Assembly: GCF_006364615.1 (NCBI RefSeq)
Contig: NZ_CP040986.1
Location: forward strand, 124,001-188,000
Direction: 5' to 3'
DNA length: 64,000 nucleotides
Origin: Candidatus Methylopumilus rimovensis
GTDB lineage: Bacteria; Pseudomonadota; Gammaproteobacteria; Burkholderiales; Methylophilaceae
Positions 1 through 64,000 of this stretch are shown here, one piece after another (position 1 is the stretch's first letter; every line of letters begins with the position of its first letter). The notes under the pieces were generated by a model. That model made no database searches. It was not told the DNA's origin and worked only from the letters and a program-made list of their open reading frames with translations. The position numbers were made by a program, and so were the translations under genes.

Positions 1-160
1 TAAAATCTTTACGGTTTAAACCTAATGTATAGATAGCATCATGTTCTGTAATCCATATTTCATCTTGAGTGGACCTATCTCTTTTGAAAGTAAAATTTTT
101 CATCTTATGCCATGTGGATTCATAAGGCGTGAGCCCAAGATATTTGACGCAGATTGCCAT
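1..160 (-). CDS. lipB: Octanoyltransferase LipB (N-terminal part, cut by window edge)
   Basis: LipB moves octanoyl groups from acyl carrier protein to lipoyl domains, the first step of lipoate-cofactor assembly in the cytoplasm. Reading the complement from the ATG at 160 gives a product starting MAICVKYLGLTPYESTW and continuing to EHDAIYTLGL, which matches the conserved LipB N-terminus (LGL..Y..TW, then DE.W..EH...YTLG). Only about 53 codons are inside the window, so the catalytic Lys/Cys region is not visible. It begins 4 bases after the stop of the ybeD-like gene, and the ybeD-lipB order is a familiar one in proteobacteria. The identification rests on this short stretch plus the neighbour. 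Confidence 0.85.
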   Translation of the reverse strand, partial: MAICVKYLGLTPYESTWHKMKNFTFKRDRSTQDEIWITEHDAIYTLGLNRKDF

Positions 161-164
161 AAAA

Positions 165-443
165 TTAAAGAACGACTTTGATCATTGGATGTGATGAAAG
201 TGATCGATAGATATCATCTAGCTCAGGTTTATTTTTGACATAAACAAAGCAAGTCAGACTGATATAGCGACCTTCACTACTTCCCTTCATCTCGATTGTG
301 CTTGGATCGAATTTTTCATTTTTTTGCGTGATGATTTCAATCACAGTGGATGTAAATTCGTCATGAACTTCTCCCATGACTTTAATAGGGAAGTGACATG
401 GAAATTCAATCAGTGTCTCTGGCGATATATTTTGATCTGTCAA
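165..443 (-). CDS. ybeD: YbeD-like protein (DUF493 family)
   Basis: This is a 92-residue cytoplasmic protein of the YbeD/DUF493 family. The family has a small ferredoxin-like alpha/beta fold similar to ACT-type regulatory domains and no firmly established function. Family features visible are the N-terminal LIEFPCHFPIKVMG segment, the following EF...V.EI block and the late YISLTCFVYVKN strand. Length is normal (about 90 residues). It sits directly between rlpA (adjacent, no gap) and lipB, so it is probably co-transcribed with both. The fixed link with lipB has suggested a role in lipoate metabolism, but nothing in the sequence proves that. Confidence 0.85.
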   Translation of the reverse strand: MTDQNISPETLIEFPCHFPIKVMGEVHDEFTSTVIEIITQKNEKFDPSTIEMKGSSEGRYISLTCFVYVKNKPELDDIYRSLSSHPMIKVVL

Positions 444-1346
444 TTAATTGTTTTCTTTAGCAAGTACAAAAATACTAATTTTTATTTTTGATTTAATAAG
501 ATCGGCGATGTTATTTGCCTCGTCTTTCGAATTGAAAGGACCGATAACTACATGAAATAAATCCTCTGAAAATTGTTTTTTAAATGGCGGCGTATTTTCC
601 AATTTCATTTCTGCGAGCTGCTTTAACAAAAGATCTGCATTTTTTTCATTTTTAAAGGCGCCGGCTTGAATATAAAGCGGTTCATTAGTTATTGCCGCTT
701 CCGCTGATTTCACTTGTGAAGTACTTACTTCTTTTTCTTTTAATTTTTCATTAATGATATCAGGTGTTTTTTTGAGAGCACTAAATTGTCTCGGATCAAT
801 AAGCTCTACTTCTACCGGACCACTTCCTTTATCAGACAGTCTTAATTTGTAAGCTGCAGCATATGATAAATCAATGACGCGATCTTTTTTGAATGGACCT
901 CGATCGTTAATTCTCACAATTACACTTTTACCATTTTCAGTATTAGTGACTCTGACATAACAAGGTATGGGGAGTGTGGTATGAGCACCTGTCATGCCAT
1001 ACATATCATAGTATTCGCCCACGGATGTTTTTTTGCCGTGATAACGTTTGCCGTACCAAGAGGCGATACCTTTCTCTTTGTAAGGGAAGAAGGAAGTCAT
1101 AGGGGTGTATTTATTATCAAGTGCAATATAGGGTTGATTTGCACGCGCATAAAAAGGTTCAACTTTAGGCGTTGCATCAGGAATGGCATCAATATTTTCA
1201 GGCGGATTATCACCTGGCCCATCGTCGAGGTAATAGCCACCACCTTTTTTTGAAGGGACAGCTACAGTCTCTTTTTTGAAAGAGGGAGCACTCGCACAGC
1301 CTGTAAGTATGGAAATAAGAATGAGGACGGAAAAAATTTTAATCAT
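444..1346 (-). CDS. rlpA: Septal-ring lipoprotein RlpA, lytic transglycosylase type
   Basis: RlpA is an outer-membrane lipoprotein that binds glycan strands lacking stem peptides and, in some species, cleaves them during daughter-cell separation. The 300-residue product has a lipoprotein signal with lipobox LTGC (Cys17). A double-psi beta-barrel follows at roughly 93-180, with the family's GIASWYG start, the Y.M..MT.AH..LP segment and the V.INDRGPF....IDLS.AAA motif. A C-terminal SPOR domain at about 225-295 contains YIQAGAF and VVIGPF. The His of TAHTTLP and the Asp of NDRGP match residues needed for activity. It shares one base with rodA upstream and abuts ybeD downstream, so it belongs to the elongation operon. 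Confidence 0.93.
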   Translation of the reverse strand: MIKIFSVLILISILTGCASAPSFKKETVAVPSKKGGGYYLDDGPGDNPPENIDAIPDATPKVEPFYARANQPYIALDNKYTPMTSFFPYKEKGIASWYGKRYHGKKTSVGEYYDMYGMTGAHTTLPIPCYVRVTNTENGKSVIVRINDRGPFKKDRVIDLSYAAAYKLRLSDKGSGPVEVELIDPRQFSALKKTPDIINEKLKEKEVSTSQVKSAEAAITNEPLYIQAGAFKNEKNADLLLKQLAEMKLENTPPFKKQFSEDLFHVVIGPFNSKDEANNIADLIKSKIKISIFVLAKENN

Positions 1347-2443
1347 TAAGATGATCCCACAAGCTCTTTATGTGAATGCACACTCATTAATATACCAAAG
1401 CTAACTAAAATAATTGTCATCGATGTACCACCAAAACTAATAAGCGGTAAAGGCACGCCCACCACGGGCATGATGCCACTTACCATAGCGATATTAATAA
1501 AAATGTAAGTAAAGAAAGTAAGCCCAATATTAGCAGCCAGAAGCCTCGTAAATGTATTTTTTGCTTGAGAAGCAATCATGAGGCTTCGGCCAATAATGAA
1601 TGCAAAAAGTCCCAAGAGAAGAAGATTGCCTAACAAACCAAATTCCTCACTAAAAACCGCAAAAATAAAATCAGTCGTTCGTTCGGGTAAGAATTCAAGT
1701 TGACCTTGTGTACCATTAAGCCACCCTTTACCAATAAGACCTCCGGATCCCATGGCAATCGAAGATTGAATGGTGTGATATCCGGAACCTAATGGATCTT
1801 GGCTTGGATCTAATAAAATGAGCAGCCTATTTTTTTGGTAATCATGCAAATGTGTCCAAATGATAGGTGCCAGAGAAAAAAGACCGATAGCACCCCCCAC
1901 AATGAATTTCCAATTTAGGCCAGCCAAAAAAAGAATATAAAAACCTGATGCAGTAATTAATAGCCCTGTGCCTAAATCAGGCTGATTGATAATAAGGATG
2001 ACGGGCAAAATAAAAAAAAGAGAGGCAATAAAATAGTCAATAGCATGTCGATTATTTTCTCGCTTAGAAAGATACCAGGCCATAGCAATGGGGACTGCGA
2101 TACGCATAATCTCAGAAGGCTGCATTTTAAAAATACCTAAATTTAACCAGCGTTTAGCGCCATGGCTCGATTGACCCACAAACATGACAGCAAAAAGCAA
2201 TAACAAACCCATGATATAAATCGGCAGGGCTAGTTTTTCATAATATTTAGGATGAATTCTTGCCGTGATCCAAAGTAACGTAAATCCAAAACCAATATAG
2301 AGTAGTTGATTGAGTACTAAAATAATATTTCGCCCTGAGGCACTATATAGCGTAAAAAGACCGACGACTAAAGCTGAGCTAATAAAGATCATCAAAATAG
2401 AATCAATATTTTTTTTGAAGCGCAAGGTTAAACGATCTAGCAT
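1346..2443 (-). CDS. rodA: SEDS peptidoglycan glycosyltransferase RodA
   Basis: RodA (MrdB) is the inner-membrane SEDS polymerase that makes glycan strands for sidewall growth in partnership with PBP2. The 365-residue product is strongly hydrophobic with about ten membrane segments. It carries SEDS hallmarks: HGAKRWL..G...QPSE, the QPDLGT motif, and the PERTTDFIFAVFSEEFG loop, whose Asp is the likely catalytic residue. The C-terminal GVPLPLISFGG motif is also present. Its ATG lies 12 bases beyond the mrdA stop and its stop shares one base with the rlpA start, so mrdA-rodA-rlpA are tightly coupled. The PBP2 partner directly upstream favours RodA over FtsW. Confidence 0.96.
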   Translation of the reverse strand: MLDRLTLRFKKNIDSILMIFISSALVVGLFTLYSASGRNIILVLNQLLYIGFGFTLLWITARIHPKYYEKLALPIYIMGLLLLFAVMFVGQSSHGAKRWLNLGIFKMQPSEIMRIAVPIAMAWYLSKRENNRHAIDYFIASLFFILPVILIINQPDLGTGLLITASGFYILFLAGLNWKFIVGGAIGLFSLAPIIWTHLHDYQKNRLLILLDPSQDPLGSGYHTIQSSIAMGSGGLIGKGWLNGTQGQLEFLPERTTDFIFAVFSEEFGLLGNLLLLGLFAFIIGRSLMIASQAKNTFTRLLAANIGLTFFTYIFINIAMVSGIMPVVGVPLPLISFGGTSMTIILVSFGILMSVHSHKELVGSS

Positions 2444-2455
2444 AGTGGTCTTATT

Positions 2456-4363
2456 TTAATCGTGATATTCAGATTCAAGAGAACTTACTTTATTTTCTTC
2501 TTTGTTCGAAGATACTTTTTTAAGTAAATAATAATCCATTAATTTTCTTGCAATTGGGCCTGCGGTTGATCCGCCATGGCCGCCATTTTCAACAATCAAA
2601 GCAATTGCAATAGTGGGGTCATCTGCAGGTGCGTAAGCAATAAAAAGCGCATGGTCACGATGCCTTTCATTCATTCGATCAGGATTATATTTTTGATTCG
2701 CTTTCATCTCTACCACTTGAGCTGTTCCTGTTTTAGCAGCAATTTTATAAGGCGCTCCAGCACCGACACTTGCAGCAGTCCCTCCAGGCTGTGTCACATT
2801 AATCATACCCTCTTTGACGAGAGCCAAATGTTCAGGTTTAAAATGTAATTCTTGAACCATTTTATTTTTAAACACCTCCATTTTGCCAGTCTGACTATTT
2901 TTAATTGATTGAATAAGTCTTGGCTGAATAGTGAGCCCAGCATTAGCGAGAGTTGCGACCGCTTGCCCTAATTGCATAGGCGTGACAAGTGTATACCCTT
3001 GACCAATACTTGTAATGACGGTTTCACCGAGATACCAAGGTTGTTTAAACCTTTTTTGCTTCCATTCGGTTGATGGAAGTAATCCAGCATTCTCTCCAAA
3101 CATATCAATATGCGTCAATTTTCCAAAACCAAATTGAGATAAAAATTCAGATAATTTATTAATACCTAATTCAATACCCAGCCCATAAAAGAATGTATCG
3201 CATGAAATTGTAATTGCCATGACAATATCGACAGTACCATGCCCAAATGGCTTCCAGTCTCTATAAGTATGGCCTGAGTTTGGAAGTGTAAAAAATCCAG
3301 GATCTTTAATATTAAAAGGTGGTTTACGAATATCGTTTTCTAAGGCTGCTAATGCAACAAAAGGTTTAATGGTTGACCCTGGTGGATATAAACCATTGAT
3401 AGCGCGATTAAGCATGGGTTTATCTAGCGACTCATTAAGTAGTTTCCATTCATCAAGATCAATGCCACCTACAAAATGATTGGGATCGAAATTAGGGCGA
3501 CTGACAAAAGCAAGTACCTCTCCATTTTTTGGATTGATTGCCACCAGAGCGCCACGATATTTATTGAAAGCATTTTCAGCAATGTCTTGTAAATTTGCAT
3601 CGATAGATAATGTAATAGCATCTCCTTCGATAGACGGCGTGTTATTTAAAATACGCACTGAATTACCATTGGCATCGATTTCAACTTCTTGAAATCCAGT
3701 CGTGCCATGAAGTCTTGCTTCGTAGTATTTTTCGATACCTAATTTACCTATGGAGTCAGTGCCTTTGTAGTTCTGTTGCCAACCTAATTTTTTAATAGTC
3801 TCTTTATCTTCTTCATTAATACGGTTGATATGACCAATAAGATGTGAAGCAAATGAACCTTTGGGATAGCGTCTAAATAATCTAGACTTAATTTCGACAC
3901 CTTCAAATTGTAATTTATTGGCAGCAAATCTTGCGGCATCAATTTCGGACAAGTGCGTTTTGATGGGAATACTATCTAATGAAGAGCTTTCTCTTAAAAT
4001 TTTTTTAAATTGTTTTAAATCGCTAACACTTAATTCAACAATAGGTTTTAGATTATCAATAGTTTTATTAAGGTTAGTAACTTTAGAAGGTGTGACTTCT
4101 AGGCTATATACAAAATAATTATCTGCCAAGATGATACCGTTTCGATCGAGTATAAGTCCTCGATTCGGCACATTGGGAATGACAGCGATACGATTATTCT
4201 CAGATAAGCCTTTATAAAAATCGTATTTAAAAATTTGTAGGTAAAAAAAACGTCCAATGACCACTAAAAAAGCAATGGATATTAAACCTGTGAGAAGCGC
4301 TAACCTTCGCTTAAATAAGAAGCGCGACTTATAAATGTTTTGATTATTTTTTATAAAAGACAT
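2456..4363 (-). CDS. mrdA: Penicillin-binding protein 2, elongasome transpeptidase
   Basis: PBP2 cross-links peptidoglycan during cell elongation, working with RodA and the Mre proteins in the periplasm. The 635-residue product has a single N-terminal membrane anchor (about 22-45), a dimerisation/pedestal region, and a class B transpeptidase domain. Active-site motifs are STIK (Ser near 328), the SCD motif in ITISCDTFF, and KTG in AAKTGTAQ (about 547). The GxxGLE-type segment IGKLGIEKYYE is also present. Length is typical (about 630). It lies between mreD and rodA in an all-minus cluster with short gaps, the standard elongation operon of proteobacteria. Confidence 0.97.
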   Translation of the reverse strand: MSFIKNNQNIYKSRFLFKRRLALLTGLISIAFLVVIGRFFYLQIFKYDFYKGLSENNRIAVIPNVPNRGLILDRNGIILADNYFVYSLEVTPSKVTNLNKTIDNLKPIVELSVSDLKQFKKILRESSSLDSIPIKTHLSEIDAARFAANKLQFEGVEIKSRLFRRYPKGSFASHLIGHINRINEEDKETIKKLGWQQNYKGTDSIGKLGIEKYYEARLHGTTGFQEVEIDANGNSVRILNNTPSIEGDAITLSIDANLQDIAENAFNKYRGALVAINPKNGEVLAFVSRPNFDPNHFVGGIDLDEWKLLNESLDKPMLNRAINGLYPPGSTIKPFVALAALENDIRKPPFNIKDPGFFTLPNSGHTYRDWKPFGHGTVDIVMAITISCDTFFYGLGIELGINKLSEFLSQFGFGKLTHIDMFGENAGLLPSTEWKQKRFKQPWYLGETVITSIGQGYTLVTPMQLGQAVATLANAGLTIQPRLIQSIKNSQTGKMEVFKNKMVQELHFKPEHLALVKEGMINVTQPGGTAASVGAGAPYKIAAKTGTAQVVEMKANQKYNPDRMNERHRDHALFIAYAPADDPTIAIALIVENGGHGGSTAGPIARKLMDYYLLKKVSSNKEENKVSSLESEYHD

Positions 4364-4385
4364 CTTAAAGATTACACTTCAGTCT

Positions 4386-4850
4386 TTAGCGTTCTAATTT
4401 AAAAAATTTAGATTGAGTTAATAGGTACCATATAAGTGCGGCTATTATGCTTTGAATGAAGTAACTAAGACCTGGATATTGAAGATCATGCATCACATTA
4501 ATCATCAGCATAATAATTTGAGCGCTTAAAAATATGAAGAAAATATAAAATAATTGCTGATATTTGTTGTTAAGCATGATTTTATTAATAGAATATTGTG
4601 CAATGAAATAGCAAGACGCATAAGTCAATGCATATTGACCCAAAAGATCCCCTATAAAAATATCCGTCACAAGACCTACGAACCAAAATAACGAAATGGA
4701 TACAGCATTTGGGTTTTTAAAGAACCAAAAGATAAGTGCGAGTAAAATAAAATCAGGTGTTAAATCAGTATTAAAAATATTGATATGAATAAGATTCATG
4801 ATCGCGGCGACGATTAAAGAAAAAATCAGTGATTTATTTTTTCTGATCAT
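4386..4850 (-). CDS. mreD: Rod shape-determining membrane protein MreD
   Basis: MreD is a small inner-membrane component of the rod complex that links MreB filaments and MreC to PBP2/RodA. The 154-residue product is almost entirely hydrophobic with about five predicted membrane helices. It is recognised mainly by its position, its size (usual 150-170) and the N-terminal ...PDFILLALIFWF segment, which resembles the family's P.l..l.l.yW pattern. Its start lies inside the end of mreC (17-base overlap), which suggests translational coupling. MreD sequences diverge strongly, so synteny carries most of the call. Confidence 0.92.
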   Translation of the reverse strand: MIRKNKSLIFSLIVAAIMNLIHINIFNTDLTPDFILLALIFWFFKNPNAVSISLFWFVGLVTDIFIGDLLGQYALTYASCYFIAQYSINKIMLNNKYQQLFYIFFIFLSAQIIMLMINVMHDLQYPGLSYFIQSIIAALIWYLLTQSKFFKLER

Positions 4851-5721
4851 TTTTTATAGGTGCTACGTTATTAGCGACTTTGTTGATGGGGGCGACTACA
4901 AGCACATGACTGTGATTACGAATCGCTGAGATTGGCTTACAAATAATTTTTGCAAAAGGTAGTTTTGGATTATGGATAATCTCCAATACTTCCGCGACAG
5001 CAATGCCCTCCGGATAAATTGTATCAATACCTGATGTTTTTAAAATATCGCCTTTCATCACATCGACACTATTCGGTAAATAAGAAAGTGAGACTGTTTC
5101 ACTTTGTCCATTACCATTGGTAATAGCTCTTAAACCATTTCTTTGTATTTGAATAGGCACTGACATTTTCTTATCAATGATGAGAGTGACCTCGCTCGTT
5201 TCAGGAAAAACGCTACTGATTTGTCCTACAAGACCTAATGCATCAATGACTGGTTGACCAGGTTGGAAATCTTTATTTTGACCACCATCAATAATAATTT
5301 TCTGATTGAAAGGATCAAAGCGGGAATAAATAATACTGACCGCTTCTGTTTTAAATTTCTGGGTATTTTTAACTTCGAGTAAATTTCTTAATCGATCATT
5401 TTCTTGATCTATAAAATCTAAACGTTGAAGATCACCTTTTAATTGATCTATATCAAGCTTCAGCACTTCATTTTCATGAATTAAGCGAGATTGATTGCCA
5501 AAGTATTGCGTTGTGAAATCGTAAATATCATTTGGTAAGTTTAAGACTGCATGAAATGGTTTGGTAAATATATTGGTGAATTGTCTAATGTCTTTTAAAT
5601 AATGAAAACGAAAATCGACGCCCATCAATACGATCGATATGAAGGTGAGTAGTAATAATTTAGATAAAAGTGAAGGGCCTTTATTAAAAAGCTTAGATGA
5701 ATGTTGATGAGATTTAATCAT
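4834..5721 (-). CDS. mreC: Rod shape-determining protein MreC
   Basis: MreC is a periplasmic scaffold anchored in the inner membrane that activates PBP2. The 295-residue protein has one membrane segment at about 18-40, a coiled-coil stretch at about 75-115 (rich in L, E, D and K heptads, including ENEVLKLDIDQLKGDLQRLD), and the two-barrel MreC domain. Conserved pieces are VI...G...G.IGQ (here VIDALGLVGQIS), the RN...R.I..G.G segment, and GD.L.TSGID.IYPEGI..A.V. Length is usual for a beta/gammaproteobacterial MreC. It follows mreB by 32 bases and overlaps mreD. Confidence 0.96.
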   Translation of the reverse strand: MIKSHQHSSKLFNKGPSLLSKLLLLTFISIVLMGVDFRFHYLKDIRQFTNIFTKPFHAVLNLPNDIYDFTTQYFGNQSRLIHENEVLKLDIDQLKGDLQRLDFIDQENDRLRNLLEVKNTQKFKTEAVSIIYSRFDPFNQKIIIDGGQNKDFQPGQPVIDALGLVGQISSVFPETSEVTLIIDKKMSVPIQIQRNGLRAITNGNGQSETVSLSYLPNSVDVMKGDILKTSGIDTIYPEGIAVAEVLEIIHNPKLPFAKIICKPISAIRNHSHVLVVAPINKVANNVAPIKNDQKK

Positions 5722-5753
5722 TAAGCCTTAACTATTAATGAAGCAGAAAAAAA

Positions 5754-6851
<1,098 letters not shown>

Positions 6852-6882
6852 TCAAATCCAAGAAAGGTCAATAGAATCAGGG

Positions 6883-6888
6883 TATAAT
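6883..6888 (+). promoter_or_regulatory. Probable -10 element of the gatCAB promoter
   Basis: A perfect TATAAT preceded by GGG lies 60 bases upstream of the gatC ATG in the mreB/gatC divergent spacer. No convincing -35 hexamer is seen 16-18 bases upstream, so the -35 may be weak. The call rests on the hexamer and its placement only. Confidence 0.5.
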
Positions 6889-6947
6889 ACATTATATTGA
6901 TCAATAAATTAACAGCTTTTATTTAGAAAAACAGGAATTCTATTTGT

Positions 6948-7235
6948 ATGTCGATTACGCATGACGAAATCAAAAAAATTGCTCATTTAGCACGCATCAA
7001 AATTACAGAAGAAGAGGCGGATGCAACGCTTAAAAAATTATCCGGCATATTAAATCTGATAGAAGACATGAAAAAGGTGGATACCACTAATATTGCCCCT
7101 ATGTCCCATGCCCAATCAGTCACGCAAAGACTTCGTGATGATGTGGTCTCAGAAACAAACCAAAGAGAAAAATTACAAAAAATCGCACCGGAAGTGAGTG
7201 GTGGATTATATATCGTGCCTCAGGTCATTGAATAA
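6948..7235 (+). CDS. gatC: Glu/Asp-tRNA amidotransferase subunit C
   Basis: GatC is the small stabilising subunit of the GatCAB amidotransferase, which converts mischarged Glu-tRNA(Gln) and/or Asp-tRNA(Asn) to the amidated form. The 95-residue product has the family's N-terminal [14 protein letters not shown] start (here [16 protein letters not shown]), the central [13 protein letters not shown] segment and the conserved AP.SHA....LR.D motif. It is first in a tight gatC-gatA-gatB run, ending 2 bases before the gatA ATG. Length matches the family (about 95). Confidence 0.97.
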
Positions 7236-7237
7236 TC

Positions 7238-8695
7238 ATGGAAGACTGGAGCATCAAAGAACTCTCAAGTTTTTTGAGGGAAAAGAAAATATCAAGTGTT
7301 GAAATTACCACCGACTATCTTCAGCACATCAAAAAAAAGAACCCCGAGATTAATGCTTTTATTACGGTGGATGAAAATCGCTCTTTAACGCAGGCCAAGC
7401 TTGCAGATCAATTGATTCAAAAAGGCGAAGGCGATGTATTGACAGGTGTCCCAATTGCGCAAAAAGATATTTTTTGTGCAGAAGATTGGCTCACGACATG
7501 TGGCTCTAAAATGCTTCATAACTTTGTAGCACCTTATGATGCAACCGTTGTGAAAAAATTTAATGAGGCAGGTGCTATCAATTTAGGTAAAACTAATATG
7601 GATGAATTCGCGATGGGTTCATCGAATGAAACATCTTATTTTGGCGGTGTTAAAAATCCTTGGGATCTGACGCGCGTTCCAGGCGGAAGCTCAGGTGGAA
7701 GTGCAGCAGCGATTGCAGCTCGCATGTGTCCAGGTGCTACGGCGACGGATACCGGAGGCTCTATTAGGCAGCCAGCTTCTTTATGCGGACTGACAGGTTT
7801 AAAACCCACTTATGGTTTAGTATCTCGCTATGGCATGATTGCCTTTGCATCAAGTCTAGATCAAGCAGGGCCTATGGCAAAGTCATCCGAAGATTGCGCC
7901 ATGATGATGAATGTGATGGCAGGCTTTGATCCCAAAGATTCCACATCGATTGATCATAAAAAAGAAGACTACACAAAAAATATTGATCAGCCGATCGAAG
8001 GCCTAAAAATTGGATTGCCTAAAGAATTCTTTGCAGAAGGCCTAGATAGTGACGTTGCAAAAGTGATTGAATCTGCGATTGATCAATACAAAAAACTGGG
8101 CGCCACCATTGTGGATGTGAGTTTGCCTAACACCAATTTATCGATTCCTGTTTATTATGTTTTAGCGCCTGCCGAAGCCTCGAGCAATTTGTCACGATAC
8201 GATGGTGTGCGTTATGGACATCGTACAAGTCAATATGATGATCTTATGGATATGTATTGCAAGACCCGCCAAGAAGGATTCGGCGAAGAAGTGAAACGAC
8301 GTATCTTAATTGGTACTTATGTATTAAGTGCAGGCTATTACGATGCATATTATTTAAAAGCACAACAAATACGCCATTTGATTTCTGAAGATTTTAAAAA
8401 AGCATTTCAATCATGTGATGTCATCATGGGACCTACTGCGCCATCGACTGCTTTTAAAGCTAATGAAAAAATTGATGATCCAGTCACGATGTATTTACAA
8501 GATATTTATACCATTGCGACTAATCTTGCAGGCTTGCCAGGCATGAGTATTCCAGCAGGCTTTGTGAACAAACTTCCAGTAGGCATACAAATCATTGGCA
8601 ATTATTTTAATGAAGCACGCATGTTGAATGTGGCACATCAATTCCAAAAAGCGACTGACTGGCATAAAGCTATTCCAGAAGGAGCGCTTTCATGA
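7238..8695 (+). CDS. gatA: Glu/Asp-tRNA amidotransferase subunit A
   Basis: GatA is the amidase subunit of GatCAB and releases ammonia from glutamine for transfer to the mischarged aminoacyl-tRNA. The 485-residue protein has the amidase-signature catalytic triad: Lys76 in GVPIAQKD, cis-Ser151 in the [10 protein letters not shown] motif and Ser175 in [13 protein letters not shown]. The adjoining GLKPTYG..SRYG segment is also conserved. Length is normal (about 485). Its stop overlaps the gatB start by 4 bases, giving translational coupling. With gatB and gatC present and an H31-type AspRS further on (34567-36354), it probably serves tRNA(Asn) and possibly tRNA(Gln). Confidence 0.98.
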
Positions 8696-10122
8696 GCTGG
8701 GATGTCGTGATTGGTATTGAAACTCATGTGCAACTTCAAACTAAAACTAAAATTTTTTCAGGCGCTTCGACTGCATTTGGCGCAGAACCGAATACACAAG
8801 CTTGCGTATTATCCATTGCGCTTCCTGGCACACTCCCTGTTTTAAATTATGAAGCTGTGCAATGCGCCATTAAATTCGGATTAGCCACAAATGCCGAGAT
8901 AGCGCCAAGATCTATTTTTGCAAGAAAAAATTATTTTTATCCTGATTTACCTAAAGGCTATCAAATTAGCCAATATGAATTACCGGTGGTTGGCAAAGGA
9001 TCGCTTGAAATTGAAGTAGGTGAGATTAAAAAGACAGTGCGTATTACACGTGCACACTTAGAAGAAGACGCTGGGAAATCATCACACGGTGCGGTTCAAA
9101 ATGGCACAGGCATTGATTTAAATCGTGCAGGTACACCACTTTTAGAAATTGTCTCTGAGCCTGATATGACTTCAGCGGCTGAAGCAGTCGCTTATGCAAA
9201 AAAATTACATGAGCTAGTGCAATGGATTGGCATTTGTGATGGCAATATGCAAGAAGGTAGTTTTCGTTGCGATATTAACGTTTCAGTAAAACCTGCGGGT
9301 ACAGATAAATTAGGTACACGTCGCGAAATTAAAAATTTAAATTCATTTAAATTTATTGAGCAAGCTATTCATTTCGAAACTCAATGGCAAATTGAGATGT
9401 TAGAAGAAGGACAAACTATTCAACAGGCGACTGTCCTCTTCAACCCTGAAACAGGGGAAACAAAAGCGATGCGCTCTAAAGAAGAGGCTAATGATTATCG
9501 CTATTTCCCGGATCCCGATCTCTTACCATTAGAAATTTCTGATGAAAAAATTCATCAGATTAAAGAAAGCATGACTGAATTACCTCATCTTATGAAGGCT
9601 AGATTAGAACGTGATTATCAATTGTCATCCTATGATGCGTCCGGTATTACAAGCGATAAACATGTTGCCGATTATTTTTTTGCTACTTTAAAAGAAGGTG
9701 CCGAGCCTAAGCAAATTGCAAATTGGATCTTAGGCCAATTATTTTCTAAATTGAATGAGCATAATTTATCGGTTGAATATTCACCGATAAAACCCGAAGT
9801 TTTGAGTTTACTTTTAAAACGTATTCAAGATGGCACTATTTCAAATAATGGTGCTAAACAACTTTTTGAAAAATTGTGGACCGACCCAGATTTAGACATT
9901 GATGCGTTGATTGAATCTGAAGGATTAAAACAAGTTTCAGACAGCGGTCTTATTGAAACCATGATTGATGAAGTCTTAAAAAATAATCAGGCGATGATAG
10001 ATGAATATCGATCAGGTAAAGAAAAAGCGTTTAATGCACTTGTAGGTCAAATTATGAAAGCCTCTAAAGGCAAAGCCAATCCGGGGCAGGTCAACGAACT
10101 CCTTCGTAAAAAATTAAGCTAA
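8692..10122 (+). CDS. gatB: Glu/Asp-tRNA amidotransferase subunit B
   Basis: GatB recognises the mischarged tRNA, activates the acyl side chain with ATP and receives ammonia from GatA. The 476-residue product starts [19 protein letters not shown], the GatB signature. It continues with the [17 protein letters not shown] block, the [10 protein letters not shown] and [17 protein letters not shown] motifs, and ends in the C-terminal YqeY-like tail domain ([20 protein letters not shown]). Length is typical. It overlaps gatA by 4 bases, and its TAA shares the tetranucleotide CTAA with the opposing stop of pyrE. Confidence 0.98.
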
Positions 10123-10763
10123 GTTTTAATTCCATATTCTTTTTGATAGGCGCGCATTGCGTCCATATGCGATGCGTATGTTGCATTCGATTCAATATAA
10201 CGCATAATTTCTTTTAGAGAAGTGAGGTGGCAGACAGGCAAGTGATGTGTGGCCTTAATTTCTTCAACAGCTGAAAGTGTGCTACTCCCTTTTTCTTCTC
10301 GATCAATGGAAATAGCAATGCCTGAGGGTTTAGCACCTTCTTCTAAAATAAGATTTACAGATTCATTCACAGAAGTGCCCGCAGAGATGACATCGTCTAC
10401 AATAAGCACCTGTCCTTTTAATGGCGTTCCAATAATGACACCACCTTCACCATGATCTTTTTTTTCTTTGCGATTGAATGCGAAAGGCACATTACGGCCT
10501 AAGCTCGCAAAAGCAATCACAATGGATGTGACTAAAGGAATGCCCTTATAAGCGGGACCATAAAGCATATCAAAAGGAATGTTTGAAGCTTCAATGGATT
10601 TGGCATAAAACATTCCGAGCTTCATTAAGCTCTCACCGTCATTAAAAAGACCTGTATTAAAAAAGTAAGGACTTAAGCGACCGGCTTTTGTTTTAAATTG
10701 ACCGAACTGTAAAACCTGTTTTTTTAGGGCAAATTCGATAAACTCTTGACTTGAATGATCCAT
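10119..10763 (-). CDS. pyrE: Orotate phosphoribosyltransferase
   Basis: PyrE joins orotate to PRPP to make OMP in pyrimidine synthesis. The 214-residue product starts with the orotate-site segment [19 protein letters not shown], then has the Y.......[10 protein letters not shown] loop, RKE.KDHGEGG (flexible catalytic loop) and the PRPP-binding motif [13 protein letters not shown] at about 121-133. Length matches the E. coli type (213). It is convergent with gatB, with the stop codons overlapping, and divergent from xth across only 20 bases. Confidence 0.97.
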
Positions 10764-10783
10764 AGATAAATCGATAGAGATGA

Positions 10784-11560
10784 ATGATGAGAATTATAAC
10801 GCTAAACATGAATGGAATTCGATCCGCTTCGAATAAAGGCGTTTTTTCATGGCTTGATTCACAAGAAGCTGATTTTATTTGTGTGCAAGAAGTCAAAGCA
10901 CATGAGAATGATTTAACGCAAGACATGAAAGCGTATGGCGACTATAAGGGCTATTTTAGTTTCGCCGAAAAAAAAGGTTACAGCGGCGTCGGTATTTACA
11001 CCAAAAGACAACCTAAAAAAATTATTCGTGAAATAGGCCTTCCACTTTTTGATAGCGAAGGTCGCTATCTCGAACTTATGTATGACAATTTAAGTGTCAT
11101 TTCAATATATCTGCCATCGGGCTCAAGTGGTGAAGAGCGACAAGCATTTAAATTTGAAGTCTTGGATTATTTATTACCTTATTTAAAAAAACGTATGTTA
11201 GATAATTTGCCGATGATTCTTTGTGGAGATATCAATATCGCACATAAAGAAATTGATTTAAAAAATTATAAAGGCAACAAAAAAAATTCAGGGTTTCTAC
11301 CCGAAGAGCGTCAATGGATGACAGATTTATTTGAAAGTGTGGGTTGGATTGACACTTATCGTAAGCTTTATCCTGATACGACAGACACTTCTTATACCTG
11401 GTGGAGTAATCGGGGTGAAGCTTATGCTAAGAATGTTGGATGGCGTCTTGATTATCAAATTGCACATCCTTCTCTAGAAGATCAGATTCTAGAAGCCTCT
11501 ATTTACAAAGATGAAAAGTTTAGCGATCACGCACCACTTATTATTGACTATAAGCTTTAA
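10784..11560 (+). CDS. xth: Exodeoxyribonuclease III / AP endonuclease
   Basis: This Mg-dependent enzyme removes 3'-blocking groups and cuts at abasic sites in base-excision repair. The 258-residue protein has the endonuclease/exonuclease/phosphatase fold with N-terminal TLNMNGIRSA, QEVKAH (metal-binding Glu near 36), GDINIAHKEID (catalytic Asp-Asn pair) and the C-terminal SDHAPLIIDY His motif. Two adjacent ATG codons (10784 and 10787) could start it; the second has better spacing to AGAGA. Its TAA overlaps the ampG stop in the tetranucleotide TTAA. ExoA-type and XthA-type paralogues are hard to separate without alignment. Confidence 0.94.
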   Translation: MMRIITLNMNGIRSASNKGVFSWLDSQEADFICVQEVKAHENDLTQDMKAYGDYKGYFSFAEKKGYSGVGIYTKRQPKKIIREIGLPLFDSEGRYLELMYDNLSVISIYLPSGSSGEERQAFKFEVLDYLLPYLKKRMLDNLPMILCGDINIAHKEIDLKNYKGNKKNSGFLPEERQWMTDLFESVGWIDTYRKLYPDTTDTSYTWWSNRGEAYAKNVGWRLDYQIAHPSLEDQILEASIYKDEKFSDHAPLIIDYKL

Positions 11561-12789
11561 TTTTTAATCGGTGCGATTTTGTATAGTAAAGCCATGCCAG
11601 GGATTGCAAGGAAAAAACACAGTATAAAAAACTGTTCCCAACCAAAAAAATTTTGTAGATAACCTGTCGATGCATTGACAAGCGTCCTAGGAATTGCAGC
11701 CAAACTTGTGAATAGTGCAAACTGTGTTGCGGTATAAAGTGGATGTGTGGTTTTGGCAATGAAAGCTACGAAAGCAGTCGTACCAAGACCTACCCCAAAA
11801 GCTTCAAAGCCTACGACAAGGGCTAACCATTCTGGGCTGTAACCTATGTGAGCGAGCCAAGCAAAACCTAAAATACTAATCATTTGAAGAAAACCAAAAA
11901 GCCACAATGCGCGGTTGATGCCTAATTTCATCATCCAAACACCACCCAAAAGACCGCCAACCACACTTGGCCATAAGCCTGCATTTTTTGCGATTAAACC
12001 AATCTCAGTTTTACTAAATCCTAAATCCAAATAAAAAGGCGTAGCTAAGGCAGTCGCCATACTATCCCCTAATTTATAAAAGAAAATAAAAAGAAGAATA
12101 GTTAGTGCGCTTCTTAAACCATGTCGACCTATAAATTCTTGGAAAGGTAAAAGGAGTGAAGTCGTTAAATCCTGTTTTTTTATTTTAGCTACTTTGGGCT
12201 CTTTCATAAGAAGCGTTAAAAGAAGTCCCGGCAACATAAAGAGACTCGTGATCATGAATACTATGTGCCAGTCGAAATGATCTGCCAAGATGAGCGATAG
12301 AGAACCGGGAATCAAACTCGCAATTTTATATGCATTCACATGAATGGCATTGCCCAACCCTAATTCTTTGTCGAGTAAAAGTTCGCGTCGATAAGCATCA
12401 ATGACCACATCCTGACTCGCACTTAAGAAAGCAATCAACGATGCAATTAAAACAATGATGGTGAGATCAGTTTCAGGATTATAAAAACCCAACAAGGGAA
12501 TACTTATTAAAAGTAAGCATTGAAAAAAAAACAGCCATCCACGACGCCGACCCATCAACCATGTAAATCGATCAAAGAAAGGTGCCCAAATAAACTTCCA
12601 TGTATAGGGCAGTTGAATGAGTGCAAATAATCCAATCGCTTTCAAATCTAACTGATGCGATCTTAACCATGCAGGCAATAAACTGATCAATATATAAAGC
12701 GGAAGGCCCGAACTAAATCCTGTAAAAATGCATACCAACATTTTTTTGGAAAAGATGCCTTGCCAGAATCGATTCCGAAGTTGCATCAA
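11557..12789 (-). CDS. ampG: AmpG-family muropeptide permease (MFS)
   Basis: AmpG imports GlcNAc-anhydroMurNAc peptides released by lytic transglycosylases so that peptidoglycan can be recycled. The 410-residue protein has about 12 membrane segments. The N-terminal GFSSGLPLYIL..LLPAWLR, the KF.WAP..DR segment after helix 2 and the DVVIDAYRRELL motif are characteristic of AmpG. It is shorter than E. coli AmpG (491) and close to the short AmpG forms. Its start is 3 bases from the metW stop. Recycling enzymes are not in this window, but several transglycosylases are (mtgA, mrcA, rlpA), so an import role fits. Confidence 0.88.
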   Translation of the reverse strand: MMQLRNRFWQGIFSKKMLVCIFTGFSSGLPLYILISLLPAWLRSHQLDLKAIGLFALIQLPYTWKFIWAPFFDRFTWLMGRRRGWLFFFQCLLLISIPLLGFYNPETDLTIIVLIASLIAFLSASQDVVIDAYRRELLLDKELGLGNAIHVNAYKIASLIPGSLSLILADHFDWHIVFMITSLFMLPGLLLTLLMKEPKVAKIKKQDLTTSLLLPFQEFIGRHGLRSALTILLFIFFYKLGDSMATALATPFYLDLGFSKTEIGLIAKNAGLWPSVVGGLLGGVWMMKLGINRALWLFGFLQMISILGFAWLAHIGYSPEWLALVVGFEAFGVGLGTTAFVAFIAKTTHPLYTATQFALFTSLAAIPRTLVNASTGYLQNFFGWEQFFILCFFLAIPGMALLYKIAPIKN

Positions 12790-12792
12790 AAA

Positions 12793-13383
12793 TTATTTTG
12801 AAACGAGACGATACATGGCTAATGCGCCCATGAGATTAGGCATGACATGAATAGGTTTACCGTGGGTCAGAATAAGACGCTCTTTCACACCAATTTTATT
12901 TTTAATACAAAACTCATCAAAGTCTTTAATCGTACATAAATGAATATTGGGTGTGTTATACCACTCATAAGGTAAATTCTTAGAGACAGGCATTTGACCT
13001 TGAATGAGCTGAATGCGATGCCGCCAATAACCAAAGTTTGGAAACGTCACAATCGCTTCTTTGCCGACTCTTAGCATTTCATGCACAATTTTTTCGGTGT
13101 TGTGCATGGCTTGCAGCGTTTGAGATAAAACGACCACATCAAACGATTGAGATTCAAAACCAGAGAGCCCCGATTCCAAGTCCATTTGAATCACATTTAA
13201 ACCTTGTTTTAAAGTGTTAAGCCAATGTGCATCATCTTTTTCGATACCATAACCTTTGACTTCTAAAGAGCCTTCTAGAAATTTTAAAAGCGATCCATCT
13301 TCACAGCCTAAGTCGAGCACTTTGGCACCAAAAGGAATCCAATTGGCAATGACAGCAAAGTCTTGTCTAAATTGTGCGCTCAT
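12793..13383 (-). CDS. metW: MetW, partner of MetX in methionine synthesis
   Basis: MetW has a class I SAM-methyltransferase-like fold and is required for activity of the paired MetX acyltransferase in many proteobacteria; no methyl transfer of its own is established. The 196-residue protein shows the motif I region [14 protein letters not shown] at about 20-33, the conserved E-K pair in GYGIEKDD, the [11 protein letters not shown] segment and [10 protein letters not shown]. The final stretch [10 protein letters not shown] is typical of MetW. Its start overlaps the metX stop by 4 bases, the usual metXW arrangement. Confidence 0.95.
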
Positions 13384-14513
13384 AATTGATTCGCAATCTT
13401 TTTAAAGTAAGTTGTGAGTATGCCGTGATAATGCGCATCTGACATGAGGAAGGCATCATGTCCATGTTGCGCTGTGACTTCAGCATAGCTTACAGTCAAT
13501 TCATTATCTAAAAGTGCCTTTACAATTTCTTTGGAGCGTTGAGGTGAGAATCGCCAATCACTCGTAAATGAAACCACTAAAAATTCGGCCTCTACTTTTT
13601 TAAATGCTTTAGATAAATTACCTTGATAATCTTTTGCTGGATCAAAATAGTCCAATGCACGCGTCATTCTTAAATAGGTATTCGCATCAAACTCTTCAGC
13701 AAATTTATCACCTTGATAATGCAAATAAGATTCCATTTCAAAATTCACATCAAAAGAATATTCAATATTTTTATTTTTAAGTTTGCGACCAAATTTCATA
13801 CCCATGGCATCATCAGATAAATAGGTAATATGGCCTAACATTCTGGCAATACGAAGACCGCGCTTTGGTTTCTTTTTAAAACGGTAATAGTCCCCATTAT
13901 AAAAATCAGGATCAGTGATAATGGCTTGTCTTGCGACTTCATTAAAAGCAACATTTTGTGCAGTAAGATTGGGCGCTGCTGCAATAACAACGGCATGACG
14001 CACACGTTTCGGATAGGAAAGCGTCCATTGAATGGCTTGCATACCGCCTAAGCTTCCACCAATGACAGCGGCTAAACGTTCAATACCTAATTGATCTAAG
14101 AGTCCCGCTTGTGCGTTGACCCAATCTTCCACAGTGACGATCGGAAAATCAGATCCCCATGGTTTTTTCGTTTTAGGATTGATGCTTTTAGATCCACTAC
14201 TGCCGTGACAGCCGCCTAGATTATTAACACCAATAACGAAAAAGCGATTGGTGTCGAGCGGTCGTCCAGGACCAATGAGGTTATCCCACCAACCCGGATA
14301 TTTATCATCTTTTTTATAACGTCCTGCGACATGATGGTTACCTGAGAGTGCGTGACAGACAAGCACTGCATTATTTTTTTTGGCGTTTAATGTGCCATAA
14401 GTTTCATAGGCGAGTTCATAGCTCGGTAATTTTTTACCACTCGTTAATTGAAGTGGTTTTGTAAATTGGGCAAACTTTGCTTTGACAAGACCGACTGAAT
14501 TTTTTTCACTCAT
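13380..14513 (-). CDS. metX: Homoserine O-acyltransferase MetX
   Basis: MetX acylates homoserine, the first committed step to methionine. The 377-residue protein has an alpha/beta-hydrolase fold: nucleophile elbow GGSLGGMQA with Ser154, the SDWRFSP segment carrying the catalytic Asp and QHGHDAFL with the catalytic His. The [12 protein letters not shown] and [11 protein letters not shown] blocks are family-typical. MetX proteins paired with MetW in beta/gammaproteobacteria generally use succinyl-CoA rather than acetyl-CoA. That is family knowledge, so the acyl donor here is inferred from context only. It overlaps metW by 4 bases and starts 8 bases past prmC. Confidence 0.95.
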
Positions 14514-14521
14514 GCTGACGA

Positions 14522-15376
14522 TTATACTATTGAATATAGTCCGAAAGTGACACGATAAATACCATGAATATCTTTAGCATTTTCAACATGCTGATAGCCA
14601 TTTTTTCGAAATAAATCTTTTACAATTTCAGCTTGATTATAACCATGCTCAATCAAAAGCCACGCATCAATATTCAAGTGATTTTTAGCGTTTTCAATAA
14701 TATGCTGTATCGCTTTCATGCCCATAGGCCCTGAGACGAGAGCATCAATGGGCTCATGTTCTAACCCTTTTGATAAATGCGGATCATTTTCTTCCAAATA
14801 AGGCGGATTACTGACGATCACATCAAATTTTTTTTTGATTAAAGCATGAAACCAATCACTTTGTTGCAGAGTGACATTAGATGTCTGATAAAGCGCAAGA
14901 TTCTCTCTTGTATTTTTTAGAGCATCTTCCGATTGATCAATGAGGGTCACTTTTGAAAGCGGTCTTTCAAGCGCTAATGTGATGCCAATAATCCCAGTAC
15001 CACATCCTAAATCGAGTATATTAAATGTATCGCGCGCGTTTATTTTAGAAAGCGCTATTTCAATGAGTATTTCAGTATCCGCTCTTGGAATCAGTACATT
15101 CCGATTGACTTTAAATGTTCTTCCATAAAAAGACCATTCACCTAAAACGTATGGCAGAGGTATGCCAACAATTCTTTTTTCTGTGATGCTTTCAATTTGT
15201 AATTGATCTTCTTCATTAAGCAGCCGATCATTTTCTTGGATGATTTCTTTTTGACTCATCTTTAAAACATATTCCAGAATAAAACGCGCTTCAAGTTTTG
15301 CTTCATCTAGAGAATAAGCAATGTGTTGGTGAAGTTTACTCTCAGTATTTTTTAATACGTCGCGAAGCGTCGCCAC
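14522..15376 (-). CDS. prmC: Release-factor glutamine methyltransferase PrmC
   Basis: PrmC methylates the Gln of the GGQ motif in release factors, improving translation termination. The 284-residue protein has a helical N-terminal domain, the RADTEILIE segment and the SAM-binding motif [13 protein letters not shown]. The [14 protein letters not shown] motif (NPPY contacts the target glutamine) follows, and then LLIEHGYNQ near the end. Length is close to E. coli PrmC (277). It follows prfA, its own substrate, by 3 bases, the normal prfA-prmC pair. Confidence 0.96.
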
Positions 15377-15379
15377 ATT

Positions 15380-16459
15380 TTAATCCTCTGCAAAACCTGC
15401 AAGAAGATCGGCTTGATGCTCATTGGACAATGCATTAATGAGTTCTTCCATATCACCATCGGTTATGGCTTCTATTTTATAAAGGGTTAAATTAATTCGA
15501 TGATCTGTAATACGGCCTTGAGGATAGTTGTATGTGCGAATACGTTCACTGCGATCTCCACTACCAATGAGAGATCTACGATCGGATGCTAATTTAGATT
15601 GTTGTTCACGAATTTGTGCATCACGAATGCGCGCTGCTAAGACACTCATTGCTTGTGCTTTATTACGATGCTGTGATCTATCATCCTGACATTCCACTAC
15701 AATCCCTGTGGGCAAATGTGTAATGCGGACAGCCGAATCTGTTTTATTGATATGTTGACCACCTGCACCAGATGCGCGGTAGGTATCCAATCTAATTTCA
15801 GCGGGATTAATAATCACATCACTAATTTCATCTGCTTCAGGCAATACTGCGACTGTACAAGCAGAGGTATGAATACGACCTTGCGTTTCTGTATCAGGTA
15901 CACGTTGCACACGATGACCGCCTGATTCAAATTTTAATTTTGAATAAGCACCATGCCCAATAATTTTCATAATAATTTCTTTGTAGCCACCGACTTCAGA
16001 TTCGCTGGATGACACAATTTCCATTTTCCAACCCTGACGTTCCGTATATCTTGAATACATTCTAAATAAATCGCCTGCAAATAAAGCGGATTCATCACCC
16101 CCGGTACCTGCACGAATTTCTAAGAAAATATTTTTTTCATCATTTGGATCTTTGGGCAGTAATAATTTTTGTAAATTATCTTCAATGGTGACCAGTTTTA
16201 ATTTGCATTGCTCAATTTCTTCTTGCGCAAATTCCTTCATCTCTGGATCGGAAAGCATGGCTTGTGCTTCATTTAAGTTATCTTCATTTTTTTTATATGC
16301 TAAATATTCATCCACAATAGGCGTGATATCTGAATGCTCTTTAGTAATCTTGCGATATTGATCCATATCATTCGTGATGGATTCAGAGCTTAATAAAGTG
16401 TTGAGTTCTTGTATGCGCTCACTTAATGCCGCTAATTTTTTTTGCATGGAGGGTTTCAT
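15380..16459 (-). CDS. prfA: Peptide chain release factor 1
   Basis: RF1 recognises UAA and UAG stop codons and triggers peptide release. The 359-residue product has the N-terminal coiled region, the [24 protein letters not shown] block and the [14 protein letters not shown] segment. GGQ lies in [16 protein letters not shown], with [11 protein letters not shown] after it, and the [17 protein letters not shown] block is also present. The codon-discriminating motif reads PDT, not SPF, which identifies RF1 and not RF2. Length is typical (360). It sits 5 bases downstream of hemA, as in many proteobacteria (hemA-prfA-prmC). Confidence 0.98.
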
Positions 16460-16464
16460 GGCAT

Positions 16465-17709
16465 TTAGTCTTTAAGTGGGTAAATTTTCTTTAATGTTTT
16501 GGTTAAAAGTTCATGTTCTTCACCATGCGCTTCATTGAGCGCTTGGCTTGGATGATGAAGAAATTTATTCGCTAATGCTTTGCTTAATACTTCTAAAGCC
16601 TCTTCTGGCTTCATACCTTGATTAAGAAGTTTTTGTGCTTTTTTAAGTTCAGTCATGCGGTAGCTTTCAGCATGATCACGAAGCGCTTTAATCGTAGGCA
16701 CGATGGTACGCGTTTTTAACCATTGTGCGAAATCTTTGACGTGGTCATCAATCAACTTCTCAGCTTCAATCGCAGCTGATTGACGATTTGTTAAACCTTC
16801 CTCAATGAGGTGAGATAAGTCGTCGACCGTATAAAGATAAACATCATTGAGGTTCCCTACTTCAGGTTCAATGTCTCGCGGGACGGCAAGGTCGACCATA
16901 AACATAGGACGATTTCGTCTTGTTTTGAGTGCGCGTTCCACCATCCCTAAACCTACAATTGGTAATTGGCTTGCTGTAGAACTCACAACAATATCGAACT
17001 CATGAAGGCGATCATACAGTTCTGAAATAAGACAGGCATCACCCTTCATATGTTTAGCTAAAGCTAAACCCCGATCAAGCGAACGATTCGCGACGGTGAT
17101 CGATTTAGGCTTTTTATTTTTAATATGCTCAGCACAAAGTTCAATCATTTCACCTGCACCAATAAAAAGTACTTTTGAAGTTTTTAAATCCCCAAAAATA
17201 CGCTCAGCGAGCTTGATCGAAGCTGCTGCCATCGAAATAGAACTCATACCAATATCTGTTTTAGTTCTAACTTCTTTAGCCACTGAGAATGTTTTTTGAA
17301 AGAGTTTATTCAAAAGCACGCCTAAAGTACCTGTATTTTCAGCAGTTTTAATGGCCTGCTTCATTTGCCCTAAAATTTGAGGTTCTCCCAAGACCATGCT
17401 GTCTAAGCCTGAAGCGACACGAAAAGCATGTTGAATCGCTTCTTGGTTTTCATAGACGTAAAGATGAGATTCAACCATTTTTAATTTGATATCGTGATAT
17501 TTACACAGCCAATCGATGATGATTTGAGGATCCCGGGCTTTAGCATAGATTTCACTGCGGTTGCAGGTCGATAAAATGGCAGCTTCACTGACTTTATGCT
17601 CCATAAGGCCAAGTAAGGCTTGACTTAAATGATCAGGATCAAAAGCGACTTTTTCGCGAATCGCAATAGGGGCAGTGGTGTGGTTAATGCCTACGGTATA
17701 AAGCTGCAT
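16465..17709 (-). CDS. hemA: Glutamyl-tRNA reductase
   Basis: HemA reduces Glu-tRNA(Glu) to glutamate-1-semialdehyde, the first step of C5-type tetrapyrrole synthesis. From the chosen ATG at 17709 the product has 414 residues and begins [15 protein letters not shown], matching the family start. An upstream in-frame ATG at 17742 would add 11 unconserved residues. Motifs are the catalytic Cys49 in [23 protein letters not shown], the NADPH-site [12 protein letters not shown], and the C-terminal dimerisation helices. It heads the hemA-prfA-prmC-metX-metW-ampG minus run and is divergent from rpe across about 100 bases that hold a 16-bp palindrome. hemB, another step of the pathway, is at 22372. 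Confidence 0.97.
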
Positions 17710-17755
17710 GTGAATATTCTTAATCCGACGCTTTAGCTTCACGTCATTTAAGAGT

Positions 17756-17771
17756 TAAAATAGCTATTTTA
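17756..17771. repeat. 16-bp perfect palindrome between hemA and rpe
   Basis: TAAAATAG is followed directly by its reverse complement CTATTTTA. It lies midway in the divergent hemA/rpe spacer and abuts a TACAAT hexamer (17770-17775) that could be the -10 of the rpe promoter. An operator is possible, but AT-rich spacers produce such palindromes by chance fairly often. Confidence 0.4.
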
Positions 17772-17810
17772 CAATATCTCACTCAACTTTCATTTGGGAT
17801 CACTAGAAAT

Positions 17811-18509
17811 ATGGATAAAACATTTAGAATTGCCCCCAGTATTCTTTCAGCGAATTTCGCGAAACTTGGCCAAGAAATTAATGATGTGATTAAGTCAGGC
17901 ACTGATATCGTTCACTTTGACGTGATGGATAATCATTACGTACCTAATCTAACCATTGGTCCTTTAGTGTGCGAAGCGATTCGTCCTGTGACGGATGCTA
18001 TCATTGATGTGCATTTAATGGTGAAGCCTGTGGATCGTATTATTCCTGACTTTGCAAAAGCGGGTGCCAATATCATTACTTTCCATCCTGAAGGTTCAGA
18101 GCATATTGATCGCAGTCTTTCATTGGTGCGTGATTCAGGATGTAAATCAGGTTTGGTATTTAACCCAGCCACCCCACTCGATTATCTTGATCATGTGATG
18201 GATAAAATTGATATGGTCTTATTAATGTCAGTGAACCCAGGATTTGGCGGTCAAAAATTTATTCCTGAAACGCTCAATAAACTTAAAATCGCACGCCAAA
18301 AAATTGATGCCTACTATGAAAAAACAGGCCGTCAAATTTGGTTAGAGGTCGACGGTGGTGTGAACGCGAATAATATTGCAGACATTGCAAAAGCAGGTGC
18401 TGATACTTTTGTGGCAGGCTCTGCTATTTTTGGTGCAGGTAAAGATACCGATCCTAATCGTTACGACACCGTGGTGAAATCATTACGCGCATCTCTTGCA
18501 TCTCTTTAA
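17811..18509 (+). CDS. rpe: Ribulose-phosphate 3-epimerase
   Basis: Rpe interconverts ribulose 5-phosphate and xylulose 5-phosphate in the pentose-phosphate pathway; in methylotrophs it also serves formaldehyde-assimilating cycles. The 232-residue TIM-barrel protein has the family blocks [34 protein letters not shown] (metal-binding His and Asp), [21 protein letters not shown] and [13 protein letters not shown]. Length is near the usual 225. In other Betaproteobacteria rpe is commonly followed by gph and then trpE; here gph is absent and trpE follows after 48 bases that contain a strong hairpin. Confidence 0.97.
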
Positions 18510-18515
18510 TTAAAA

Positions 18516-18552
18516 AAACATGAAGAAGCTTAAAAATAGCTTCTTCATGTTT
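18516..18552 (+). terminator. 15-bp perfect hairpin between rpe and trpE
   Basis: AAACATGAAGAAGCT pairs with AGCTTCTTCATGTTT across a 7-base loop TAAAAAT. The 3' arm ends 5 bases before the trpE ATG. It may be an rpe terminator, but the following T tract is short (TTTCTATC) and the stem is only moderately GC-rich. Because it covers the ribosome-binding region of trpE it could equally restrain trpE expression. No leader peptide rich in Trp codons precedes it. Confidence 0.6.
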
Positions 18553-18557
18553 CTATC

Positions 18558-20030
18558 ATGACTACCTTAATCACATCAGATCAATTTAATGCTTATAAGA
18601 ATGAAGGATTTAATTTCATTCCATTGGTGAAATCTTTTGATGTCGGTCATGAAACACCTTTATCAATTTATCAAAAGTTAGCCAACCTTCCTTTTTCTTA
18701 TCTTTTAGAATCTGTGGAAGGCGGTGAACGCTTTGGTCGTTATTCGATTATTGGACTTCCCTCTAAAAAAAGAATTGTGATTCGCGATCATGTGATCGAA
18801 GTCATTGATCAAAATAAAGTCATTCAAAAAGAAGTCACACACAATCCACTCGATTTTATTCAGGACTATTTAACTCAATTTAAAGTGCCAGCTGATATTG
18901 AATTACCTCGATTCGCGGGCGGACTCGCGGGGTATTTTGGCTATGAAACGATTCAATACATTGAATCTCGTTTAAAGCATAAAAAAACAAAAGATATTTT
19001 AGGTGTACCTGATATCTTACTCATGTTGTCCGATGAGCTTATTGTGGTTGACAATGTGGCGCGTAAAATTTTTATTGTGAGTTATGCGGATCCATCCATT
19101 CAGCATGCCTATGCATTAGGCATTGAAAGATTAGATAAGCTTCATGATCAACTTCATCAATCGATTGAAATTCAAAAGCCCCAAATATCAAATCAAATCG
19201 AAGCACATTCTGAATTTGGTGAAGATGCTTTTATGAAAGCTGTTGAAAAAGCGAAGTCTTATATTTTTGAAGGTGATATCATGCAAGTGGTGTTATCACA
19301 AAGAATGTCACAAACATTTGAAGCATCTCCATTAGCACTTTATGAATCGCTTCGTACATTAAACCCATCGCCTTACATGTTTTATTATCATATGGATGAT
19401 CATCATGTGGTGGGTGCATCCCCTGAAATTTTAGTGAGACTCGAAGATGAAACAGTCACGGTAAGACCTATTGCAGGCACCCGTCCTCGCGGTAAAACTA
19501 AAGAAGAAGATTTAAAATTAGAAAAAGAGTTATTAGCTGATCCTAAAGAATGTGCAGAACATGTTCAGCTGATGGACTTAGGTCGAAATGATATTGGACG
19601 GGTCTCTCAATCAGGCTCGGTCAGAGTGACAGATAATATGACGATCGAACGATATTCGCATGTGATGCATATCGTATCGAATGTGGAGGGCACATTAAAA
19701 CCTAATATGCATGCGATGGATGTATTGAAAGCAACTTTTCCAGCAGGCACTGTGAGCGGGGCACCTAAAGTACGTGCGATGGAAATTATTCATGAATTAG
19801 AACCGAGTAAGCGCGGTATTTACGCAGGTGCAGTCGGTTACTTAGGTTTTGATGGCGACATGGATGTAGCAATCGCCATTCGAACAGGTGTGATTAAAAA
19901 CAAAACGCTTTATGTACAAGCGGGTGCCGGTATTGTTGCAGATTCCGTACCGCATAATGAATGGGTTGAAACACAAAATAAAGCAAAAGCGGTATTACGT
20001 GCCGCAGAAATTGTGCAATCAGGAAAATAA
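18558..20030 (+). CDS. trpE: Anthranilate synthase component I
   Basis: TrpE makes anthranilate from chorismate, with ammonia supplied by TrpG, and opens the tryptophan pathway. The 490-residue protein has the N-terminal LLES motif (SYLLESVEGGERFGRYS) known for Trp feedback binding. It also has the chorismate-binding core: DIMQVVLSQR, NPSPYMFY, GASPEILVR, RPIAGTRPRG, LMDLGRNDIGRVS and FPAGTVSGAPKVRAMEII. Length and layout match the separate (unfused) TrpE. No Shine-Dalgarno sequence is visible because the spacer is occupied by an inverted repeat. trpG follows 3 bases after the stop. Confidence 0.97.
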   Translation: MTTLITSDQFNAYKNEGFNFIPLVKSFDVGHETPLSIYQKLANLPFSYLLESVEGGERFGRYSIIGLPSKKRIVIRDHVIEVIDQNKVIQKEVTHNPLDFIQDYLTQFKVPADIELPRFAGGLAGYFGYETIQYIESRLKHKKTKDILGVPDILLMLSDELIVVDNVARKIFIVSYADPSIQHAYALGIERLDKLHDQLHQSIEIQKPQISNQIEAHSEFGEDAFMKAVEKAKSYIFEGDIMQVVLSQRMSQTFEASPLALYESLRTLNPSPYMFYYHMDDHHVVGASPEILVRLEDETVTVRPIAGTRPRGKTKEEDLKLEKELLADPKECAEHVQLMDLGRNDIGRVSQSGSVRVTDNMTIERYSHVMHIVSNVEGTLKPNMHAMDVLKATFPAGTVSGAPKVRAMEIIHELEPSKRGIYAGAVGYLGFDGDMDVAIAIRTGVIKNKTLYVQAGAGIVADSVPHNEWVETQNKAKAVLRAAEIVQSGK

Positions 20031-20033
20031 ATT

Positions 20034-20603
20034 ATGTTACTCATGATTGATAACTACGATTCATTTACTTATAACCTTGTTCAATATTTGGCTGAGCTTA
20101 AACAAGAGGTTGAGGTTTATCGTAATGACGAGATCACGATTGATGAGATCAAAAAAAAGAATCCTCAATATATTGTGTTGTCTCCAGGCCCTTGCACACC
20201 CAATGAGGCAGGTGTTTCTCTGGAAGTTGTTAATACATTCAAAGGTGTGATCCCGATTCTAGGTGTTTGCCTAGGACATCAAACAATCGGTCAGGCTTTT
20301 GGTGGAAAAATTATTCATGCTAAAACATTGATGCATGGTAAAACTTCACAAATCCATCACACGGATCAAGGTGTCTTTAAAGATTTAAAAAATCCATTTA
20401 CAGCAACACGTTATCATTCGCTCGTGATTGAACGCTCAACGCTGCCTGATTGTTTAGAAGTCACTGCATGGACAGATGATGAAGAAATTATGGGGGTGCG
20501 CCATAAAACATTACCCATTGAGGGCGTGCAATTTCATCCTGAATCAGTCCTCACCGAACATGGACATGATCTATTAAATAATTTCTTAAAAACTTATGGC
20601 TAA
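20034..20603 (+). CDS. trpG: Anthranilate synthase component II (glutamine amidotransferase)
   Basis: TrpG hydrolyses glutamine and passes ammonia to TrpE; the homologous subunit of aminodeoxychorismate synthase (PabA) may be the same protein in this organism. The 189-residue class I amidotransferase starts [17 protein letters not shown]. It has the nucleophile elbow [11 protein letters not shown] (Cys near 80), RYHSLVIE, and the His-Glu pair in [15 protein letters not shown]. Its stop and the trpD start share the octamer ATGGCTAA, a strong sign of coupled translation. Confidence 0.97.
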
Positions 20604-21574
20604 CATAGATTCAAAAGAACTATCAGTCAAAGACTTTATGCAGTCTTTAATGTCAGGTGTATTAAGTGATGACATTATTGAATCTTATGTTTTAGCGCTC
20701 AATGAAAAAGGTATCACTGCAGACAATATTTTTGATGCAGCAACCGTCATGCGTCAATTTGCAAAACAGGTCGACATTCAAGATAAAAACTATCTTGTGG
20801 ATACATGTGGCACAGGAGGGGACGGTATTCAAACGTTTAATGTGTCGACTTTAAGTGCGATTGTGGCTGCAAGTGCGGGCGTCAAAGTAGCTAAGCATGG
20901 TGGTCGCTCAGTCTCATCTAAGTGTGGCAGTGCTGATGTGTTAGAAGCTTTGGGTGTGAATGTGAATTTAACTCCTGAAAAAGTAGCCTCACTTGTGAAT
21001 GATATTGGTATTGCTTTTATGTTTGCACCGAACTTTCATCCAGCTATGCGATATGCTGCACCGGTCCGAAAAAAATTAGGTGTGAGAACGATTTTTAATG
21101 TTTTAGGCCCGCTTGCTAATCCAGCTTCAGCGACGCATCAAGTATTAGGCGTCTATGAGGCATCACTCACAGAAACGATGGCGGAAGTATTATCAAAACT
21201 AGGAAGCGAACATGTGATGGTCGTGCATGGTGAAGATGGTATGGATGAGATTTCAATTTCGAGTGGGACAAGAATTAGCGAACTTAAAAATAAATCGATC
21301 ACCACCTTCACTATTAAGCCGACTGATTTTGGATTGAATATGGCAGACCTTAAAACGATTCAAGTTGAAGATGTCGATGCATCCAAAGCGATGATGCTTG
21401 ATGTATTAGAGGGTCACGAAGGACCTCATCGCGATATCACACTTCTTAATGCAGGGGCTGCGATTTATGTCAGCGGCCTTACCTCCACTTTAAAAGAAGG
21501 TATTGAAAAAGCTAAATCGGTCATTGATCAAGGTTTATCACTCAAAAAACTAGAAGCATTGAAGGTAGCATCCC

Positions 21575-21582
<8 letters not shown>
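20596..21582 (+). CDS. trpD: Anthranilate phosphoribosyltransferase
   Basis: TrpD attaches the phosphoribosyl group of PRPP to anthranilate. The 328-residue protein contains [16 protein letters not shown] (PRPP site), [47 protein letters not shown] and the [12 protein letters not shown] motif. The loss of a few N-terminal residues relative to the usual 340 is within family range. It overlaps both neighbours by the same 8-base junction (20596-20603 and 21575-21582). Confidence 0.97.
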
Positions 21583-23370
<1,788 letters not shown>

Positions 23371-23383
23371 ATTTGGATGATCA

Positions 23384-23926
23384 ATGAAAGTTATTACTGA
23401 AGAATATAGAAAGTTACAGCAAGAATTACATCAGAATCCAAATTATGGTGTTGCGTCACTTCAGTTCGCACCGATTGTTGCAAATATTATTAAAGATCTC
23501 AATGTTGAATCATTGAGTGATTATGGCGCTGGGAAAAAGAATTTATTAAAGGGCTTGACTGAGCTCGGAATTAAGTTAAAAGTTTATTTACCTTATGATC
23601 CAGCTTTTCCTGAATATGGCGAAGCTAAGGCGGCTGATTTAGTTTGCTGTATCGATGTTTTAGAGCATATTGAGCCCGATCTTATTGATAATGTCATCCA
23701 AGATTTGGCAAACATTACTAGTAAATTCGGCTTCTTCTCTGTTCATATGGGCCCAGCAGTTAAAGTATTAGCAGATGGAAGAAATGCCCATTTAATTCAG
23801 AAACCAAGTTCTTGGTGGTTAGAAAAACTCATTAAATATTTTGAAGTATTACATTTGCAAACACATGGAGTCATGGGGCATGGGTTTTGGGTTGCTGTGA
23901 AACCTAAAGAAAAAATTAATTTGTAA
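23384..23926 (+). CDS. Small class I SAM-methyltransferase-like protein
   Basis: The 180-residue cytoplasmic protein has a degenerate methyltransferase motif I, LSDYGAGKKNLLKGL at about 45-60, a likely motif IV CCIDVLEHIEP, and a later HLIQKPSSWWLEKL block. The substrate cannot be told from sequence. From memory, proteins with this DYGAGKxxL start and the LIQKPSSWW-type segment occur in bacteriophages and in marine and freshwater bacteria, often beside glycosyltransferases. Here it follows hemB by 13 bases and overlaps the opposing unknown gene by 11 bases. A role in modifying a glycan or small molecule is possible but unproven. Confidence 0.7.
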   Translation: MKVITEEYRKLQQELHQNPNYGVASLQFAPIVANIIKDLNVESLSDYGAGKKNLLKGLTELGIKLKVYLPYDPAFPEYGEAKAADLVCCIDVLEHIEPDLIDNVIQDLANITSKFGFFSVHMGPAVKVLADGRNAHLIQKPSSWWLEKLIKYFEVLHLQTHGVMGHGFWVAVKPKEKINL

Positions 23927-24491
23927 GAAGTTTTTCAGTTTCTTCAATTGATGCTTTGGATTTATTTATTTTTAAATCATCCACGTGATAGATTAAAAGT
24001 TCAATAGGCCCCATCGAGCCTTCAAGGGTTAATACCGGAATCATTTTTTTATCTTGCATGGGGTCTTTAGTTCGCGATTTGCGATCGCGCGTTTCGTATG
24101 CGATATTGTGATTTAGCAAAAAAAATTCAACTTCTTTCATGGAGTCAGCATAGAGCTGAATATGAAGTGTCGGATATCGGCCCGCTGTCCCATCTAATGC
24201 AGCACCGGTTAAATGTGGATTAAAAGCAATTAATTTTTTCATGAGGCTAAGTGCTTCAAGCCTTAATACTTTAAGACGCGCTTCATGTTCTTCATCAAAA
24301 TAGATCGCTTGATGCTCTTTGATTGCATCATTGATTTCATCATTTGAAGGTAGCGCATCCCCATCATTAAGCCCAAAAAATTTAGCGGCTTTACGTTTTG
24401 CAAATGCGTAATCGCTAATACCTTCTTCAGCCATCATTTGAGCAGCTTTATGTGCCACTTGGAATCGTAGGTGTTTACTTTGTCTTGCCAT
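23916..24491 (-). CDS. Conserved betaproteobacterial protein of unknown function
   Basis: A 191-residue soluble protein if read from the ATG at 24491 (MARQSKHLR...); an in-frame ATG 9 bases earlier adds three residues. I recognise the family by its N-terminal MAR.SKHLR..VA..AA.MMAEEGI.DYAFAKRKAA..FG segment and the central NPHLTGAALDGTAGRYP stretch, which recur in Betaproteobacteria next to cell-wall or housekeeping genes. Some genomes label it UDP-N-acetylmuramate-alanine ligase, but no Mur-ligase P-loop is present. The G-D-G region followed by LHIQLYADSMKEVEFFL is reminiscent of nucleotidyltransferase folds; this is speculation. It lies downstream of mrcA (24 bases) in the same direction. 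Confidence 0.75.
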   Translation of the reverse strand: MARQSKHLRFQVAHKAAQMMAEEGISDYAFAKRKAAKFFGLNDGDALPSNDEINDAIKEHQAIYFDEEHEARLKVLRLEALSLMKKLIAFNPHLTGAALDGTAGRYPTLHIQLYADSMKEVEFFLLNHNIAYETRDRKSRTKDPMQDKKMIPVLTLEGSMGPIELLIYHVDDLKINKSKASIEETEKLLTN

Positions 24492-24514
24492 ATGAAACAC
24501 TTTTTTTTAAAAAA

Positions 24515-26797
24515 TTAATTGAGAAGTTGGATCTCATTATGCGGTGGAAACTCTGAATAGAAATATTCATTCACACCTTCTTCATTCTCATTTGCAGGGG
24601 TACCTGTATCCGGTTTAACTTTTTGAATGATGACACCATCAGGCATGTTGTAATTTTGAACAGGTGAATCTTTTAATGCCGTTTGCATATATCTAATCCA
24701 AATAGGCAATGCAGCCTGAGAGCCAGTCTCATCCTTACCGAGCGTTTTAGGTTGGTCGAATCCAATCCATGCAATAGCGACTTGAGAAGGCGTAAACCCT
24801 GCAAACCATGCGTCCACTTGATTGTTGGTTGTTCCCGTTTTACCTGCGATATCTGAGCGACCTAATGCTTTAGCTTTTTGAGCTGTCCCTTTGTTTACAA
24901 CGTCTTGTAGGAGTGTTGTCATAATAAATGCGTTTCGTGGGTCAATGATGCGAGGCGTTTCTTCATTTTGAAACATTGCATTCGTTTGATCGATGACTTT
25001 ACCTTGACTATCCACCATCTTTTCAATGAGGTAAGGTTTTTTAAGGTAGCCACCATTCGCGAATACTCCATAAGCGGTGACCATTTCCATGAGTGTGGCA
25101 GAACCAACTCCTAAAGCCATCGATAAGTATGCTGGGTGATTGGCAGGATCAAAACCAAAACGAGTCGCATAGTCTTGAGCATAAGCAGGACCAATCGCTT
25201 TTAAAACGCGAATAGCGACCAAGTTTTTAGATTTAGCCAAACCATTTCTAAGTCTGATATGACCATCAAAATCTCCGTCATAGTTTTGTGGATCCCAGTC
25301 CATACCACTTCCTGTTTCCGCTGCGGAGAAATGAAGAGGTGCATCATTGACGATCGTTGCAGGGGTAATCCCTTTTTCTAATGCTGCAGAATAAATGAAA
25401 GGTTTAAAGGTGGAACCAGGCTGACGTTTTGCTTGAGTGACGTGATTATATTTATTTCTATTAAAATCAAAACCACCTACTAACGCTGTAATGGCACCTG
25501 TTTGTGGATCCATTGAAACTAAAGAAGCCTCGACTTTAGGGAGTTGCACCACTTCCCATTGTTTATTTTTTTGAATGACACGAATCACAGCACCTGGTTT
25601 GACTTTTCTATTTTTAGGATCTTTGTCGCTCAATGTTTTTTGAATGAGCGCTAAGTTATCTCCTTTAATGTCGACTAAGTCACCTTTTTTAGTGAAGGCT
25701 TGCACGTATTTGGCATCAGCTTTTATGACGACTGCCGGAATAAATCCGTTATATTCTTCAAGTCCATCAAGTATGTCGACGATCTTAGTTTTTTGATCTT
25801 CAAATTTTTTACCTTCTAAATCGATGTTTTTTTCTGGGCCTCGATATTCGTGACGACGATCGTAATCTAAGATACCTCTTAATACCGCTTCATTAGCTGC
25901 CTCTTGATTCGCTTTTTTAATGGTGGTGTAGACTTTGATGCCGCTCGTATAGATATCCTCTTGATACTGATCGTAGAGTGTTTGTCTTACCATTTCAGAT
26001 GCATGATCAGCCATCAAGTCTCTGGATTGTCGTGATTCCTTGAAATGAAGTGTTTGACTCATCGCTTCTTCAAAAGCCTTTTGATCAATAAATTCATAAC
26101 GCAACATATTTTTTAAGACTTCACGTTGACGTTGAATGGCGCGTTTTGGATTGGTGAATGGATTGTAATTAGAAGGTGCTTTAGGAAGGCCTGCTAAAAG
26201 TGCACATTCAGCTAAAGTCAGTTTTTCTAAGGGTTTGCCATAATAGACAAGGGCGGCTGCACCAAAACCGTAGGCTCTTTGACCCAAATAAATTTGGTTA
26301 ATATAAAGCTCTAAAATTTGATCTTTATTTAAATTTTTTTCAATCTTATAAGAGAGAAAAACTTCACTAATTTTTCGTCTTAAAGTTTTATCAGAGGACA
26401 GAAAAAAATTACGTGCGACTTGCATCGTGATCGTACTTGCCCCTTCATGAGAAGCACCCGCTAAATTTTTCACAATGGCTCGACCGACACCTACAGCATC
26501 GACCCCTTTGTGTTGATAAAAACGACGGTCTTCAATGGCCAAAATAGCGTTCTTCATTTTTTTAGACACATGTTGAATTTTAATGAAAGCACGGCGTTCT
26601 TCTCCAAATTCAGCCATGAGAAAACCATCCGAGCTATAAACTCTTAAAGGTAATTTAGGACGATATTCTGTCAATGATTCAAGCGAGGGTAATGAGGGAA
26701 TGACAAGCGCTATGGTTAAAGCAATTAAGGCTCCAATCGCACATAAGCTTACGAAAAACCACAACAAGAGGCTTTTAAAGAAGGTGGGTTTTGCCAT
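24515..26797 (-). CDS. mrcA: Bifunctional penicillin-binding protein 1A
   Basis: PBP1A polymerises and cross-links peptidoglycan in the periplasm while anchored to the inner membrane. The 760-residue protein has one N-terminal membrane helix (about 10-35) and a GT51 domain with EDRRFYQHKGVD (catalytic Glu) and GASTITMQVARN. An OB-like insert of about 100 residues follows, then a transpeptidase domain with STFK in QPGSTFKPF, SKN in LAKSKNLVA and KTGTT in AGKTGTTNNQ. Length fits proteobacterial PBP1A (750-850). It is divergent from aroK. In many Betaproteobacteria pilMNOPQ genes separate mrcA from aroK; none are here. Confidence 0.97.
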   Translation of the reverse strand: MAKPTFFKSLLLWFFVSLCAIGALIALTIALVIPSLPSLESLTEYRPKLPLRVYSSDGFLMAEFGEERRAFIKIQHVSKKMKNAILAIEDRRFYQHKGVDAVGVGRAIVKNLAGASHEGASTITMQVARNFFLSSDKTLRRKISEVFLSYKIEKNLNKDQILELYINQIYLGQRAYGFGAAALVYYGKPLEKLTLAECALLAGLPKAPSNYNPFTNPKRAIQRQREVLKNMLRYEFIDQKAFEEAMSQTLHFKESRQSRDLMADHASEMVRQTLYDQYQEDIYTSGIKVYTTIKKANQEAANEAVLRGILDYDRRHEYRGPEKNIDLEGKKFEDQKTKIVDILDGLEEYNGFIPAVVIKADAKYVQAFTKKGDLVDIKGDNLALIQKTLSDKDPKNRKVKPGAVIRVIQKNKQWEVVQLPKVEASLVSMDPQTGAITALVGGFDFNRNKYNHVTQAKRQPGSTFKPFIYSAALEKGITPATIVNDAPLHFSAAETGSGMDWDPQNYDGDFDGHIRLRNGLAKSKNLVAIRVLKAIGPAYAQDYATRFGFDPANHPAYLSMALGVGSATLMEMVTAYGVFANGGYLKKPYLIEKMVDSQGKVIDQTNAMFQNEETPRIIDPRNAFIMTTLLQDVVNKGTAQKAKALGRSDIAGKTGTTNNQVDAWFAGFTPSQVAIAWIGFDQPKTLGKDETGSQAALPIWIRYMQTALKDSPVQNYNMPDGVIIQKVKPDTGTPANENEEGVNEYFYSEFPPHNEIQLLN

Positions 26798-26936
26798 AAG
26801 TAAAATGAATAATGACTTTGATTTTTATTGAACCCACATTATAAAAGGTGTTGAGGATTATTTGTAAGCAATTCGAGCCATTACCTTATTAATCCCTTAA
26901 AATAATGAGTATTCTTGAATATAAAGCTAGTTCGTC

Positions 26937-27452
26937 ATGGCAACGATTAATGACAATATTTTTTTTGTAGGACTCATGGGCGCTGGAAAAACGACCATAG
27001 GTAAATTGTTAGCCAAAAAACTCAAAAAAACTTTTTATGACACTGATCATGAAATTGAAAAAAAATTAGGCGTTAAAGTGTCCGTGATTTTTGAGCTTGA
27101 AGGTGAAGAAGGTTTTCGTAAAAGAGAAACACAGATGATTGATGAGTTGACGAACAAAAAAGATATCATCTTAGCCACAGGTGGCGGTGCCGTATTAAGC
27201 GAGGAAAATAGACGTCTACTTAAAGAAAGAGGTAAGGTGATTTATTTGAATGCCAAGCCACAGCATTTGGCGAAACGCATGGCTTTTGATAAAGATCGAC
27301 CGCTTTTACAACAAGGCAATATGTTAGATACTTTAAATAATCTCTATCAACAAAGACATCCCTTGTATTTGGGGGTTTCATCATTTGTGGTGGACACAGG
27401 CCAACAAAAAACACAAACGATTATTCATAAAATTGAGGCGCTGCTAAGATAA
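26937..27452 (+). CDS. aroK: Shikimate kinase
   Basis: AroK phosphorylates shikimate on the way to chorismate. The 171-residue protein has the P-loop GLMGAGKTT at residues 12-20, the DTDHEIE shikimate-site motif, FR..E, and ATGGGAVL. The KDRPLL lid motif and the C-terminal R residues follow. It lies 4 bases upstream of aroB, the common aroK-aroB pair. Its product pool supplies the trpEGDC operon found upstream in the window. Confidence 0.97.
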
Positions 27453-27456
27453 GTTC

Positions 27457-28545
27457 ATGCAAACCATTCATATTCAATTAGAGGATCGATCTTATCCGAT
27501 TTATATTGGAGAAGGATTGTTGTCTCAAATCAAATTGATTGAGTCACATTTAAAACAGAAACATGTGGCGATTGTGACGAATACGACGGTCGCCCCTTTG
27601 TATCTTGATCCCTTATTACATGGCTTAAAACAACATGGTATTAAAGCGTTTCCAATTATCTTGCCTGATGGGGAAGTATATAAAAATCAAGAGACTTTAA
27701 ATCTTATCTATGATGCACTTCTAAAAGAAAAATGTGAACGCACTACAACACTCATTGCATTAGGTGGCGGTGTGATAGGGGACATGACAGGTTATGCCGC
27801 TGCGACTTATTTAAGGGGTGTACCTTTTATTCAAATACCCACCACACTTTTATCACAAGTCGATTCATCTGTCGGCGGTAAAACAGGTATTAATCATCCT
27901 TTGGGTAAAAACATGATTGGTGCTTTTTATCAGCCACAATGCGTGATTGCGGATATTGATACTTTTAAAACATTGCCTCAACGAGAATTTTCTGCAGGTA
28001 TGGCAGAGGTTATTAAATATGGACTGATTCGTGATGAAGCTTTTTTTGATTGGCTTGAAAAAAATATTGAAGGCCTTATGAAATTAAATCCGTCCCTTTT
28101 GATTGAAGCGATCAAACGCTCATGTCAAAACAAAGCAGATGTGGTGGAGATGGACGAACATGAATCAGGTGTTCGAGCAACACTTAATCTCGGCCACACT
28201 TTTGGACACGCGATTGAAAATGCGATGGGCTATGGTGTTTGGCTTCATGGCGAGGCAGTTGCGGCAGGCATGGTCATGGCAGCTCACCTATCCAAACTGA
28301 TGGGCTGGTTAAAAGATAATGAATTTAATCGTATCGTTAAACTTTTAAAAGAAGCCAAGCTTCCGATTGATCCTCCAAACATGAGTGAAGATCAATATTT
28401 GAAACTTATGAGCATGGATAAAAAAGTTGTCGATGGAAAAATTAGACTGGTGCTTCAAAAAGGGATCGGCGATTCTTGTATCACGAGTGATTACAACCCA
28501 AATCATTTAAAGACTACATTAAATACACAAAAATTTTCGGCATGA
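27457..28545 (+). CDS. aroB: 3-dehydroquinate synthase
   Basis: AroB converts DAHP to 3-dehydroquinate using NAD and a divalent metal. The 362-residue protein has LPDGEVYKN, the NAD-binding [21 protein letters not shown], the [22 protein letters not shown] block, and metal ligands in AEVIKYG and [11 protein letters not shown] (His) with [10 protein letters not shown]. Length is usual. Its stop overlaps the dgt start by 4 bases. Confidence 0.97.
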
Positions 28546-29648
28546 TGAAGTTAGCACCTTATGCCGCACATCCAGAACAATCACGCGGCCGACGTTTTAA
28601 AGAAGAAGCCTCAACTTTAAGAAATGATTTTCAGCGGGATCGTGATCGTGTAATTCACTCGACTGCTTTTAGACGGCTTGAATATAAGACGCAAGTATTC
28701 GTGAATCACGAAGGTGATTTATTTAGAACGCGTCTCACTCATAGTTTAGAAGTCGCGCAAATTGCAAGAAGTATTGCGCGCACTTTAAACCTCCATGAAG
28801 ACTTAGCAGAAGCGATTGCCTTAGCCCATGATTTAGGTCACACCCCTTTCGGTCACGCAGGACAAGATGCGTTAAATCGTTGCATGAAAGATTATGGTGG
28901 ATTTGAACATAACCTTCAGTCACTTCGCGTCGTCGATCTTTTAGAGCAAAGGTATGCAGCATTTGATGGGCTTAATCTCACCTTTGAAACAAGAGAAGGC
29001 ATTTTGAAGCACTGTTCTATTAAAAATGCTGAAAAATTGGGCGACGTCGGACTTAGATTTTTGAATAAAACCGAAACAACCTTAGAAGGACAGATTGCTA
29101 ATTTCGCGGATGAGATTGCTTATAACAATCACGATATTGATGATGGCATTCGTTCCGGACTTTTAACGATCGATCAGCTCATGGAGGTTTCCCTTTTTAA
29201 AGAATCCGCATTAAAAGTCAAAACCCTTTATCCTGATTTATCTCCAAAACGATTCGTTCATGAAACGATTCGCCGCATGATCCATAGTTTGGTCGATGAT
29301 TTATGTCGAACGAGCCTCTCATATATAAAGGTATCAAAACCAAAACATGTGGATGAGGTGAGGCTTCATGGCCCCATGATCGACTTTTCAACTGACATGG
29401 CAGAAAAACAGCTAGAGCTTAAACAATTCTTAAGAAAGTCTTTATATCTCCATCCTAAGGTCACGATAATGACAGATAAGGCTACCAAGACGATTGAAGG
29501 CTTATTTAAGGTCTATATGGATGATTTAAGTCTTATTCCTTCAGACTACCAATCGATCGGTCGAGAGGAAAAACCAAGAGTGATTGCGGACTATATTGCC
29601 GGTATGACGGATCGTTATGCGATTCGTGAGTTTGAAAAGTTGTTATAA
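28542..29648 (+). CDS. dgt: dGTPase-like HD-domain triphosphohydrolase
   Basis: This enzyme family hydrolyses dNTPs to deoxynucleosides and triphosphate, tuning dNTP pools. The 368-residue protein starts with the family's RGRRF.EE....[46 protein letters not shown]. The HD pair is in [15 protein letters not shown], and the [15 protein letters not shown] helix is also conserved. It is the short type (type 2 / Dgt-like) and not the 505-residue E. coli Dgt. The aroK-aroB-dgt order is common in Betaproteobacteria, where gltB often follows; here a porin gene follows. Confidence 0.94.
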
Positions 29649-29668
29649 ATCAATAAGTTAAAATAATT

Positions 29669-29690
29669 TTGTTGTAAATTTACAACAAAC
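29669..29690. repeat. 22-bp perfect palindrome upstream of the porin gene
   Basis: TTTGTTGTAAA is followed directly by its reverse complement TTTACAACAAA. It begins 20 bases after the dgt stop and lies about 35-55 bases upstream of the proposed porin -35 element. With no loop and no T tract it looks more like a binding site for a dimeric regulator than a terminator. No regulator is identified. Confidence 0.6.
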
Positions 29691-29723
29691 CAACATAAAT
29701 GTCGCAAAAAACACTAAAAAAAC

Positions 29724-29753
29724 TTGCGATCGCCCAGTTTGATAGCTCATAAT
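29724..29753 (+). promoter_or_regulatory. Proposed sigma-70 promoter of the porin gene
   Basis: TTGCGA (29724-29729) and CATAAT (29748-29753) are separated by 18 bases. Transcription would start near 29760 and give a leader of about 90 bases, which contains the inverted repeats at 29790-29826. This is a consensus reading, not an experiment. Confidence 0.5.
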
Positions 29754-29789
29754 TCACTTAACCTTCTTAATGAAGCTTTTATTCATTGG

Positions 29790-29826
29790 GAAAGTTCGCG
29801 AACTTTCTCATCAAGCAATTGATGAG
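29790..29826 (+). promoter_or_regulatory. Structured 5' leader of the porin mRNA (palindrome plus GNRA-loop hairpin)
   Basis: Two inverted repeats lie end to end. GAAAGTTCG/CGAACTTTC (29790-29807) is an 18-bp perfect palindrome. CTCATCAA-GCAA-TTGATGAG (29807-29826) folds into an 8-bp stem with a GCAA tetraloop of the stable GNRA class. A strong AGGAGA (29841-29846) follows, 5 bases from the porin ATG. Stable 5' structures of this sort protect mRNAs of abundant outer-membrane proteins in other bacteria; that role here is inferred. Confidence 0.5.
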
Positions 29827-29851
29827 GTTTTAAAAACAATAGGAGAAATAT

Positions 29852-31054
29852 ATGAACAAGAATATTAAATTAGCAGTGGCGGGTGCAATTTTTGCAGCTA
29901 CTTCTGCAGCACAAGCTGGTATTATCATTCCAGCAGGCGATTGGACATTAGACGTAAACGGTAACGTGAACGCATTTGCAATTATGAGCCGCGGAAGTGA
30001 CAATAACGCTATTGTAGGTGGAATTGCACAAAGAAGAGATACTGCTGGTGAGAAATCAGGCCAAGCTATCAATACAGGCTTATTACCAGCATGGTTAGGC
30101 TTTACAGGTACTACACGTCAAAACGACGTAGATGTATCTTTCACAATTTCTATGCAACCAAACGTTTCTGACAACGACACTATGGGCGACGTGCTTGCAC
30201 CATTATTCCGTCAGTCATTCTTAACATTTGGTGATAAATCATGGGGATCATTCAAGCTAGGTAAAGATATTGGTATTTTTGCATCTGATGCTATCTTGAA
30301 CGACATGACATTGCTCGGTGTTGGTGGAGCTGGTGGCGTATCTGGCACTCAAACTACTTTAGGTGGTATCGGTTCTGGCTATATCTATGCAGGATGGAAA
30401 GGTCAAGTGGCTTACACAACACCTAACATGAATGGCTTCCAAGCAACAGTTGGTATCGTGAACCCTAACCAAGGTCTAGTAGGCTCTGGTACAGCATCTG
30501 CTGTAAACAGCTTACACCAAGATCGTTTCGGCCTTGAAGGTAAAGCATCTTACTCATTTACTGGTGACGTAAACGGTAAAATTTGGGTAGGTGGTGCATC
30601 TTATAAAGTTAAACCAACGACTGCAGTTGAATATACCGCAGACGTTTATGACATTGGTGCAAATGTAAATGCTGGTAACTTTGGTTTAACAGGTTATTAC
30701 TACAATGGTGATGGCGTTGGATCATACATGCCACTTCAAAATGGCGCTTCAGCAGCTGGTGTAAAGCGTGATTCAGATGGCGGTTACGTTCAAGCTACAT
30801 ACATATTGCCTACCAAAACTAAAATTGGTCTAGCTTACGGTATATCTAGCTTAGATACGGCAAATGCAGCTGATAATACAGCTACAAGTGGTTTATTATT
30901 TAAAGATAATGAGCGTATTACTCTTGGCGCTTATCACCCACTTACTAAGCACTTAAACTTAGTAGCTGAGTACAACGATATGGAGACTAAAGCTCAAAAT
31001 AACGTTAAGAATGAGTCTCGCTCAGTCTCTCTTGGTGCGATTCTATTCTTCTAA
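29852..31054 (+). CDS. Outer-membrane porin (Gram-negative general porin type)
   Basis: A 400-residue beta-barrel protein with a clear signal peptide (MNKNIKLAVAGAIFAATSAAQA, cut after residue 22 or 23). Alternating beta strands follow, rich in Gly, Asn, Ser and aromatic residues, and the C-terminal strand ends in Phe (VSLGAILFF) as expected for BAM recognition. The SFKLGKDIGIF... and AGWKGQVAYTTPNMNGFQATVGI segments resemble trimeric betaproteobacterial porins. Base use differs from its neighbours, with more C-ending codons such as AAC and GAC, which suggests high expression. It has its own promoter, a structured leader, a strong ribosome-binding site and a clear terminator, so it is a monocistronic, abundant protein. 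Substrate preference cannot be read from sequence. Confidence 0.9.
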   Translation: MNKNIKLAVAGAIFAATSAAQAGIIIPAGDWTLDVNGNVNAFAIMSRGSDNNAIVGGIAQRRDTAGEKSGQAINTGLLPAWLGFTGTTRQNDVDVSFTISMQPNVSDNDTMGDVLAPLFRQSFLTFGDKSWGSFKLGKDIGIFASDAILNDMTLLGVGGAGGVSGTQTTLGGIGSGYIYAGWKGQVAYTTPNMNGFQATVGIVNPNQGLVGSGTASAVNSLHQDRFGLEGKASYSFTGDVNGKIWVGGASYKVKPTTAVEYTADVYDIGANVNAGNFGLTGYYYNGDGVGSYMPLQNGASAAGVKRDSDGGYVQATYILPTKTKIGLAYGISSLDTANAADNTATSGLLFKDNERITLGAYHPLTKHLNLVAEYNDMETKAQNNVKNESRSVSLGAILFF

Positions 31055-31084
31055 GATTAATTTCTTAGTTGTTTAAAGCACTTG

Positions 31085-31113
31085 AAAACGGCAACTTAGG
31101 TTGCCGTTTTTTT
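31085..31113 (+). terminator. Rho-independent terminator of the porin gene
   Basis: AAAACGGCAAC pairs with GTTGCCGTTTT around a TTAG loop, and the T run continues to 31113. It lies 31 bases after the porin stop. Confidence 0.92.
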
Positions 31114-31129
31114 ATTTAAGGAATTTAAA

Positions 31130-31387
31130 TTGAAAATATATATTGTGTTATTTTTAACAGCCCTAAATGTTTCTTGCGCAGCGCTCATGAACCCGCAAGA
31201 GCAACCAGTTAATTTAATTGACGGTAAAGCAAAAATTTATAGTACAAATTGTAGCGGCCTTGCAGAGACTATAGGGACCTGTTACGACAAAGCCAGGAGA
31301 ACATGCAAGGAAGGCTATAACTTGTTGAATGAGGTGCGAGATAGTTCAGGTGTGCATCGTCAGATAAAGTTTCAGTGCAAGGAATGA
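31130..31387 (+). CDS. Small Cys-rich exported protein, possible lipoprotein
   Basis: An 85-residue protein of unknown function using a TTG start preceded by AAGGA. A hydrophobic N-terminus (KIYIVLFLTALNVSC) looks like a signal sequence. Cys16 could be a lipidation site, although Asn at position -3 makes the lipobox weak. The mature part has four cysteines (41, 51, 59, 83) in the pattern C-x9-C-x7-C-x23-C, suggesting two disulfides in the periplasm. The NCSG.....GTCY.KA...C..GY segment recalls small lipoproteins annotated only as hypothetical in other proteobacteria. It is 75 bases beyond the porin and behind the porin terminator, so it may be read by leakage or its own promoter. Confidence 0.65.
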   Translation: MKIYIVLFLTALNVSCAALMNPQEQPVNLIDGKAKIYSTNCSGLAETIGTCYDKARRTCKEGYNLLNEVRDSSGVHRQIKFQCKE

Positions 31388-31435
31388 TAAGACAAGAATA
31401 TATACTTTGAGATGTTTTTTTAAAACATGGAAGAC

Positions 31436-31855
31436 TTATTCGCCAATAATTTTAACGAGCACTCTTTTTTTTCGACGCCCATCAAATTCGCCATAAAAAA
31501 TTTGTTCCCAAGGGCCAAAGTCAAGCTTACCTGAAGATACCGCAATAACAACTTCACGTCCCATAATTTGACGTTTAATATGCGCATCTGCATTATCTTC
31601 ACCTGTATCATTATGGCGATAATTACTTACTGGTTCATGGGGAGCCATTGCCTCTAACCATTTTTTATAGTCGTGATGCAAGCCTGATTCATCATCATTA
31701 ATAAAAACACTTGCCGTAATGTGCATAGCATTTACAAGTATAAGGCCTTCTTTGATGCCGCTTTCAACCAAACATTCTCTTATGTCAGATGTAATATTAG
31801 TAAAGTGCATTCGGGTTGGTGCATTAAACCATAGCTCTTTGCGATAATTTTTCAT
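31436..31855 (-). CDS. YjbQ / UPF0047 family protein
   Basis: A 139-residue single-domain protein of the YjbQ family (secondary thiamine-phosphate synthase-like). Members bind a metal through conserved histidines and show weak thiamine-phosphate synthase activity; the physiological role is unsettled. Visible family motifs are the N-terminal F.NIT.......SGI.EGLILV...[12 protein letters not shown], the [20 protein letters not shown] segment (here [16 protein letters not shown]), and the C-terminal [16 protein letters not shown]. Length is typical (about 138). It lies downstream of the two glycosyltransferase-like genes in the same direction, 27 bases away. Confidence 0.9.
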
Positions 31856-31882
31856 AAAAACTCTACCTCACTAAAAAATGTA

Positions 31883-32563
31883 TTAAACTTTCATGCCGCA
31901 GATTACTCTTTTTTGATTTGCATGCCAAATATCAGACATGTCGCAATCCCAATATTCTTTAAAACAAGGAGTGCCCAAGGTGTAATGAATTAGCTTTGCA
32001 TTTTTATTTTCTGGATACTCAATAGCAAGCCAATTCCAGTCTTTTGGAAGGTCGCCAATATCTTCATCCTCGAGCCAAGAAAATCTATGAAGAAATTTTC
32101 CCGTTTGATTTGAAATAAAATCTGGCGTTAATAGCCTATGCTTAGGGTGAGAGCAATTCCATAAAATGAGACTAGACCAATTCTTTTTAGGGTAATCCTT
32201 ATTGATATTTCCAAGGTACTTTTTCTGTGCTTTTGTTTTATAGTCGTGCTTTACGACCAGAACTGCTTTTGATTCATCCCTTAAGTCCCATAGTTCTTTA
32301 ATATCTGATTGGCAAATCATATCCCCATCGGCAAAAATAGCCCAGCCACTAAATGCATTTAAATAGGGCGTTAAAAATCTTGAATAAATGAAATCATTGC
32401 TTTTGTCAGTATGAGTTTCATGATATCCCTTTAAGGTGTTAATCGCGAGAGGAGTGAATGAGACGGGTAAGGATGATTTATCCATAATGCTCTGTGTAAA
32501 TGTATGATATGCAATAGATTCTCTTTGATCGAAACCAATGACCATATTAATTTTTTCTACCAT
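31883..32563 (-). CDS. GT8-like glycosyltransferase family protein
   Basis: A 226-residue soluble protein with a nucleotide-sugar transferase look. It has the N-terminal VIGFDQRESIAYHTFTQSI segment, then SNDFIYSRFLTPYL, and a DxD-type motif in IFADGDMICQSD (residues 79-81). A later block is SSLILWNCSH, and GTPCFKEYWDCD lies near the end. Proteins with the GFD.RE..AY....SI opening are common in phages and aquatic bacteria and are usually listed as putative glycosyltransferases. Donor and acceptor are unknown. Its start lies inside the end of the TPR gene (17-base overlap), so the two are probably made together and may act on the same substrate. Confidence 0.72.
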   Translation of the reverse strand: MVEKINMVIGFDQRESIAYHTFTQSIMDKSSLPVSFTPLAINTLKGYHETHTDKSNDFIYSRFLTPYLNAFSGWAIFADGDMICQSDIKELWDLRDESKAVLVVKHDYKTKAQKKYLGNINKDYPKKNWSSLILWNCSHPKHRLLTPDFISNQTGKFLHRFSWLEDEDIGDLPKDWNWLAIEYPENKNAKLIHYTLGTPCFKEYWDCDMSDIWHANQKRVICGMKV

Positions 32564-34157
32564 AATAATCCTTTAAGTCCGAAATAATATTTTCTATTGG
32601 CGCATGCCAAGACTTGTTTGATTCCTGCCTATAGATATTAATTGAAGGATACCATAAGCTTACGTTCCGATTTTCATGCCAGTACCATATTTTTCCGACA
32701 CTATATGGCGCAATTAAATATGTCTTTTTACCTAAGGATCCAGACAAGTGGGCTGTGACATTGCTCGATGTTATTACAAAATCACAAGAGTTAATTAGAG
32801 ATGATAGCCCATCAAAATCATTAAAGTTATCAATCTCATCTATAGTTTTAATTTCAATACCATACTCATCATACAAAGATTTTTTTTCTTCTTTAGTATC
32901 GCCGTATTGAAGGTCTATAAAATCAATATTAGGTAGCTTAAGAATAGGGAGCAATTGTTTTAATGATAGGCTCTTGTCAGGTCCAATTTCTTCATTTTTA
33001 CTTTTCCATGCAATACCACAAATAAATTTTTTACTATTTTTGAATGTTTTTTTGAGAGACATTGATTTTTCCTCATCGAATATGAGGTAATTTAATGGTT
33101 GTTTTTTAAAATCTTCGACTGAGTTTCTAAAAAATTTACCTAGATTGCCAATTGGAAGATGAAAATCATAGGCAGTTTCATTGAGCAACTCTTTTGAAGA
33201 TATGAAAGTAACATTGGAAAATTTTTTGAAAGATCTTTGGTATATAGATATCAGCCTGCGATCAATACTCAAGATAAAATTATTTGACACTGTAAAAGCT
33301 TCTTGAAGTAAAGCACTGAAGAGTATTTGATCACCTATACCCTGCTCTGACCAAATAAGAATATTTTTTTGATTTACGTCAAAATCCAATAATTCAGGTT
33401 TTGATGTCTGCAGATATGAAAGCTTTTTGGCCACCCATCTTGCTTGATAGAATTTCCAACCATCTTCATAATTTTCTTGAGATAACTCAAGAATTGCTTT
33501 ATTAAATAGTGCATCAGGAAAATCAGGATTCAGTTCAATTGCATGATTATAATCTTCTAGAGCTTTTTTAAATTCATTAAGATTTTCGTAAACAATTCCA
33601 CGGTTGTATAAAGTTTCTGCGCTATGAGAATTAATATTTAATGCAAGATTATATTGCTCAAGAGCTTTGTCATACTCTTTAAGTTCATTATACAAAAATC
33701 CTAAATTTACGATTGCCTTTGAGTATTGGGGATTTAATTTTATCGCTTGCTGATAATTTAATATTGCTTCATCATATTTTTGAAGAAATTTTAGCGCTCT
33801 AGCTTTATTATAGTAAGCATCCACAAAATTAGGATCTAATTTAAGAGCAAGGTTGTAGTATTGAAGAGCCTCTTCGAATTTTTCTATTTCCAGCAATCCA
33901 TTTGCTAAGTTTGAGATGGCTTTTGGTTGTTTTTGGTCCACTTCAATAGATTTTTTTATATAGGAAATCCCCCTTTCTATGTCTCCTAATTGTATTTCTA
34001 TTGTTCCAAGATTGGTGAGCACTTGAGGATGATTTGGAACTATTCGTAGCAGTTCTTCAAAGATTAACTTTGCTTCTAAAAATTGACCCTGCTGACAATG
34101 TGCCAGAGATTTTTCAAGAAGTCTTTTTATTTTTAGAGAATTTCTTAATTTGTCCAC
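32547..34157 (-). CDS. TPR-repeat protein with glycosyltransferase-like C-terminal domain
   Basis: A 536-residue protein starting at a GTG (34157). Residues about 10-250 hold roughly seven tetratricopeptide repeats, with recurring A..NLG, YEEA-type and AL.L.P patterns (for example LQYYNLALKLDPNFVDAYYNKA). From about 265 the sequence changes to ILIWSEQGIGDQILFSALL, later FICGIAWKSKNEEIGPDKS and SSLINSCDFVITSSNVTAHLSGSLGKKTYLI. The IGD and TSN.T.HL..SLGK segments resemble the nucleotide-sugar half of GT9/GT41-type enzymes. TPR plus such a domain is the architecture of O-GlcNAc-transferase-like proteins, so a protein or surface glycosylation role is plausible. The acceptor is unknown. It appears more AT-rich than its housekeeping neighbours, and acquisition by transfer is possible. 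Confidence 0.7.
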   Translation of the reverse strand: MDKLRNSLKIKRLLEKSLAHCQQGQFLEAKLIFEELLRIVPNHPQVLTNLGTIEIQLGDIERGISYIKKSIEVDQKQPKAISNLANGLLEIEKFEEALQYYNLALKLDPNFVDAYYNKARALKFLQKYDEAILNYQQAIKLNPQYSKAIVNLGFLYNELKEYDKALEQYNLALNINSHSAETLYNRGIVYENLNEFKKALEDYNHAIELNPDFPDALFNKAILELSQENYEDGWKFYQARWVAKKLSYLQTSKPELLDFDVNQKNILIWSEQGIGDQILFSALLQEAFTVSNNFILSIDRRLISIYQRSFKKFSNVTFISSKELLNETAYDFHLPIGNLGKFFRNSVEDFKKQPLNYLIFDEEKSMSLKKTFKNSKKFICGIAWKSKNEEIGPDKSLSLKQLLPILKLPNIDFIDLQYGDTKEEKKSLYDEYGIEIKTIDEIDNFNDFDGLSSLINSCDFVITSSNVTAHLSGSLGKKTYLIAPYSVGKIWYWHENRNVSLWYPSINIYRQESNKSWHAPIENIISDLKDYYGRKN

Positions 34158-34183
34158 TGGGCCATTATTTGAGTAAAAAAGAT

Positions 34184-34555
34184 CTAATCAAAATTAAGTT
34201 CAACACGGTTTCCTGCAGGATCCCGCAAAAAGATTTGATGGGCTGTCATACCTGGAATAGGTTTTTCTTCAAATGGAATTTGAAGCGATTGGAGCTTTTT
34301 TAAAACATCTTGATAATGAGCTGTTTTAAATGCGACATGATCGAAGGATGATTTATGAAGCGAGCGTCCATCACCTTCTTTAGGTGTAATAAGATGCAAT
34401 ACATCTTTGTCGCCTATATATAACCAAAAGCCAAAGCGCTCGAATGTGGGTCTAAAGCCTTCAGTTAAACCGACGACATCACAATAAAAATCTCTTAACT
34501 GAATCACCAAATCTTTTTTTGCAACAAGCTGAATATGATTGATAGATAAAATCAT
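34184..34555 (-). CDS. VOC (glyoxalase/bleomycin-resistance fold) family protein
   Basis: A 123-residue vicinal-oxygen-chelate protein. It shows the two beta-alpha-beta-beta-beta repeats: SINHIQLVAK with His7, F..DVVGL, then DHVAFKT (second-repeat His), and the closing FLRDPAGNRVELNF, whose Glu is the usual last metal ligand. VOC enzymes range from glyoxalases to dioxygenases, so substrate cannot be assigned. It lies 12 bases downstream of aspS and could be its co-transcribed tail. The GTG of the TPR gene follows 26 bases after its stop. Confidence 0.88.
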   Translation of the reverse strand: MILSINHIQLVAKKDLVIQLRDFYCDVVGLTEGFRPTFERFGFWLYIGDKDVLHLITPKEGDGRSLHKSSFDHVAFKTAHYQDVLKKLQSLQIPFEEKPIPGMTAHQIFLRDPAGNRVELNFD

Positions 34556-34566
34556 CTCATTATTTT

Positions 34567-36354
34567 TTAAGTGGTAGGTTGTGGTGTGCGAAGACGAATA
34601 TGAAGCTCACGCAATTGTTTTTCATCCACAACGTTCGGTGCTTTAGTGAGCAAACACTGTGCACGCTGTGTTTTTGGGAATGCGATCACATCTCGAATGG
34701 ACTCAGCGCCTGCTAGCAAAGTGACCAAGCGATCAAGGCCAAAGGCTAAGCCGCCATGTGGAGGTGCACCATATTGAAGGGCATCAAGCAGAAAGCCAAA
34801 TTTTTCTTTCGCTTCTTCTTTTGAAATTTTTAATGCATCAAATACTTTTGATTGCACTTTTTCTTCATGAATACGAATGGAGCCACCACCGACTTCCCAA
34901 CCGTTTATCACCATGTCGTAGGCTTTAGATAAACACTTACCTGGTTCATTCGCAAGTAAGTCTTCATGACCTTCTTTAGGCGCTGTGAAAGGATGATGGA
35001 TAGCCACCCAACGGTCCGTTTCTTCATCATGTTCAAACATCGGAAAATCAACGACCCATAAAGGCGCCCATGCTCTTCCATCGACATGATTTTTTTCATG
35101 ACCGATTTTAAGACGCAAAGCACCCAAGGCTTCATTCACAATTTTTTCTTTATCCGCACCAAAGAAAATAATGTCGCCATTAGTAGCGCCGGTTTTTTCA
35201 ATGATTGCTTTCAAAGCATTCACGTGGATATTCTTAACAATGGGACTTTGGAGACCCGTCTCATTTAATTCATGGATGTCATTAATCTTGATATAAGCTA
35301 AACCTTTAGCGCCATAAATTTTGACAAACTCGGTATAAGCATCAATTTCAGAACGTGTAATTAGAGATCCATTCGGCACTCTTAATGCCGCGACACGCCC
35401 ACCCTTCATATTGGCTGCACTTGAAAAAACTTTAAAGTCGACATCTTTCATGATATCGGTCAATTCAGTTATTTCTAAAGTCACACGCATATCTGGTTTA
35501 TCTGAGCCATATTTATGCATTGCTTCAAGGTAAGTCATGCGTTGAAATTGTGATGGCAAATCAATCGATGCCACTTTCTTATACATCTCACGAATCATTT
35601 TTTCAACAATCGTCATGATGTCTTCTTCATTCATAAATGAAGTTTCAATATCGACTTGTGTAAATTCAGGTTGTCGATCCGCTCTTAGATCTTCATCGCG
35701 AAAACATTTTGTGATTTGGAAGTAGCGATCAAAGCCTGACACCATCAACAATTGTTTAAATAATTGAGGGGACTGAGGGAGTGCGAAAAATTCACCTGCA
35801 TGGACACGTGATGGCACTAAATAATCGCGAGCACCTTCAGGGGTGCTTCGTGTCAACATCGGTGTTTCAATTTCCATGAACCCGTTTTCATCTAAAAAGT
35901 CGCGTAAAACTTTTGCGACGCGATAGCGAAGACGTAAATTATTTTGCATCATCGGACGACGAAGATCCATAAAGCGATATTCAAGACGAATCATTTCTGA
36001 AATAGAGTCATCATCAAGCATGAATGGTGGAGTGAGTGATGGGTTTAAAATCTCAATAGTCGAAGCTAACATCTCAACTTCACCTGTAGGGATGTTTAAA
36101 TTCACTGTTCCCTCTGGGCGAGCTCTTACTTTACATACCACCTTTAGAACGAATTCATTACGAATTGATTCAGCGATTGCAAATGTTTCTTTAGTGTCAG
36201 GATCAATCACAATTTGAGCAATACCTTCTCGATCGCGAAGATCAATAAAGATCACACCACCATGATCACGACGACGGTGAGCCCAGCCGCACAAAGTGAC
36301 GGTCTCCCCTATATGTTTTTTATTTAAATCACCGCAGTAATGCGTTCGCATCAT
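34567..36354 (-). CDS. aspS: Aspartyl-tRNA synthetase, probably non-discriminating
   Basis: AspRS charges tRNA(Asp). The 595-residue bacterial-type enzyme has the anticodon-binding OB domain, class II motifs 2 and 3 ([27 protein letters not shown]), and a GAD insertion domain. In the OB domain it reads [10 protein letters not shown] with His31, and Gly82 lies further on. From memory, those two residues mark non-discriminating AspRS of Pseudomonas aeruginosa, which also charges tRNA(Asn) with Asp, whereas discriminating enzymes differ there. The GatCAB amidotransferase encoded at 6948-10122 would then make Asn-tRNA(Asn). DUF502 lies 23 bases upstream and the VOC gene 12 bases downstream. Confidence 0.96.
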
Positions 36355-36377
36355 TTTGATATTCTCTTTATATAAAA

Positions 36378-36989
36378 TTAATTTTTTTTGATTTTTTTAC
36401 GAGGTGGTACCACACCCATGGAGATCACATACTTCAACGCTTGATCGACACTGATATCCAATTCCACCATATCCTTTTTAGCCACCATCAGAAAATAACC
36501 TGAAGTAGGATTAGGGGTTGTGGGTACATAGACACTTAAGTATTTGCCCTTTAAATGTTTTGCAATCTCAGGACTTGGCTCCCCTGTTAAAAACGCAATG
36601 GTATAAGTATCACGATCAGGATAACGAATGAGCACTGCTTTATTAAAAGCACGACCTGATTCTGAAAATAAAGTGTCAGAGACTTGCTTGATACTTGAAT
36701 AAATTGAATTCACAAATGGAAGCCTTGAGAGTATCACTTCCCATAGTTTTAAAAATTGACGGCCAAATAAGTTAGAGGCTAAAAGTCCTATACCTAGAAT
36801 CACGCCCACTGTTAAAACAACACCTAAGCCTGGGATATCGAACCCAAAAAGATTTCTAGGTTGGAAATCATAAGGCAACCAAATCAATGTTTGATCTAAA
36901 AAATGGATAAGAGAAGTAATGACCCATAGTGTAATTGCGAGTGGGACAAGTACGAGTAATCCAGTTAAAAAATAACGTTTAAACATCAT
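36378..36989 (-). CDS. DUF502 family inner-membrane protein
   Basis: A 203-residue membrane protein of the DUF502 family, function unknown. It has two N-terminal membrane helices at about 5-25 and 52-72, separated by a periplasmic loop. The family blocks [52 protein letters not shown] and [19 protein letters not shown] follow. The C-terminal tail is basic (PPRKKIKKN). It sits between the FmdB-like zinc ribbon and aspS; the fmdB-DUF502-aspS order is widely kept in Betaproteobacteria, which supports the call but does not reveal a role. Confidence 0.9.
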
Positions 36990-36994
36990 GTCAA

Positions 36995-37252
36995 TTAACT
37001 CGTCGTTGAAGATGTATTCACATCTTTTTTAGTTTCAGTTTTAGTATCCGTTTTTGCGCCATCTTTAGATTTATTTTTAAAGTCTGTGACATACCATCCA
37101 GAACCTGTGAGCTGAAAGCTGGGCGCTGAGACTTGTTTTTTAAAAGTTTCTTTATGGCACTCAGGACATTCAGTCATGATCGGATCTGAAATTTTACGGA
37201 GTAACTCTTTTGAGCATCCGCAAACTTCACATTTAAAATCGAAAATGGGCAT
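36995..37252 (-). CDS. FmdB-family zinc-ribbon protein
   Basis: An 85-residue protein beginning MPIFDFKCEVCG and continuing ECPECHK, the two CxxC knuckles of a zinc ribbon as in FmdB regulatory proteins. A conserved SAPSFQLTGSGWYVTDFK stretch follows, then a polar Lys/Thr/Asp-rich tail typical of the family. FmdB was named from a methylotroph formamidase regulator, but for most members function is unproven. It lies 3 bases from the ssb stop and 5 bases from DUF502. Confidence 0.92.
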   Translation of the reverse strand: MPIFDFKCEVCGCSKELLRKISDPIMTECPECHKETFKKQVSAPSFQLTGSGWYVTDFKNKSKDGAKTDTKTETKKDVNTSSTTS

Positions 37253-37255
37253 GAA

Positions 37256-37744
37256 TTAGAAAGGAATATCGTCTTCAAAGTCGTCAAAGTTAGTCGCTGC
37301 GGCTTGCAGAGCGCCACCTGTTCTTTGAGGAGCTTGATTAAATTCATCATTGCCTTGTGACGGAGATTGATTTTGCGCATTTGATGAACTGTTTGAGGAT
37401 CCACCACCGCTATCTCGACCGCCTAACATTTGCATACTCTCTGCAATAATTTCAGTGGTGTAACGATCTTGACCTTCCTTCGTTTGCCATTTACGCGTTT
37501 GAAGTCTGCCTTCAATAAATACGGGGCGACCTTTTTTTAAATATTCGCCTGCGATCTCAGCTAACTTTCGATACATCACAATGTTATGCCATTCGGTACG
37601 CTCTTGTTTTTCACCGTTTTTATCTTTCCAGTTATCTGTGGTGGCAATACTAAAATTACATACGGCATCACCATTAGGCATAAATCGTACCTCAGGATCC
37701 TTGCCTAGGTTACCCATTAAAATAACTTTATTGACTGACGCCAT
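37256..37744 (-). CDS. ssb: Single-stranded DNA-binding protein
   Basis: SSB coats single-stranded DNA in replication, repair and recombination and recruits partners through its tail. The 162-residue protein has the OB fold with [17 protein letters not shown], the NFSIAT and EWHNIV blocks, and [13 protein letters not shown] Gly/Ser/Gln/Asn-rich linker follows, and then the acidic tip DFEDDIPF. The start overlaps the end of the MFS gene by 17 bases. ssb near a divergent uvrA is a standard arrangement. Confidence 0.98.
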
Positions 37745-39134
37745 GTTTTCCTCCTAATAACTGAATAATCGATGCCTCATGAATCGTTTCGTGTTTGTTG
37801 ACCTTAAGCATCACCCGGCCTTCTTCAAGCAAGATCATGACGTCACGCACACCTTTCATTTCTTGTAATTTAAGCTCTATCAAAGCTAATTGTTTAGTGT
37901 TTTTGAGTAATGATTTATTTTTAATCATAAACATCAATGTTTTAATTGCAGGCGGGGCTTTCATCGATAAAGCAAAAGTTGCCCACAATGTCATCAAAAT
38001 GGCACAAAACGAAAACACTGAAAAACTGCCACCCAAATCTGCTAAAAAACCACCTAATAAACCACCAAAAAAGACACCTAATGATTGACAGGTATTATAC
38101 ACCCCAATCGCCGTCCCTTTAGCGCTTGGCGGGGCAATTTTACTAATCAAACTAGGTAGACTTGCCTCTAAAATATTGAAGGCTACAAAGTAGACAAATA
38201 AAGATGCGATGAGACCCCAAAAAACATGAATCAAAACACCAAACATGAGTTGGGCGATGAGCATTAAAAAAATAGAGCTAATAAATACGAGTTTTGATTT
38301 ATCGAATTTTTCACTCAAGATAATGATGGGTACCATAAAAACAAAAGAGCTCAGAAGCACAGGTAAATAGACTTTCCAATGTTGGTTGACATCCAATCCA
38401 CCCGACGTTGCGAGTGCTATCGGTACCACAATAAACATCGCCATTTGAGCGGCATGAAGGGCAAATATCCCAAAATTTAAACGTGAGAGTTGGGTATTTT
38501 TAAGGATCGATTTAAAGGATGGCTGAGATGCTTTTAATACTTTGGAGGTAGTGAGCGTTAAAGGTGTAGGTACCACAAAGCGCACCACTAAAATAGCAAG
38601 TAAAGATAAAAGGCCTGTCAGTATAAAAATACCAGGCACACCTATCAGCTTATTGAGCAGAGGAGCGCCCATTAAAGACAAGGCAAAAGTGATGCCAATG
38701 GTGGCTCCAATCATCGCCATCGCTTTGGTGCGATGTTCATCCCGGGTTAAGTCTGCGACAAGTGCTGTAATGGCAGCTGAAATAGCACCTGCCCCTTGAA
38801 TGGCACGACCTAGAATAATGATATGAATGTCGTTCGAATAACCTGACACAAAAGAACCTAAGGCAAATAAAAGGAGGCCAATATAAATGATATTTTTGCG
38901 GCCATAACGATCGGAGAGCATGCCAAAAGGTAATTGAAAGAGCGCTTGCGTAAGACCATAGGCACCCAGTGCCAAACCTACTTGAAAGGCTGAAGGGCTG
39001 CCGGGCAAGCCTTCCGCATAGATCGCAAAAATCGGCAGGATTAAAAACATACCTAACATTCTTAAGCCATAGATCGATGCCAAACTTAAACTGGATCGAA
39101 TCTCGAGCGGGGTCATGCCTTGTTCTATTTTCAT
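37728..39134 (-). CDS. YajR-like MFS transporter
   Basis: A 468-residue major-facilitator transporter with 12 membrane helices. The loop 2-3 signature [15 protein letters not shown] is present, as is [13 protein letters not shown] after helix 4. Beyond the last helix there is a soluble domain of about 70 residues ([29 protein letters not shown]) that resembles the ferredoxin-like YAM domain of E. coli YajR. Substrate is unknown. It starts 76 bases from the divergent uvrA and overlaps ssb by 17 bases. An uvrA-MFS-ssb arrangement is frequent in Betaproteobacteria. Confidence 0.87.
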
Positions 39135-39210
39135 AAACTTGAATTAGATATTTCTTATTTTGGAATAATTTCGTATATTAACAGGTTACCTTTAAAAAGC
39201 TTAAAGCGAC

Positions 39211-42027
39211 ATGGATACGATTAAGATTCGCGGGGCTAGAACCCATAATTTAAAAAATATTTCACTCGATTTACCCCGCAATAAATTGATTGTCATCACA
39301 GGTTTATCCGGCTCCGGCAAATCATCACTCGCTTTTGATACTTTATACGCAGAAGGTCAGCGTCGCTATGTCGAATCGTTATCGGCTTATGCACGTCAAT
39401 TCCTAGAGCGTATGAATAAACCTGATGTCGATTTGATCGAAGGTTTATCACCCGCCATTTCTATTGAACAAAAATCAACCTCTCATAATCCGAGATCAAC
39501 CGTGGGTACCGTCACTGAAATTCATGACTACTTAAGGTTGTTATATGCAAGAGCGGGTGAACCTGAATGCCCCACGCACGCACATACTTTAGAGTCGCAA
39601 ACGGTATCGGAGATGGTGGATACCTTATTAGCGCTACCTAGTGACACAAAAATTATGTTGTTAGCCCCTATTGTGAATAGCCGCAAAGGTGAGCAACAAG
39701 ATTTATTTGAAGATTTAAAAGCACAAGGTTTTATTCGTTTACGTATCGATGGTGAGATTTATGAAATTGATGCGCTACCCAAGCTCACCAAAACTAAAAA
39801 ACATCAAGTGGATGTCGTGGTAGATCGCATTAAAATTAATCCAGACATTAAGCAGCGCATCACAGAGTCCACTGAAACAGCTTTAAAACTCGCTGATGGC
39901 AAAATGATTGCAGTGGAGATGGATACGCATAAATCACATCTTTTTTCAGCAAAGTTTGCATGCCCTTTGTGCGACTATTCATTGGAAGAATTAGAGCCAC
40001 GCATCTTTTCATTTAATAATCCAATGGGAGCTTGCCCCGAATGTGATGGGATTGGCAATATTAATTTCTTTGATCCTAAGCGCGTAGTGGCTTTTCCACA
40101 TTTGTCTCTTGCTTCAGGTGCCATCAAAGGTTGGGATAAACGTAATCAATTTTATTTCCAACTTCTGCAATCTTTAAGTGAGCATTACACATTTGACTTA
40201 GAAACCGCTTTTGAAGATTTGCCTGAAAAAATTCAACATGTGATCTTGAATGGGAGTGGATCGGAGCATATTAATTTTTCTTATATCAATGAACGTGGTC
40301 AGATCATTAAAAAGATGCATAGCTTTGAAGGCATCTTAAATAATTTAAAACGTCGCTATCATGAAACGGATTCAGGGACAGTCCGAGATGAGCTTGCAAA
40401 ATATTTAAATATGCAGCCTTGCCCATCCTGTGAAGGTTCACGTTTAAGGATTGAAGCAAGACATGTCAAAGTGGGTAAAAAAAATATTCATGAAATATGT
40501 AATACCCCTTTAAAAGAAACCGTACATTTTTTTGAGTCCTTAAAACTAAAGGGAGCCAAAAAAACTATTGCTGAAAAAATCATTTTTGAAATTACCAGCC
40601 GTCTAAAATTTTTAGTCAATGTGGGTTTAGATTATTTATCCCTTTCTCGTTCAGCCGAAACTTTATCAGGGGGTGAAGCACAGCGTATTCGCTTAGCTTC
40701 CCAAATTGGTAGTGGTTTAACTGGTGTCATGTATGTGCTTGATGAGCCTTCGATTGGATTACACCAACGTGATAACGATCGTTTACTTGAAACTTTAAAG
40801 AGATTACGTGATTTAGGTAATACTGTGATTGTCGTGGAACACGATCAAGACGCTATTCTTGCTGCAGATCATGTAGTTGATATTGGTCCAGGGGCTGGTG
40901 AACATGGTGGCTATATCGTCGCTGAAGGCACACCTAAGATGATTGCAAAACATGCGCAATCTCTCACAGGGCAATATATTAGTGGTCGTAGAGAAATAAA
41001 ATATAAAAATAAAAGAGTTTTGCCACGCGCTTTGAAATGGTTGGAGTTAAAAGGTGCCACGGGAAACAATTTAAAGCATGTGCATTTAAAATTACCGATT
41101 GGGCTTCTCACATGTATTACCGGTGTCTCAGGCAGTGGTAAATCATCGCTCATCAATGACACACTTTATCGCGCAGTCGCACATCATTTATATGGGAGCC
41201 ATACCGAACCTGCAGAACATACCTCGATTAAAGGCTTAGATTTTTTCGATAAGGTGGTGGATGTGGATCAAAGCCCCATTGGTCGAACACCGAGATCCAA
41301 TCCTGCGACTTACACAGGACTTTTTACGCCCACACGAGAACTTTTTGCGCAACTCAATGAAAGTCGTAATCGGGGTTATGGCCCTGGCCGTTTTTCATTT
41401 AACGTCAAGGGTGGTCGATGTGAGGCATGTGAAGGCGATGGTGTGATTAAAGTTGAAATGCACTTCTTACCTGATGTGTATGTCCCTTGTGATATTTGTC
41501 AAGGAAAACGCTACAACCGTGAAACTTTAGAAATTCAATTCAAGGGAAAAAATATTCATGATGTTTTATCGATGACCGTTGAACAAGCACATGAATTTTT
41601 TAATGCGATTCCTGCGGTTGAAAAAAAATTACGGACCTTAATCGAGGTAGGCTTAGGCTACATCACCTTAGGACAGAATGCGACGACCCTTTCAGGGGGC
41701 GAAGCACAGCGCGTCAAATTAGCGTTAGAACTTTCAAAGAGAGATACAGGGCGAACACTTTATATCTTGGATGAACCCACGACTGGACTTCATTTTGCTG
41801 ATATTCAATTATTGCTTGATGTGATTCATAAGCTTCGCGATGCAGGTAATACGATTGTGATTATCGAACATAATTTAGATGTCATTAAAACAGCAGATTG
41901 GATTATTGATTTAGGGCCTGAAGGTGGTGACGGGGGCGGGGAAATTATTGCAGAAGGCACCCCTGAAGAAGTTGCGAATAACAAAAAGAGCTATACAGGT
42001 AAATATTTAAAACCTTACTTGAAATAA
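39211..42027 (+). CDS. uvrA: Excinuclease ABC subunit A
   Basis: UvrA scans DNA for bulky lesions and loads UvrB in nucleotide-excision repair. The 938-residue protein has two ABC modules with Walker A motifs GLSGSGKSS (near residue 31) and GVSGSGKSS (near 640), and signature motifs LSGGEAQR twice. Walker B is in [15 protein letters not shown] and [15 protein letters not shown]. Zinc modules CPLC...CPECDG and CEACEGDG...[10 protein letters not shown] are present. Length is normal (about 940). I see no LexA-type box in the 76-base spacer upstream. Confidence 0.98.
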
Positions 42028-42042
42028 GTGAAGGCCATAAAC

Positions 42043-42762
42043 TTATGGTACTTGGGCTGCATTCATGCGAGACAAGATAATGCCGCTTCGCTCAATGAGT
42101 CTTGAAGTATCTTGGTGTTGTTCATAATATTTAGGGTTAGGAATCATAGAAGCTAATTTGGCCGACTGAAAACTATTGAGCTCTTTTGCATGCGCTGAAA
42201 AATAACGTTGGGATGCCGCTTCAATGCCATAGACATTATTTCCCCACTCAATCACGTTCAAATAAATTTCTAAAATTCTTTTTTTACTTAAAATCGTTTC
42301 CAGCATCAAGGTAATGATGGTTTCTTCTATCTTTCGCCACGGTGTTCTTTGATTCGATAAAAATAAATTTTTAGCGAGTTGCTGGCTAATGGTAGATCCC
42401 CCTGCGACAATTTTTTTGCGTCGCTTATTTTTTTCATAGGCTTTTTCAATACCCTCCCAATCAAAACCTTCGTGATCAATAAATTTAGCATCTTCGGCTG
42501 CAATCACAGCTTGTTTAATATAAATAGAGATTTGGTTGTAATTGACCCATTGATGTCTAAGGGTTGCTTTCTCATCTTTTTCTTGAAGATGTTCTAGTCT
42601 TGTTTCCATAAATGCGCTTTCACTCGGATTGACGAACGTCCACAAAAGAATATGTATTAATACCCAAAGCTGATAGAAAAAAAATAAAAGGAATAAAACG
42701 GATGTAATTTTTCCTTTTAATGAACGATGATGCCAGAATAGATTTTTGAATCTTTGAGGCAA
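42043..42762 (-). CDS. mtgA: Monofunctional peptidoglycan transglycosylase
   Basis: MtgA polymerises lipid II without cross-linking. The 239-residue protein has one N-terminal membrane helix (about 20-42) and a GT51 domain with AEDAKFIDHEGFDW (catalytic Glu), GGSTISQQLAKNLFLS, R....K..E...T..LE, and KRILEIYLNVIEWGNNVYGIEAA. Length is usual. It follows aroE directly (adjacent, no gap), the common aroE-mtgA pair, and converges on uvrA with 15 bases between stops. Confidence 0.96.
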   Translation of the reverse strand: MPQRFKNLFWHHRSLKGKITSVLFLLFFFYQLWVLIHILLWTFVNPSESAFMETRLEHLQEKDEKATLRHQWVNYNQISIYIKQAVIAAEDAKFIDHEGFDWEGIEKAYEKNKRRKKIVAGGSTISQQLAKNLFLSNQRTPWRKIEETIITLMLETILSKKRILEIYLNVIEWGNNVYGIEAASQRYFSAHAKELNSFQSAKLASMIPNPKYYEQHQDTSRLIERSGIILSRMNAAQVP

Positions 42763-43596
42763 TTATTTATTTCTAAAAAAATCAATGATAGGTTTTGTTT
42801 GGGGTTTGATGTGGTGCCAAATATAAAACGCTTCAGCCGCTTGCTCTACAAGCATCCCCAGACCATCTGATGTTTGAGCGTGTTGAGATTTTGCTTGCTT
42901 GATAAATAGTGTTTCTTTGCCATACATCATGTCATAAGCTAAACATTTCTCATGAAAGATTTTGTTGTCTAAACCAAGATCAGCTTCATTTAAACTTGCA
43001 GAAGTGGCATTGATGATCACATCAAAATATTGATGTTGAAGTTTTTTGATTTCGATGACGTTTAAATCGACATTTAAATGTTTCGCGTACGCATTCATTT
43101 TATTTTTAATCGTGTTTGATTTTTCAATCGTGCGATTGGTGAGTGTGAGTTCTAATGGTTTTTTTTCTAATATGGAATACAACACACCTTCGGCCGCACC
43201 ACCCGCACCAATGAGTAAAACTTTTTTATGTTTTAAATCTATTTGAAGATTTTGTTCGAGATCTCGAACTAATCCGATGCCATCAGTATTGTGTCCAATG
43301 ATTTCTTTATCTTTAAATTCGAGTGTGTTTACTGCTTCAGCGATTTTAGCGTGTTGAGAATGTTGATTCGCTAATTGATAAGCCTCCTTTTTAAATGGCA
43401 ATGTGACATTAGCACCACTTAGTTTTTCTGAAATGAGTGTTTGTGATGTTTGTTGAAACTCATTGAGTGGTGATAGCACTGCTTTGTAATCCATTAGAAG
43501 CCCTGCATCTTTTGCAAACATAGTATGAATTTGAGGGGATAGACTGTGATGAATGGGGTTACCAATTACAGCAAAATGTTTTTTAACTTCAGTCAT
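42763..43596 (-). CDS. aroE: Shikimate dehydrogenase
   Basis: AroE reduces 3-dehydroshikimate to shikimate with NADPH. The 277-residue protein has the N-terminal VIGNPIHHSLSPQIHTMFA, the GANVTLPFKKEAY motif (catalytic Lys), GHNTDGIGLVRDL (catalytic Asp), the nucleotide-binding LLIGAGGAAEGV, NRTIEKS, and a C-terminal QAAEAFYIW. Length is typical. With aroK and aroB at 26937-28545 it supplies chorismate for trpE. Confidence 0.97.
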   Translation of the reverse strand: MTEVKKHFAVIGNPIHHSLSPQIHTMFAKDAGLLMDYKAVLSPLNEFQQTSQTLISEKLSGANVTLPFKKEAYQLANQHSQHAKIAEAVNTLEFKDKEIIGHNTDGIGLVRDLEQNLQIDLKHKKVLLIGAGGAAEGVLYSILEKKPLELTLTNRTIEKSNTIKNKMNAYAKHLNVDLNVIEIKKLQHQYFDVIINATSASLNEADLGLDNKIFHEKCLAYDMMYGKETLFIKQAKSQHAQTSDGLGMLVEQAAEAFYIWHHIKPQTKPIIDFFRNK

Positions 43597-43669
43597 GGTG
43601 CGGTTATCACATCGATTGGATTAAGGTTTTGAGTATAAGTGTTTTTTAAAAAACTGCCATCCACGACAC

Positions 43670-43692
43670 TTACGCACTATTTAAGTGCGTAA
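43670..43692. promoter_or_regulatory. NtrC-type binding site upstream of glnA (distal)
   Basis: TTACGCACT-ATTTA-AGTGCGTAA is a perfect 9-bp inverted repeat. Its core, GCAC-N7-GTGC, matches the NtrC consensus TGCACY-N5-RGTGCA at the key positions. It lies about 87 bases upstream of the sigma-54 promoter, a normal enhancer distance. Confidence 0.8.
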
Positions 43693-43702
43693 ATATGAAT
43701 AA

Positions 43703-43719
43703 TGCATTTTTATGGTGCA
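43703..43719. promoter_or_regulatory. NtrC-type binding site upstream of glnA (proximal)
   Basis: TGCATT-TTTAT-GGTGCA matches the 17-bp NtrC consensus with one weak position in the left half. Its centre is 30 bases, about three helical turns, from the centre of the perfect site at 43670-43692, the arrangement used for cooperative NtrC binding. Confidence 0.75.
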
Positions 43720-43778
43720 TTTTTTTAAGAAAACCTTTTAAAACGCACATAATAACAAAGTCTTAGCACATTATTCGA

Positions 43779-43795
43779 TTGGCACAATTTATGCT
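43779..43795 (+). promoter_or_regulatory. Sigma-54 promoter of glnA
   Basis: TTGGCACAATTTATGCT carries TGGCAC at -24 and ATGCT at -12, with exactly 10 bases between the invariant GG and GC. Transcription would begin near 43807, about 60 bases before the glnA ATG. The paired NtrC sites upstream and the ntrBC genes downstream strongly support it. Confidence 0.85.
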
Positions 43796-43866
43796 TAATA
43801 TTAATATGTTGAAATGTATTAACACGCTTTAGATTGAATCAAAAATGACGCTTTTAGGAGAATGAA

Positions 43867-45276
43867 ATGGCAATCGCTGATGTAATGAAAAAGGTTAAAG
43901 ATAACAACGTTAAATTCGTGGACTTTAGATTCACGGATACACGAGGCAAAGAACAGCACGTCAGTGTGCCTGTTTCAGCTTTTGATGAAAGTAAATTTAA
44001 ACAAGGTCATGCATTCGATGGCTCATCGATTGCAGGTTGGAAAGGTATTCAAGCGTCTGACATGTTACTCATGCCAGATCCAGACACAGCAAACATCGAT
44101 CCTTTTATGGAAGAGCCAACCCTTATCCTCACATGTGATGTTGTAGATCCTACAGATGGTAAAGGTTATGAGCGTTGTCCACGAAGCTTAGCGCGTCGCG
44201 CAGAAGCTTATTTAAAATCAACTGGCTTAGGCGATACTGCTTACTTTGGACCAGAACCTGAGTTCTTTATTTTTGATTCTATTACTTGGTCTCAAGAGAT
44301 GAGAGGCTGTCATGTCACCATCAATTCAGAAGAAGGTGCATGGGATTCTTCCACACAACATGAAGGTGGCAATACTGGTCACCGCCCAGGTGTGAAAGGT
44401 GGTTACTTCCCAGTACCTCCAGTCGATTCTCTTCAGGATGTGCGTTCAGCGATGTCAATTACACTCGAAGCCATGGGTGTGCCTGTTGAAGTGCATCACC
44501 ATGAAGTGGCAACGGCAGGTCAATGTGAGATTGGTACTAAATTTAGCACCCTCACACAACGTGCCGATTGGACACAACTTCTTAAATATGTGGTGTTAAA
44601 TACAGCCCATAATTACGGCAAGACAGCGACATTTATGCCAAAACCGATGGTCGGTGACAACGGTTCAGGTATGCATGTGCACCAATCGATTTGGAAAGAC
44701 GGTAAAAATTTATTTGCAGGTTCAGGTTACGCAGGCTTAAGTGAGTTTGCATTGTTCTACATTGGTGGTGTCATCAAACATGCGCGTGCACTCAATGCGA
44801 TTACGAACCCAGGGACTAACTCTTATAAACGTTTAGTACCAGGCTTTGAAGCCCCAGTAAAATTAGCTTACTCGGCTAAAAACCGTTCAGCATCGATTCG
44901 TATTCCATTCGTGGAGGGGGACAAAGCGCGTCGTATCGAAGCGCGTTTCCCAGATCCTATAGCAAATCCTTATCTAGCCTTCAGTGCATTGATGATGGCA
45001 GGCTTAGATGGTGTTCAAAATAAAATTCACCCAGGTGAGCCAGCGACAAAAGATTTGTACCATTTAACGCCTGAAGAAGACGCACAAGTGCCAACCGTAT
45101 GTTCATCGCTTGAACAAGCGCTTGAGTATTTAGATAAAGATCGCGAATTCTTAACGCGCGGTGGTGTATTTACGGATGACTGGATCAATAGTTATATCGA
45201 TCTTAAGATGGAAGAAGTGACTAAGATGCGTATGACACCTCATCCAATCGAATTTGGTATGTATTACAGCTGCTAA
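43867..45276 (+). CDS. glnA: Glutamine synthetase, type I (GSI-beta)
   Basis: GlnA makes glutamine from glutamate, ammonia and ATP and is the main route of ammonia assimilation when nitrogen is low. The 469-residue protein shows [14 protein letters not shown], the [12 protein letters not shown] motif, [41 protein letters not shown] (catalytic loop), [17 protein letters not shown] and NRSASIRIP. The tyrosine in [10 protein letters not shown] is the usual adenylylation site, so GlnE control is likely. A strong AGGAG precedes the ATG. Expression appears to be sigma-54/NtrC dependent. Confidence 0.98.
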
Positions 45277-45290
45277 TTCGTGCGCCTAAT

Positions 45291-45322
45291 AAAAAAGACG
45301 GCTTAAATAGCCGTCTTTTTTT
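45291..45322 (+). terminator. Rho-independent terminator of glnA
   Basis: AAAAAAGACGGCT pairs with AGCCGTCTTTTTT around a TAAAT loop, and the T run ends at 45322. It separates glnA transcription from ntrBC. Confidence 0.93.
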
Positions 45323-45350
45323 ATGCCTTTATTTTAAGGTTTTCCAAAAA

Positions 45351-45367
45351 TGCACTATTTTAGTGCA
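45351..45367. promoter_or_regulatory. Perfect NtrC-type site upstream of ntrB
   Basis: TGCACT-ATTTT-AGTGCA is a perfect 6-bp inverted repeat fitting the NtrC consensus. It lies 115 bases before the ntrB ATG, after the glnA terminator. In enteric bacteria an NtrC site at this place (glnLp) represses ntrBC; autoregulation here is an inference from position. Confidence 0.8.
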
Positions 45368-45481
45368 TTACTGCTTAATATTCCTTACAATACCTTGATA
45401 GAGCCCTTGAAATAGGCCAAAAAGCGATCTCTTAAAGTTGGCTCAAGTTTTGCTTAGTATATTAATGAGAACAGACTATTC

Positions 45482-46612
45482 ATGAAAAAAAATACCATCC
45501 CATCACTAACCCCTGAATTAAAGGGGATTGAACACTTAGCGAGTGCGGTATTGCTATGTGATGTCGAGGGCCATATTTTGTACATGAATCCATCCGCTGA
45601 AATTTTATTTGGTTTAAGCGCTAAACATATTTATAAGATGTCGCTTGATGAGGTATTTCCATATGCCGATATTTTAAAACTAGCCATCAGCCAAGCTTTA
45701 AATAATGACACCCCTTATCGTGAACATGAATTTTTGATTACCACATTAAAGCATCAATCATTTTCTGTGACATGTACCATCACCCCAATTCAAAGCGATT
45801 CGATTCGTTATATTCTTGAATTCCAACAGATGGATCAGCAATTAAGAATCGCAAAAGAAGAGCGTATGTTGATTCAGCAACAAGCCAACTCTGAATTGAT
45901 TCGAAATTTAGCGCACGAAATTAGAAATCCATTAGGTGGGTTACGAGGAGCCGCTCAGCTTCTAGAGCATGAGTTACCTGATCCTTCACTTAAAGAATAC
46001 ACACAAGTGATTATTAAAGAAGCCGATCGCTTGCAGTCATTGATGGATCGACTACTCGTGCCTCATCAAAAACCTAAATATGAGCCTACAAATATCCATG
46101 AAGTATTAGAGCGCGTTCGAAGTTTATTGTTAGCTGAATCGCCTGATGAAATAAAAATTCAACGTGATTACGATACGAGCCTGCCTGACATTATTGGCGA
46201 TCGCGAAAAATTAATCCAAGCAGTACTTAATATTGCGCGTAATGCAGTCCAAGCGATGCATGAAAAACAACAACATGGTCTCATTATTTTTAAAACGCGT
46301 GCTGAACGGCAAATCATGCTTGCTAAGAAACGCTATCGCGTCGGTATTAAACTCGACATTATCGATAATGGGCCAGGCATACCGCCAGGTATTCGCGACA
46401 AAATATTCTATCCGCTCGTCTCCGGTCGTGAAGGTGGGTCTGGTCTCGGCTTATCATTAGCGCAAACTTATGTGAGTCAACATCAAGGGATGATTGAATG
46501 TAAGAGCGAACCCGGACAAACGATCTTCACGATTTTATTGCCGATCAAAGATCTAGATACAAAAGAAATTCCTGTTCATAACAACCAAGAATCACAAGGA
46601 TCTTCACTATGA
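45482..46612 (+). CDS. glnL: Nitrogen-regulation sensor kinase NtrB
   Basis: NtrB (GlnL) phosphorylates NtrC when nitrogen is limiting and, with PII, dephosphorylates it when nitrogen is ample. The 376-residue cytoplasmic protein has an N-terminal PAS domain (about 15-125), and a dimerisation/H-box LAHEIRNPLGGLRGAAQLL with His145. The N box (NIARNAVQAMHE), G1 box (DNGPGIPPGIRDKIFYPLVSGREGGSGLGLSLA) and the final ATP-lid strand follow. No membrane segment is present, as expected. The start is an ATG at 45482 and the stop overlaps ntrC by 4 bases. Confidence 0.97.
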   Translation: MKKNTIPSLTPELKGIEHLASAVLLCDVEGHILYMNPSAEILFGLSAKHIYKMSLDEVFPYADILKLAISQALNNDTPYREHEFLITTLKHQSFSVTCTITPIQSDSIRYILEFQQMDQQLRIAKEERMLIQQQANSELIRNLAHEIRNPLGGLRGAAQLLEHELPDPSLKEYTQVIIKEADRLQSLMDRLLVPHQKPKYEPTNIHEVLERVRSLLLAESPDEIKIQRDYDTSLPDIIGDREKLIQAVLNIARNAVQAMHEKQQHGLIIFKTRAERQIMLAKKRYRVGIKLDIIDNGPGIPPGIRDKIFYPLVSGREGGSGLGLSLAQTYVSQHQGMIECKSEPGQTIFTILLPIKDLDTKEIPVHNNQESQGSSL

Positions 46613-47997
46613 AAGCTATTTGGATTATTGATGATGATAAATCTATTCGCTGGGTATTTGAAAAAGCGCTTGCACGTACCGATTTAAATTTTAAAACTTT
46701 TAGCTCAATTAAAGATGCACTGCAGGCGATTAAAGATGAAGAGCCACAAGTGATTGTGAGTGACATTCGAATGTCACAAGGTTCAGGTTTGGAACTTCTT
46801 CAAGTGATTAAAGAAAAATATGCGCATATTCCTGTCATCATTATGACGGCTTATTCTGATTTAGAAAGCGCAGTCGCAGCTTTTCAAGGTGGTGCTTTTG
46901 AATACTTAGCTAAGCCTTTTGATGTGGATCAAGCGATTGAAATTATTCATCGTGCAATTGATGAATCTCTAAAACAAAGCACCCAAGAAGTTTCTCTTGA
47001 AAATACGACTGAGATGATTGGACATGCCCCCTCCATGCAAGAAGTTTTTCGTGCGATCGGGCGTCTTAGTCGCTCTCATGCGACTGTGCTGATTAACGGC
47101 GAGTCAGGCAGCGGCAAAGAACTTGTTGCTAGTGCTCTTCATAAACATTCACCTCGTGCTGATAAACCTTTTATTGCGATTAATACAGCAGCGATTCCAA
47201 AAGATTTATTAGAGTCAGAATTATTTGGTCATGAGCGCGGAGCTTTTACTGGGGCTCAGGCTTTGCGTAAAGGTCGTTTTGAACAAGCTGATGGTGGCAC
47301 ATTGTTTTTAGATGAAATTGGTGATATGCCAGCCGACCTTCAGACAAGGCTTTTGCGTGTTTTAAGTGATGGTCAATTTTATCGTGTAGGTGGGCATAGC
47401 CCGATCAAGGTCAATGTACGTGTGATTGCAGCTACCCATCAAGACATGGAAGAGCGCGTTAAAGCAGGCCTCTTTCGCGAAGATTTATTTCATCGACTTA
47501 ATGTGATTCGTTTACATTTGCCAGCATTACGTGAGCGCGCAGAAGACATTCCAGATTTAGCTCGTCACTTTTTACAACAAAGCGCACAGCAATTAGGTGT
47601 AGAAACAAAAATTTTATCTGAAGAGACTTTAAATTATCTATCTCATCTTCATTGGAGCGGTAACGTTCGCCAACTTGAGAACGTCTGCCATTGGTTGACT
47701 GTCATGGCACCTGGACAAAATATTGACATTGCTGATTTGCCACCTGAACTCAAAAATAATGATATGCACAAAGAAATCTCTTCCGACTGGAAAGATACAT
47801 TAAAGCAAGAAGTGCAAATGGCCTTAAATAAAAATCAGAAAGATATTTTGACTCAATTAAATCAAACTTTCGAAAAAATTCTTATTGAAGAAGCGCTTAA
47901 CTTCACAAAAGGTAGACGTATTGAAGCTGCTGAAATTTTAGGTTTGGGAAGAAATACCTTAACCCGAAAAGTTAAAGAATTAAAAATAGAAAAATGA
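46609..47997 (+). CDS. glnG: Nitrogen-regulation response regulator NtrC
   Basis: NtrC (GlnG) is the sigma-54 activator of nitrogen genes. The 462-residue protein has a receiver domain (phospho-site Asp52 in VIVSDIRM; YLAKPFD with the conserved Lys) and a central AAA+ domain with Walker A GESGSGKE near 164. GAFTGA in GHERGAFTGAQ contacts sigma-54, and GGTLFLDEIGDMP is Walker B. The C-terminal Fis-type helix-turn-helix contains AAEILGLGRNTLTRKVKEL. Paired recognition sites lie upstream of glnA and another upstream of ntrB. A decayed copy of a protein very like its C-terminus is found at 59311-59527. Confidence 0.98.
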   Translation: MKAIWIIDDDKSIRWVFEKALARTDLNFKTFSSIKDALQAIKDEEPQVIVSDIRMSQGSGLELLQVIKEKYAHIPVIIMTAYSDLESAVAAFQGGAFEYLAKPFDVDQAIEIIHRAIDESLKQSTQEVSLENTTEMIGHAPSMQEVFRAIGRLSRSHATVLINGESGSGKELVASALHKHSPRADKPFIAINTAAIPKDLLESELFGHERGAFTGAQALRKGRFEQADGGTLFLDEIGDMPADLQTRLLRVLSDGQFYRVGGHSPIKVNVRVIAATHQDMEERVKAGLFREDLFHRLNVIRLHLPALRERAEDIPDLARHFLQQSAQQLGVETKILSEETLNYLSHLHWSGNVRQLENVCHWLTVMAPGQNIDIADLPPELKNNDMHKEISSDWKDTLKQEVQMALNKNQKDILTQLNQTFEKILIEEALNFTKGRRIEAAEILGLGRNTLTRKVKELKIEK

Positions 47998-48104
47998 ATT
48001 TATTTTTTTAATCTAGCTATGCCTGATTATGTTATTTAGACGAATAGAGAACAAATTTTACAAAATAACCAAATTCTAAAACGAACCCAATTTATATAAA
48101 TTAA

Positions 48105-48536
48105 TTATTGCTTAACGTAACCTTCAAGCTCCTTGATTAGGTTTCTTTGATAGGCAATCATTTCTTTAGCGACATCACCCAAAGAGAGCATACCAATGAC
48201 ATTATGGCCATCCATAATGGGTAAGTGACGAATATGATTTTCGGTCATCACGGTCATTGCTTTTTCAAAAGTATCTTTACCATTGCCCACAAGCACATTT
48301 TTTGTCATCACCTCTTCAATGGTCGTGACTTTGGAAGACTTTCCTTTCAAAACTACTTCACGAGCATAATCACGCTCTGAAAAAATTCCTACCATTTTAT
48401 CTTTATCCATGACCACTAACGCGCCAATTTTATATTCCGCTAAGATGATAAGTGCATCAATCACAGGACGATTAGGGGCAATACTAATTACTTCTTTATG
48501 TTTTTTGTCTGCAATCATTTGAGCAGCTGTTTTCAT
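48105..48536 (-). CDS. Two-CBS-domain protein
   Basis: A 143-residue cytoplasmic protein made almost wholly of a tandem CBS pair (about 15-65 and 80-130), a Bateman module that binds adenosyl ligands. Segments typical of stand-alone CBS proteins are APNRPVIDAL..LAEYKIGALVVMD, VGIFSERDYAREVVLKG, VMTKNV and HIRHLPIMDGHNVIGMLSLGDV. Similar proteins in Proteobacteria have no assigned role. It stands alone between ntrC and a divergent exporter gene; the 107 bases between it and ntrC show no terminator. Confidence 0.9.
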   Translation of the reverse strand: MKTAAQMIADKKHKEVISIAPNRPVIDALIILAEYKIGALVVMDKDKMVGIFSERDYAREVVLKGKSSKVTTIEEVMTKNVLVGNGKDTFEKAMTVMTENHIRHLPIMDGHNVIGMLSLGDVAKEMIAYQRNLIKELEGYVKQ

Positions 48537-48610
48537 AAGTCACCTATATTAAAAGAGTAAAGTCAAATATACACTTTATAATAATGTCATCCTATTGAAC
48601 AAGTGTAAAA

Positions 48611-49564
48611 ATGCCTTATAAAAAAAATAAAAACTTGATGGCTTTTTTAGCCCTCATACTTTTGTGCCTTATTTGGGGTTACAACTGGGTGGTGATGAAA
48701 AATGCCCTTCATTTTTCTGGTCCTTATGATTTTGCGGCCCTTCGCACTATCCTAGGAGCGCTCTGTTTATTCATAGTGATGCTCACTTTGAAAAAACCTT
48801 TCAAAATTCAAGAAATTCCAAGTTTAATTGTTTTAGGTCTTCTTCAAACTGCAGGCTTTACAGGGCTTTTAGTATGGGCTCTCGTTGAAGGGGGTGCGGG
48901 TAAAACAGCGGTGCTTACCTATACCATGCCTTTTTGGACCATGCTTTTAGCTTGGCCCCTTTTAGGCGAAAAATTAAAGGGATGGCAATGGCCCGCAGCC
49001 TTGTTTTCGCTGATGGGTATTTTATTTATTTTGGATCCGCTTCATTTAGGGAGCGATATTTTCAGTATGGTATTAGCTATTGTGTCTGGTATTTCATGGG
49101 CATTGGCCGTGATTTTAGCTAAAAAACTTCAAGCACGTTCGCCCCATCTTGATTTGATTTCTCTCACAGCATGGCAGATGCTTTTTGGTTCCATACCCAT
49201 TGTCGTATTGGCTTTTATGACACATTCGACTTCGATTGAATGGAATAGTTATTTTATTGGAGCGCTTATTTATAACGCAGTCTTTGGGAACGCGATTGCA
49301 TGGCTATTATGGCTTTATGCATTAAGACAGTTATCTGCAGGTATAGCTACGATGACGACCACAGTTTGCCCTGTGATTGCTGTGATTGCATCGTCGATTG
49401 AACTTCATGAAACAATTAAGCCTTTTGAATTTTTAGGTATGTTTTTTATTGGCATATCCTTATTAATGATCTCTTATAACCGCATTAAAAGTCACCAAGA
49501 AGGCTTGGTTCAGCCATGGCTTAAAAACAAACCCATGATAAAATCAGGGCCTAGAAAGGGATAG
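48611..49564 (+). CDS. EamA/DMT-family transporter
   Basis: A 317-residue inner-membrane protein with about ten helices arranged as two EamA repeats (about 14-140 and 152-292). The first repeat shows [14 protein letters not shown] and [14 protein letters not shown]. The second shows [16 protein letters not shown] and the closing [32 protein letters not shown], typical of RhaT/EamA exporters. Substrates of such proteins are usually amino acids, purines or drugs, and none can be named here. It starts 75 bases from the divergent CBS gene and ends 2 bases before yebC. Confidence 0.9.
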
Positions 49565-49566
49565 GC

Positions 49567-50292
49567 ATGGCAGGACATTCCAAATGGGCAAATATTCAAC
49601 ACCGCAAAGGTCGGCAAGACGCTAAGCGCGGAAAAGTTTTCACAAAAATTATCAAAGAAATTACAGTGTCAGCAAGACTTGGTGGTGGTGAAGTAAATTT
49701 CAATCCACGCTTAAGAGCTGCTGTGGCTCTTGCTAAAGAAGAAAACATGCCACAAGACAACATCACGCGTGCGATTAAAAAAGGTACAGGTGAATTAGAG
49801 GGCGTGAGTTACGAAGAAGTGAGATATGAAGGTTATGGTATTGGTGGGGCTGCCATGATTATTGATTGTTTAACGGATAATAAACAAAGAGCTGTCGCTG
49901 ATGTGAGGCATGCGCTCACGAAACATGGCGGTAATTTAGGTACCGATGGATCGGTCGCTTTTTTATTTAAACATTGTGGCCGTATCTTTTTTGCGCCAGG
50001 TAGTGATGAAAATAAAGTCATGGAAATAGCGCTTGAAGCGGGTGCTGAAGATATTATCAGTGATGAAGATGGGAGCATTGAAGTGATCACACCTGCTCAA
50101 GAATTTATTCAGATTAAAGAAGCACTTTTAAATGCAGGTTTAAAAATAGAACTCGCTGAAGTCGCTATGCGCCCTACATTAGAGAATGCTTTAAGTGGTG
50201 ACGACGGTATCAAGATGCAAAAAATTTTAGATACACTCGATGATTTAGATGATGTGCAGGAAGTTTATACTACCGCAGTGATTGAAGATTAA
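49567..50292 (+). CDS. yebC: YebC/PmpR-family protein (TACO1 family)
   Basis: A 241-residue three-domain protein starting with the invariant [26 protein letters not shown]. The family blocks ARLGGG, NPRLR.A...A...NMP.DNI.RAI.KG.GE and Y.GYG.GG.A.I.....DN..R follow. Members act as DNA-binding regulators or as ribosome-associated factors that help with difficult peptide sequences; which applies here is unknown. It sits just upstream of ruvC (9 bases), the common yebC-ruvC-ruvA-ruvB cluster. Confidence 0.97.
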
Positions 50293-50300
50293 AGTAAAGA

Positions 50301-50849
50301 TTGAGTGAATCTATCATCATCCTTGGCATTGACCCTGGTTTAAGAATGACGGGATTTGGTGTGGTTGAAAAAAATGGTGACAAGATTCATTACCTTGGAA
50401 GTGGTGTGATTAAAACTATAAGCGCTAAAGTAGATGCGCGGGATAGTTTGCCAGAGCGTATTCAAATTATTTTAGAAGGGCTCTTCGAAGTGATTGATCA
50501 ATATAAGCCGAAACAAGTAGCCATCGAAAAAGTGTTTGTGAATGTGAATCCACAATCCACGCTTTTATTGGGACAAGCAAGAGGGGCTGCCATCAGTGCG
50601 GCTGTCTTTAAAAAATTACCTGTCTACGAGTACACAGCCTTACAAGTTAAAAAATCAGTGGTGGGTTCAGGACATGCAAAAAAAGAACAGGTGCAAGAAA
50701 TGGTCAAACGCTTTTTAAAGTTACCCGAAGTTCCCCAAGCTGATTCTGCAGACGCTTTAGCATGTGCGATGTGTCATGCGCATGCTTATCACCAATTACA
50801 AAATATGGATGCTTTAAGTTACCGGATGAAAAAAGGTAGGCTCGTATGA
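50301..50849 (+). CDS. ruvC: Holliday-junction resolvase RuvC
   Basis: RuvC cuts Holliday junctions after RuvAB branch migration. The 182-residue protein uses a TTG start; the next in-frame options lie inside the conserved core. It has [17 protein letters not shown] with the first catalytic Asp, the [22 protein letters not shown] block with the catalytic Glu, and the C-terminal [15 protein letters not shown] Asp pair. Length is normal (about 173-180). The stop overlaps ruvA by 4 bases. Confidence 0.97.
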
Positions 50850-51427
50850 TAGGAAGAATTTCCGGCATTCTTTTAGATAAAACACCGCCTCACGCCTTAA
50901 TTGATTGTAACGGTGTAGGTTATGAATGCGAAGTGCCCATGAGTACTTTTTATTTACTTCCTCAAGCAGGAGAAAAAGTAACATTACTCACACATTTTGT
51001 GGTGCGAGAAGATGCCCAACTCTTATTTGGTTTTGGTACGCACCAAGAACGTTTAATGTTTAGACAACTTTTAAAAGTGAATGGTATTGGAGCAAAATCA
51101 GCGCTCGCCATTTTAAGCGGGTTATCCATTGAAGAACTTATTCAAGCCGTATCACTTCAAGAAGCGGGTCTTTTAACGCGCGTACCTGGTATTGGTAAAA
51201 AAACAGCCGAACGATTATTGTTAGAACTCAAAGATAAATTTACGCTCGACTCAGCTTTAAGTATGAAAAGCGCTGGTATCGCATCGATAAGCCAAGATGT
51301 ACTCAATGCATTGATTGCCTTAGGCTACAATGAACGTGAATCTTTAAATGCCGTTAAAAGTTTAGATACAAATCTCACTGTGAATGACGGTATTAAACAA
51401 GCTTTAAAATATTTATCTAAGGGCTAA
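50846..51427 (+). CDS. ruvA: Holliday-junction binding protein RuvA
   Basis: RuvA tetramers bind four-way junctions and load RuvB. The 193-residue protein has the OB-fold domain I ([31 protein letters not shown]), the helix-hairpin-helix pair of domain II ([16 protein letters not shown] and [20 protein letters not shown]), and a C-terminal domain III that contacts RuvB ([12 protein letters not shown]). It overlaps ruvC by 4 bases and precedes ruvB by 9. Confidence 0.97.
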
Positions 51428-51436
51428 TGAATCACT

Positions 51437-52474
51437 ATGATTGAATCGGATCGTTTTGTGGCAAGCACCTTAAATGAGCCCGTCGAGGAATCGATTGAGC
51501 GTGCGCTTCGCCCAAAAGAGCTTCAAGAATATGTGGGCCAAGAAAAAGTCAGAAGCCAATTAGAAATATTTATTAAAGCTGCTAAAAATAGAAATGAAGC
51601 CTTAGATCATGTACTTCTTTTTGGACCTCCCGGTTTAGGTAAAACGACTTTAGCGCACATTATTGCAAAAGAGATGGGGGTGAATCTCCGTCAAACGTCA
51701 GGCCCGGTTTTAGAAAAAGCAGGGGACCTTGCGGCACTTTTAACCAATCTAGAACCGAACGATGTGTTATTCATTGATGAAATTCATCGCTTATCACCTG
51801 TCATTGAAGAAATTTTATATCCCGCGATGGAAGATTATCGATTGGATATCATGATTGGTGAAGGCCCTTCGGCCCGATCCGTGCGACTTGATTTGCCTCC
51901 ATTTACATTAGTGGGAGCGACCACGCGCGCAGGCATGTTGACCAATCCATTGCGTGATCGTTTTGGTATTGTGTCTCGATTAGAATTCTACAGTGAACAA
52001 GAGCTTGCCAAAATTGTTGATCGCTCATCGACGCTTTTAGAGGCTGATATTGATCCATCGGGTTCATTAGAGATTGCAAAACGTTCTCGAGGAACGCCTC
52101 GCATTGCAAATCGTTTATTAAGACGTGTAAGAGATTTTGCACAAGTCAAATCCAACGGAAAAATTACAGCGAACATTGCAGACGATGCGCTCAAAATGTT
52201 GGATGTTGATTTATTAGGCTTAGATGTCATGGATCGAAAATTACTTCAAGCTATCTTAGAGAAATTTAATGGGGGCCCTGTAGGCTTAGATAATTTAGCA
52301 GCAGCGATTGGTGAAGAGCGCGAAACCATTGAGGATGTATTAGAACCTTATCTCATTCAACAAGGCTATCTTATGCGGACGCCGAGAGGCCGTGTGGTCA
52401 CACAAGCGACCTATCTTCATTTTGGTATGAAGCCACCCACCCAACACCTCACTGATCATTTATGGCAGGAATAA
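51437..52474 (+). CDS. ruvB: Holliday-junction helicase motor RuvB
   Basis: RuvB hexamers pump DNA through RuvA-bound junctions. The 345-residue AAA+ protein has the N-terminal [17 protein letters not shown], Walker [12 protein letters not shown], Walker [30 protein letters not shown] (sensor 1 and Arg finger), [20 protein letters not shown] (sensor 2) and the winged-helix C-terminus with TPRGRVVT. Length is typical. The last 13 bases overlap ybgC. Confidence 0.98.
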
Positions 52475-52878
52475 AAACTTTTTCTTTTCCTGTTCGCATT
52501 TATTTTGAAGACACCGATAGCGGTGGTGTGGTGTATCACTCCAATTATTTAAAATTTATGGAGCGCGCCAGAACAGAATGGTTGAGAAGTGTTGGTATTG
52601 ATCAACATCAATTAAAATATCATGCGCATATTATGTTTGTGGTTCATCGTATCGATATCCAATACAAATTACCTGCACGCTTTAATGATGACTTGGAAGT
52701 TAAAAGCGAGCTCTTAAATATAGGCTCGAGCAAAATTGAATTTAGGCAAATGATTTATCGTGATGAAGAAATGTTAATTGATGCAAATGTTGATATTGCA
52801 TGTATTGATAGTGAAAAATTTAAACCTGTACGCATCCCATCCGCCGTTAAACAAACTATGGAGTCTTTATGCATGTAG
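52462..52878 (+). CDS. ybgC: YbgC-type acyl-CoA thioesterase
   Basis: A 138-residue hot-dog-fold thioesterase, usually linked to the Tol-Pal genes and thought to act on short or acyl-carrier-protein-bound acyl groups in phospholipid metabolism. It shows [33 protein letters not shown] (catalytic Asp in EDTD, then Y.H..NY) and the [17 protein letters not shown] block. It overlaps ruvB by 13 bases and tolQ by 10 bases, so it links the two clusters into one transcription unit. Confidence 0.96.
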
Positions 52879-53540
52879 TGAATGATTTATCTTTTTTAAG
52901 TTTAATTACAGGGGCCACGATCCCGGTTCAACTCGTGATGATTATCTTATTAGCTGCTTCTGGATTTTCTTGGTGGTATATCTTTATCAAAGTCTCTGTA
53001 TTAAAAAATGCAGAACTCACAGTCGATGAATTTGAAAACACCTTCTGGACAAGCGGAGATCTGAGTAAATTACATGACAGTATTCGTAATGGCCGTATTA
53101 AAAATCAAGGCTTAGCAGCAATCTTTGAAGCAGGCTACAAAGAATTTAATCGTCATAAAACATCGCGTGCCGATATGAGCGATGTGATTGAAGGTGTGCG
53201 ACGTGCGATGCGCGCGACTTATAATCGTGAACTTGATTTTTTAGATGCACACTTGCCCTTTCTTGCTTCTGTGGGATCTGTGAGTCCTTATATTGGTTTA
53301 TTTGGAACCGTATGGGGGATCATGAATGCGTTCAGGGGTTTAGCGAATGTTGCACAAGCAACCCTAACACAAGTAGCCCCAGGTATTGCAGAGGCTTTAA
53401 TTGCAACCGCGATTGGCTTATTCGCAGCCATTCCCGCAGTGATCGCCTATAACCGTTTTGCAACTTCTGTCGATCGTTTATCTGTGAGATACGAAAGCTT
53501 CATGGAAGAGTTCGTCAACATCTTACAAAGAAAAGGATAA
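52869..53540 (+). CDS. tolQ: Tol-Pal motor subunit TolQ
   Basis: TolQ with TolR forms the proton-driven inner-membrane motor that energises TolA for outer-membrane constriction. The 223-residue protein has three membrane helices: about 15-35, then after a large cytoplasmic loop about 133-160 and 170-195. The conserved LPFLASVGSVSPYIGLFGTVWGIMNAF block and APGIAEALIATAIGLFAAIPAVIAYN are the MotA/TolQ/ExbB signature. Its start lies within the end of ybgC, and tolR follows directly. Confidence 0.97.
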   Translation: MHVVNDLSFLSLITGATIPVQLVMIILLAASGFSWWYIFIKVSVLKNAELTVDEFENTFWTSGDLSKLHDSIRNGRIKNQGLAAIFEAGYKEFNRHKTSRADMSDVIEGVRRAMRATYNRELDFLDAHLPFLASVGSVSPYIGLFGTVWGIMNAFRGLANVAQATLTQVAPGIAEALIATAIGLFAAIPAVIAYNRFATSVDRLSVRYESFMEEFVNILQRKG

Positions 53541-53543
53541 GTG

Positions 53544-53930
53544 ATGCGTAAACGTCGCTTAATGAATCAAATCAATGTCGTGCCTTATATTGATGTGACA
53601 TTAGTTTTACTCGTCATTTTTATGGTGACAGCGCCTATGACAAATCCAGGAATAGTGGAGCTCCCTGAAGTTGGTGAAACTTTAAAACAAACCGGTGCAC
53701 CTATTGTCATCACAGTCAAACTGAATAACACGATTGAGATTGAAGGGGAAATTTATACGCGCGATCGATTATTGAGTCATGTGCAGTCTTTAATTAAAAC
53801 AACCCCTGATCGAGCGCTTGTGATTGCAGCTGATAAAAATGTGAAATATGACGAAGTCATCAGCCTTATGGATTTATTAAAGCAAAACAATGTCTCAAAG
53901 GTAGGCTTACTTTTAAAGCCACAAAAATAA
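53544..53930 (+). CDS. tolR: Tol-Pal motor subunit TolR
   Basis: TolR is the peptidoglycan-binding partner of TolQ. From the ATG at 53544 the protein has 128 residues; a GTG one codon earlier is possible, but AAAGGA spacing favours the ATG. It has one membrane helix with the key proton-path Asp in INVVPYIDVTLVLLVIFMVTAPM and a periplasmic ExbD-type domain (ALVIAADKNVKYDEVISLMDLLKQNNVSKVGLLLKP). Length is normal (about 140). Confidence 0.96.
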   Translation: MRKRRLMNQINVVPYIDVTLVLLVIFMVTAPMTNPGIVELPEVGETLKQTGAPIVITVKLNNTIEIEGEIYTRDRLLSHVQSLIKTTPDRALVIAADKNVKYDEVISLMDLLKQNNVSKVGLLLKPQK

Positions 53931-53938
53931 ATTAAGAC

Positions 53939-54730
53939 GTGATTCGACCCCAAGAAAAAATCATAGCGAAGCGATCTGCGATTTATGCAGTGAGTGTGCA
54001 TATTGTTTTAATGCTCATCATGATTGTCAGTTTTGAATGGAGAGTGAAGTTACCTCAAGTGGCTGAGGTCGAGTTATGGGATGCTATTCCACAGCCAAAC
54101 GCTAAAGCAGTTGAAGCGCCTCCAGTTGAAAAGCAAGTTGAATTAGAGCCTCCTAAGCCGGCCCCTAAACCCTCTAAAGTAGAAGAAATCATTAAGTCAC
54201 TTACAAGTGATAAGGCTGAGATTAGTTTGAAACAAAAAAAAGAAGAAGAGGAACGTAAAAAAGTAGAAGATCAAAAAAAGAAAGATGATTTGAAGAAAAT
54301 TCAGGAAGAACTTTTAAAGCAAGATCAATTAGCCAAGCTTCAGCAGGAGTTATTACAAGACAAATCAAAGCCTTCATTAAATCGTCATGAAGATATGAAA
54401 CAATCAAATGTTAATCCTACCGAAGGGGGCGCTAAATTAGGTGAAATAGATAAATATAAATTATTAATTCAACGAAAAATTCAGCAGAATGTGAATAAGC
54501 AATTGTGTGGCACAAGCTCTGTCGAGCTTCAATTCGAAATTAGCCTAATGCCAACAGGCGAATTGATTGGCAATCCTAAAATGTTAAAATCAAGCGGTAT
54601 GCCTGTATGCGATGAATCGGTTGAGCGCGCTATTTTTCAATCACAACCTTTACCGGTACCCACAGATACCGATTTATTTTCGAAATTTAAAAATTTAAAA
54701 CTTAACTTTAGACCCAATGAAAAAATATAA
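53939..54730 (+). CDS. tolA: Tol-Pal energy-transducing protein TolA
   Basis: TolA spans the periplasm and links the TolQR motor to Pal. The 263-residue protein, with a GTG start, has one N-terminal membrane helix (about 13-35). A Pro/Lys/Glu stretch and a charged helical region rich in Lys and Glu (about 85-145) follow. The C-terminal domain carries the CGTSSVELQFEISLMPTGELI and SGMPVCDESVERAI segments, including two cysteines. It is shorter than E. coli TolA (421), mainly in the helical stalk, but within the range for Betaproteobacteria. The last 14 bases overlap tolB. Confidence 0.93.
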   Translation: MIRPQEKIIAKRSAIYAVSVHIVLMLIMIVSFEWRVKLPQVAEVELWDAIPQPNAKAVEAPPVEKQVELEPPKPAPKPSKVEEIIKSLTSDKAEISLKQKKEEEERKKVEDQKKKDDLKKIQEELLKQDQLAKLQQELLQDKSKPSLNRHEDMKQSNVNPTEGGAKLGEIDKYKLLIQRKIQQNVNKQLCGTSSVELQFEISLMPTGELIGNPKMLKSSGMPVCDESVERAIFQSQPLPVPTDTDLFSKFKNLKLNFRPNEKI

Positions 54731-56021
54731 TTTAAGTATGTTAAAAATATTCAAAGCATTTATTTCTTTATGCCTATTTTCTCTCATAGCACAACATGCA
54801 TGGGCGATTGAAACGATTGAGATTTCCGGAGGTGGTACGAAACAAATCAATATTGCAGTGATGCCATATAAGGAAGTAGTGACAGACAAAACGAATAGCC
54901 GTATGCATCAAATTATTGCAGCTGATCTTTATCGTTCTGGATTTTTTAGACCCTTAGATATTAATGGATTAATTAATAAACCATCTGTACTGAGTGAAAT
55001 TAATTATCCTGAAATGACTGCGATTGAAGCGCAAGTAATGACGCTAGGCCAGGTTGAAATCAATAACAATCGTTTAAAAGTGAATTGGTTTTTAGTGGAT
55101 GTGAATAAAAAAACTATTTTAACGACGATGGAATTTTCAGGGCCTGCTGCGCAATACCGTGCCATCGCGCATAAAATTTCTGACATCATTTATGAAAAAT
55201 TAACAGGTATTCCAGGGGTCTTCAGTACTAAGATTTCTTATATCTCAAAGAATAAAGGCCGCTATTCTCTAAACGTGGCAGATGCGGACGGATTTAATAT
55301 TCAATCGGTAGTGGGCTCCCCTCAACCTTTAATTTCCGCAAGATGGTCACCCGATGGCACTAAATTCGCTTACGTATCTTTCGAGAAGAAAAAGCCAATT
55401 ATTTATATTCAATCTTTAGTGACAGGCCAAAGAACAGTATTAGCCAACTTTAAAGGGAATAATAGCTCCCCTTCATGGTCACCTGATGGGAGACGTTTGG
55501 CGATTGTTTTAACTTATAACGCAAACTCACAAATTTATTTAATCGATGCCGACGGCTCTAATTTAAAACCTCTTATCCAGAGTGCGCATATTGATACAGA
55601 GCCTGTATGGTCCCCTGATGGCAGGTGGATTTATTTCACATCGGATCGTGGGGGTCGAGCGCAAGTGTATAAGGTGTCATCAAGTGGCGGTGAGCCACAA
55701 CGTGTATCCTTTGAAGGAAACCAAAATTTAAATCCTAATGTCTCACCCGATGGGAAAATGCTCTCTTATGTGACGCAAGATGAAGGTCGATTTAGAGTGG
55801 CCTTACATGATTTACAAACAGGACAAATTACGAAAATTACTGACGGCCCTTTTGATGAGGCACCTAAGTTTTCACCCAATGGGCATGTGATACTATATGC
55901 ACATAAGATCAACGGATCAGGCGAACTTTCTACCGTATCGATTGATGGCGTCGTTCGCCAATCATTCAATATTCATGCCGATGATATTAGAGAGCCTGCT
56001 TGGGGACCTTTTGTAAAATAA
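54717..56021 (+). CDS. tolB: Tol-Pal periplasmic protein TolB
   Basis: TolB is a periplasmic beta-propeller that binds Pal and TolA. The 434-residue product has a signal peptide ending HAWA, and the mature protein begins with the TolA-box-like IETIEISGGG. An alpha/beta domain (to about 165) follows, then a six-bladed propeller with repeating W(S/P)PDG motifs: ARWSPDGTKFAYVS, PSWSPDGRRLA, PVWSPDGRWIYFTSDRGG, NPNVSPDGKMLSYV and PKFSPNGHVILY. A second ATG at 54738 would also leave a complete signal peptide. It overlaps tolA by 14 bases. Confidence 0.97.
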   Translation: MKKYNLSMLKIFKAFISLCLFSLIAQHAWAIETIEISGGGTKQINIAVMPYKEVVTDKTNSRMHQIIAADLYRSGFFRPLDINGLINKPSVLSEINYPEMTAIEAQVMTLGQVEINNNRLKVNWFLVDVNKKTILTTMEFSGPAAQYRAIAHKISDIIYEKLTGIPGVFSTKISYISKNKGRYSLNVADADGFNIQSVVGSPQPLISARWSPDGTKFAYVSFEKKKPIIYIQSLVTGQRTVLANFKGNNSSPSWSPDGRRLAIVLTYNANSQIYLIDADGSNLKPLIQSAHIDTEPVWSPDGRWIYFTSDRGGRAQVYKVSSSGGEPQRVSFEGNQNLNPNVSPDGKMLSYVTQDEGRFRVALHDLQTGQITKITDGPFDEAPKFSPNGHVILYAHKINGSGELSTVSIDGVVRQSFNIHADDIREPAWGPFVK

Positions 56022-56044
56022 ATTAACTTATGGAGATTTGGAAA

Positions 56045-56542
56045 ATGAAAAAATCACTATTACTTTCAACCTTACTTTCACTATTTTTAGTGGGTTGTAG
56101 TTCAACGCCGATTAACGATGCATCAAAACCTAATAGCCCATCTGCATCAGTTTCTGATGATGAAAAAGATCTCGATTTAGCAAGCTTACGTGACCCTAAT
56201 AATATTTTATCGAAACGAAGCATCTACTTTGATTACGACAAAGATGCGGTGAAAGCTGAATACAAAGATCTCGTTGAAGCTCATGCTAAATATGTGGCTT
56301 CACATCCAAAAGCAAAAATGACTTTAACAGGTAACACGGATGATCGCGGTTCACGCGAATACAATGTGTCATTGGGCCAAAGACGTTCTGTGTCAGTTAA
56401 GAAATCTATGAACGTTTTAGGTGCGCAAGATACACAAATCGAAACAGTGAGTTTTGGTGAAGAGCGCGCAGATACCAATTGTAAAGATGATGCATGTTAT
56501 GGAAAAGATCGTCGCGTCGATATCTCTTACGAAAAAGAGTAA
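56045..56542 (+). CDS. pal: Peptidoglycan-associated lipoprotein Pal
   Basis: Pal anchors the outer membrane to peptidoglycan as the outer end of the Tol-Pal bridge. The ATG at 56045 is chosen because GGAG lies at proper distance and the product then starts MKKSLLLSTLLSLFLVGCSS with lipobox LVGC; an ATG at 56030 would add five residues. The 165-residue protein has an OmpA-like domain with SIYFDYDKDAV, LTGNTDDRGSREYNVSLGQRR (diaminopimelate-binding Asp and Arg), VSFGEERAD and DRRVDISY. It stands between tolB and cpoB as usual. Confidence 0.97.
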   Translation: MKKSLLLSTLLSLFLVGCSSTPINDASKPNSPSASVSDDEKDLDLASLRDPNNILSKRSIYFDYDKDAVKAEYKDLVEAHAKYVASHPKAKMTLTGNTDDRGSREYNVSLGQRRSVSVKKSMNVLGAQDTQIETVSFGEERADTNCKDDACYGKDRRVDISYEKE

Positions 56543-56556
56543 GCATTCATACTTTA

Positions 56557-57333
56557 ATGAAAAAACTCATTCTTTTAGCGTGTTTATTTGCAGTACCAGT
56601 TCACGCGGCACTTTTTGAAGATACGGATGCAAGAAAAAAACTTCAGGAGATGCAATTAAAAGAAACAGAGTTAGATGCCCGCATTGTAAGTCTTGAGGCT
56701 GTCATTAAAAGTGGCAGCCTCAACGATATGCTTAATCAAATCGAATTAATCAAACAAGATGTTTCTAAACTTCGTGGTGATTTGGAAACACTTCGTCATT
56801 TAAATGCTACTGTTGAACAGCGTCAGAAAGATCTTTATCAAGATTTAGATGGCAGACTTCGAAAGATGGAAGAAAAATCAGTTGCAAGTAATCCCGTTCC
56901 ATCTGGAAAAGTTACAGAGGCTCCTCCGCTTCCTGAAGTCAAACCGCCATCAGATCAAGAAATTTATGATGAAGCGAATCAGCTTTTAGAAGCTATGAAA
57001 TATAAAGAAGCCTTTCAAGCCTTTACTGATTTTATTAAGCAATTCCCTCATAGCGCGCTATTGCCTGATGCTAAATATGCTTTAGCGAATACACAATTTA
57101 GTTTAAAAAATTACAAAGCGTCCCTTGGTACTTATCAAAAATTATTGGATCAACATCCGGATTTTATAAAAAACCCAGAAGCTTTATTAGGTTTAGCCAA
57201 TGCACAAATTCAATTGGCACTTATTCCCGAAGCCAAGAAAAGTCTAAAGGATTTGATTAAAAAATATCCTAAGAGTGATGTGATTCAAAATGCACAAAAG
57301 CGTTTGAAGGTTTTAGAAAGCATTAAGCCCTAA
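56557..57333 (+). CDS. cpoB: Cell-division coordinator CpoB (YbgF)
   Basis: CpoB is a periplasmic TolA partner that coordinates PBP1B activity with outer-membrane constriction. The start at 56557 gives a clean signal peptide (MKKLILLACLFAVPVHA); an in-frame ATG further upstream lies within pal and adds residues with no signal character. The 258-residue protein has an N-terminal coiled coil (about 25-105) and a Pro-rich linker. Three TPR-like repeats follow: EIYDEANQLLEAMKYKEAFQAFTDFIKQFP, ALANTQFSLKNYKASLGTYQKLLDQHP and ALLGLANAQIQLALIPEAKKSLKDLIKKYP. It closes the tol-pal cluster. Confidence 0.94.
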   Translation: MKKLILLACLFAVPVHAALFEDTDARKKLQEMQLKETELDARIVSLEAVIKSGSLNDMLNQIELIKQDVSKLRGDLETLRHLNATVEQRQKDLYQDLDGRLRKMEEKSVASNPVPSGKVTEAPPLPEVKPPSDQEIYDEANQLLEAMKYKEAFQAFTDFIKQFPHSALLPDAKYALANTQFSLKNYKASLGTYQKLLDQHPDFIKNPEALLGLANAQIQLALIPEAKKSLKDLIKKYPKSDVIQNAQKRLKVLESIKP

Positions 57334-57374
57334 AATTTTTATATCTTAAATTTTTTAGTCCTACATTCCTCAAC

Positions 57375-58016
57375 GTGACACAACTTAAAATCTTTGAAAT
57401 TTTTTATTCACTACAAGGTGAATCTTCTCGTATGGGATTACCTACGATATTTATTCGCTTAAGTGGGTGTCCGATGCGCTGCCATTATTGTGATACAGCT
57501 TACGCTTTTCAAGGTGGATCCATGATGGACATCGAGGACATCATGGTATCCATCAAAAAATATGACACGCGCTATGTCACAGTCACAGGAGGTGAACCGC
57601 TGGTGCAAAAAGAAGTGCTTAAGCTTCTTAAGACTTTAGCTGATAGTAATTATGAAGTGTCGATTGAAACTGGTGGTGGACTGTCTATTAAAGAAGTTGA
57701 TCCTCGCATTAAAATTATTTTAGATATCAAAACCCCGGAGTCAGGTGAAGAGAAAAAAAATCACTGGGAAAATTTAGATATCATTGATTCAAAAGATGAA
57801 ATTAAATTTGTACTTTGCAGTCGTGAAGATTATGACTGGGCTAAAAAAATACTTGATCAATATAAACTCACAGAAAAATGTAGTGTCTTATTTTCTCCTG
57901 TGTATCAAAAACTCAATGCCACTGATTTAGGAAATTGGATTTTGAAAGATCAGCTCCATGTGCGTATGCAAATTCAATTACATAAATTACTCTGGGGAGA
58001 AAAACCTGGTGTCTAA
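57375..58016 (+). CDS. queE: 7-carboxy-7-deazaguanine synthase QueE
   Basis: QueE is a radical-SAM enzyme that contracts carboxy-tetrahydropterin to 7-carboxy-7-deazaguanine in queuosine synthesis. The 213-residue protein with a GTG start shows the family start [28 protein letters not shown]. The iron-sulfur motif [10 protein letters not shown] (C-x3-C-x2-C) and [14 protein letters not shown] follow. The C-terminal part matches the usual QueE length (about 210-225). It overlaps queC by 8 bases. queE-queC after cpoB is a standard order in Betaproteobacteria. Confidence 0.96.
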
Positions 58017-58677
58017 GGCAGTCGTGCTTTTATCAGGGGGTCTTGATTCGGCAACCACGTTAGCCATTGCGAAAAATGAAGGTTACGAATGTTATGCTTT
58101 GAGTATCAATTATCACCAGCGCCATATTGCGGAACTCGAAGCTGCTAAGAAAATTGCTCAGCAGTTTAAAGTGAAAGATCATAGAACGGTTGAGATGGAT
58201 TTAAGTTGGATGCTCACTTCAGCGCTTACTAATCCTGATTTAAAAGTACCAACCGAATTAAGTTCTCATATCCCGATTACTTATGTGCCCGCGCGAAATA
58301 CTTTAATGCTCAGTTTGGCTCTCGGTTGGGCAGAAGTCATCGGTGCGCATGATATTTTTATAGGGGTCAATGCCGTGGATTATTCAGGTTACCCTGATTG
58401 CAGACTCGAATATATTGAGCAATTTCAGAAAATGGCTAACTTGGCGACCAAATCAGCTGTAGAAGGTCAAAATATCCAACTTCACACGCCGTTGATTCAT
58501 CTATCTAAAGAAGCCATTATTCTTCAGGGTATGAAATTAGGCGTAGATTACGGTTTCACTGTTTCATGTTATCAGGCTGATAAAGATGGCCAGGCTTGTG
58601 GTGTTTGTGATTCTTGTCGTTTAAGGCAACATGGCTTTAAAGCGGCTGGGATGGATGACCCCACCTCTTACCAATAA
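58009..58677 (+). CDS. queC: 7-cyano-7-deazaguanine synthase QueC
   Basis: QueC makes preQ0 from 7-carboxy-7-deazaguanine, ammonia and ATP. I place the start at the GTG 58009, 8 bases inside queE and just after a GGGGAGA ribosome-binding sequence. The product is then 222 residues and begins V(M)[18 protein letters not shown]; an upstream ATG at 57958 adds 17 unconserved residues. Motifs are the PP-loop [47 protein letters not shown] and the zinc site CYQ......[10 protein letters not shown]. Confidence 0.96.
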
Positions 58678-58704
58678 ACCAAAAGAGACTTTAAATTTTT
58701 CTTT

Positions 58705-58732
58705 TTGTAAGTAACTCAAAAAGATGTAAAAT
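58705..58732 (+). promoter_or_regulatory. Proposed promoter of the pagL-like gene, leaderless transcript
   Basis: TTGTAA (58705-58710) and TAAAAT (58727-58732) are 16 bases apart. Start of transcription about 7 bases later falls at or next to the ATG at 58739, and no Shine-Dalgarno sequence is present, so the mRNA would be leaderless. The GTAAAATTCCGC context resembles GTAAAATCCGC before rpsP. Confidence 0.45.
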
Positions 58733-58738
58733 TCCGCT

Positions 58739-59308
58739 ATGAAAAAACAAATATTACTTTCCTGCCTTTCCCTATATTTAGCCCCCCATTTATTGTGTGC
58801 TCAAGAGAGCAATGGATTAGGTATTGATAGCGTCTCAATTGAAGCTGGAAGTTCGTTTAGCGATAAAGATAAAGATACAAATATGGGACGATTGGGCGTT
58901 CAGTGGAACTGGAATGAACCATTATATAAAAACAATAGTATTGTTTTAAAAGGATATTGGGATGCAACCGTTGGCTATTGGCATACAGAAGATTCAGCTG
59001 GTACGCATAGCGTTGGTGACTTTGGTATTACTCCTGTTTTAAGACTTCAGGCGAATGGGTCAGAAAAATTTGTGCCTTATGTGGAGCTCGGCATAGGAGC
59101 CCATTATTTGACAGAAAAAACTATTACTCAAAATAAACAATTTAGTACAAATTTTCAATTTGGGGATCATATAGCTGCTGGTATTAAATTTGGCGAGCAT
59201 GATGCATTTGCTATTGCTTATAGACTTCAGCATCTCTCCAATGCTGGAATAGATCATCCTAACCCTGGTATAAACTTCCATCAAATACGTCTTGAATATA
59301 ATTTTTAA
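58739..59308 (+). CDS. pagL: PagL-like lipid A 3-O-deacylase (acyloxyacyl hydrolase family)
   Basis: PagL removes the 3-O-acyl chain from lipid A in the outer membrane. The 189-residue protein has a signal peptide cleaved near LCA-QES and alternating strands of an 8-stranded barrel ending in IRLEYNF. The active-site region reads QHLSNAGIDHPNPGIN: His165 and Ser167 correspond to PagL His126 and Ser128, while the position of catalytic Glu140 is Asn179. The SNAGI..PN.GI framework is otherwise well kept. The family call is firm, but activity needs testing because of that change. It stands alone after queC and before a decayed gene. Confidence 0.85.
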   Translation: MKKQILLSCLSLYLAPHLLCAQESNGLGIDSVSIEAGSSFSDKDKDTNMGRLGVQWNWNEPLYKNNSIVLKGYWDATVGYWHTEDSAGTHSVGDFGITPVLRLQANGSEKFVPYVELGIGAHYLTEKTITQNKQFSTNFQFGDHIAAGIKFGEHDAFAIAYRLQHLSNAGIDHPNPGINFHQIRLEYNF

Positions 59309-59310
59309 AG

Positions 59311-59527
59311 CTAATCATTTCTTAATTTTTTGATTTTATTCTCTAAGGTTCTGTTTCCTAAGCCTAATTTATCTGCTGACTCTAACTGCCTCAACTTCTG
59401 AGCAATTTAGAGTTTTTTAACGTAAGGCTTTTTCAAAAGGTTAATTTAAGTCAGTGAATGACGCTTTTTCGATTTTATTTAAAGCTAGTCTTGCTTCGGC
59501 AAAGTAATTTTGCTTGCCAAACATGCC
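59311..59527 (-). pseudogene. Decayed C-terminal remnant of an NtrC-family regulator
   Basis: Reading the complement of 59527-59311 gives FAEARLALNKIEKASFTDLN, a TAA, PFEKALR, a TAA, KTLNCSEVEAV, a frame change, then SADKLGLGNRTLENKIKKL and RND-stop. This aligns with residues 405-458 of the intact NtrC in this window (ALNKNQKDILTQLNQTFEK, then ALNFTKG and AAEILGLGRNTLTRKVKEL). The first 27 positions align without gaps with about 14 identities. The two internal TAA codons stand where NtrC has Gln (CAA) and Glu (GAA), each one substitution away. The segment keeps a Fis-type helix-turn-helix but no start, ATPase or receiver part. It overlaps the rpsP promoter region. Confidence 0.75.
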
Positions 59528-59543
59528 AAAAATAGCGTAAAAT
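59514..59543 (+). promoter_or_regulatory. Proposed promoter of the rpsP operon
   Basis: TTGCCA (59514-59519) and TAAAAT (59538-59543) are separated by 18 bases, with the start point expected near 59550, about 40 bases before the rpsP ATG. The assignment is by consensus and position. Confidence 0.5.
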
Positions 59544-59590
59544 CCGCCCCTTTCTTAAGAAAATTTTTAACTAATTGAAGAGTGTAAATT

Positions 59591-60121
59591 ATGGTAATTA
59601 TTCGACTTTCTAGAGGCGGTTCAAAAAAGACCCCTTTTTACAATGTAGTAGTGGCAGATTCAAGAAATCGCCGCGATGGACGCTTTATTGAGCGTATTGG
59701 TTTTTATAATCCAATGGCTAAAATTGGCACCGAAGCACTTCGTATTGATAACGAACGTGTGACACATTGGAAAGGCCATGGCGCTCTTCTTTCAGATTCA
59801 GTGAATCGCTTAGTGAAGTTACATTTAAAAGGCCCAGAAGCAATTGTGGCTTTAAAGAAAAAAGATGCAGACAAAGTAGAAGCTAGAAAAGCTAAAGAAG
59901 TAGCTAAAAAAGCTGAAGAATTAAAAGCAGCGATGGACGCTAAAGAAGCAGAAGAAAAAGCGAAAGCAGCAGAGGCAGAAGCCGCAGCTGCAGCAGCGCC
60001 TGCTCCAGAAGCAGCACCGGTTGAGGCAGCAGCAGAAGCAGCAGCTCCTGAGGCAACGCCAGAAGCAGCTCCAGAAGCAGCTCCAGCTGAGGCGACTGAA
60101 CCACCAGCTGAAAGCGCTTAA
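59591..60121 (+). CDS. rpsP: Ribosomal protein S16 with long Ala/Glu/Pro-rich tail
   Basis: S16 is an assembly protein of the 30S subunit. Residues 1-82 form a normal S16 ([41 protein letters not shown], then [10 protein letters not shown]). Instead of stopping there, the product continues to 176 residues with a charged helix rich in Lys, Ala and Glu (about 95-135) and a low-complexity Ala/Pro/Glu tail made of repeated EAAPEAAP-type units. The coding DNA of the tail is itself repetitive and more GC-rich. S16 extensions are known in some bacteria, but one of about 90 residues doubles the protein. It heads rpsP-rimM-trmD-rplS. Confidence 0.96.
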
Positions 60122-60151
60122 TGTTTTGATTCACTTGTTGTTACAAGTGAT

Positions 60152-60655
60152 ATGAGTGAGGTAGAAAAATTTATCATGGCACGCATCAGTGGGCCATATG
60201 GTGTTAAAGGTTGGATTAAGATTCAGCCCTTCACGGTAGATATCCATCAACTTCTCAATAAAAAAGAGTGGCTTATTGGAGATGAAAAATCTTCGATATG
60301 CTACTCAATCGAAACATCAAAAATACACGGCAATGGTATTGTCGCTAAGCTAGTGAATGTGGATGATCGAGATGCGGCATTTGGGTTAAAGAATAAAACG
60401 ATTTTAATACCCAAACATGAGTTACCCGCTTTAGAAAAAGGCGAATATTACTGGAATGATTTGATGGGGCATGAAGTCATCAATCAACAGAAAGAATATT
60501 TAGGTGTCGTTCAGACTTTTCTTGAAACGGGAGCGAACGATGTTTTAGTCGTTAAGGGCGACAAAGAATATTTAATCCCTTTTATTCCGCATGTGATTGT
60601 CAATGTGGATATGGCAAAAAAAGAAATTGAAGTCGACTGGGATAAAGATTTTTAA
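60152..60655 (+). CDS. rimM: 16S rRNA processing protein RimM
   Basis: RimM binds S19 and helps mature the 30S head. The 167-residue protein has the two-barrel layout: the N-terminal domain with ARISGPYGVKGWIKIQPFT, and the PRC-barrel with KGEYYWNDLMGHEV and LGVVQTFLETGANDVLVVKGDKEYLIPFIPHVIVNVD. Length is typical (about 170-180). It follows rpsP by 30 bases and abuts trmD. Confidence 0.97.
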   Translation: MSEVEKFIMARISGPYGVKGWIKIQPFTVDIHQLLNKKEWLIGDEKSSICYSIETSKIHGNGIVAKLVNVDDRDAAFGLKNKTILIPKHELPALEKGEYYWNDLMGHEVINQQKEYLGVVQTFLETGANDVLVVKGDKEYLIPFIPHVIVNVDMAKKEIEVDWDKDF

Positions 60656-61423
60656 ATGAAATCCTTGTCTTTTGATGTGGTGACACTTTTTCCTGAGATG
60701 TTTCAAGCATTGAAGGATTTTGGCATTACCTCTCGTGCATTTCATGAAGCGTTTGTTGATTTAACTTTATGGAATCCAAGAGATTTTACAAATGATGCAC
60801 ATCGCACAGTGGATGACAGGCCTTATGGCGGCGGCCCCGGCATGCTTATGATGATTGAGCCTTTGAAGAAGGCCATCGATGCTGCTAAAAAAGCGCAAAT
60901 GAATAAAGGTATTCAAGATGTTCGAGTGATTCATTTATCCCCAAGAGGATTACCACTCACACATCAAAAAGTGATGGAACTGTCAAAAGCTTCAGGACTC
61001 ATTTTTTTAGCGAGTCGTTATGAGGGTGTAGATGAGAGGCTGATTGAAAGTAGTGTCGATGAAGAAATTTCAATTGGCGACTACGTATTAAGTGGCGGGG
61101 AATTACCTACCATGGTCGTGATGGATGCCATTATTAGGCAACTACCAGGCGTGTTAGGAGATGATAATTCGGCTATTGAGGATTCGTTTGTGAATGGCTT
61201 ACTTGATTGCCCTCACTATACGAGACCAGAAGTGTATGAAGGATCTAAGGTGCCGGATGTATTATTATCGGGTAACCATGCTAGAATTAGCGCCTGGCGA
61301 TTACAGCAATCGTTAGCGTTAACCAAGGTCAGACGACCTGATTTGTGGGCCGCAAGGCTGTTGACTAAAGAAGAGACTCGGCTGCTTGAAGCAATAGATA
61401 AGCAGGAACAAGACTCTATATAA
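60656..61423 (+). CDS. trmD: tRNA (guanine-N1)-methyltransferase TrmD
   Basis: TrmD makes m1G37 in tRNAs reading CNN codons and prevents frameshifting. The 255-residue SPOUT-family protein shows [49 protein letters not shown], the SAM-binding knot [13 protein letters not shown], and [33 protein letters not shown] and the C-terminal [11 protein letters not shown]....[10 protein letters not shown] complete it. It lies between rimM (adjacent) and rplS (16 bases). Confidence 0.98.
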
Positions 61424-61439
61424 CTAAAAGGAACGGATT

Positions 61440-61886
61440 ATGGCAGATATTATTCAATTATTAGAGCAAGAAGAAATTGCTCGTCTAGGTAAAACCATCC
61501 CTAACTTTGCACCAGGCGACACAGTCGTAGTGGGTGTGAATGTAGTCGAAGGTACAAGAAAACGTGTACAGCTTTACGAAGGTGTTGTGATTTCAAAAAG
61601 AAATCGCGGTCTTAATTCAGCTTTCACAGTGCGTAAGATTTCATCTGGTGAAGGTGTTGAGCGTACATTTCAAACTTATTCTCCACTCATCGCTTCAATC
61701 GAATTAAAACGTCGCGGTGATGTTCGCCGTGCAAAACTTTACTACTTACGTGAGCGTTCAGGTAAATCTGCACGTATCCGTGAAAAATTAGACGCACGTG
61801 AAAAAGAAATTATTCAAGACATTCCAAAAACAGAAACACCAAAGGCGGTAGCGCCTGAGGCAGCTCCCGATAAGGCAGCTGAGTAA
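61440..61886 (+). CDS. rplS: Ribosomal protein L19 with short acidic tail
   Basis: L19 lies at the 30S-50S interface. Residues 1-115 match the family: [91 protein letters not shown]. The protein runs on to 148, with about 30 extra residues ending in Pro/Ala/Glu repeats ([12 protein letters not shown]), similar in style to the tail of S16 from the same operon. A strong terminator follows its stop. Confidence 0.97.
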
Positions 61887-61889
61887 TTT

Positions 61890-61918
61890 AAAAAGCCCCG
61901 CTAAAGCGGGGCTTTTTT
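61890..61918 (+). terminator. Rho-independent terminator of the rpsP-rplS operon
   Basis: AAAAAGCCCCGC pairs with GCGGGGCTTTTT around a TAAA loop, with the T run reaching 61918. It lies only 21 bases before the xerD ATG. Confidence 0.95.
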
Positions 61919-61938
61919 ATTTGTGTTAATCTTTTTGT

Positions 61939-62865
61939 ATGGTGAAGAAAACACGAGAGCCCGTTGTAATTTCTGATGACGAAAAAAAAGTTATCGATCA
62001 ATTCATTGATCATTTATGGCTTGAAGATGGTTTAGCTAAAAATACTTTAGAAAGTTATCGTTTTGATTTAATGCAGTTCGCAGATTTTTTAAATCGCGAT
62101 ATCAAAAAAATATTATTAGAGGCTCATCAAAGCGACATTCAAGCTTACCTTGCGAATAAATTTAGCCATGTAAAAGCGAGAAGCATTTCAAGATTGATCG
62201 CAACACTTCGACGCTTCTATCGTTATCACGTACGTGAACGTCGTATCCATGAAGATCCGACACTTCATATTGAAGCACCAAAATTACCGAAGTCACTCCC
62301 TAAAAGCCTAAATGAAATTGAAGTGGAATCGCTTTTAAAAGCCCCTGAGATTGCATCCCCTTTGGGCCTTCGTGATCGCGCGATGTTAGAGCTTCTTTAT
62401 GCCTGTGGTTTACGCGTGACAGAACTGATTAGCTTAAGAGTGACTGAAGTGAGCCTCACTGACGGTGTGATTCGTGTGACAGGCAAGGGAAGCAAAACAA
62501 GATTGGTCCCCATGGGAGAAGTTGCTGTTGAATGGATTGATCGTTATTTAAAAGAAGCGAGGCCTCATATTCTTAATCAACATGTGTCAGATGATTTATT
62601 TGTAACACAACGTGGAGAATTAATGACGCGCCAATCATTCTGGCATTTAATTAAACGCTACGCCTTGATCGCAGGCATTCAAAAAACATTATCTCCGCAT
62701 GTATTGCGACATGCCTTTGCAACACACTTACTTAATCATGGTGCAGATTTGCGGGTGGTTCAAATGTTATTGGGGCATGCAGACATTTCGACAACACAAA
62801 TTTATACACATGTGGCACGCGAACGTTTAAAGAAACTGCATGAAACCCATCACCCTAGAGGTTAA
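61939..62865 (+). CDS. xerD: Tyrosine recombinase XerD
   Basis: XerD with XerC resolves chromosome dimers at dif under FtsK control. The 308-residue protein has an N-terminal SAM-like core-binding domain (FIDHLWLEDGLAKNTLESYRFDLMQFADFL) and the catalytic domain with LLYACGLRVTELISL (first Arg), GKGSKTRLVPMG (Lys), HVLRHAFATHLLNHGADLRVVQMLLGHADISTTQIYTHV (His-Arg, His and the nucleophilic Tyr). The N-terminal pattern fits XerD better than XerC. Its TAA overlaps the folB stop in TTAA. Confidence 0.95.
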   Translation: MVKKTREPVVISDDEKKVIDQFIDHLWLEDGLAKNTLESYRFDLMQFADFLNRDIKKILLEAHQSDIQAYLANKFSHVKARSISRLIATLRRFYRYHVRERRIHEDPTLHIEAPKLPKSLPKSLNEIEVESLLKAPEIASPLGLRDRAMLELLYACGLRVTELISLRVTEVSLTDGVIRVTGKGSKTRLVPMGEVAVEWIDRYLKEARPHILNQHVSDDLFVTQRGELMTRQSFWHLIKRYALIAGIQKTLSPHVLRHAFATHLLNHGADLRVVQMLLGHADISTTQIYTHVARERLKKLHETHHPRG

Positions 62866-63224
62866 GTGCGAACACCCTTTTCAAAAATTACCCCCACAGC
62901 TTTTACTTGAGGCAGGATTTGAGGTTTTGAAATTTTAAGTTTCATCCAAGGAGCTTTGAATTCTTTTTCTAGTGTTTCAATGATGCGATACGCTAAAGGC
63001 TCTAATAATTTAAATGTATGATTTGATGTGATCGATTTAATGCGTTCAGCAACAAGGGCATAATCAATGGTATCTGTGATCAAATCAGAATTGGCTGAAG
63101 TGATTTGAGGTAAAGTCATTTCAAGATCAATGAGCAGCGTTTGAGGAAGTGCGCGTTCCCAGTCAGAGACACCGATAATAGTTTCAACTTTCATCTCTTC
63201 TATAAAAATAAGTGGGGCCATCAT
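62862..63224 (-). CDS. folB: Dihydroneopterin aldolase
   Basis: FolB cleaves dihydroneopterin to hydroxymethyl-dihydropterin in folate synthesis. The 120-residue protein has IFIEEMKVETIIGVSDWER (with the catalytic-site Glu), Q.L.IDLEM, DYALVAERI, the LLEPLAYRIIETL segment and the catalytic-lysine strand MKLKISKPQILPQVKAVGVIFEKG. Two adjacent ATG codons at the start give a one-residue uncertainty. It is divergent from plsY and convergent with xerD. Confidence 0.94.
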   Translation of the reverse strand: MMAPLIFIEEMKVETIIGVSDWERALPQTLLIDLEMTLPQITSANSDLITDTIDYALVAERIKSITSNHTFKLLEPLAYRIIETLEKEFKAPWMKLKISKPQILPQVKAVGVIFEKGVRT

Positions 63225-63276
63225 GAGTGCTTCAAAAAATTGTAAAATAGAGTTTTCATTATAAAGTGATTTTCAA

Positions 63277-63867
63277 ATGATGAATGTGATTTACCTTCTT
63301 TTTAGTTATCTCATCGGTGCCATTTCATTCGGTATTATCATCAGCCATATTTTTTCTCTGCCTGATCCTCGAACTATTGGTTCTAAAAATCCGGGCGCAA
63401 CGAATGTTTTACGAACCGGAAAAAAATTAGCAGCTTTACTCACTCTTTTAGGTGATGCTTTAAAAGGTGCTTTAACAGTCGGTTTGGCGCAATATTTTGA
63501 ATTACCATCCCCTATAGTGGGATTCATTGCGATTGCAACTCTCATAGGACATATCTTTCCTATTTATTATGGCTTTAAAGGCGGCAAGGGCGTTGCTACA
63601 GCAGCAGGCATTCTTTTTATGTTTTCGTGGATCATGGGGCTTATAGTATTGGCCATATGGCTCGGCGTATTTTTTATTTGGCGTTATTCATCACTAGCGG
63701 CCATTCTTGCAGCAAGTTTATCCCCTGTAATTGGCTTTTTTTATAAGATTGATTTTTATGAGTTGATCGCAACATCCATCATCGCACTCATTTTAATTTT
63801 GCGTCATATTGAAAATATTAAACGTTTAATTGATGGCACTGAATCAGGTTTTAAAGATAAGAAATAG
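63277..63867 (+). CDS. plsY: Acyl-phosphate glycerol-3-phosphate acyltransferase PlsY
   Basis: PlsY makes lysophosphatidate from glycerol 3-phosphate and acyl phosphate. The 196-residue inner-membrane protein has five to seven hydrophobic segments and the three cytoplasmic motifs: DPR..GSKNPGATNVLR, GHIFPIYYGFKGGKGVATAAG, and a C-terminal RH.ENIKRLIDGTE. Length is normal (about 200). Starts at 63277 and 63280 are both possible. The folB/plsY/tsaD arrangement, with plsY between two minus-strand genes, is typical of Betaproteobacteria. Confidence 0.97.
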   Translation: MMNVIYLLFSYLIGAISFGIIISHIFSLPDPRTIGSKNPGATNVLRTGKKLAALLTLLGDALKGALTVGLAQYFELPSPIVGFIAIATLIGHIFPIYYGFKGGKGVATAAGILFMFSWIMGLIVLAIWLGVFFIWRYSSLAAILAASLSPVIGFFYKIDFYELIATSIIALILILRHIENIKRLIDGTESGFKDKK

Positions 63868-63870
63868 TTT

Positions 63871-64000
63871 TTAAGCCAATTGCCATCTGGGCTTGACTGA
63901 AAAACCAAGATCACGCTTTAAAGAAGTTTCTAATCGCATTGCGCCTGCAAAAGCAATCATGGCACCATTGTCTGTACAAAACTCTAAGCGAGGAAAAAAT
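63871..64000 (-). CDS. tsaD: tRNA threonylcarbamoyladenosine protein TsaD (C-terminal part, cut by window edge)
   Basis: TsaD transfers the threonylcarbamoyl group to A37 of ANN-decoding tRNAs. Only the last 42 codons are visible. The complement reads [24 protein letters not shown] and ends RWQLA, matching the conserved TsaD C-terminus, where the Asp of TDNGAMIA is a metal ligand. It converges on plsY with 3 bases between the stops. Confidence 0.92.

Follow-up and report, generated by a model that had tools for sequence, protein, structure and literature searches.

What do the two glycosyltransferase-like genes between aspS and a porin gene of Candidatus Methylopumilus rimovensis modify, and do they belong together? 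The genes lie in the 64 kb stretch of DNA analyzed here (the window), taken from a genome that is a single contig of 1.28 Mb. The first, the TPR-GT gene (32547..34157, minus strand), has a GTG start and encodes a 536-residue protein in which an N-terminal TPR superhelix is followed by a C-terminal GT-B domain. The second (31883..32563, minus strand) has an ATG start and encodes a 226-residue GT8-like glycosyltransferase. Both frames are found where the first-pass annotation had placed them, with the overlap of 17 bases that it described (32547..32563, minus strand), and a Shine-Dalgarno-like AAAGGA (32569..32574, minus strand) stands within the end of the TPR-GT gene, 5 bases 5' of the GT8-like ATG. 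The pair is part of a same-strand run in the order aspS, glyoxalase, TPR-GT, GT8-like, yjbQ; the glyoxalase-family gene upstream (34184..34555, minus strand) and yjbQ (UPF0047; 31436..31855, minus strand) downstream are recurrent neighbors of the pair. The porin gene is convergent with this run, on the opposite strand, 0.8 kb from the pair and past yjbQ and a small ORF, in agreement with the annotated location between the porin region and aspS. The pair had also been thought more AT-rich than its neighbors. This holds for the TPR-GT gene, at 31.1% GC (none of 624 equal-sized windows, taken in 100-base steps across the 64 kb, is as low), and does not hold for the GT8-like gene, whose 35.4% GC is not extreme and is equaled or undercut by 15% of such windows.

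An overlapping pair of predicted glycosyltransferases

The pair is more than two chance ORFs, since homologues of both proteins occur across the proteobacteria and their order is kept in 45 of the 80 loci analyzed. The alignment of GT8-like proteins, scanned against genome contigs, gave 234 relatives, of which the best 80 were analyzed, and pairing was called by a six-frame domain search for a TPR-GT domain at most 400 bases upstream on the same strand. Apart from the 45 paired loci among these best 80, the TPR-GT is downstream in two, elsewhere in three and not found in the DNA around the gene in 29, and in one the upstream sequence is too short. Ten of these 29 loci show a gene-length pattern like that of the g15 genomes (L100, L101, L104, L106, L111, L129, L132, L135, L142 and L145), in which a lone GT8-like gene sits between the glyoxalase gene and yjbQ and the TPR-GTs are found elsewhere. 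The coupling proposed at the outset is thus borne out, and overlap is common: of 32 pairs, one of them viral, in which both ORFs could be delimited, 28 overlap, a count that may be overstated since longest-ORF starts were used. As their records are labeled, most hosts of the GT8-like relatives belong to the alpha-, beta- and gammaproteobacteria, a good part of them aquatic, and a few MAGs carry other labels; the close matches include Candidatus Methylopumilus, for instance M. universalis (L097), whose GT8-like protein is 75% identical to that of the window. On a quick tree of 159 GT domains, built without bootstrap, pairing requires 10 changes, versus 43 in shuffles, and at least four of them are forced by well-supported branches. 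A clean split between paired and unpaired GT domains was rejected, as tandem unpaired copies score alike. We also rejected apparent gene fusions at three loci on GC-rich contigs (L107, L113 and L159): we read the additional N-terminal sequence as an upstream TPR-GT translated in another frame, and the domain coordinates place the TPR-GT domain upstream of the GT8-like gene.

What kind of enzyme is each partner? By Pfam the second is a GT8 member, with a predicted GT-A fold and a DxD motif: it matches PF01501 at 30.9 bits against a curated cut-off of 24.3, as do 48 of 49 members of its alignment at E 0.01. Its model (pLDDT 94.7) aligns with GlyE (Z 18.0 over 196 residues, 3.1 Å) and LgtC (Z 17.1) and matches WbbM at E 3.5e-10, and the matches to GT8 and GT24 enzymes cover its entire length. 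The annotated GFDQRE segment and DGD motif are present at residues 10-15 and 79-81, and the latter (32321..32329, minus strand), which reads D[GC]D in 49 of 49 aligned rows, is presumably the metal/nucleotide-sugar motif, by analogy with GT8 enzymes. HYTLGTP at residues 193-199 (31967..31987, minus strand), which follows H-Y/F-T-x-G-x-P in 45 of 49 rows, we take to be the second metal-ligand region of GT8. The earlier call of a DxD glycosyltransferase therefore agrees with both the Pfam match and the predicted fold. The protein resembles LgtC, WbbM, GlyE and glycogenin in fold and DxD motif but is shorter, at 226 residues, and differs from them in its coupling to a TPR-GT.

LgtC and WbbM act on lipopolysaccharide or surface polysaccharide, and their place among the best GT8 fold matches invites the alternative that the pair likewise modifies lipopolysaccharide or another surface polysaccharide, with any linkage to porin genes incidental. 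The main support for such a role of some members is a related TPR-GT clade in the g15 genus (L085, L087, L088 and L089), which lies beside genes read as LPS-like and a conserved 155-residue gene. Against it, the TPR arms are of a protein-binding kind, no polysaccharide gene adjoins the window pair, and the porin linkage described below is far above chance. We regard a polysaccharide substrate as unlikely for the pair.

In its predicted model (mean pLDDT 91.8, from 24 aligned sequences), the TPR-GT protein begins with seven helix pairs and continues into an alpha/beta region. The seven pairs form residues 1-237 (33447..34157, minus strand), match Pfam TPR models strongly, carry Asn at the identical position in six of seven repeats, and agree with the roughly seven TPRs first counted by eye; by the FlmG precedent discussed below, they presumably constitute a target-binding arm. 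The GT-B domain, approximately residues 245-536 (32550..33425, minus strand), is assigned from the predicted fold and from the motifs E-x-G-x-G-D and S/C-N-x-N/T-A-H-x-x-G, both found in 24 of 24 aligned rows. When the whole model, TPR arm included, was searched with Foldseek, the top matches were Arabidopsis SPINDLY (8dtf; E 1e-17, 653 columns, TM 0.31), with human OGT from rank 11 and TPR-only proteins between the two. VIA-align superposed the model on OGT (5npr) with Z 21.4 over 413 residues at an rmsd of 9.4, although some TPR-only chains score equally high, up to Z 23.0. The large rmsd is compatible with a flexible superhelix, and the low TM-scores to OGT and SPINDLY (0.31-0.44) with two parts that are set differently. 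The model nevertheless has the GT41 layout, in which the TPR superhelix is continuous with the GT-B catalytic region, and the predicted fold thus supports the O-GlcNAc-transferase-like architecture claimed for it. The accompanying claim of a GT9/GT41-like C-terminal domain is upheld chiefly as to the GT-B fold. At the sequence level, a Pfam search at E 1 gave no family for the window domain, and its profile found no PDB chain at E 10; GT41 is absent from the nine Pfam families matched by any of 21 alignment members, and the GT9 profile matches two of the 21 (best E 0.0065), the window protein not among them. By sequence, membership in GT41 is not supported and that in GT9 at most weakly. Neither protein of the pair contains a membrane-like stretch. 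With glycosyltransferase folds predicted for both proteins and the pairing conserved across genome loci, neither of the two outcomes named beforehand as counting against the pair (a structure lacking a nucleotide-sugar pocket; homologues with no conserved pairing) was found.

Could the TPR-GT be a regulatory enzyme like OGT or SPY, modifying cytoplasmic proteins? SPINDLY and OGT are its closest two-domain fold matches and, like it, join a TPR superhelix to a GT-B domain. Unlike them, the window protein is bacterial, lacks a sequence match to GT41 in Pfam or the PDB, and is paired with a second enzyme. Its scattered occurrence (at E 1e-30, in 39 of 370 genomes of the class), its fast divergence at fixed places and the linkage of its relatives to surface-protein genes make a regulatory role very improbable.

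Linkage to porin genes

The porin-like outer-membrane protein encoded near the pair (29852..31054, plus strand) has a signal-peptide-like start and a C-terminal Phe. It matches no Pfam family at E 0.01 and has a weak profile match to chitoporin (E 0.0015). A terminator-like hairpin follows the gene (31084..31111, plus strand; a consensus match only). The small ORF at 31130-31387, between the porin gene and yjbQ, encodes 85 residues with a lipoprotein-like start and no Pfam family.

Is the proximity of porin and pair a coincidence? Across the 11 single-contig Methylophilaceae genomes of two genera that have TPR-GT matches, the window's genome included and G086 (three contigs) and fragmented genomes left out, 13 of 20 TPR-GTs have a porin gene within 2.5 kb, versus 0.22 expected, and 18 of 20 have one within 10 kb (the 20 include one broken copy). 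The genomes are related and several of the places orthologous, and the counts ignore this kinship; even so, chance as the source of a linkage of this size among related genomes is rejected. In a wider survey of 36 Methylophilaceae loci, with three loci of giant forms not counted, a porin is the immediate neighbor of the TPR-GT in 14. Ten of these TPR-GTs are directly behind porinA, the porin family of the window, on the same strand, one is convergent with porinA, and three are directly behind an OprP-type protein, identified as Porin_O_P by Pfam in the one scanned. Two distinct porin families are therefore linked, porinA, which has no Pfam match, and Porin_O_P. At six further loci (L070, L075, L076, L077, L082 and L083) the TPR-GT comes immediately after a set of transporter genes interpreted as pst, in which Pfam identifies an ABC transporter and permease in L075, and in the five genomes with both located, OprP is approximately 8 kb from the pst-linked TPR-GT. 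The pst-type location suggests phosphate-regulated expression.

Porin linkage recurs from several TPR-GT lineages. On the 159-domain tree, the 12 unpaired porin-adjacent TPR-GTs imply at least four gains or losses on well-supported branches, and seven by parsimony versus 11.7 in shuffles; the OprP-linked TPR-GT of G032 groups elsewhere in the tree than the other porin-linked ones. In many g15 genomes the GT8-like gene is approximately 14 kb from the porin-linked TPR-GT. Beyond the family, a PF13609 porin directly precedes the pair in a Comamonadaceae locus (L167), and just follows a second TPR-GT in Rhodocyclaceae (L126); in Polynucleobacter (L134) it is on the opposite strand, some 1.6 kb ahead of the TPR-GT. 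Together with L097 of the Methylophilaceae, these are the only four of the 45 paired genome loci with a porin within approximately 2.5 kb, as counted with three porin profiles and with several loci ending at contig ends. The same three profiles found no porin within 2.5 kb in 40 other gammaproteobacterial TPR-GT regions; one of these (L191) has a weak match at 4 kb.

Do the porins themselves look like acceptors? In an alignment of ten, Ser and Thr make up 33% of residues in loop insertions (110/331) versus 16.5% in conserved columns (498/3020). The long Ser/Thr-rich insertions are mainly those of L056, L068 and L073; the maximum, in L073 (G104), is 20 in 30 residues. The window porin is not Ser/Thr-rich, with a maximum of 8 in 30 residues.

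Proposed function and its precedents

The repeated occurrence of TPR-GT relatives beside porin genes suggests that the pair sugar-coats such a surface protein. We propose, with a confidence that stops just short of even, that the pair is a TPR-guided cytoplasmic protein-glycosylation module acting on the porin. First, the TPR superhelix would bind an unfolded or newly made secreted protein. Second, the GT-B domain would attach the first sugar to Ser/Thr residues. Third, the GT8-like enzyme, translated from the overlapping frame, would add the next. The likeliest acceptor here would be the porin whose gene lies 0.8 kb from the pair; it would be modified ahead of its export by Sec, and the product would be a sugar coat on a surface protein, perhaps against viruses. 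We infer each of these elements, from the activity and the order of action to the Ser/Thr linkage and the porin as acceptor, and glycosylation of a protein of whatever identity is better supported than the porin as its target. As to the donor, two strong matches to NeuB-type synthases elsewhere in this genome (G000:C1:513159-513845 and 520138-520866), with a weak third, make a nonulosonate a possible donor sugar, to judge from these sequences.

The closest precedent is FlmG of Caulobacter crescentus, whose TPR arm, in the passages describing it, binds its flagellin target and whose GT-B domain modifies that target in the cytoplasm (PMC7591256). The TPR-GT has, in its predicted fold, the FlmG-type layout of TPR arm, C-terminal GT-B domain and no membrane anchor (596 residues in FlmG versus 536 here, compared by layout), and related TPR-GTs in other gammaproteobacteria have flagellin genes on one or both sides. 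Unlike FlmG, the window TPR-GT is paired with a GT8-like enzyme, has porin-linked relatives, and belongs to a genome without flagellin: a profile search for Flagellin_N found none in the window's genome (the control was positive in 4 of 14), and flagellin was rejected as the target here. For the porin as carrier of an O-glycan, there is a precedent in MOMP of Campylobacter jejuni, whose glycan is PseD-dependent; unlike the window pair, no dedicated gene pair beside the porin appears in the relevant passages (PMC3909276). The FlmG mechanism, the MOMP precedent and the missing flagellin together lead us to favor the porin-directed, TPR-guided pair. As part of the literature describes them, the HMW1C/NGT enzymes also resemble it in being soluble and cytoplasmic with a secreted surface target, the adhesin HMW1, and differ in being N-linked. 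They are not known to have a classical TPR arm, and PseD is a Maf-type flagellar enzyme rather than a TPR-GT.

The pair had been put forward as the best candidate in this region for an undescribed modification system. In kind it is not undescribed, for glycosylation by a TPR and GT-B protein is known from FlmG, as far as the cited passages go. What looks new is the link between TPR-GTs and porins, apparently unreported within the open-licence literature: porin glycosylation as a phrase retrieved no paper there, and titles and the starts of abstracts yielded the MOMP work and no TPR-GT/porin link. A paper on genomic islands in Methylophilaceae describes three islands, and a term search of its main text found no mention of porin or TPR (PMC10872708). 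If the proposal is correct, TPR-guided cytoplasmic glycosylation extends past flagellin, both to phage capsids and to the porins of streamlined bacteria from fresh and coastal waters. The pair would be a small two-enzyme set whose TPR arm can be tested as a targeting module.

Turnover and other genomic contexts

Porins are common phage receptors, so a fast-changing porin sugar coat would, if real, add a new layer of phage-host interaction in cells without flagellin. Comparison of the window with G054, which has the same gene order, shows eight flanking genes at 89-96% identity, with porinA at 70%, the small ORF at 66%, the GT8-like protein at 73% and the TPR-GT at 45% (54% in its GT part and 33% in its TPR part). 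In G013, three flanking genes are 91-95% identical, the porin 56% and the TPR-GT 43%. Similarly, the TPR-GTs at the OprP place of G044, G054 and G032 share only 29-38% identity in the GT domain. Low identity at kept positions indicates that the places are kept while their contents change, and the far greater divergence of porin and TPR-GT than of their flanks is, as judged from these alignments, what phage pressure would be expected to produce. Co-divergence of porin and adjacent TPR-GT was rejected as evidence: the partial r given dgt, 0.67 (n=11), falls to 0.05 without two near-copies.

In G054, a broken TPR-GT copy with internal stops (4292-5781 of L057, G054:C1:1223000-1237000) stands in tandem before the intact pair, a sign of duplication and turnover at this place. 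Together with the low GC of the TPR-GT gene and the existence of phage homologues, such a copy might suggest that the pair is phage-derived cargo with no role at the cell envelope, recently acquired or decaying. The frames are intact in the window, however, and the motifs of both the GT8-like protein and the TPR-GT are invariant from alpha- to gammaproteobacteria; we give this explanation hardly any weight.

Among nine viral GT8-like loci, a TPR-GT is upstream in one, downstream in one and not found in six, and one is too short; nine stretches of viral contigs matched the GT-B domain searched alone, and none is a relative. Apart from one match at E 0.09, the PHROG families matched are of unknown function. 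In a podovirus (L217) a TPR-GT and a GT8-like gene come after the major capsid gene (PF13252), with other genes between, and in a further viral contig (L053) a single small gene separates an overlapping pair from the SU10-type capsid gene ahead of it. Capsid glycosylation is possible in these two cases. Pelagibacter phage Mosig carries its GT8-like gene among methyltransferase and sulfotransferase genes.

Outside the Methylophilaceae the pair occurs at many unrelated places, with several loci in Polynucleobacter; most SAR116 pairs have no porin neighbor and lie behind a gene read as LolA-like. Flagellins adjoin TPR-GTs that match the GT-B domain profile at three of the 40 other gammaproteobacterial regions (L177, L184 and L188; confirmed by Pfam for L177 and L188). 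Within the Methylophilaceae, the GT8-like gene is located in a Flp/Tad-like pilus locus in three large-genome members examined (11 carry the gene); in L061, TadE is above the Pfam cut-off and Flp_Fap below it. Like porin genes, these flagellin, Flp/Tad-like and capsid genes make bulk surface or virion proteins. Such contexts, and the many loci at which no obvious acceptor stands alongside the pair, favor the alternative that the window pair glycosylates a protein other than the porin, whether one other surface protein or several of them. Against it stand the genome's lack of flagellin and the strong linkage of TPR-GTs to porins within the Methylophilaceae, and we consider it rather unlikely.

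Taking the porin as acceptor, a broader reading would join these observations, and we offer it as doubtful speculation. A separate TPR-GT would have been recruited for each major porin of these streamlined aquatic bacteria (the general porin, and the phosphate porin with the pst-type locus that goes with it), each TPR arm being adapted to the porin it serves. Exchange of the contents at these fixed places would be rapid enough for close relatives to display different sugars on porins that serve as phage receptors, and phages would deploy this two-gene module, downstream of their capsid genes, to coat the virion with sugar. We note, as a separate observation, that at one locus (L200, G197:C5:100000-112500) a GT8-like gene comes after six consecutive TPR-GT domains; further TPR-GTs of that genome, at L177, are flanked by flagellin genes.

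Follow-up and report, generated by a model that had tools for sequence, protein, structure and literature searches.

A decayed ntrC tail on a small pagL-bearing insert between queC and rpsP in Candidatus Methylopumilus rimovensis

Homologous recombination has been named among the processes at work in 'Ca. Methylopumilus' and its marine OM43 relatives (PMC10872708). The words pagL, ntrC and rpsP are absent from the main text of that study, pagL is not mentioned in the main text of a further Methylophilaceae paper, and a literature search for similar scars returned nothing relevant. The locus described here combines relatives of two known proteins, the lipid A 3-O-deacylase PagL (PF09411) and NtrC (NR-I), whose C-terminal region bears a Fis-type DNA-binding domain (PF02954, HTH_8). 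The window, by which we mean the whole 64,000-nucleotide stretch that was analysed, spans positions 124001-188000 of the 1.28 Mb single-contig genome of Candidatus Methylopumilus rimovensis (G000). Between queC and rpsP, it contains the tail of an ntrC gene, old and without function, which is carried on a small, mobile part of the accessory genome; as gene flux, the case is ordinary in kind. The features on which the argument rests are:

46609..47997, plus strand: intact ntrC of the same genome, the relative of the fragment (PF00158, PF00072, PF02954)
57432..58671: queE-queC part of a tract of discordant ancestry (gene trees, identity profile, diagnostic sites, AU tests)
58707..59500: insert of 794 bp between queC and rpsP, holding pagL and the ntrC tail (spacing comparison; absent from ten congeners)
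58739..59308, plus strand: intact pagL, predicted lipid A 3-O-deacylase family (PF09411, E 9e-38; dN/dS 0.12-0.27 among carriers)
59311..59497, minus strand: dead ntrC-like fragment, interrupted by two in-frame stops and a frame shift; it corresponds to the final ~62 codons of an ntrC of the genus's own type and is truncated on its 5' side at the insert edge
59514..59543, plus strand: promoter-like site of rpsP, TTGCCA-18-TAAAAT; it lies beyond the insert and is conserved in genomes with and without it

A broken NtrC C-terminus beside pagL

The fragment is a real pseudogene remnant of the C-terminus of NtrC. When residues 380-462 of NtrC were run against the window with tblastn, the true ntrC was the top match, followed by two frames of the fragment at 59511-59320 of the minus strand (E 1.2e-4 and 3.1e-4), and all other matches in the window had E values of about 1 or more (best 1.1). 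The first frame translates as FAEARLALNKIEKASFTDLN*PFEKALR*KTLNCS and the second, past the frame change, as ESADKLGLGNRTLENKIKKLRND*, with about 15 of 33 and about 11 of 21 identities to NtrC, respectively, as counted by eye; in the alignment, the two stops face a Gln codon and a Glu codon of NtrC. Stops and a frame change break the reading frame in all three available alleles, which come from G000 and two further genomes (G009 and L052, see below). Each allele was compared with 2000 dinucleotide-preserving shuffles of itself, none of which reached the real score against NtrC: 30.8 bits in G000 (shuffle maximum 21.9), 28.9 in G009 (20.8) and 32.0 in L052 (26.2). The HTH_8 Pfam model also lists the locus in a whole-genome search at 13.3 bits, which is below its cut-off. 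The broken minus-strand C-terminus that an earlier note had read from the letters, together with its stops at Gln and Glu codons, its single frame change and the tblastn match which that note proposed as a check, is thus borne out, at a length of ~62 codons. The extent given there, to 59527, and the overlap of the remnant with the rpsP promoter were mistaken: the NtrC-like part ends at 59497, and position 59527 falls inside the promoter-like site, whose hexamers TTGCCA (59514-59519) and TAAAAT (59538-59543) lie outside the insert.

Comparisons at the DNA level point to the genus's own kind of ntrC, and not a different activator, as the source. Identity of the fragment to most own-genus ntrC 3' ends is 58-66% (lowest pairs 56.5%), versus 41-49% for those of another Methylophilaceae genus. 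In local alignments, the raw alleles score 31-50 against own-genus ntrC; the maximum is 24.5 against sister genera, streamlined AT-rich ones among them, and 25 against shuffled sequence. Scores of 36.0 and 31.0 in one comparison column belong to L044, which is G009's own ntrC in a second copy. Own-genus ntrC genes were the best matches both for a composite query of our own making and for the raw alleles. In a PF00158 search, no genome of the genus has more than one NtrC-class activator with a full score, the remaining matches being weak and in proteins of other lengths, and the fragment is not closer to another activator family, as a separate non-ntrC sigma-54 activator would be.

The insert, its carriers and its decay

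The distance between queC and rpsP is 913 bp in G000 and 928 bp in G009 as opposed to 118-119 bp in ten other congeners (G002, G003, G005, G006, G007, G010, G011, G013, G014 and G015); the comparison covers the 13 members of the genus that have an rpsP match, and in one of them (G004) the contig ends before queC. All bases of the empty site are present in the carriers, and no repeats or mobile-element signature were seen by eye at the insert edges. G009 and L052 also display the fragment, likewise broken, between pagL and rpsP, and in all three carriers the pagL stop and the fragment stop are arranged tail to tail, 2 bp apart (in G000, pagL ends at 59308 and the fragment stop codon occupies 59311-59313 of the minus strand). 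The L052 contig (JAPLVL010000043.1) is titled Candidatus Berkelbacteria, and holds a queC-pagL-rpsP segment nearly identical to that of the genus; since its queC protein and that of G000 share 95% identity, we take it to be probably a misbinned congener, a binning error in a public genome. NtrC similarity starts at 59497, three bases from the right edge of the insert (59500), and because it stops at this edge the fragment most likely arrived already truncated.

By contrast with the broken fragment, pagL is intact and, judging from its dN/dS, under purifying selection. It scores 129.9 bits against PF09411 (cut-off 23), with nearly the whole family model covered, and was not found elsewhere in the genus outside the carriers, several genus genomes being incomplete. 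Its dS values are 0.36 for G000-G009, 0.31 for G000-L052 and 0.11 for G009-L052. The fragment diverges at a comparable pace (0.40, 0.47 and 0.07 per site for the same pairs), with insertions and deletions also present, and its changes fall evenly on the three codon positions (22, 20 and 16). Because of this evenness and the closeness to pagL dS, set against a pagL dN/dS of 0.12-0.27, the fragment drifts while pagL is kept; the pattern is that of neutral decay, with no sign of constraint since the alleles diverged, in a short sequence known from three alleles. A TAA at a Gln (CAA) codon of ntrC is common to all three, which means that the fragment had already been inactivated when they split. 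As a separate observation, a promoter-like site matching the consensus, TTGTAA-16-TAAAAT at 58704-58740, ends ~6 bp upstream of the start codon of pagL; given this spacing, the pagL message could be leaderless.

These data bear on how the remnant had originally been interpreted, namely as the recent loss of a second sigma-54 activator or of a partial ntrC duplicate. The partial duplicate fits, as own-genus ntrC DNA matches far better than that of other genera. A second activator lost at this site does not: ten congeners have an empty site, no genome of the genus shows a second full-score NtrC-class activator, and the fragment breaks off where the 794-bp insert does. Nor is the loss recent: one stop codon is common to all three alleles, and about 0.40-0.47 substitutions per site separate that of G000 from the other two. 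An intact minus-strand regulator beside pagL or rpsP, which was to be looked for in relatives, was not found at the queC-rpsP site in any relative's genome searched.

Discordant ancestry and the origin of the insert

Gene trees place ntrC, tolB, cpoB, rimM and trmD of G000 closest to G002 and G003, whereas queE and queC group with G005, G009, G011, G013, G015 and L052, and AU tests reject the swapped groupings both ways (3.5e-6 and 3e-57). Diagnostic sites set a sharp left breakpoint for this tract at 57413-57432 and a right end somewhere in 58671-59722, and the tract probably includes the insert. Since the history of queE-queC differs from that of the flanking genes, a segment that starts at 57.4 kb and reaches into the insert has probably been swapped, through homologous recombination, with the clade to which the other carriers belong. 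Identity between G000 and G009 is higher in the tract (86-92%) than in upstream genes (76-90%), which favours import into G000; the queE-queC of G002 may have been replaced as well. The insert is missing from most members of the clade regarded as the source of the tract.

The account that best explains these observations, and that we hold to be probably correct, is an insertion of the 794-bp pagL and genus-type ntrC tail followed by recombinational transfer into G000. In an ancestor of the carriers, DNA carrying pagL and, in convergent orientation, the final ~62 codons of a genus-type ntrC would have inserted between queC and rpsP, most likely from a relative in which, we infer, pagL stood tail to tail with ntrC. 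The ntrC tail would be a scar of the donor junction, a passenger that was never a whole gene at this site; without function there it would have decayed freely while selection kept pagL. G000 would then probably have received queE-queC-pagL-fragment by homologous recombination through the flanking genes, and strains appear to swap the insert by ordinary recombination.

In favour of this account, tail-to-tail neighbours do occur at the ntrC 3' end: a small lipoprotein gene sits there with the same 2-bp gap in G003 and G005. Against it, searches of 187 family genomes, of the sequence flanking 80 pagL loci from a species-wide collection and of viral contigs turned up no donor in which pagL adjoins ntrC, and the lack of a repeat or mobile-element signature at the insert edges, and of the insert in most of the presumed source clade, also counts against it; the sole strong NtrC-like neighbour among the 80 loci (L075) is 2.4 kb away on the same strand. 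The gap after ntrC holds no traces of pagL and is occupied by a CBS-domain gene. The lipoprotein gene is also present beside ntrC in G013 and was not detected there in G000, G002, G007 and G015. A rearrangement in G013 (L046, L047) has left ntrC and rpsP on opposite strands about 25 kb apart, as against the same strand and about 12 kb in other members.

Alternatively, the interval from pagL to rpsP could once have held a complete extra ntrC in tail-to-tail orientation with pagL, a copy that an old deletion cut down to its tail before the carriers diverged. Loss down to a tail does occur in the genus, because G009 keeps beside its ntrC the last 25 codons of the lipoprotein gene that is whole in G003, G005 and G013 (L044, about 14650-14740; compare L045, 14015-14464, and L050, 12788-13255). 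However, such a deletion would need to have one end precisely at the former edge of the insert and leave the empty-site sequence complete, and a full ntrC copy at this site occurs in no genome searched; we consider this scenario unlikely, if still credible. A retained function of the fragment in the pagL-rpsP spacer, for example as a buffer, a terminator or a small RNA, could explain its presence directly after pagL in all three carriers, yet its divergence is close to that of the synonymous sites of pagL, it has gained insertions and deletions, and it shows neither a terminator-like site nor an Rfam match to a structured RNA, making this very improbable. Slightly more doubtful even than this is the speculation that pagL and the tail form a small cassette spreading repeatedly at the queC-rpsP site via recombination in the flanking genes, with the tail retained as a separator of pagL transcription from the essential rpsP promoter. 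Lastly, an NtrC resemblance due to chance, or to another HTH_8 protein such as Fis, is hardly credible: the shuffles argue against chance in every allele, and Fis, though matching the helix-turn-helix of the G000 allele (26.6 bits), scores below NtrC, has no match in the G009 and L052 alleles and leaves unexplained the match to the NtrC linker before the helix-turn-helix.

Comparison with known systems

The locus shows that readable scars of gene traffic persist even in a compact, streamlined genome, and that a scar such as this ntrC tail can give a clue to what once lay next to a gene that has moved. It also shows that regulator loss need not be the reason when part of a gene lies next to a housekeeping gene. 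Relative to NtrC (NR-I), the fragment retains, in its joined frames, a recognisable linker and the Fis-type helix-turn-helix over ~62 residues; unlike NtrC, it has two stops and a frame shift, lacks the receiver and AAA+ domains, and can yield no protein. The pagL of the insert is a predicted PagL family member, and its placement between queC and rpsP is confined to the three carriers, other Methylophilaceae with pagL having it elsewhere. As in the flexible gene content described for Methylophilaceae (PMC10872708), content varies at a fixed place and homologous recombination is involved, but here the variable element is a single small insert and not an island.
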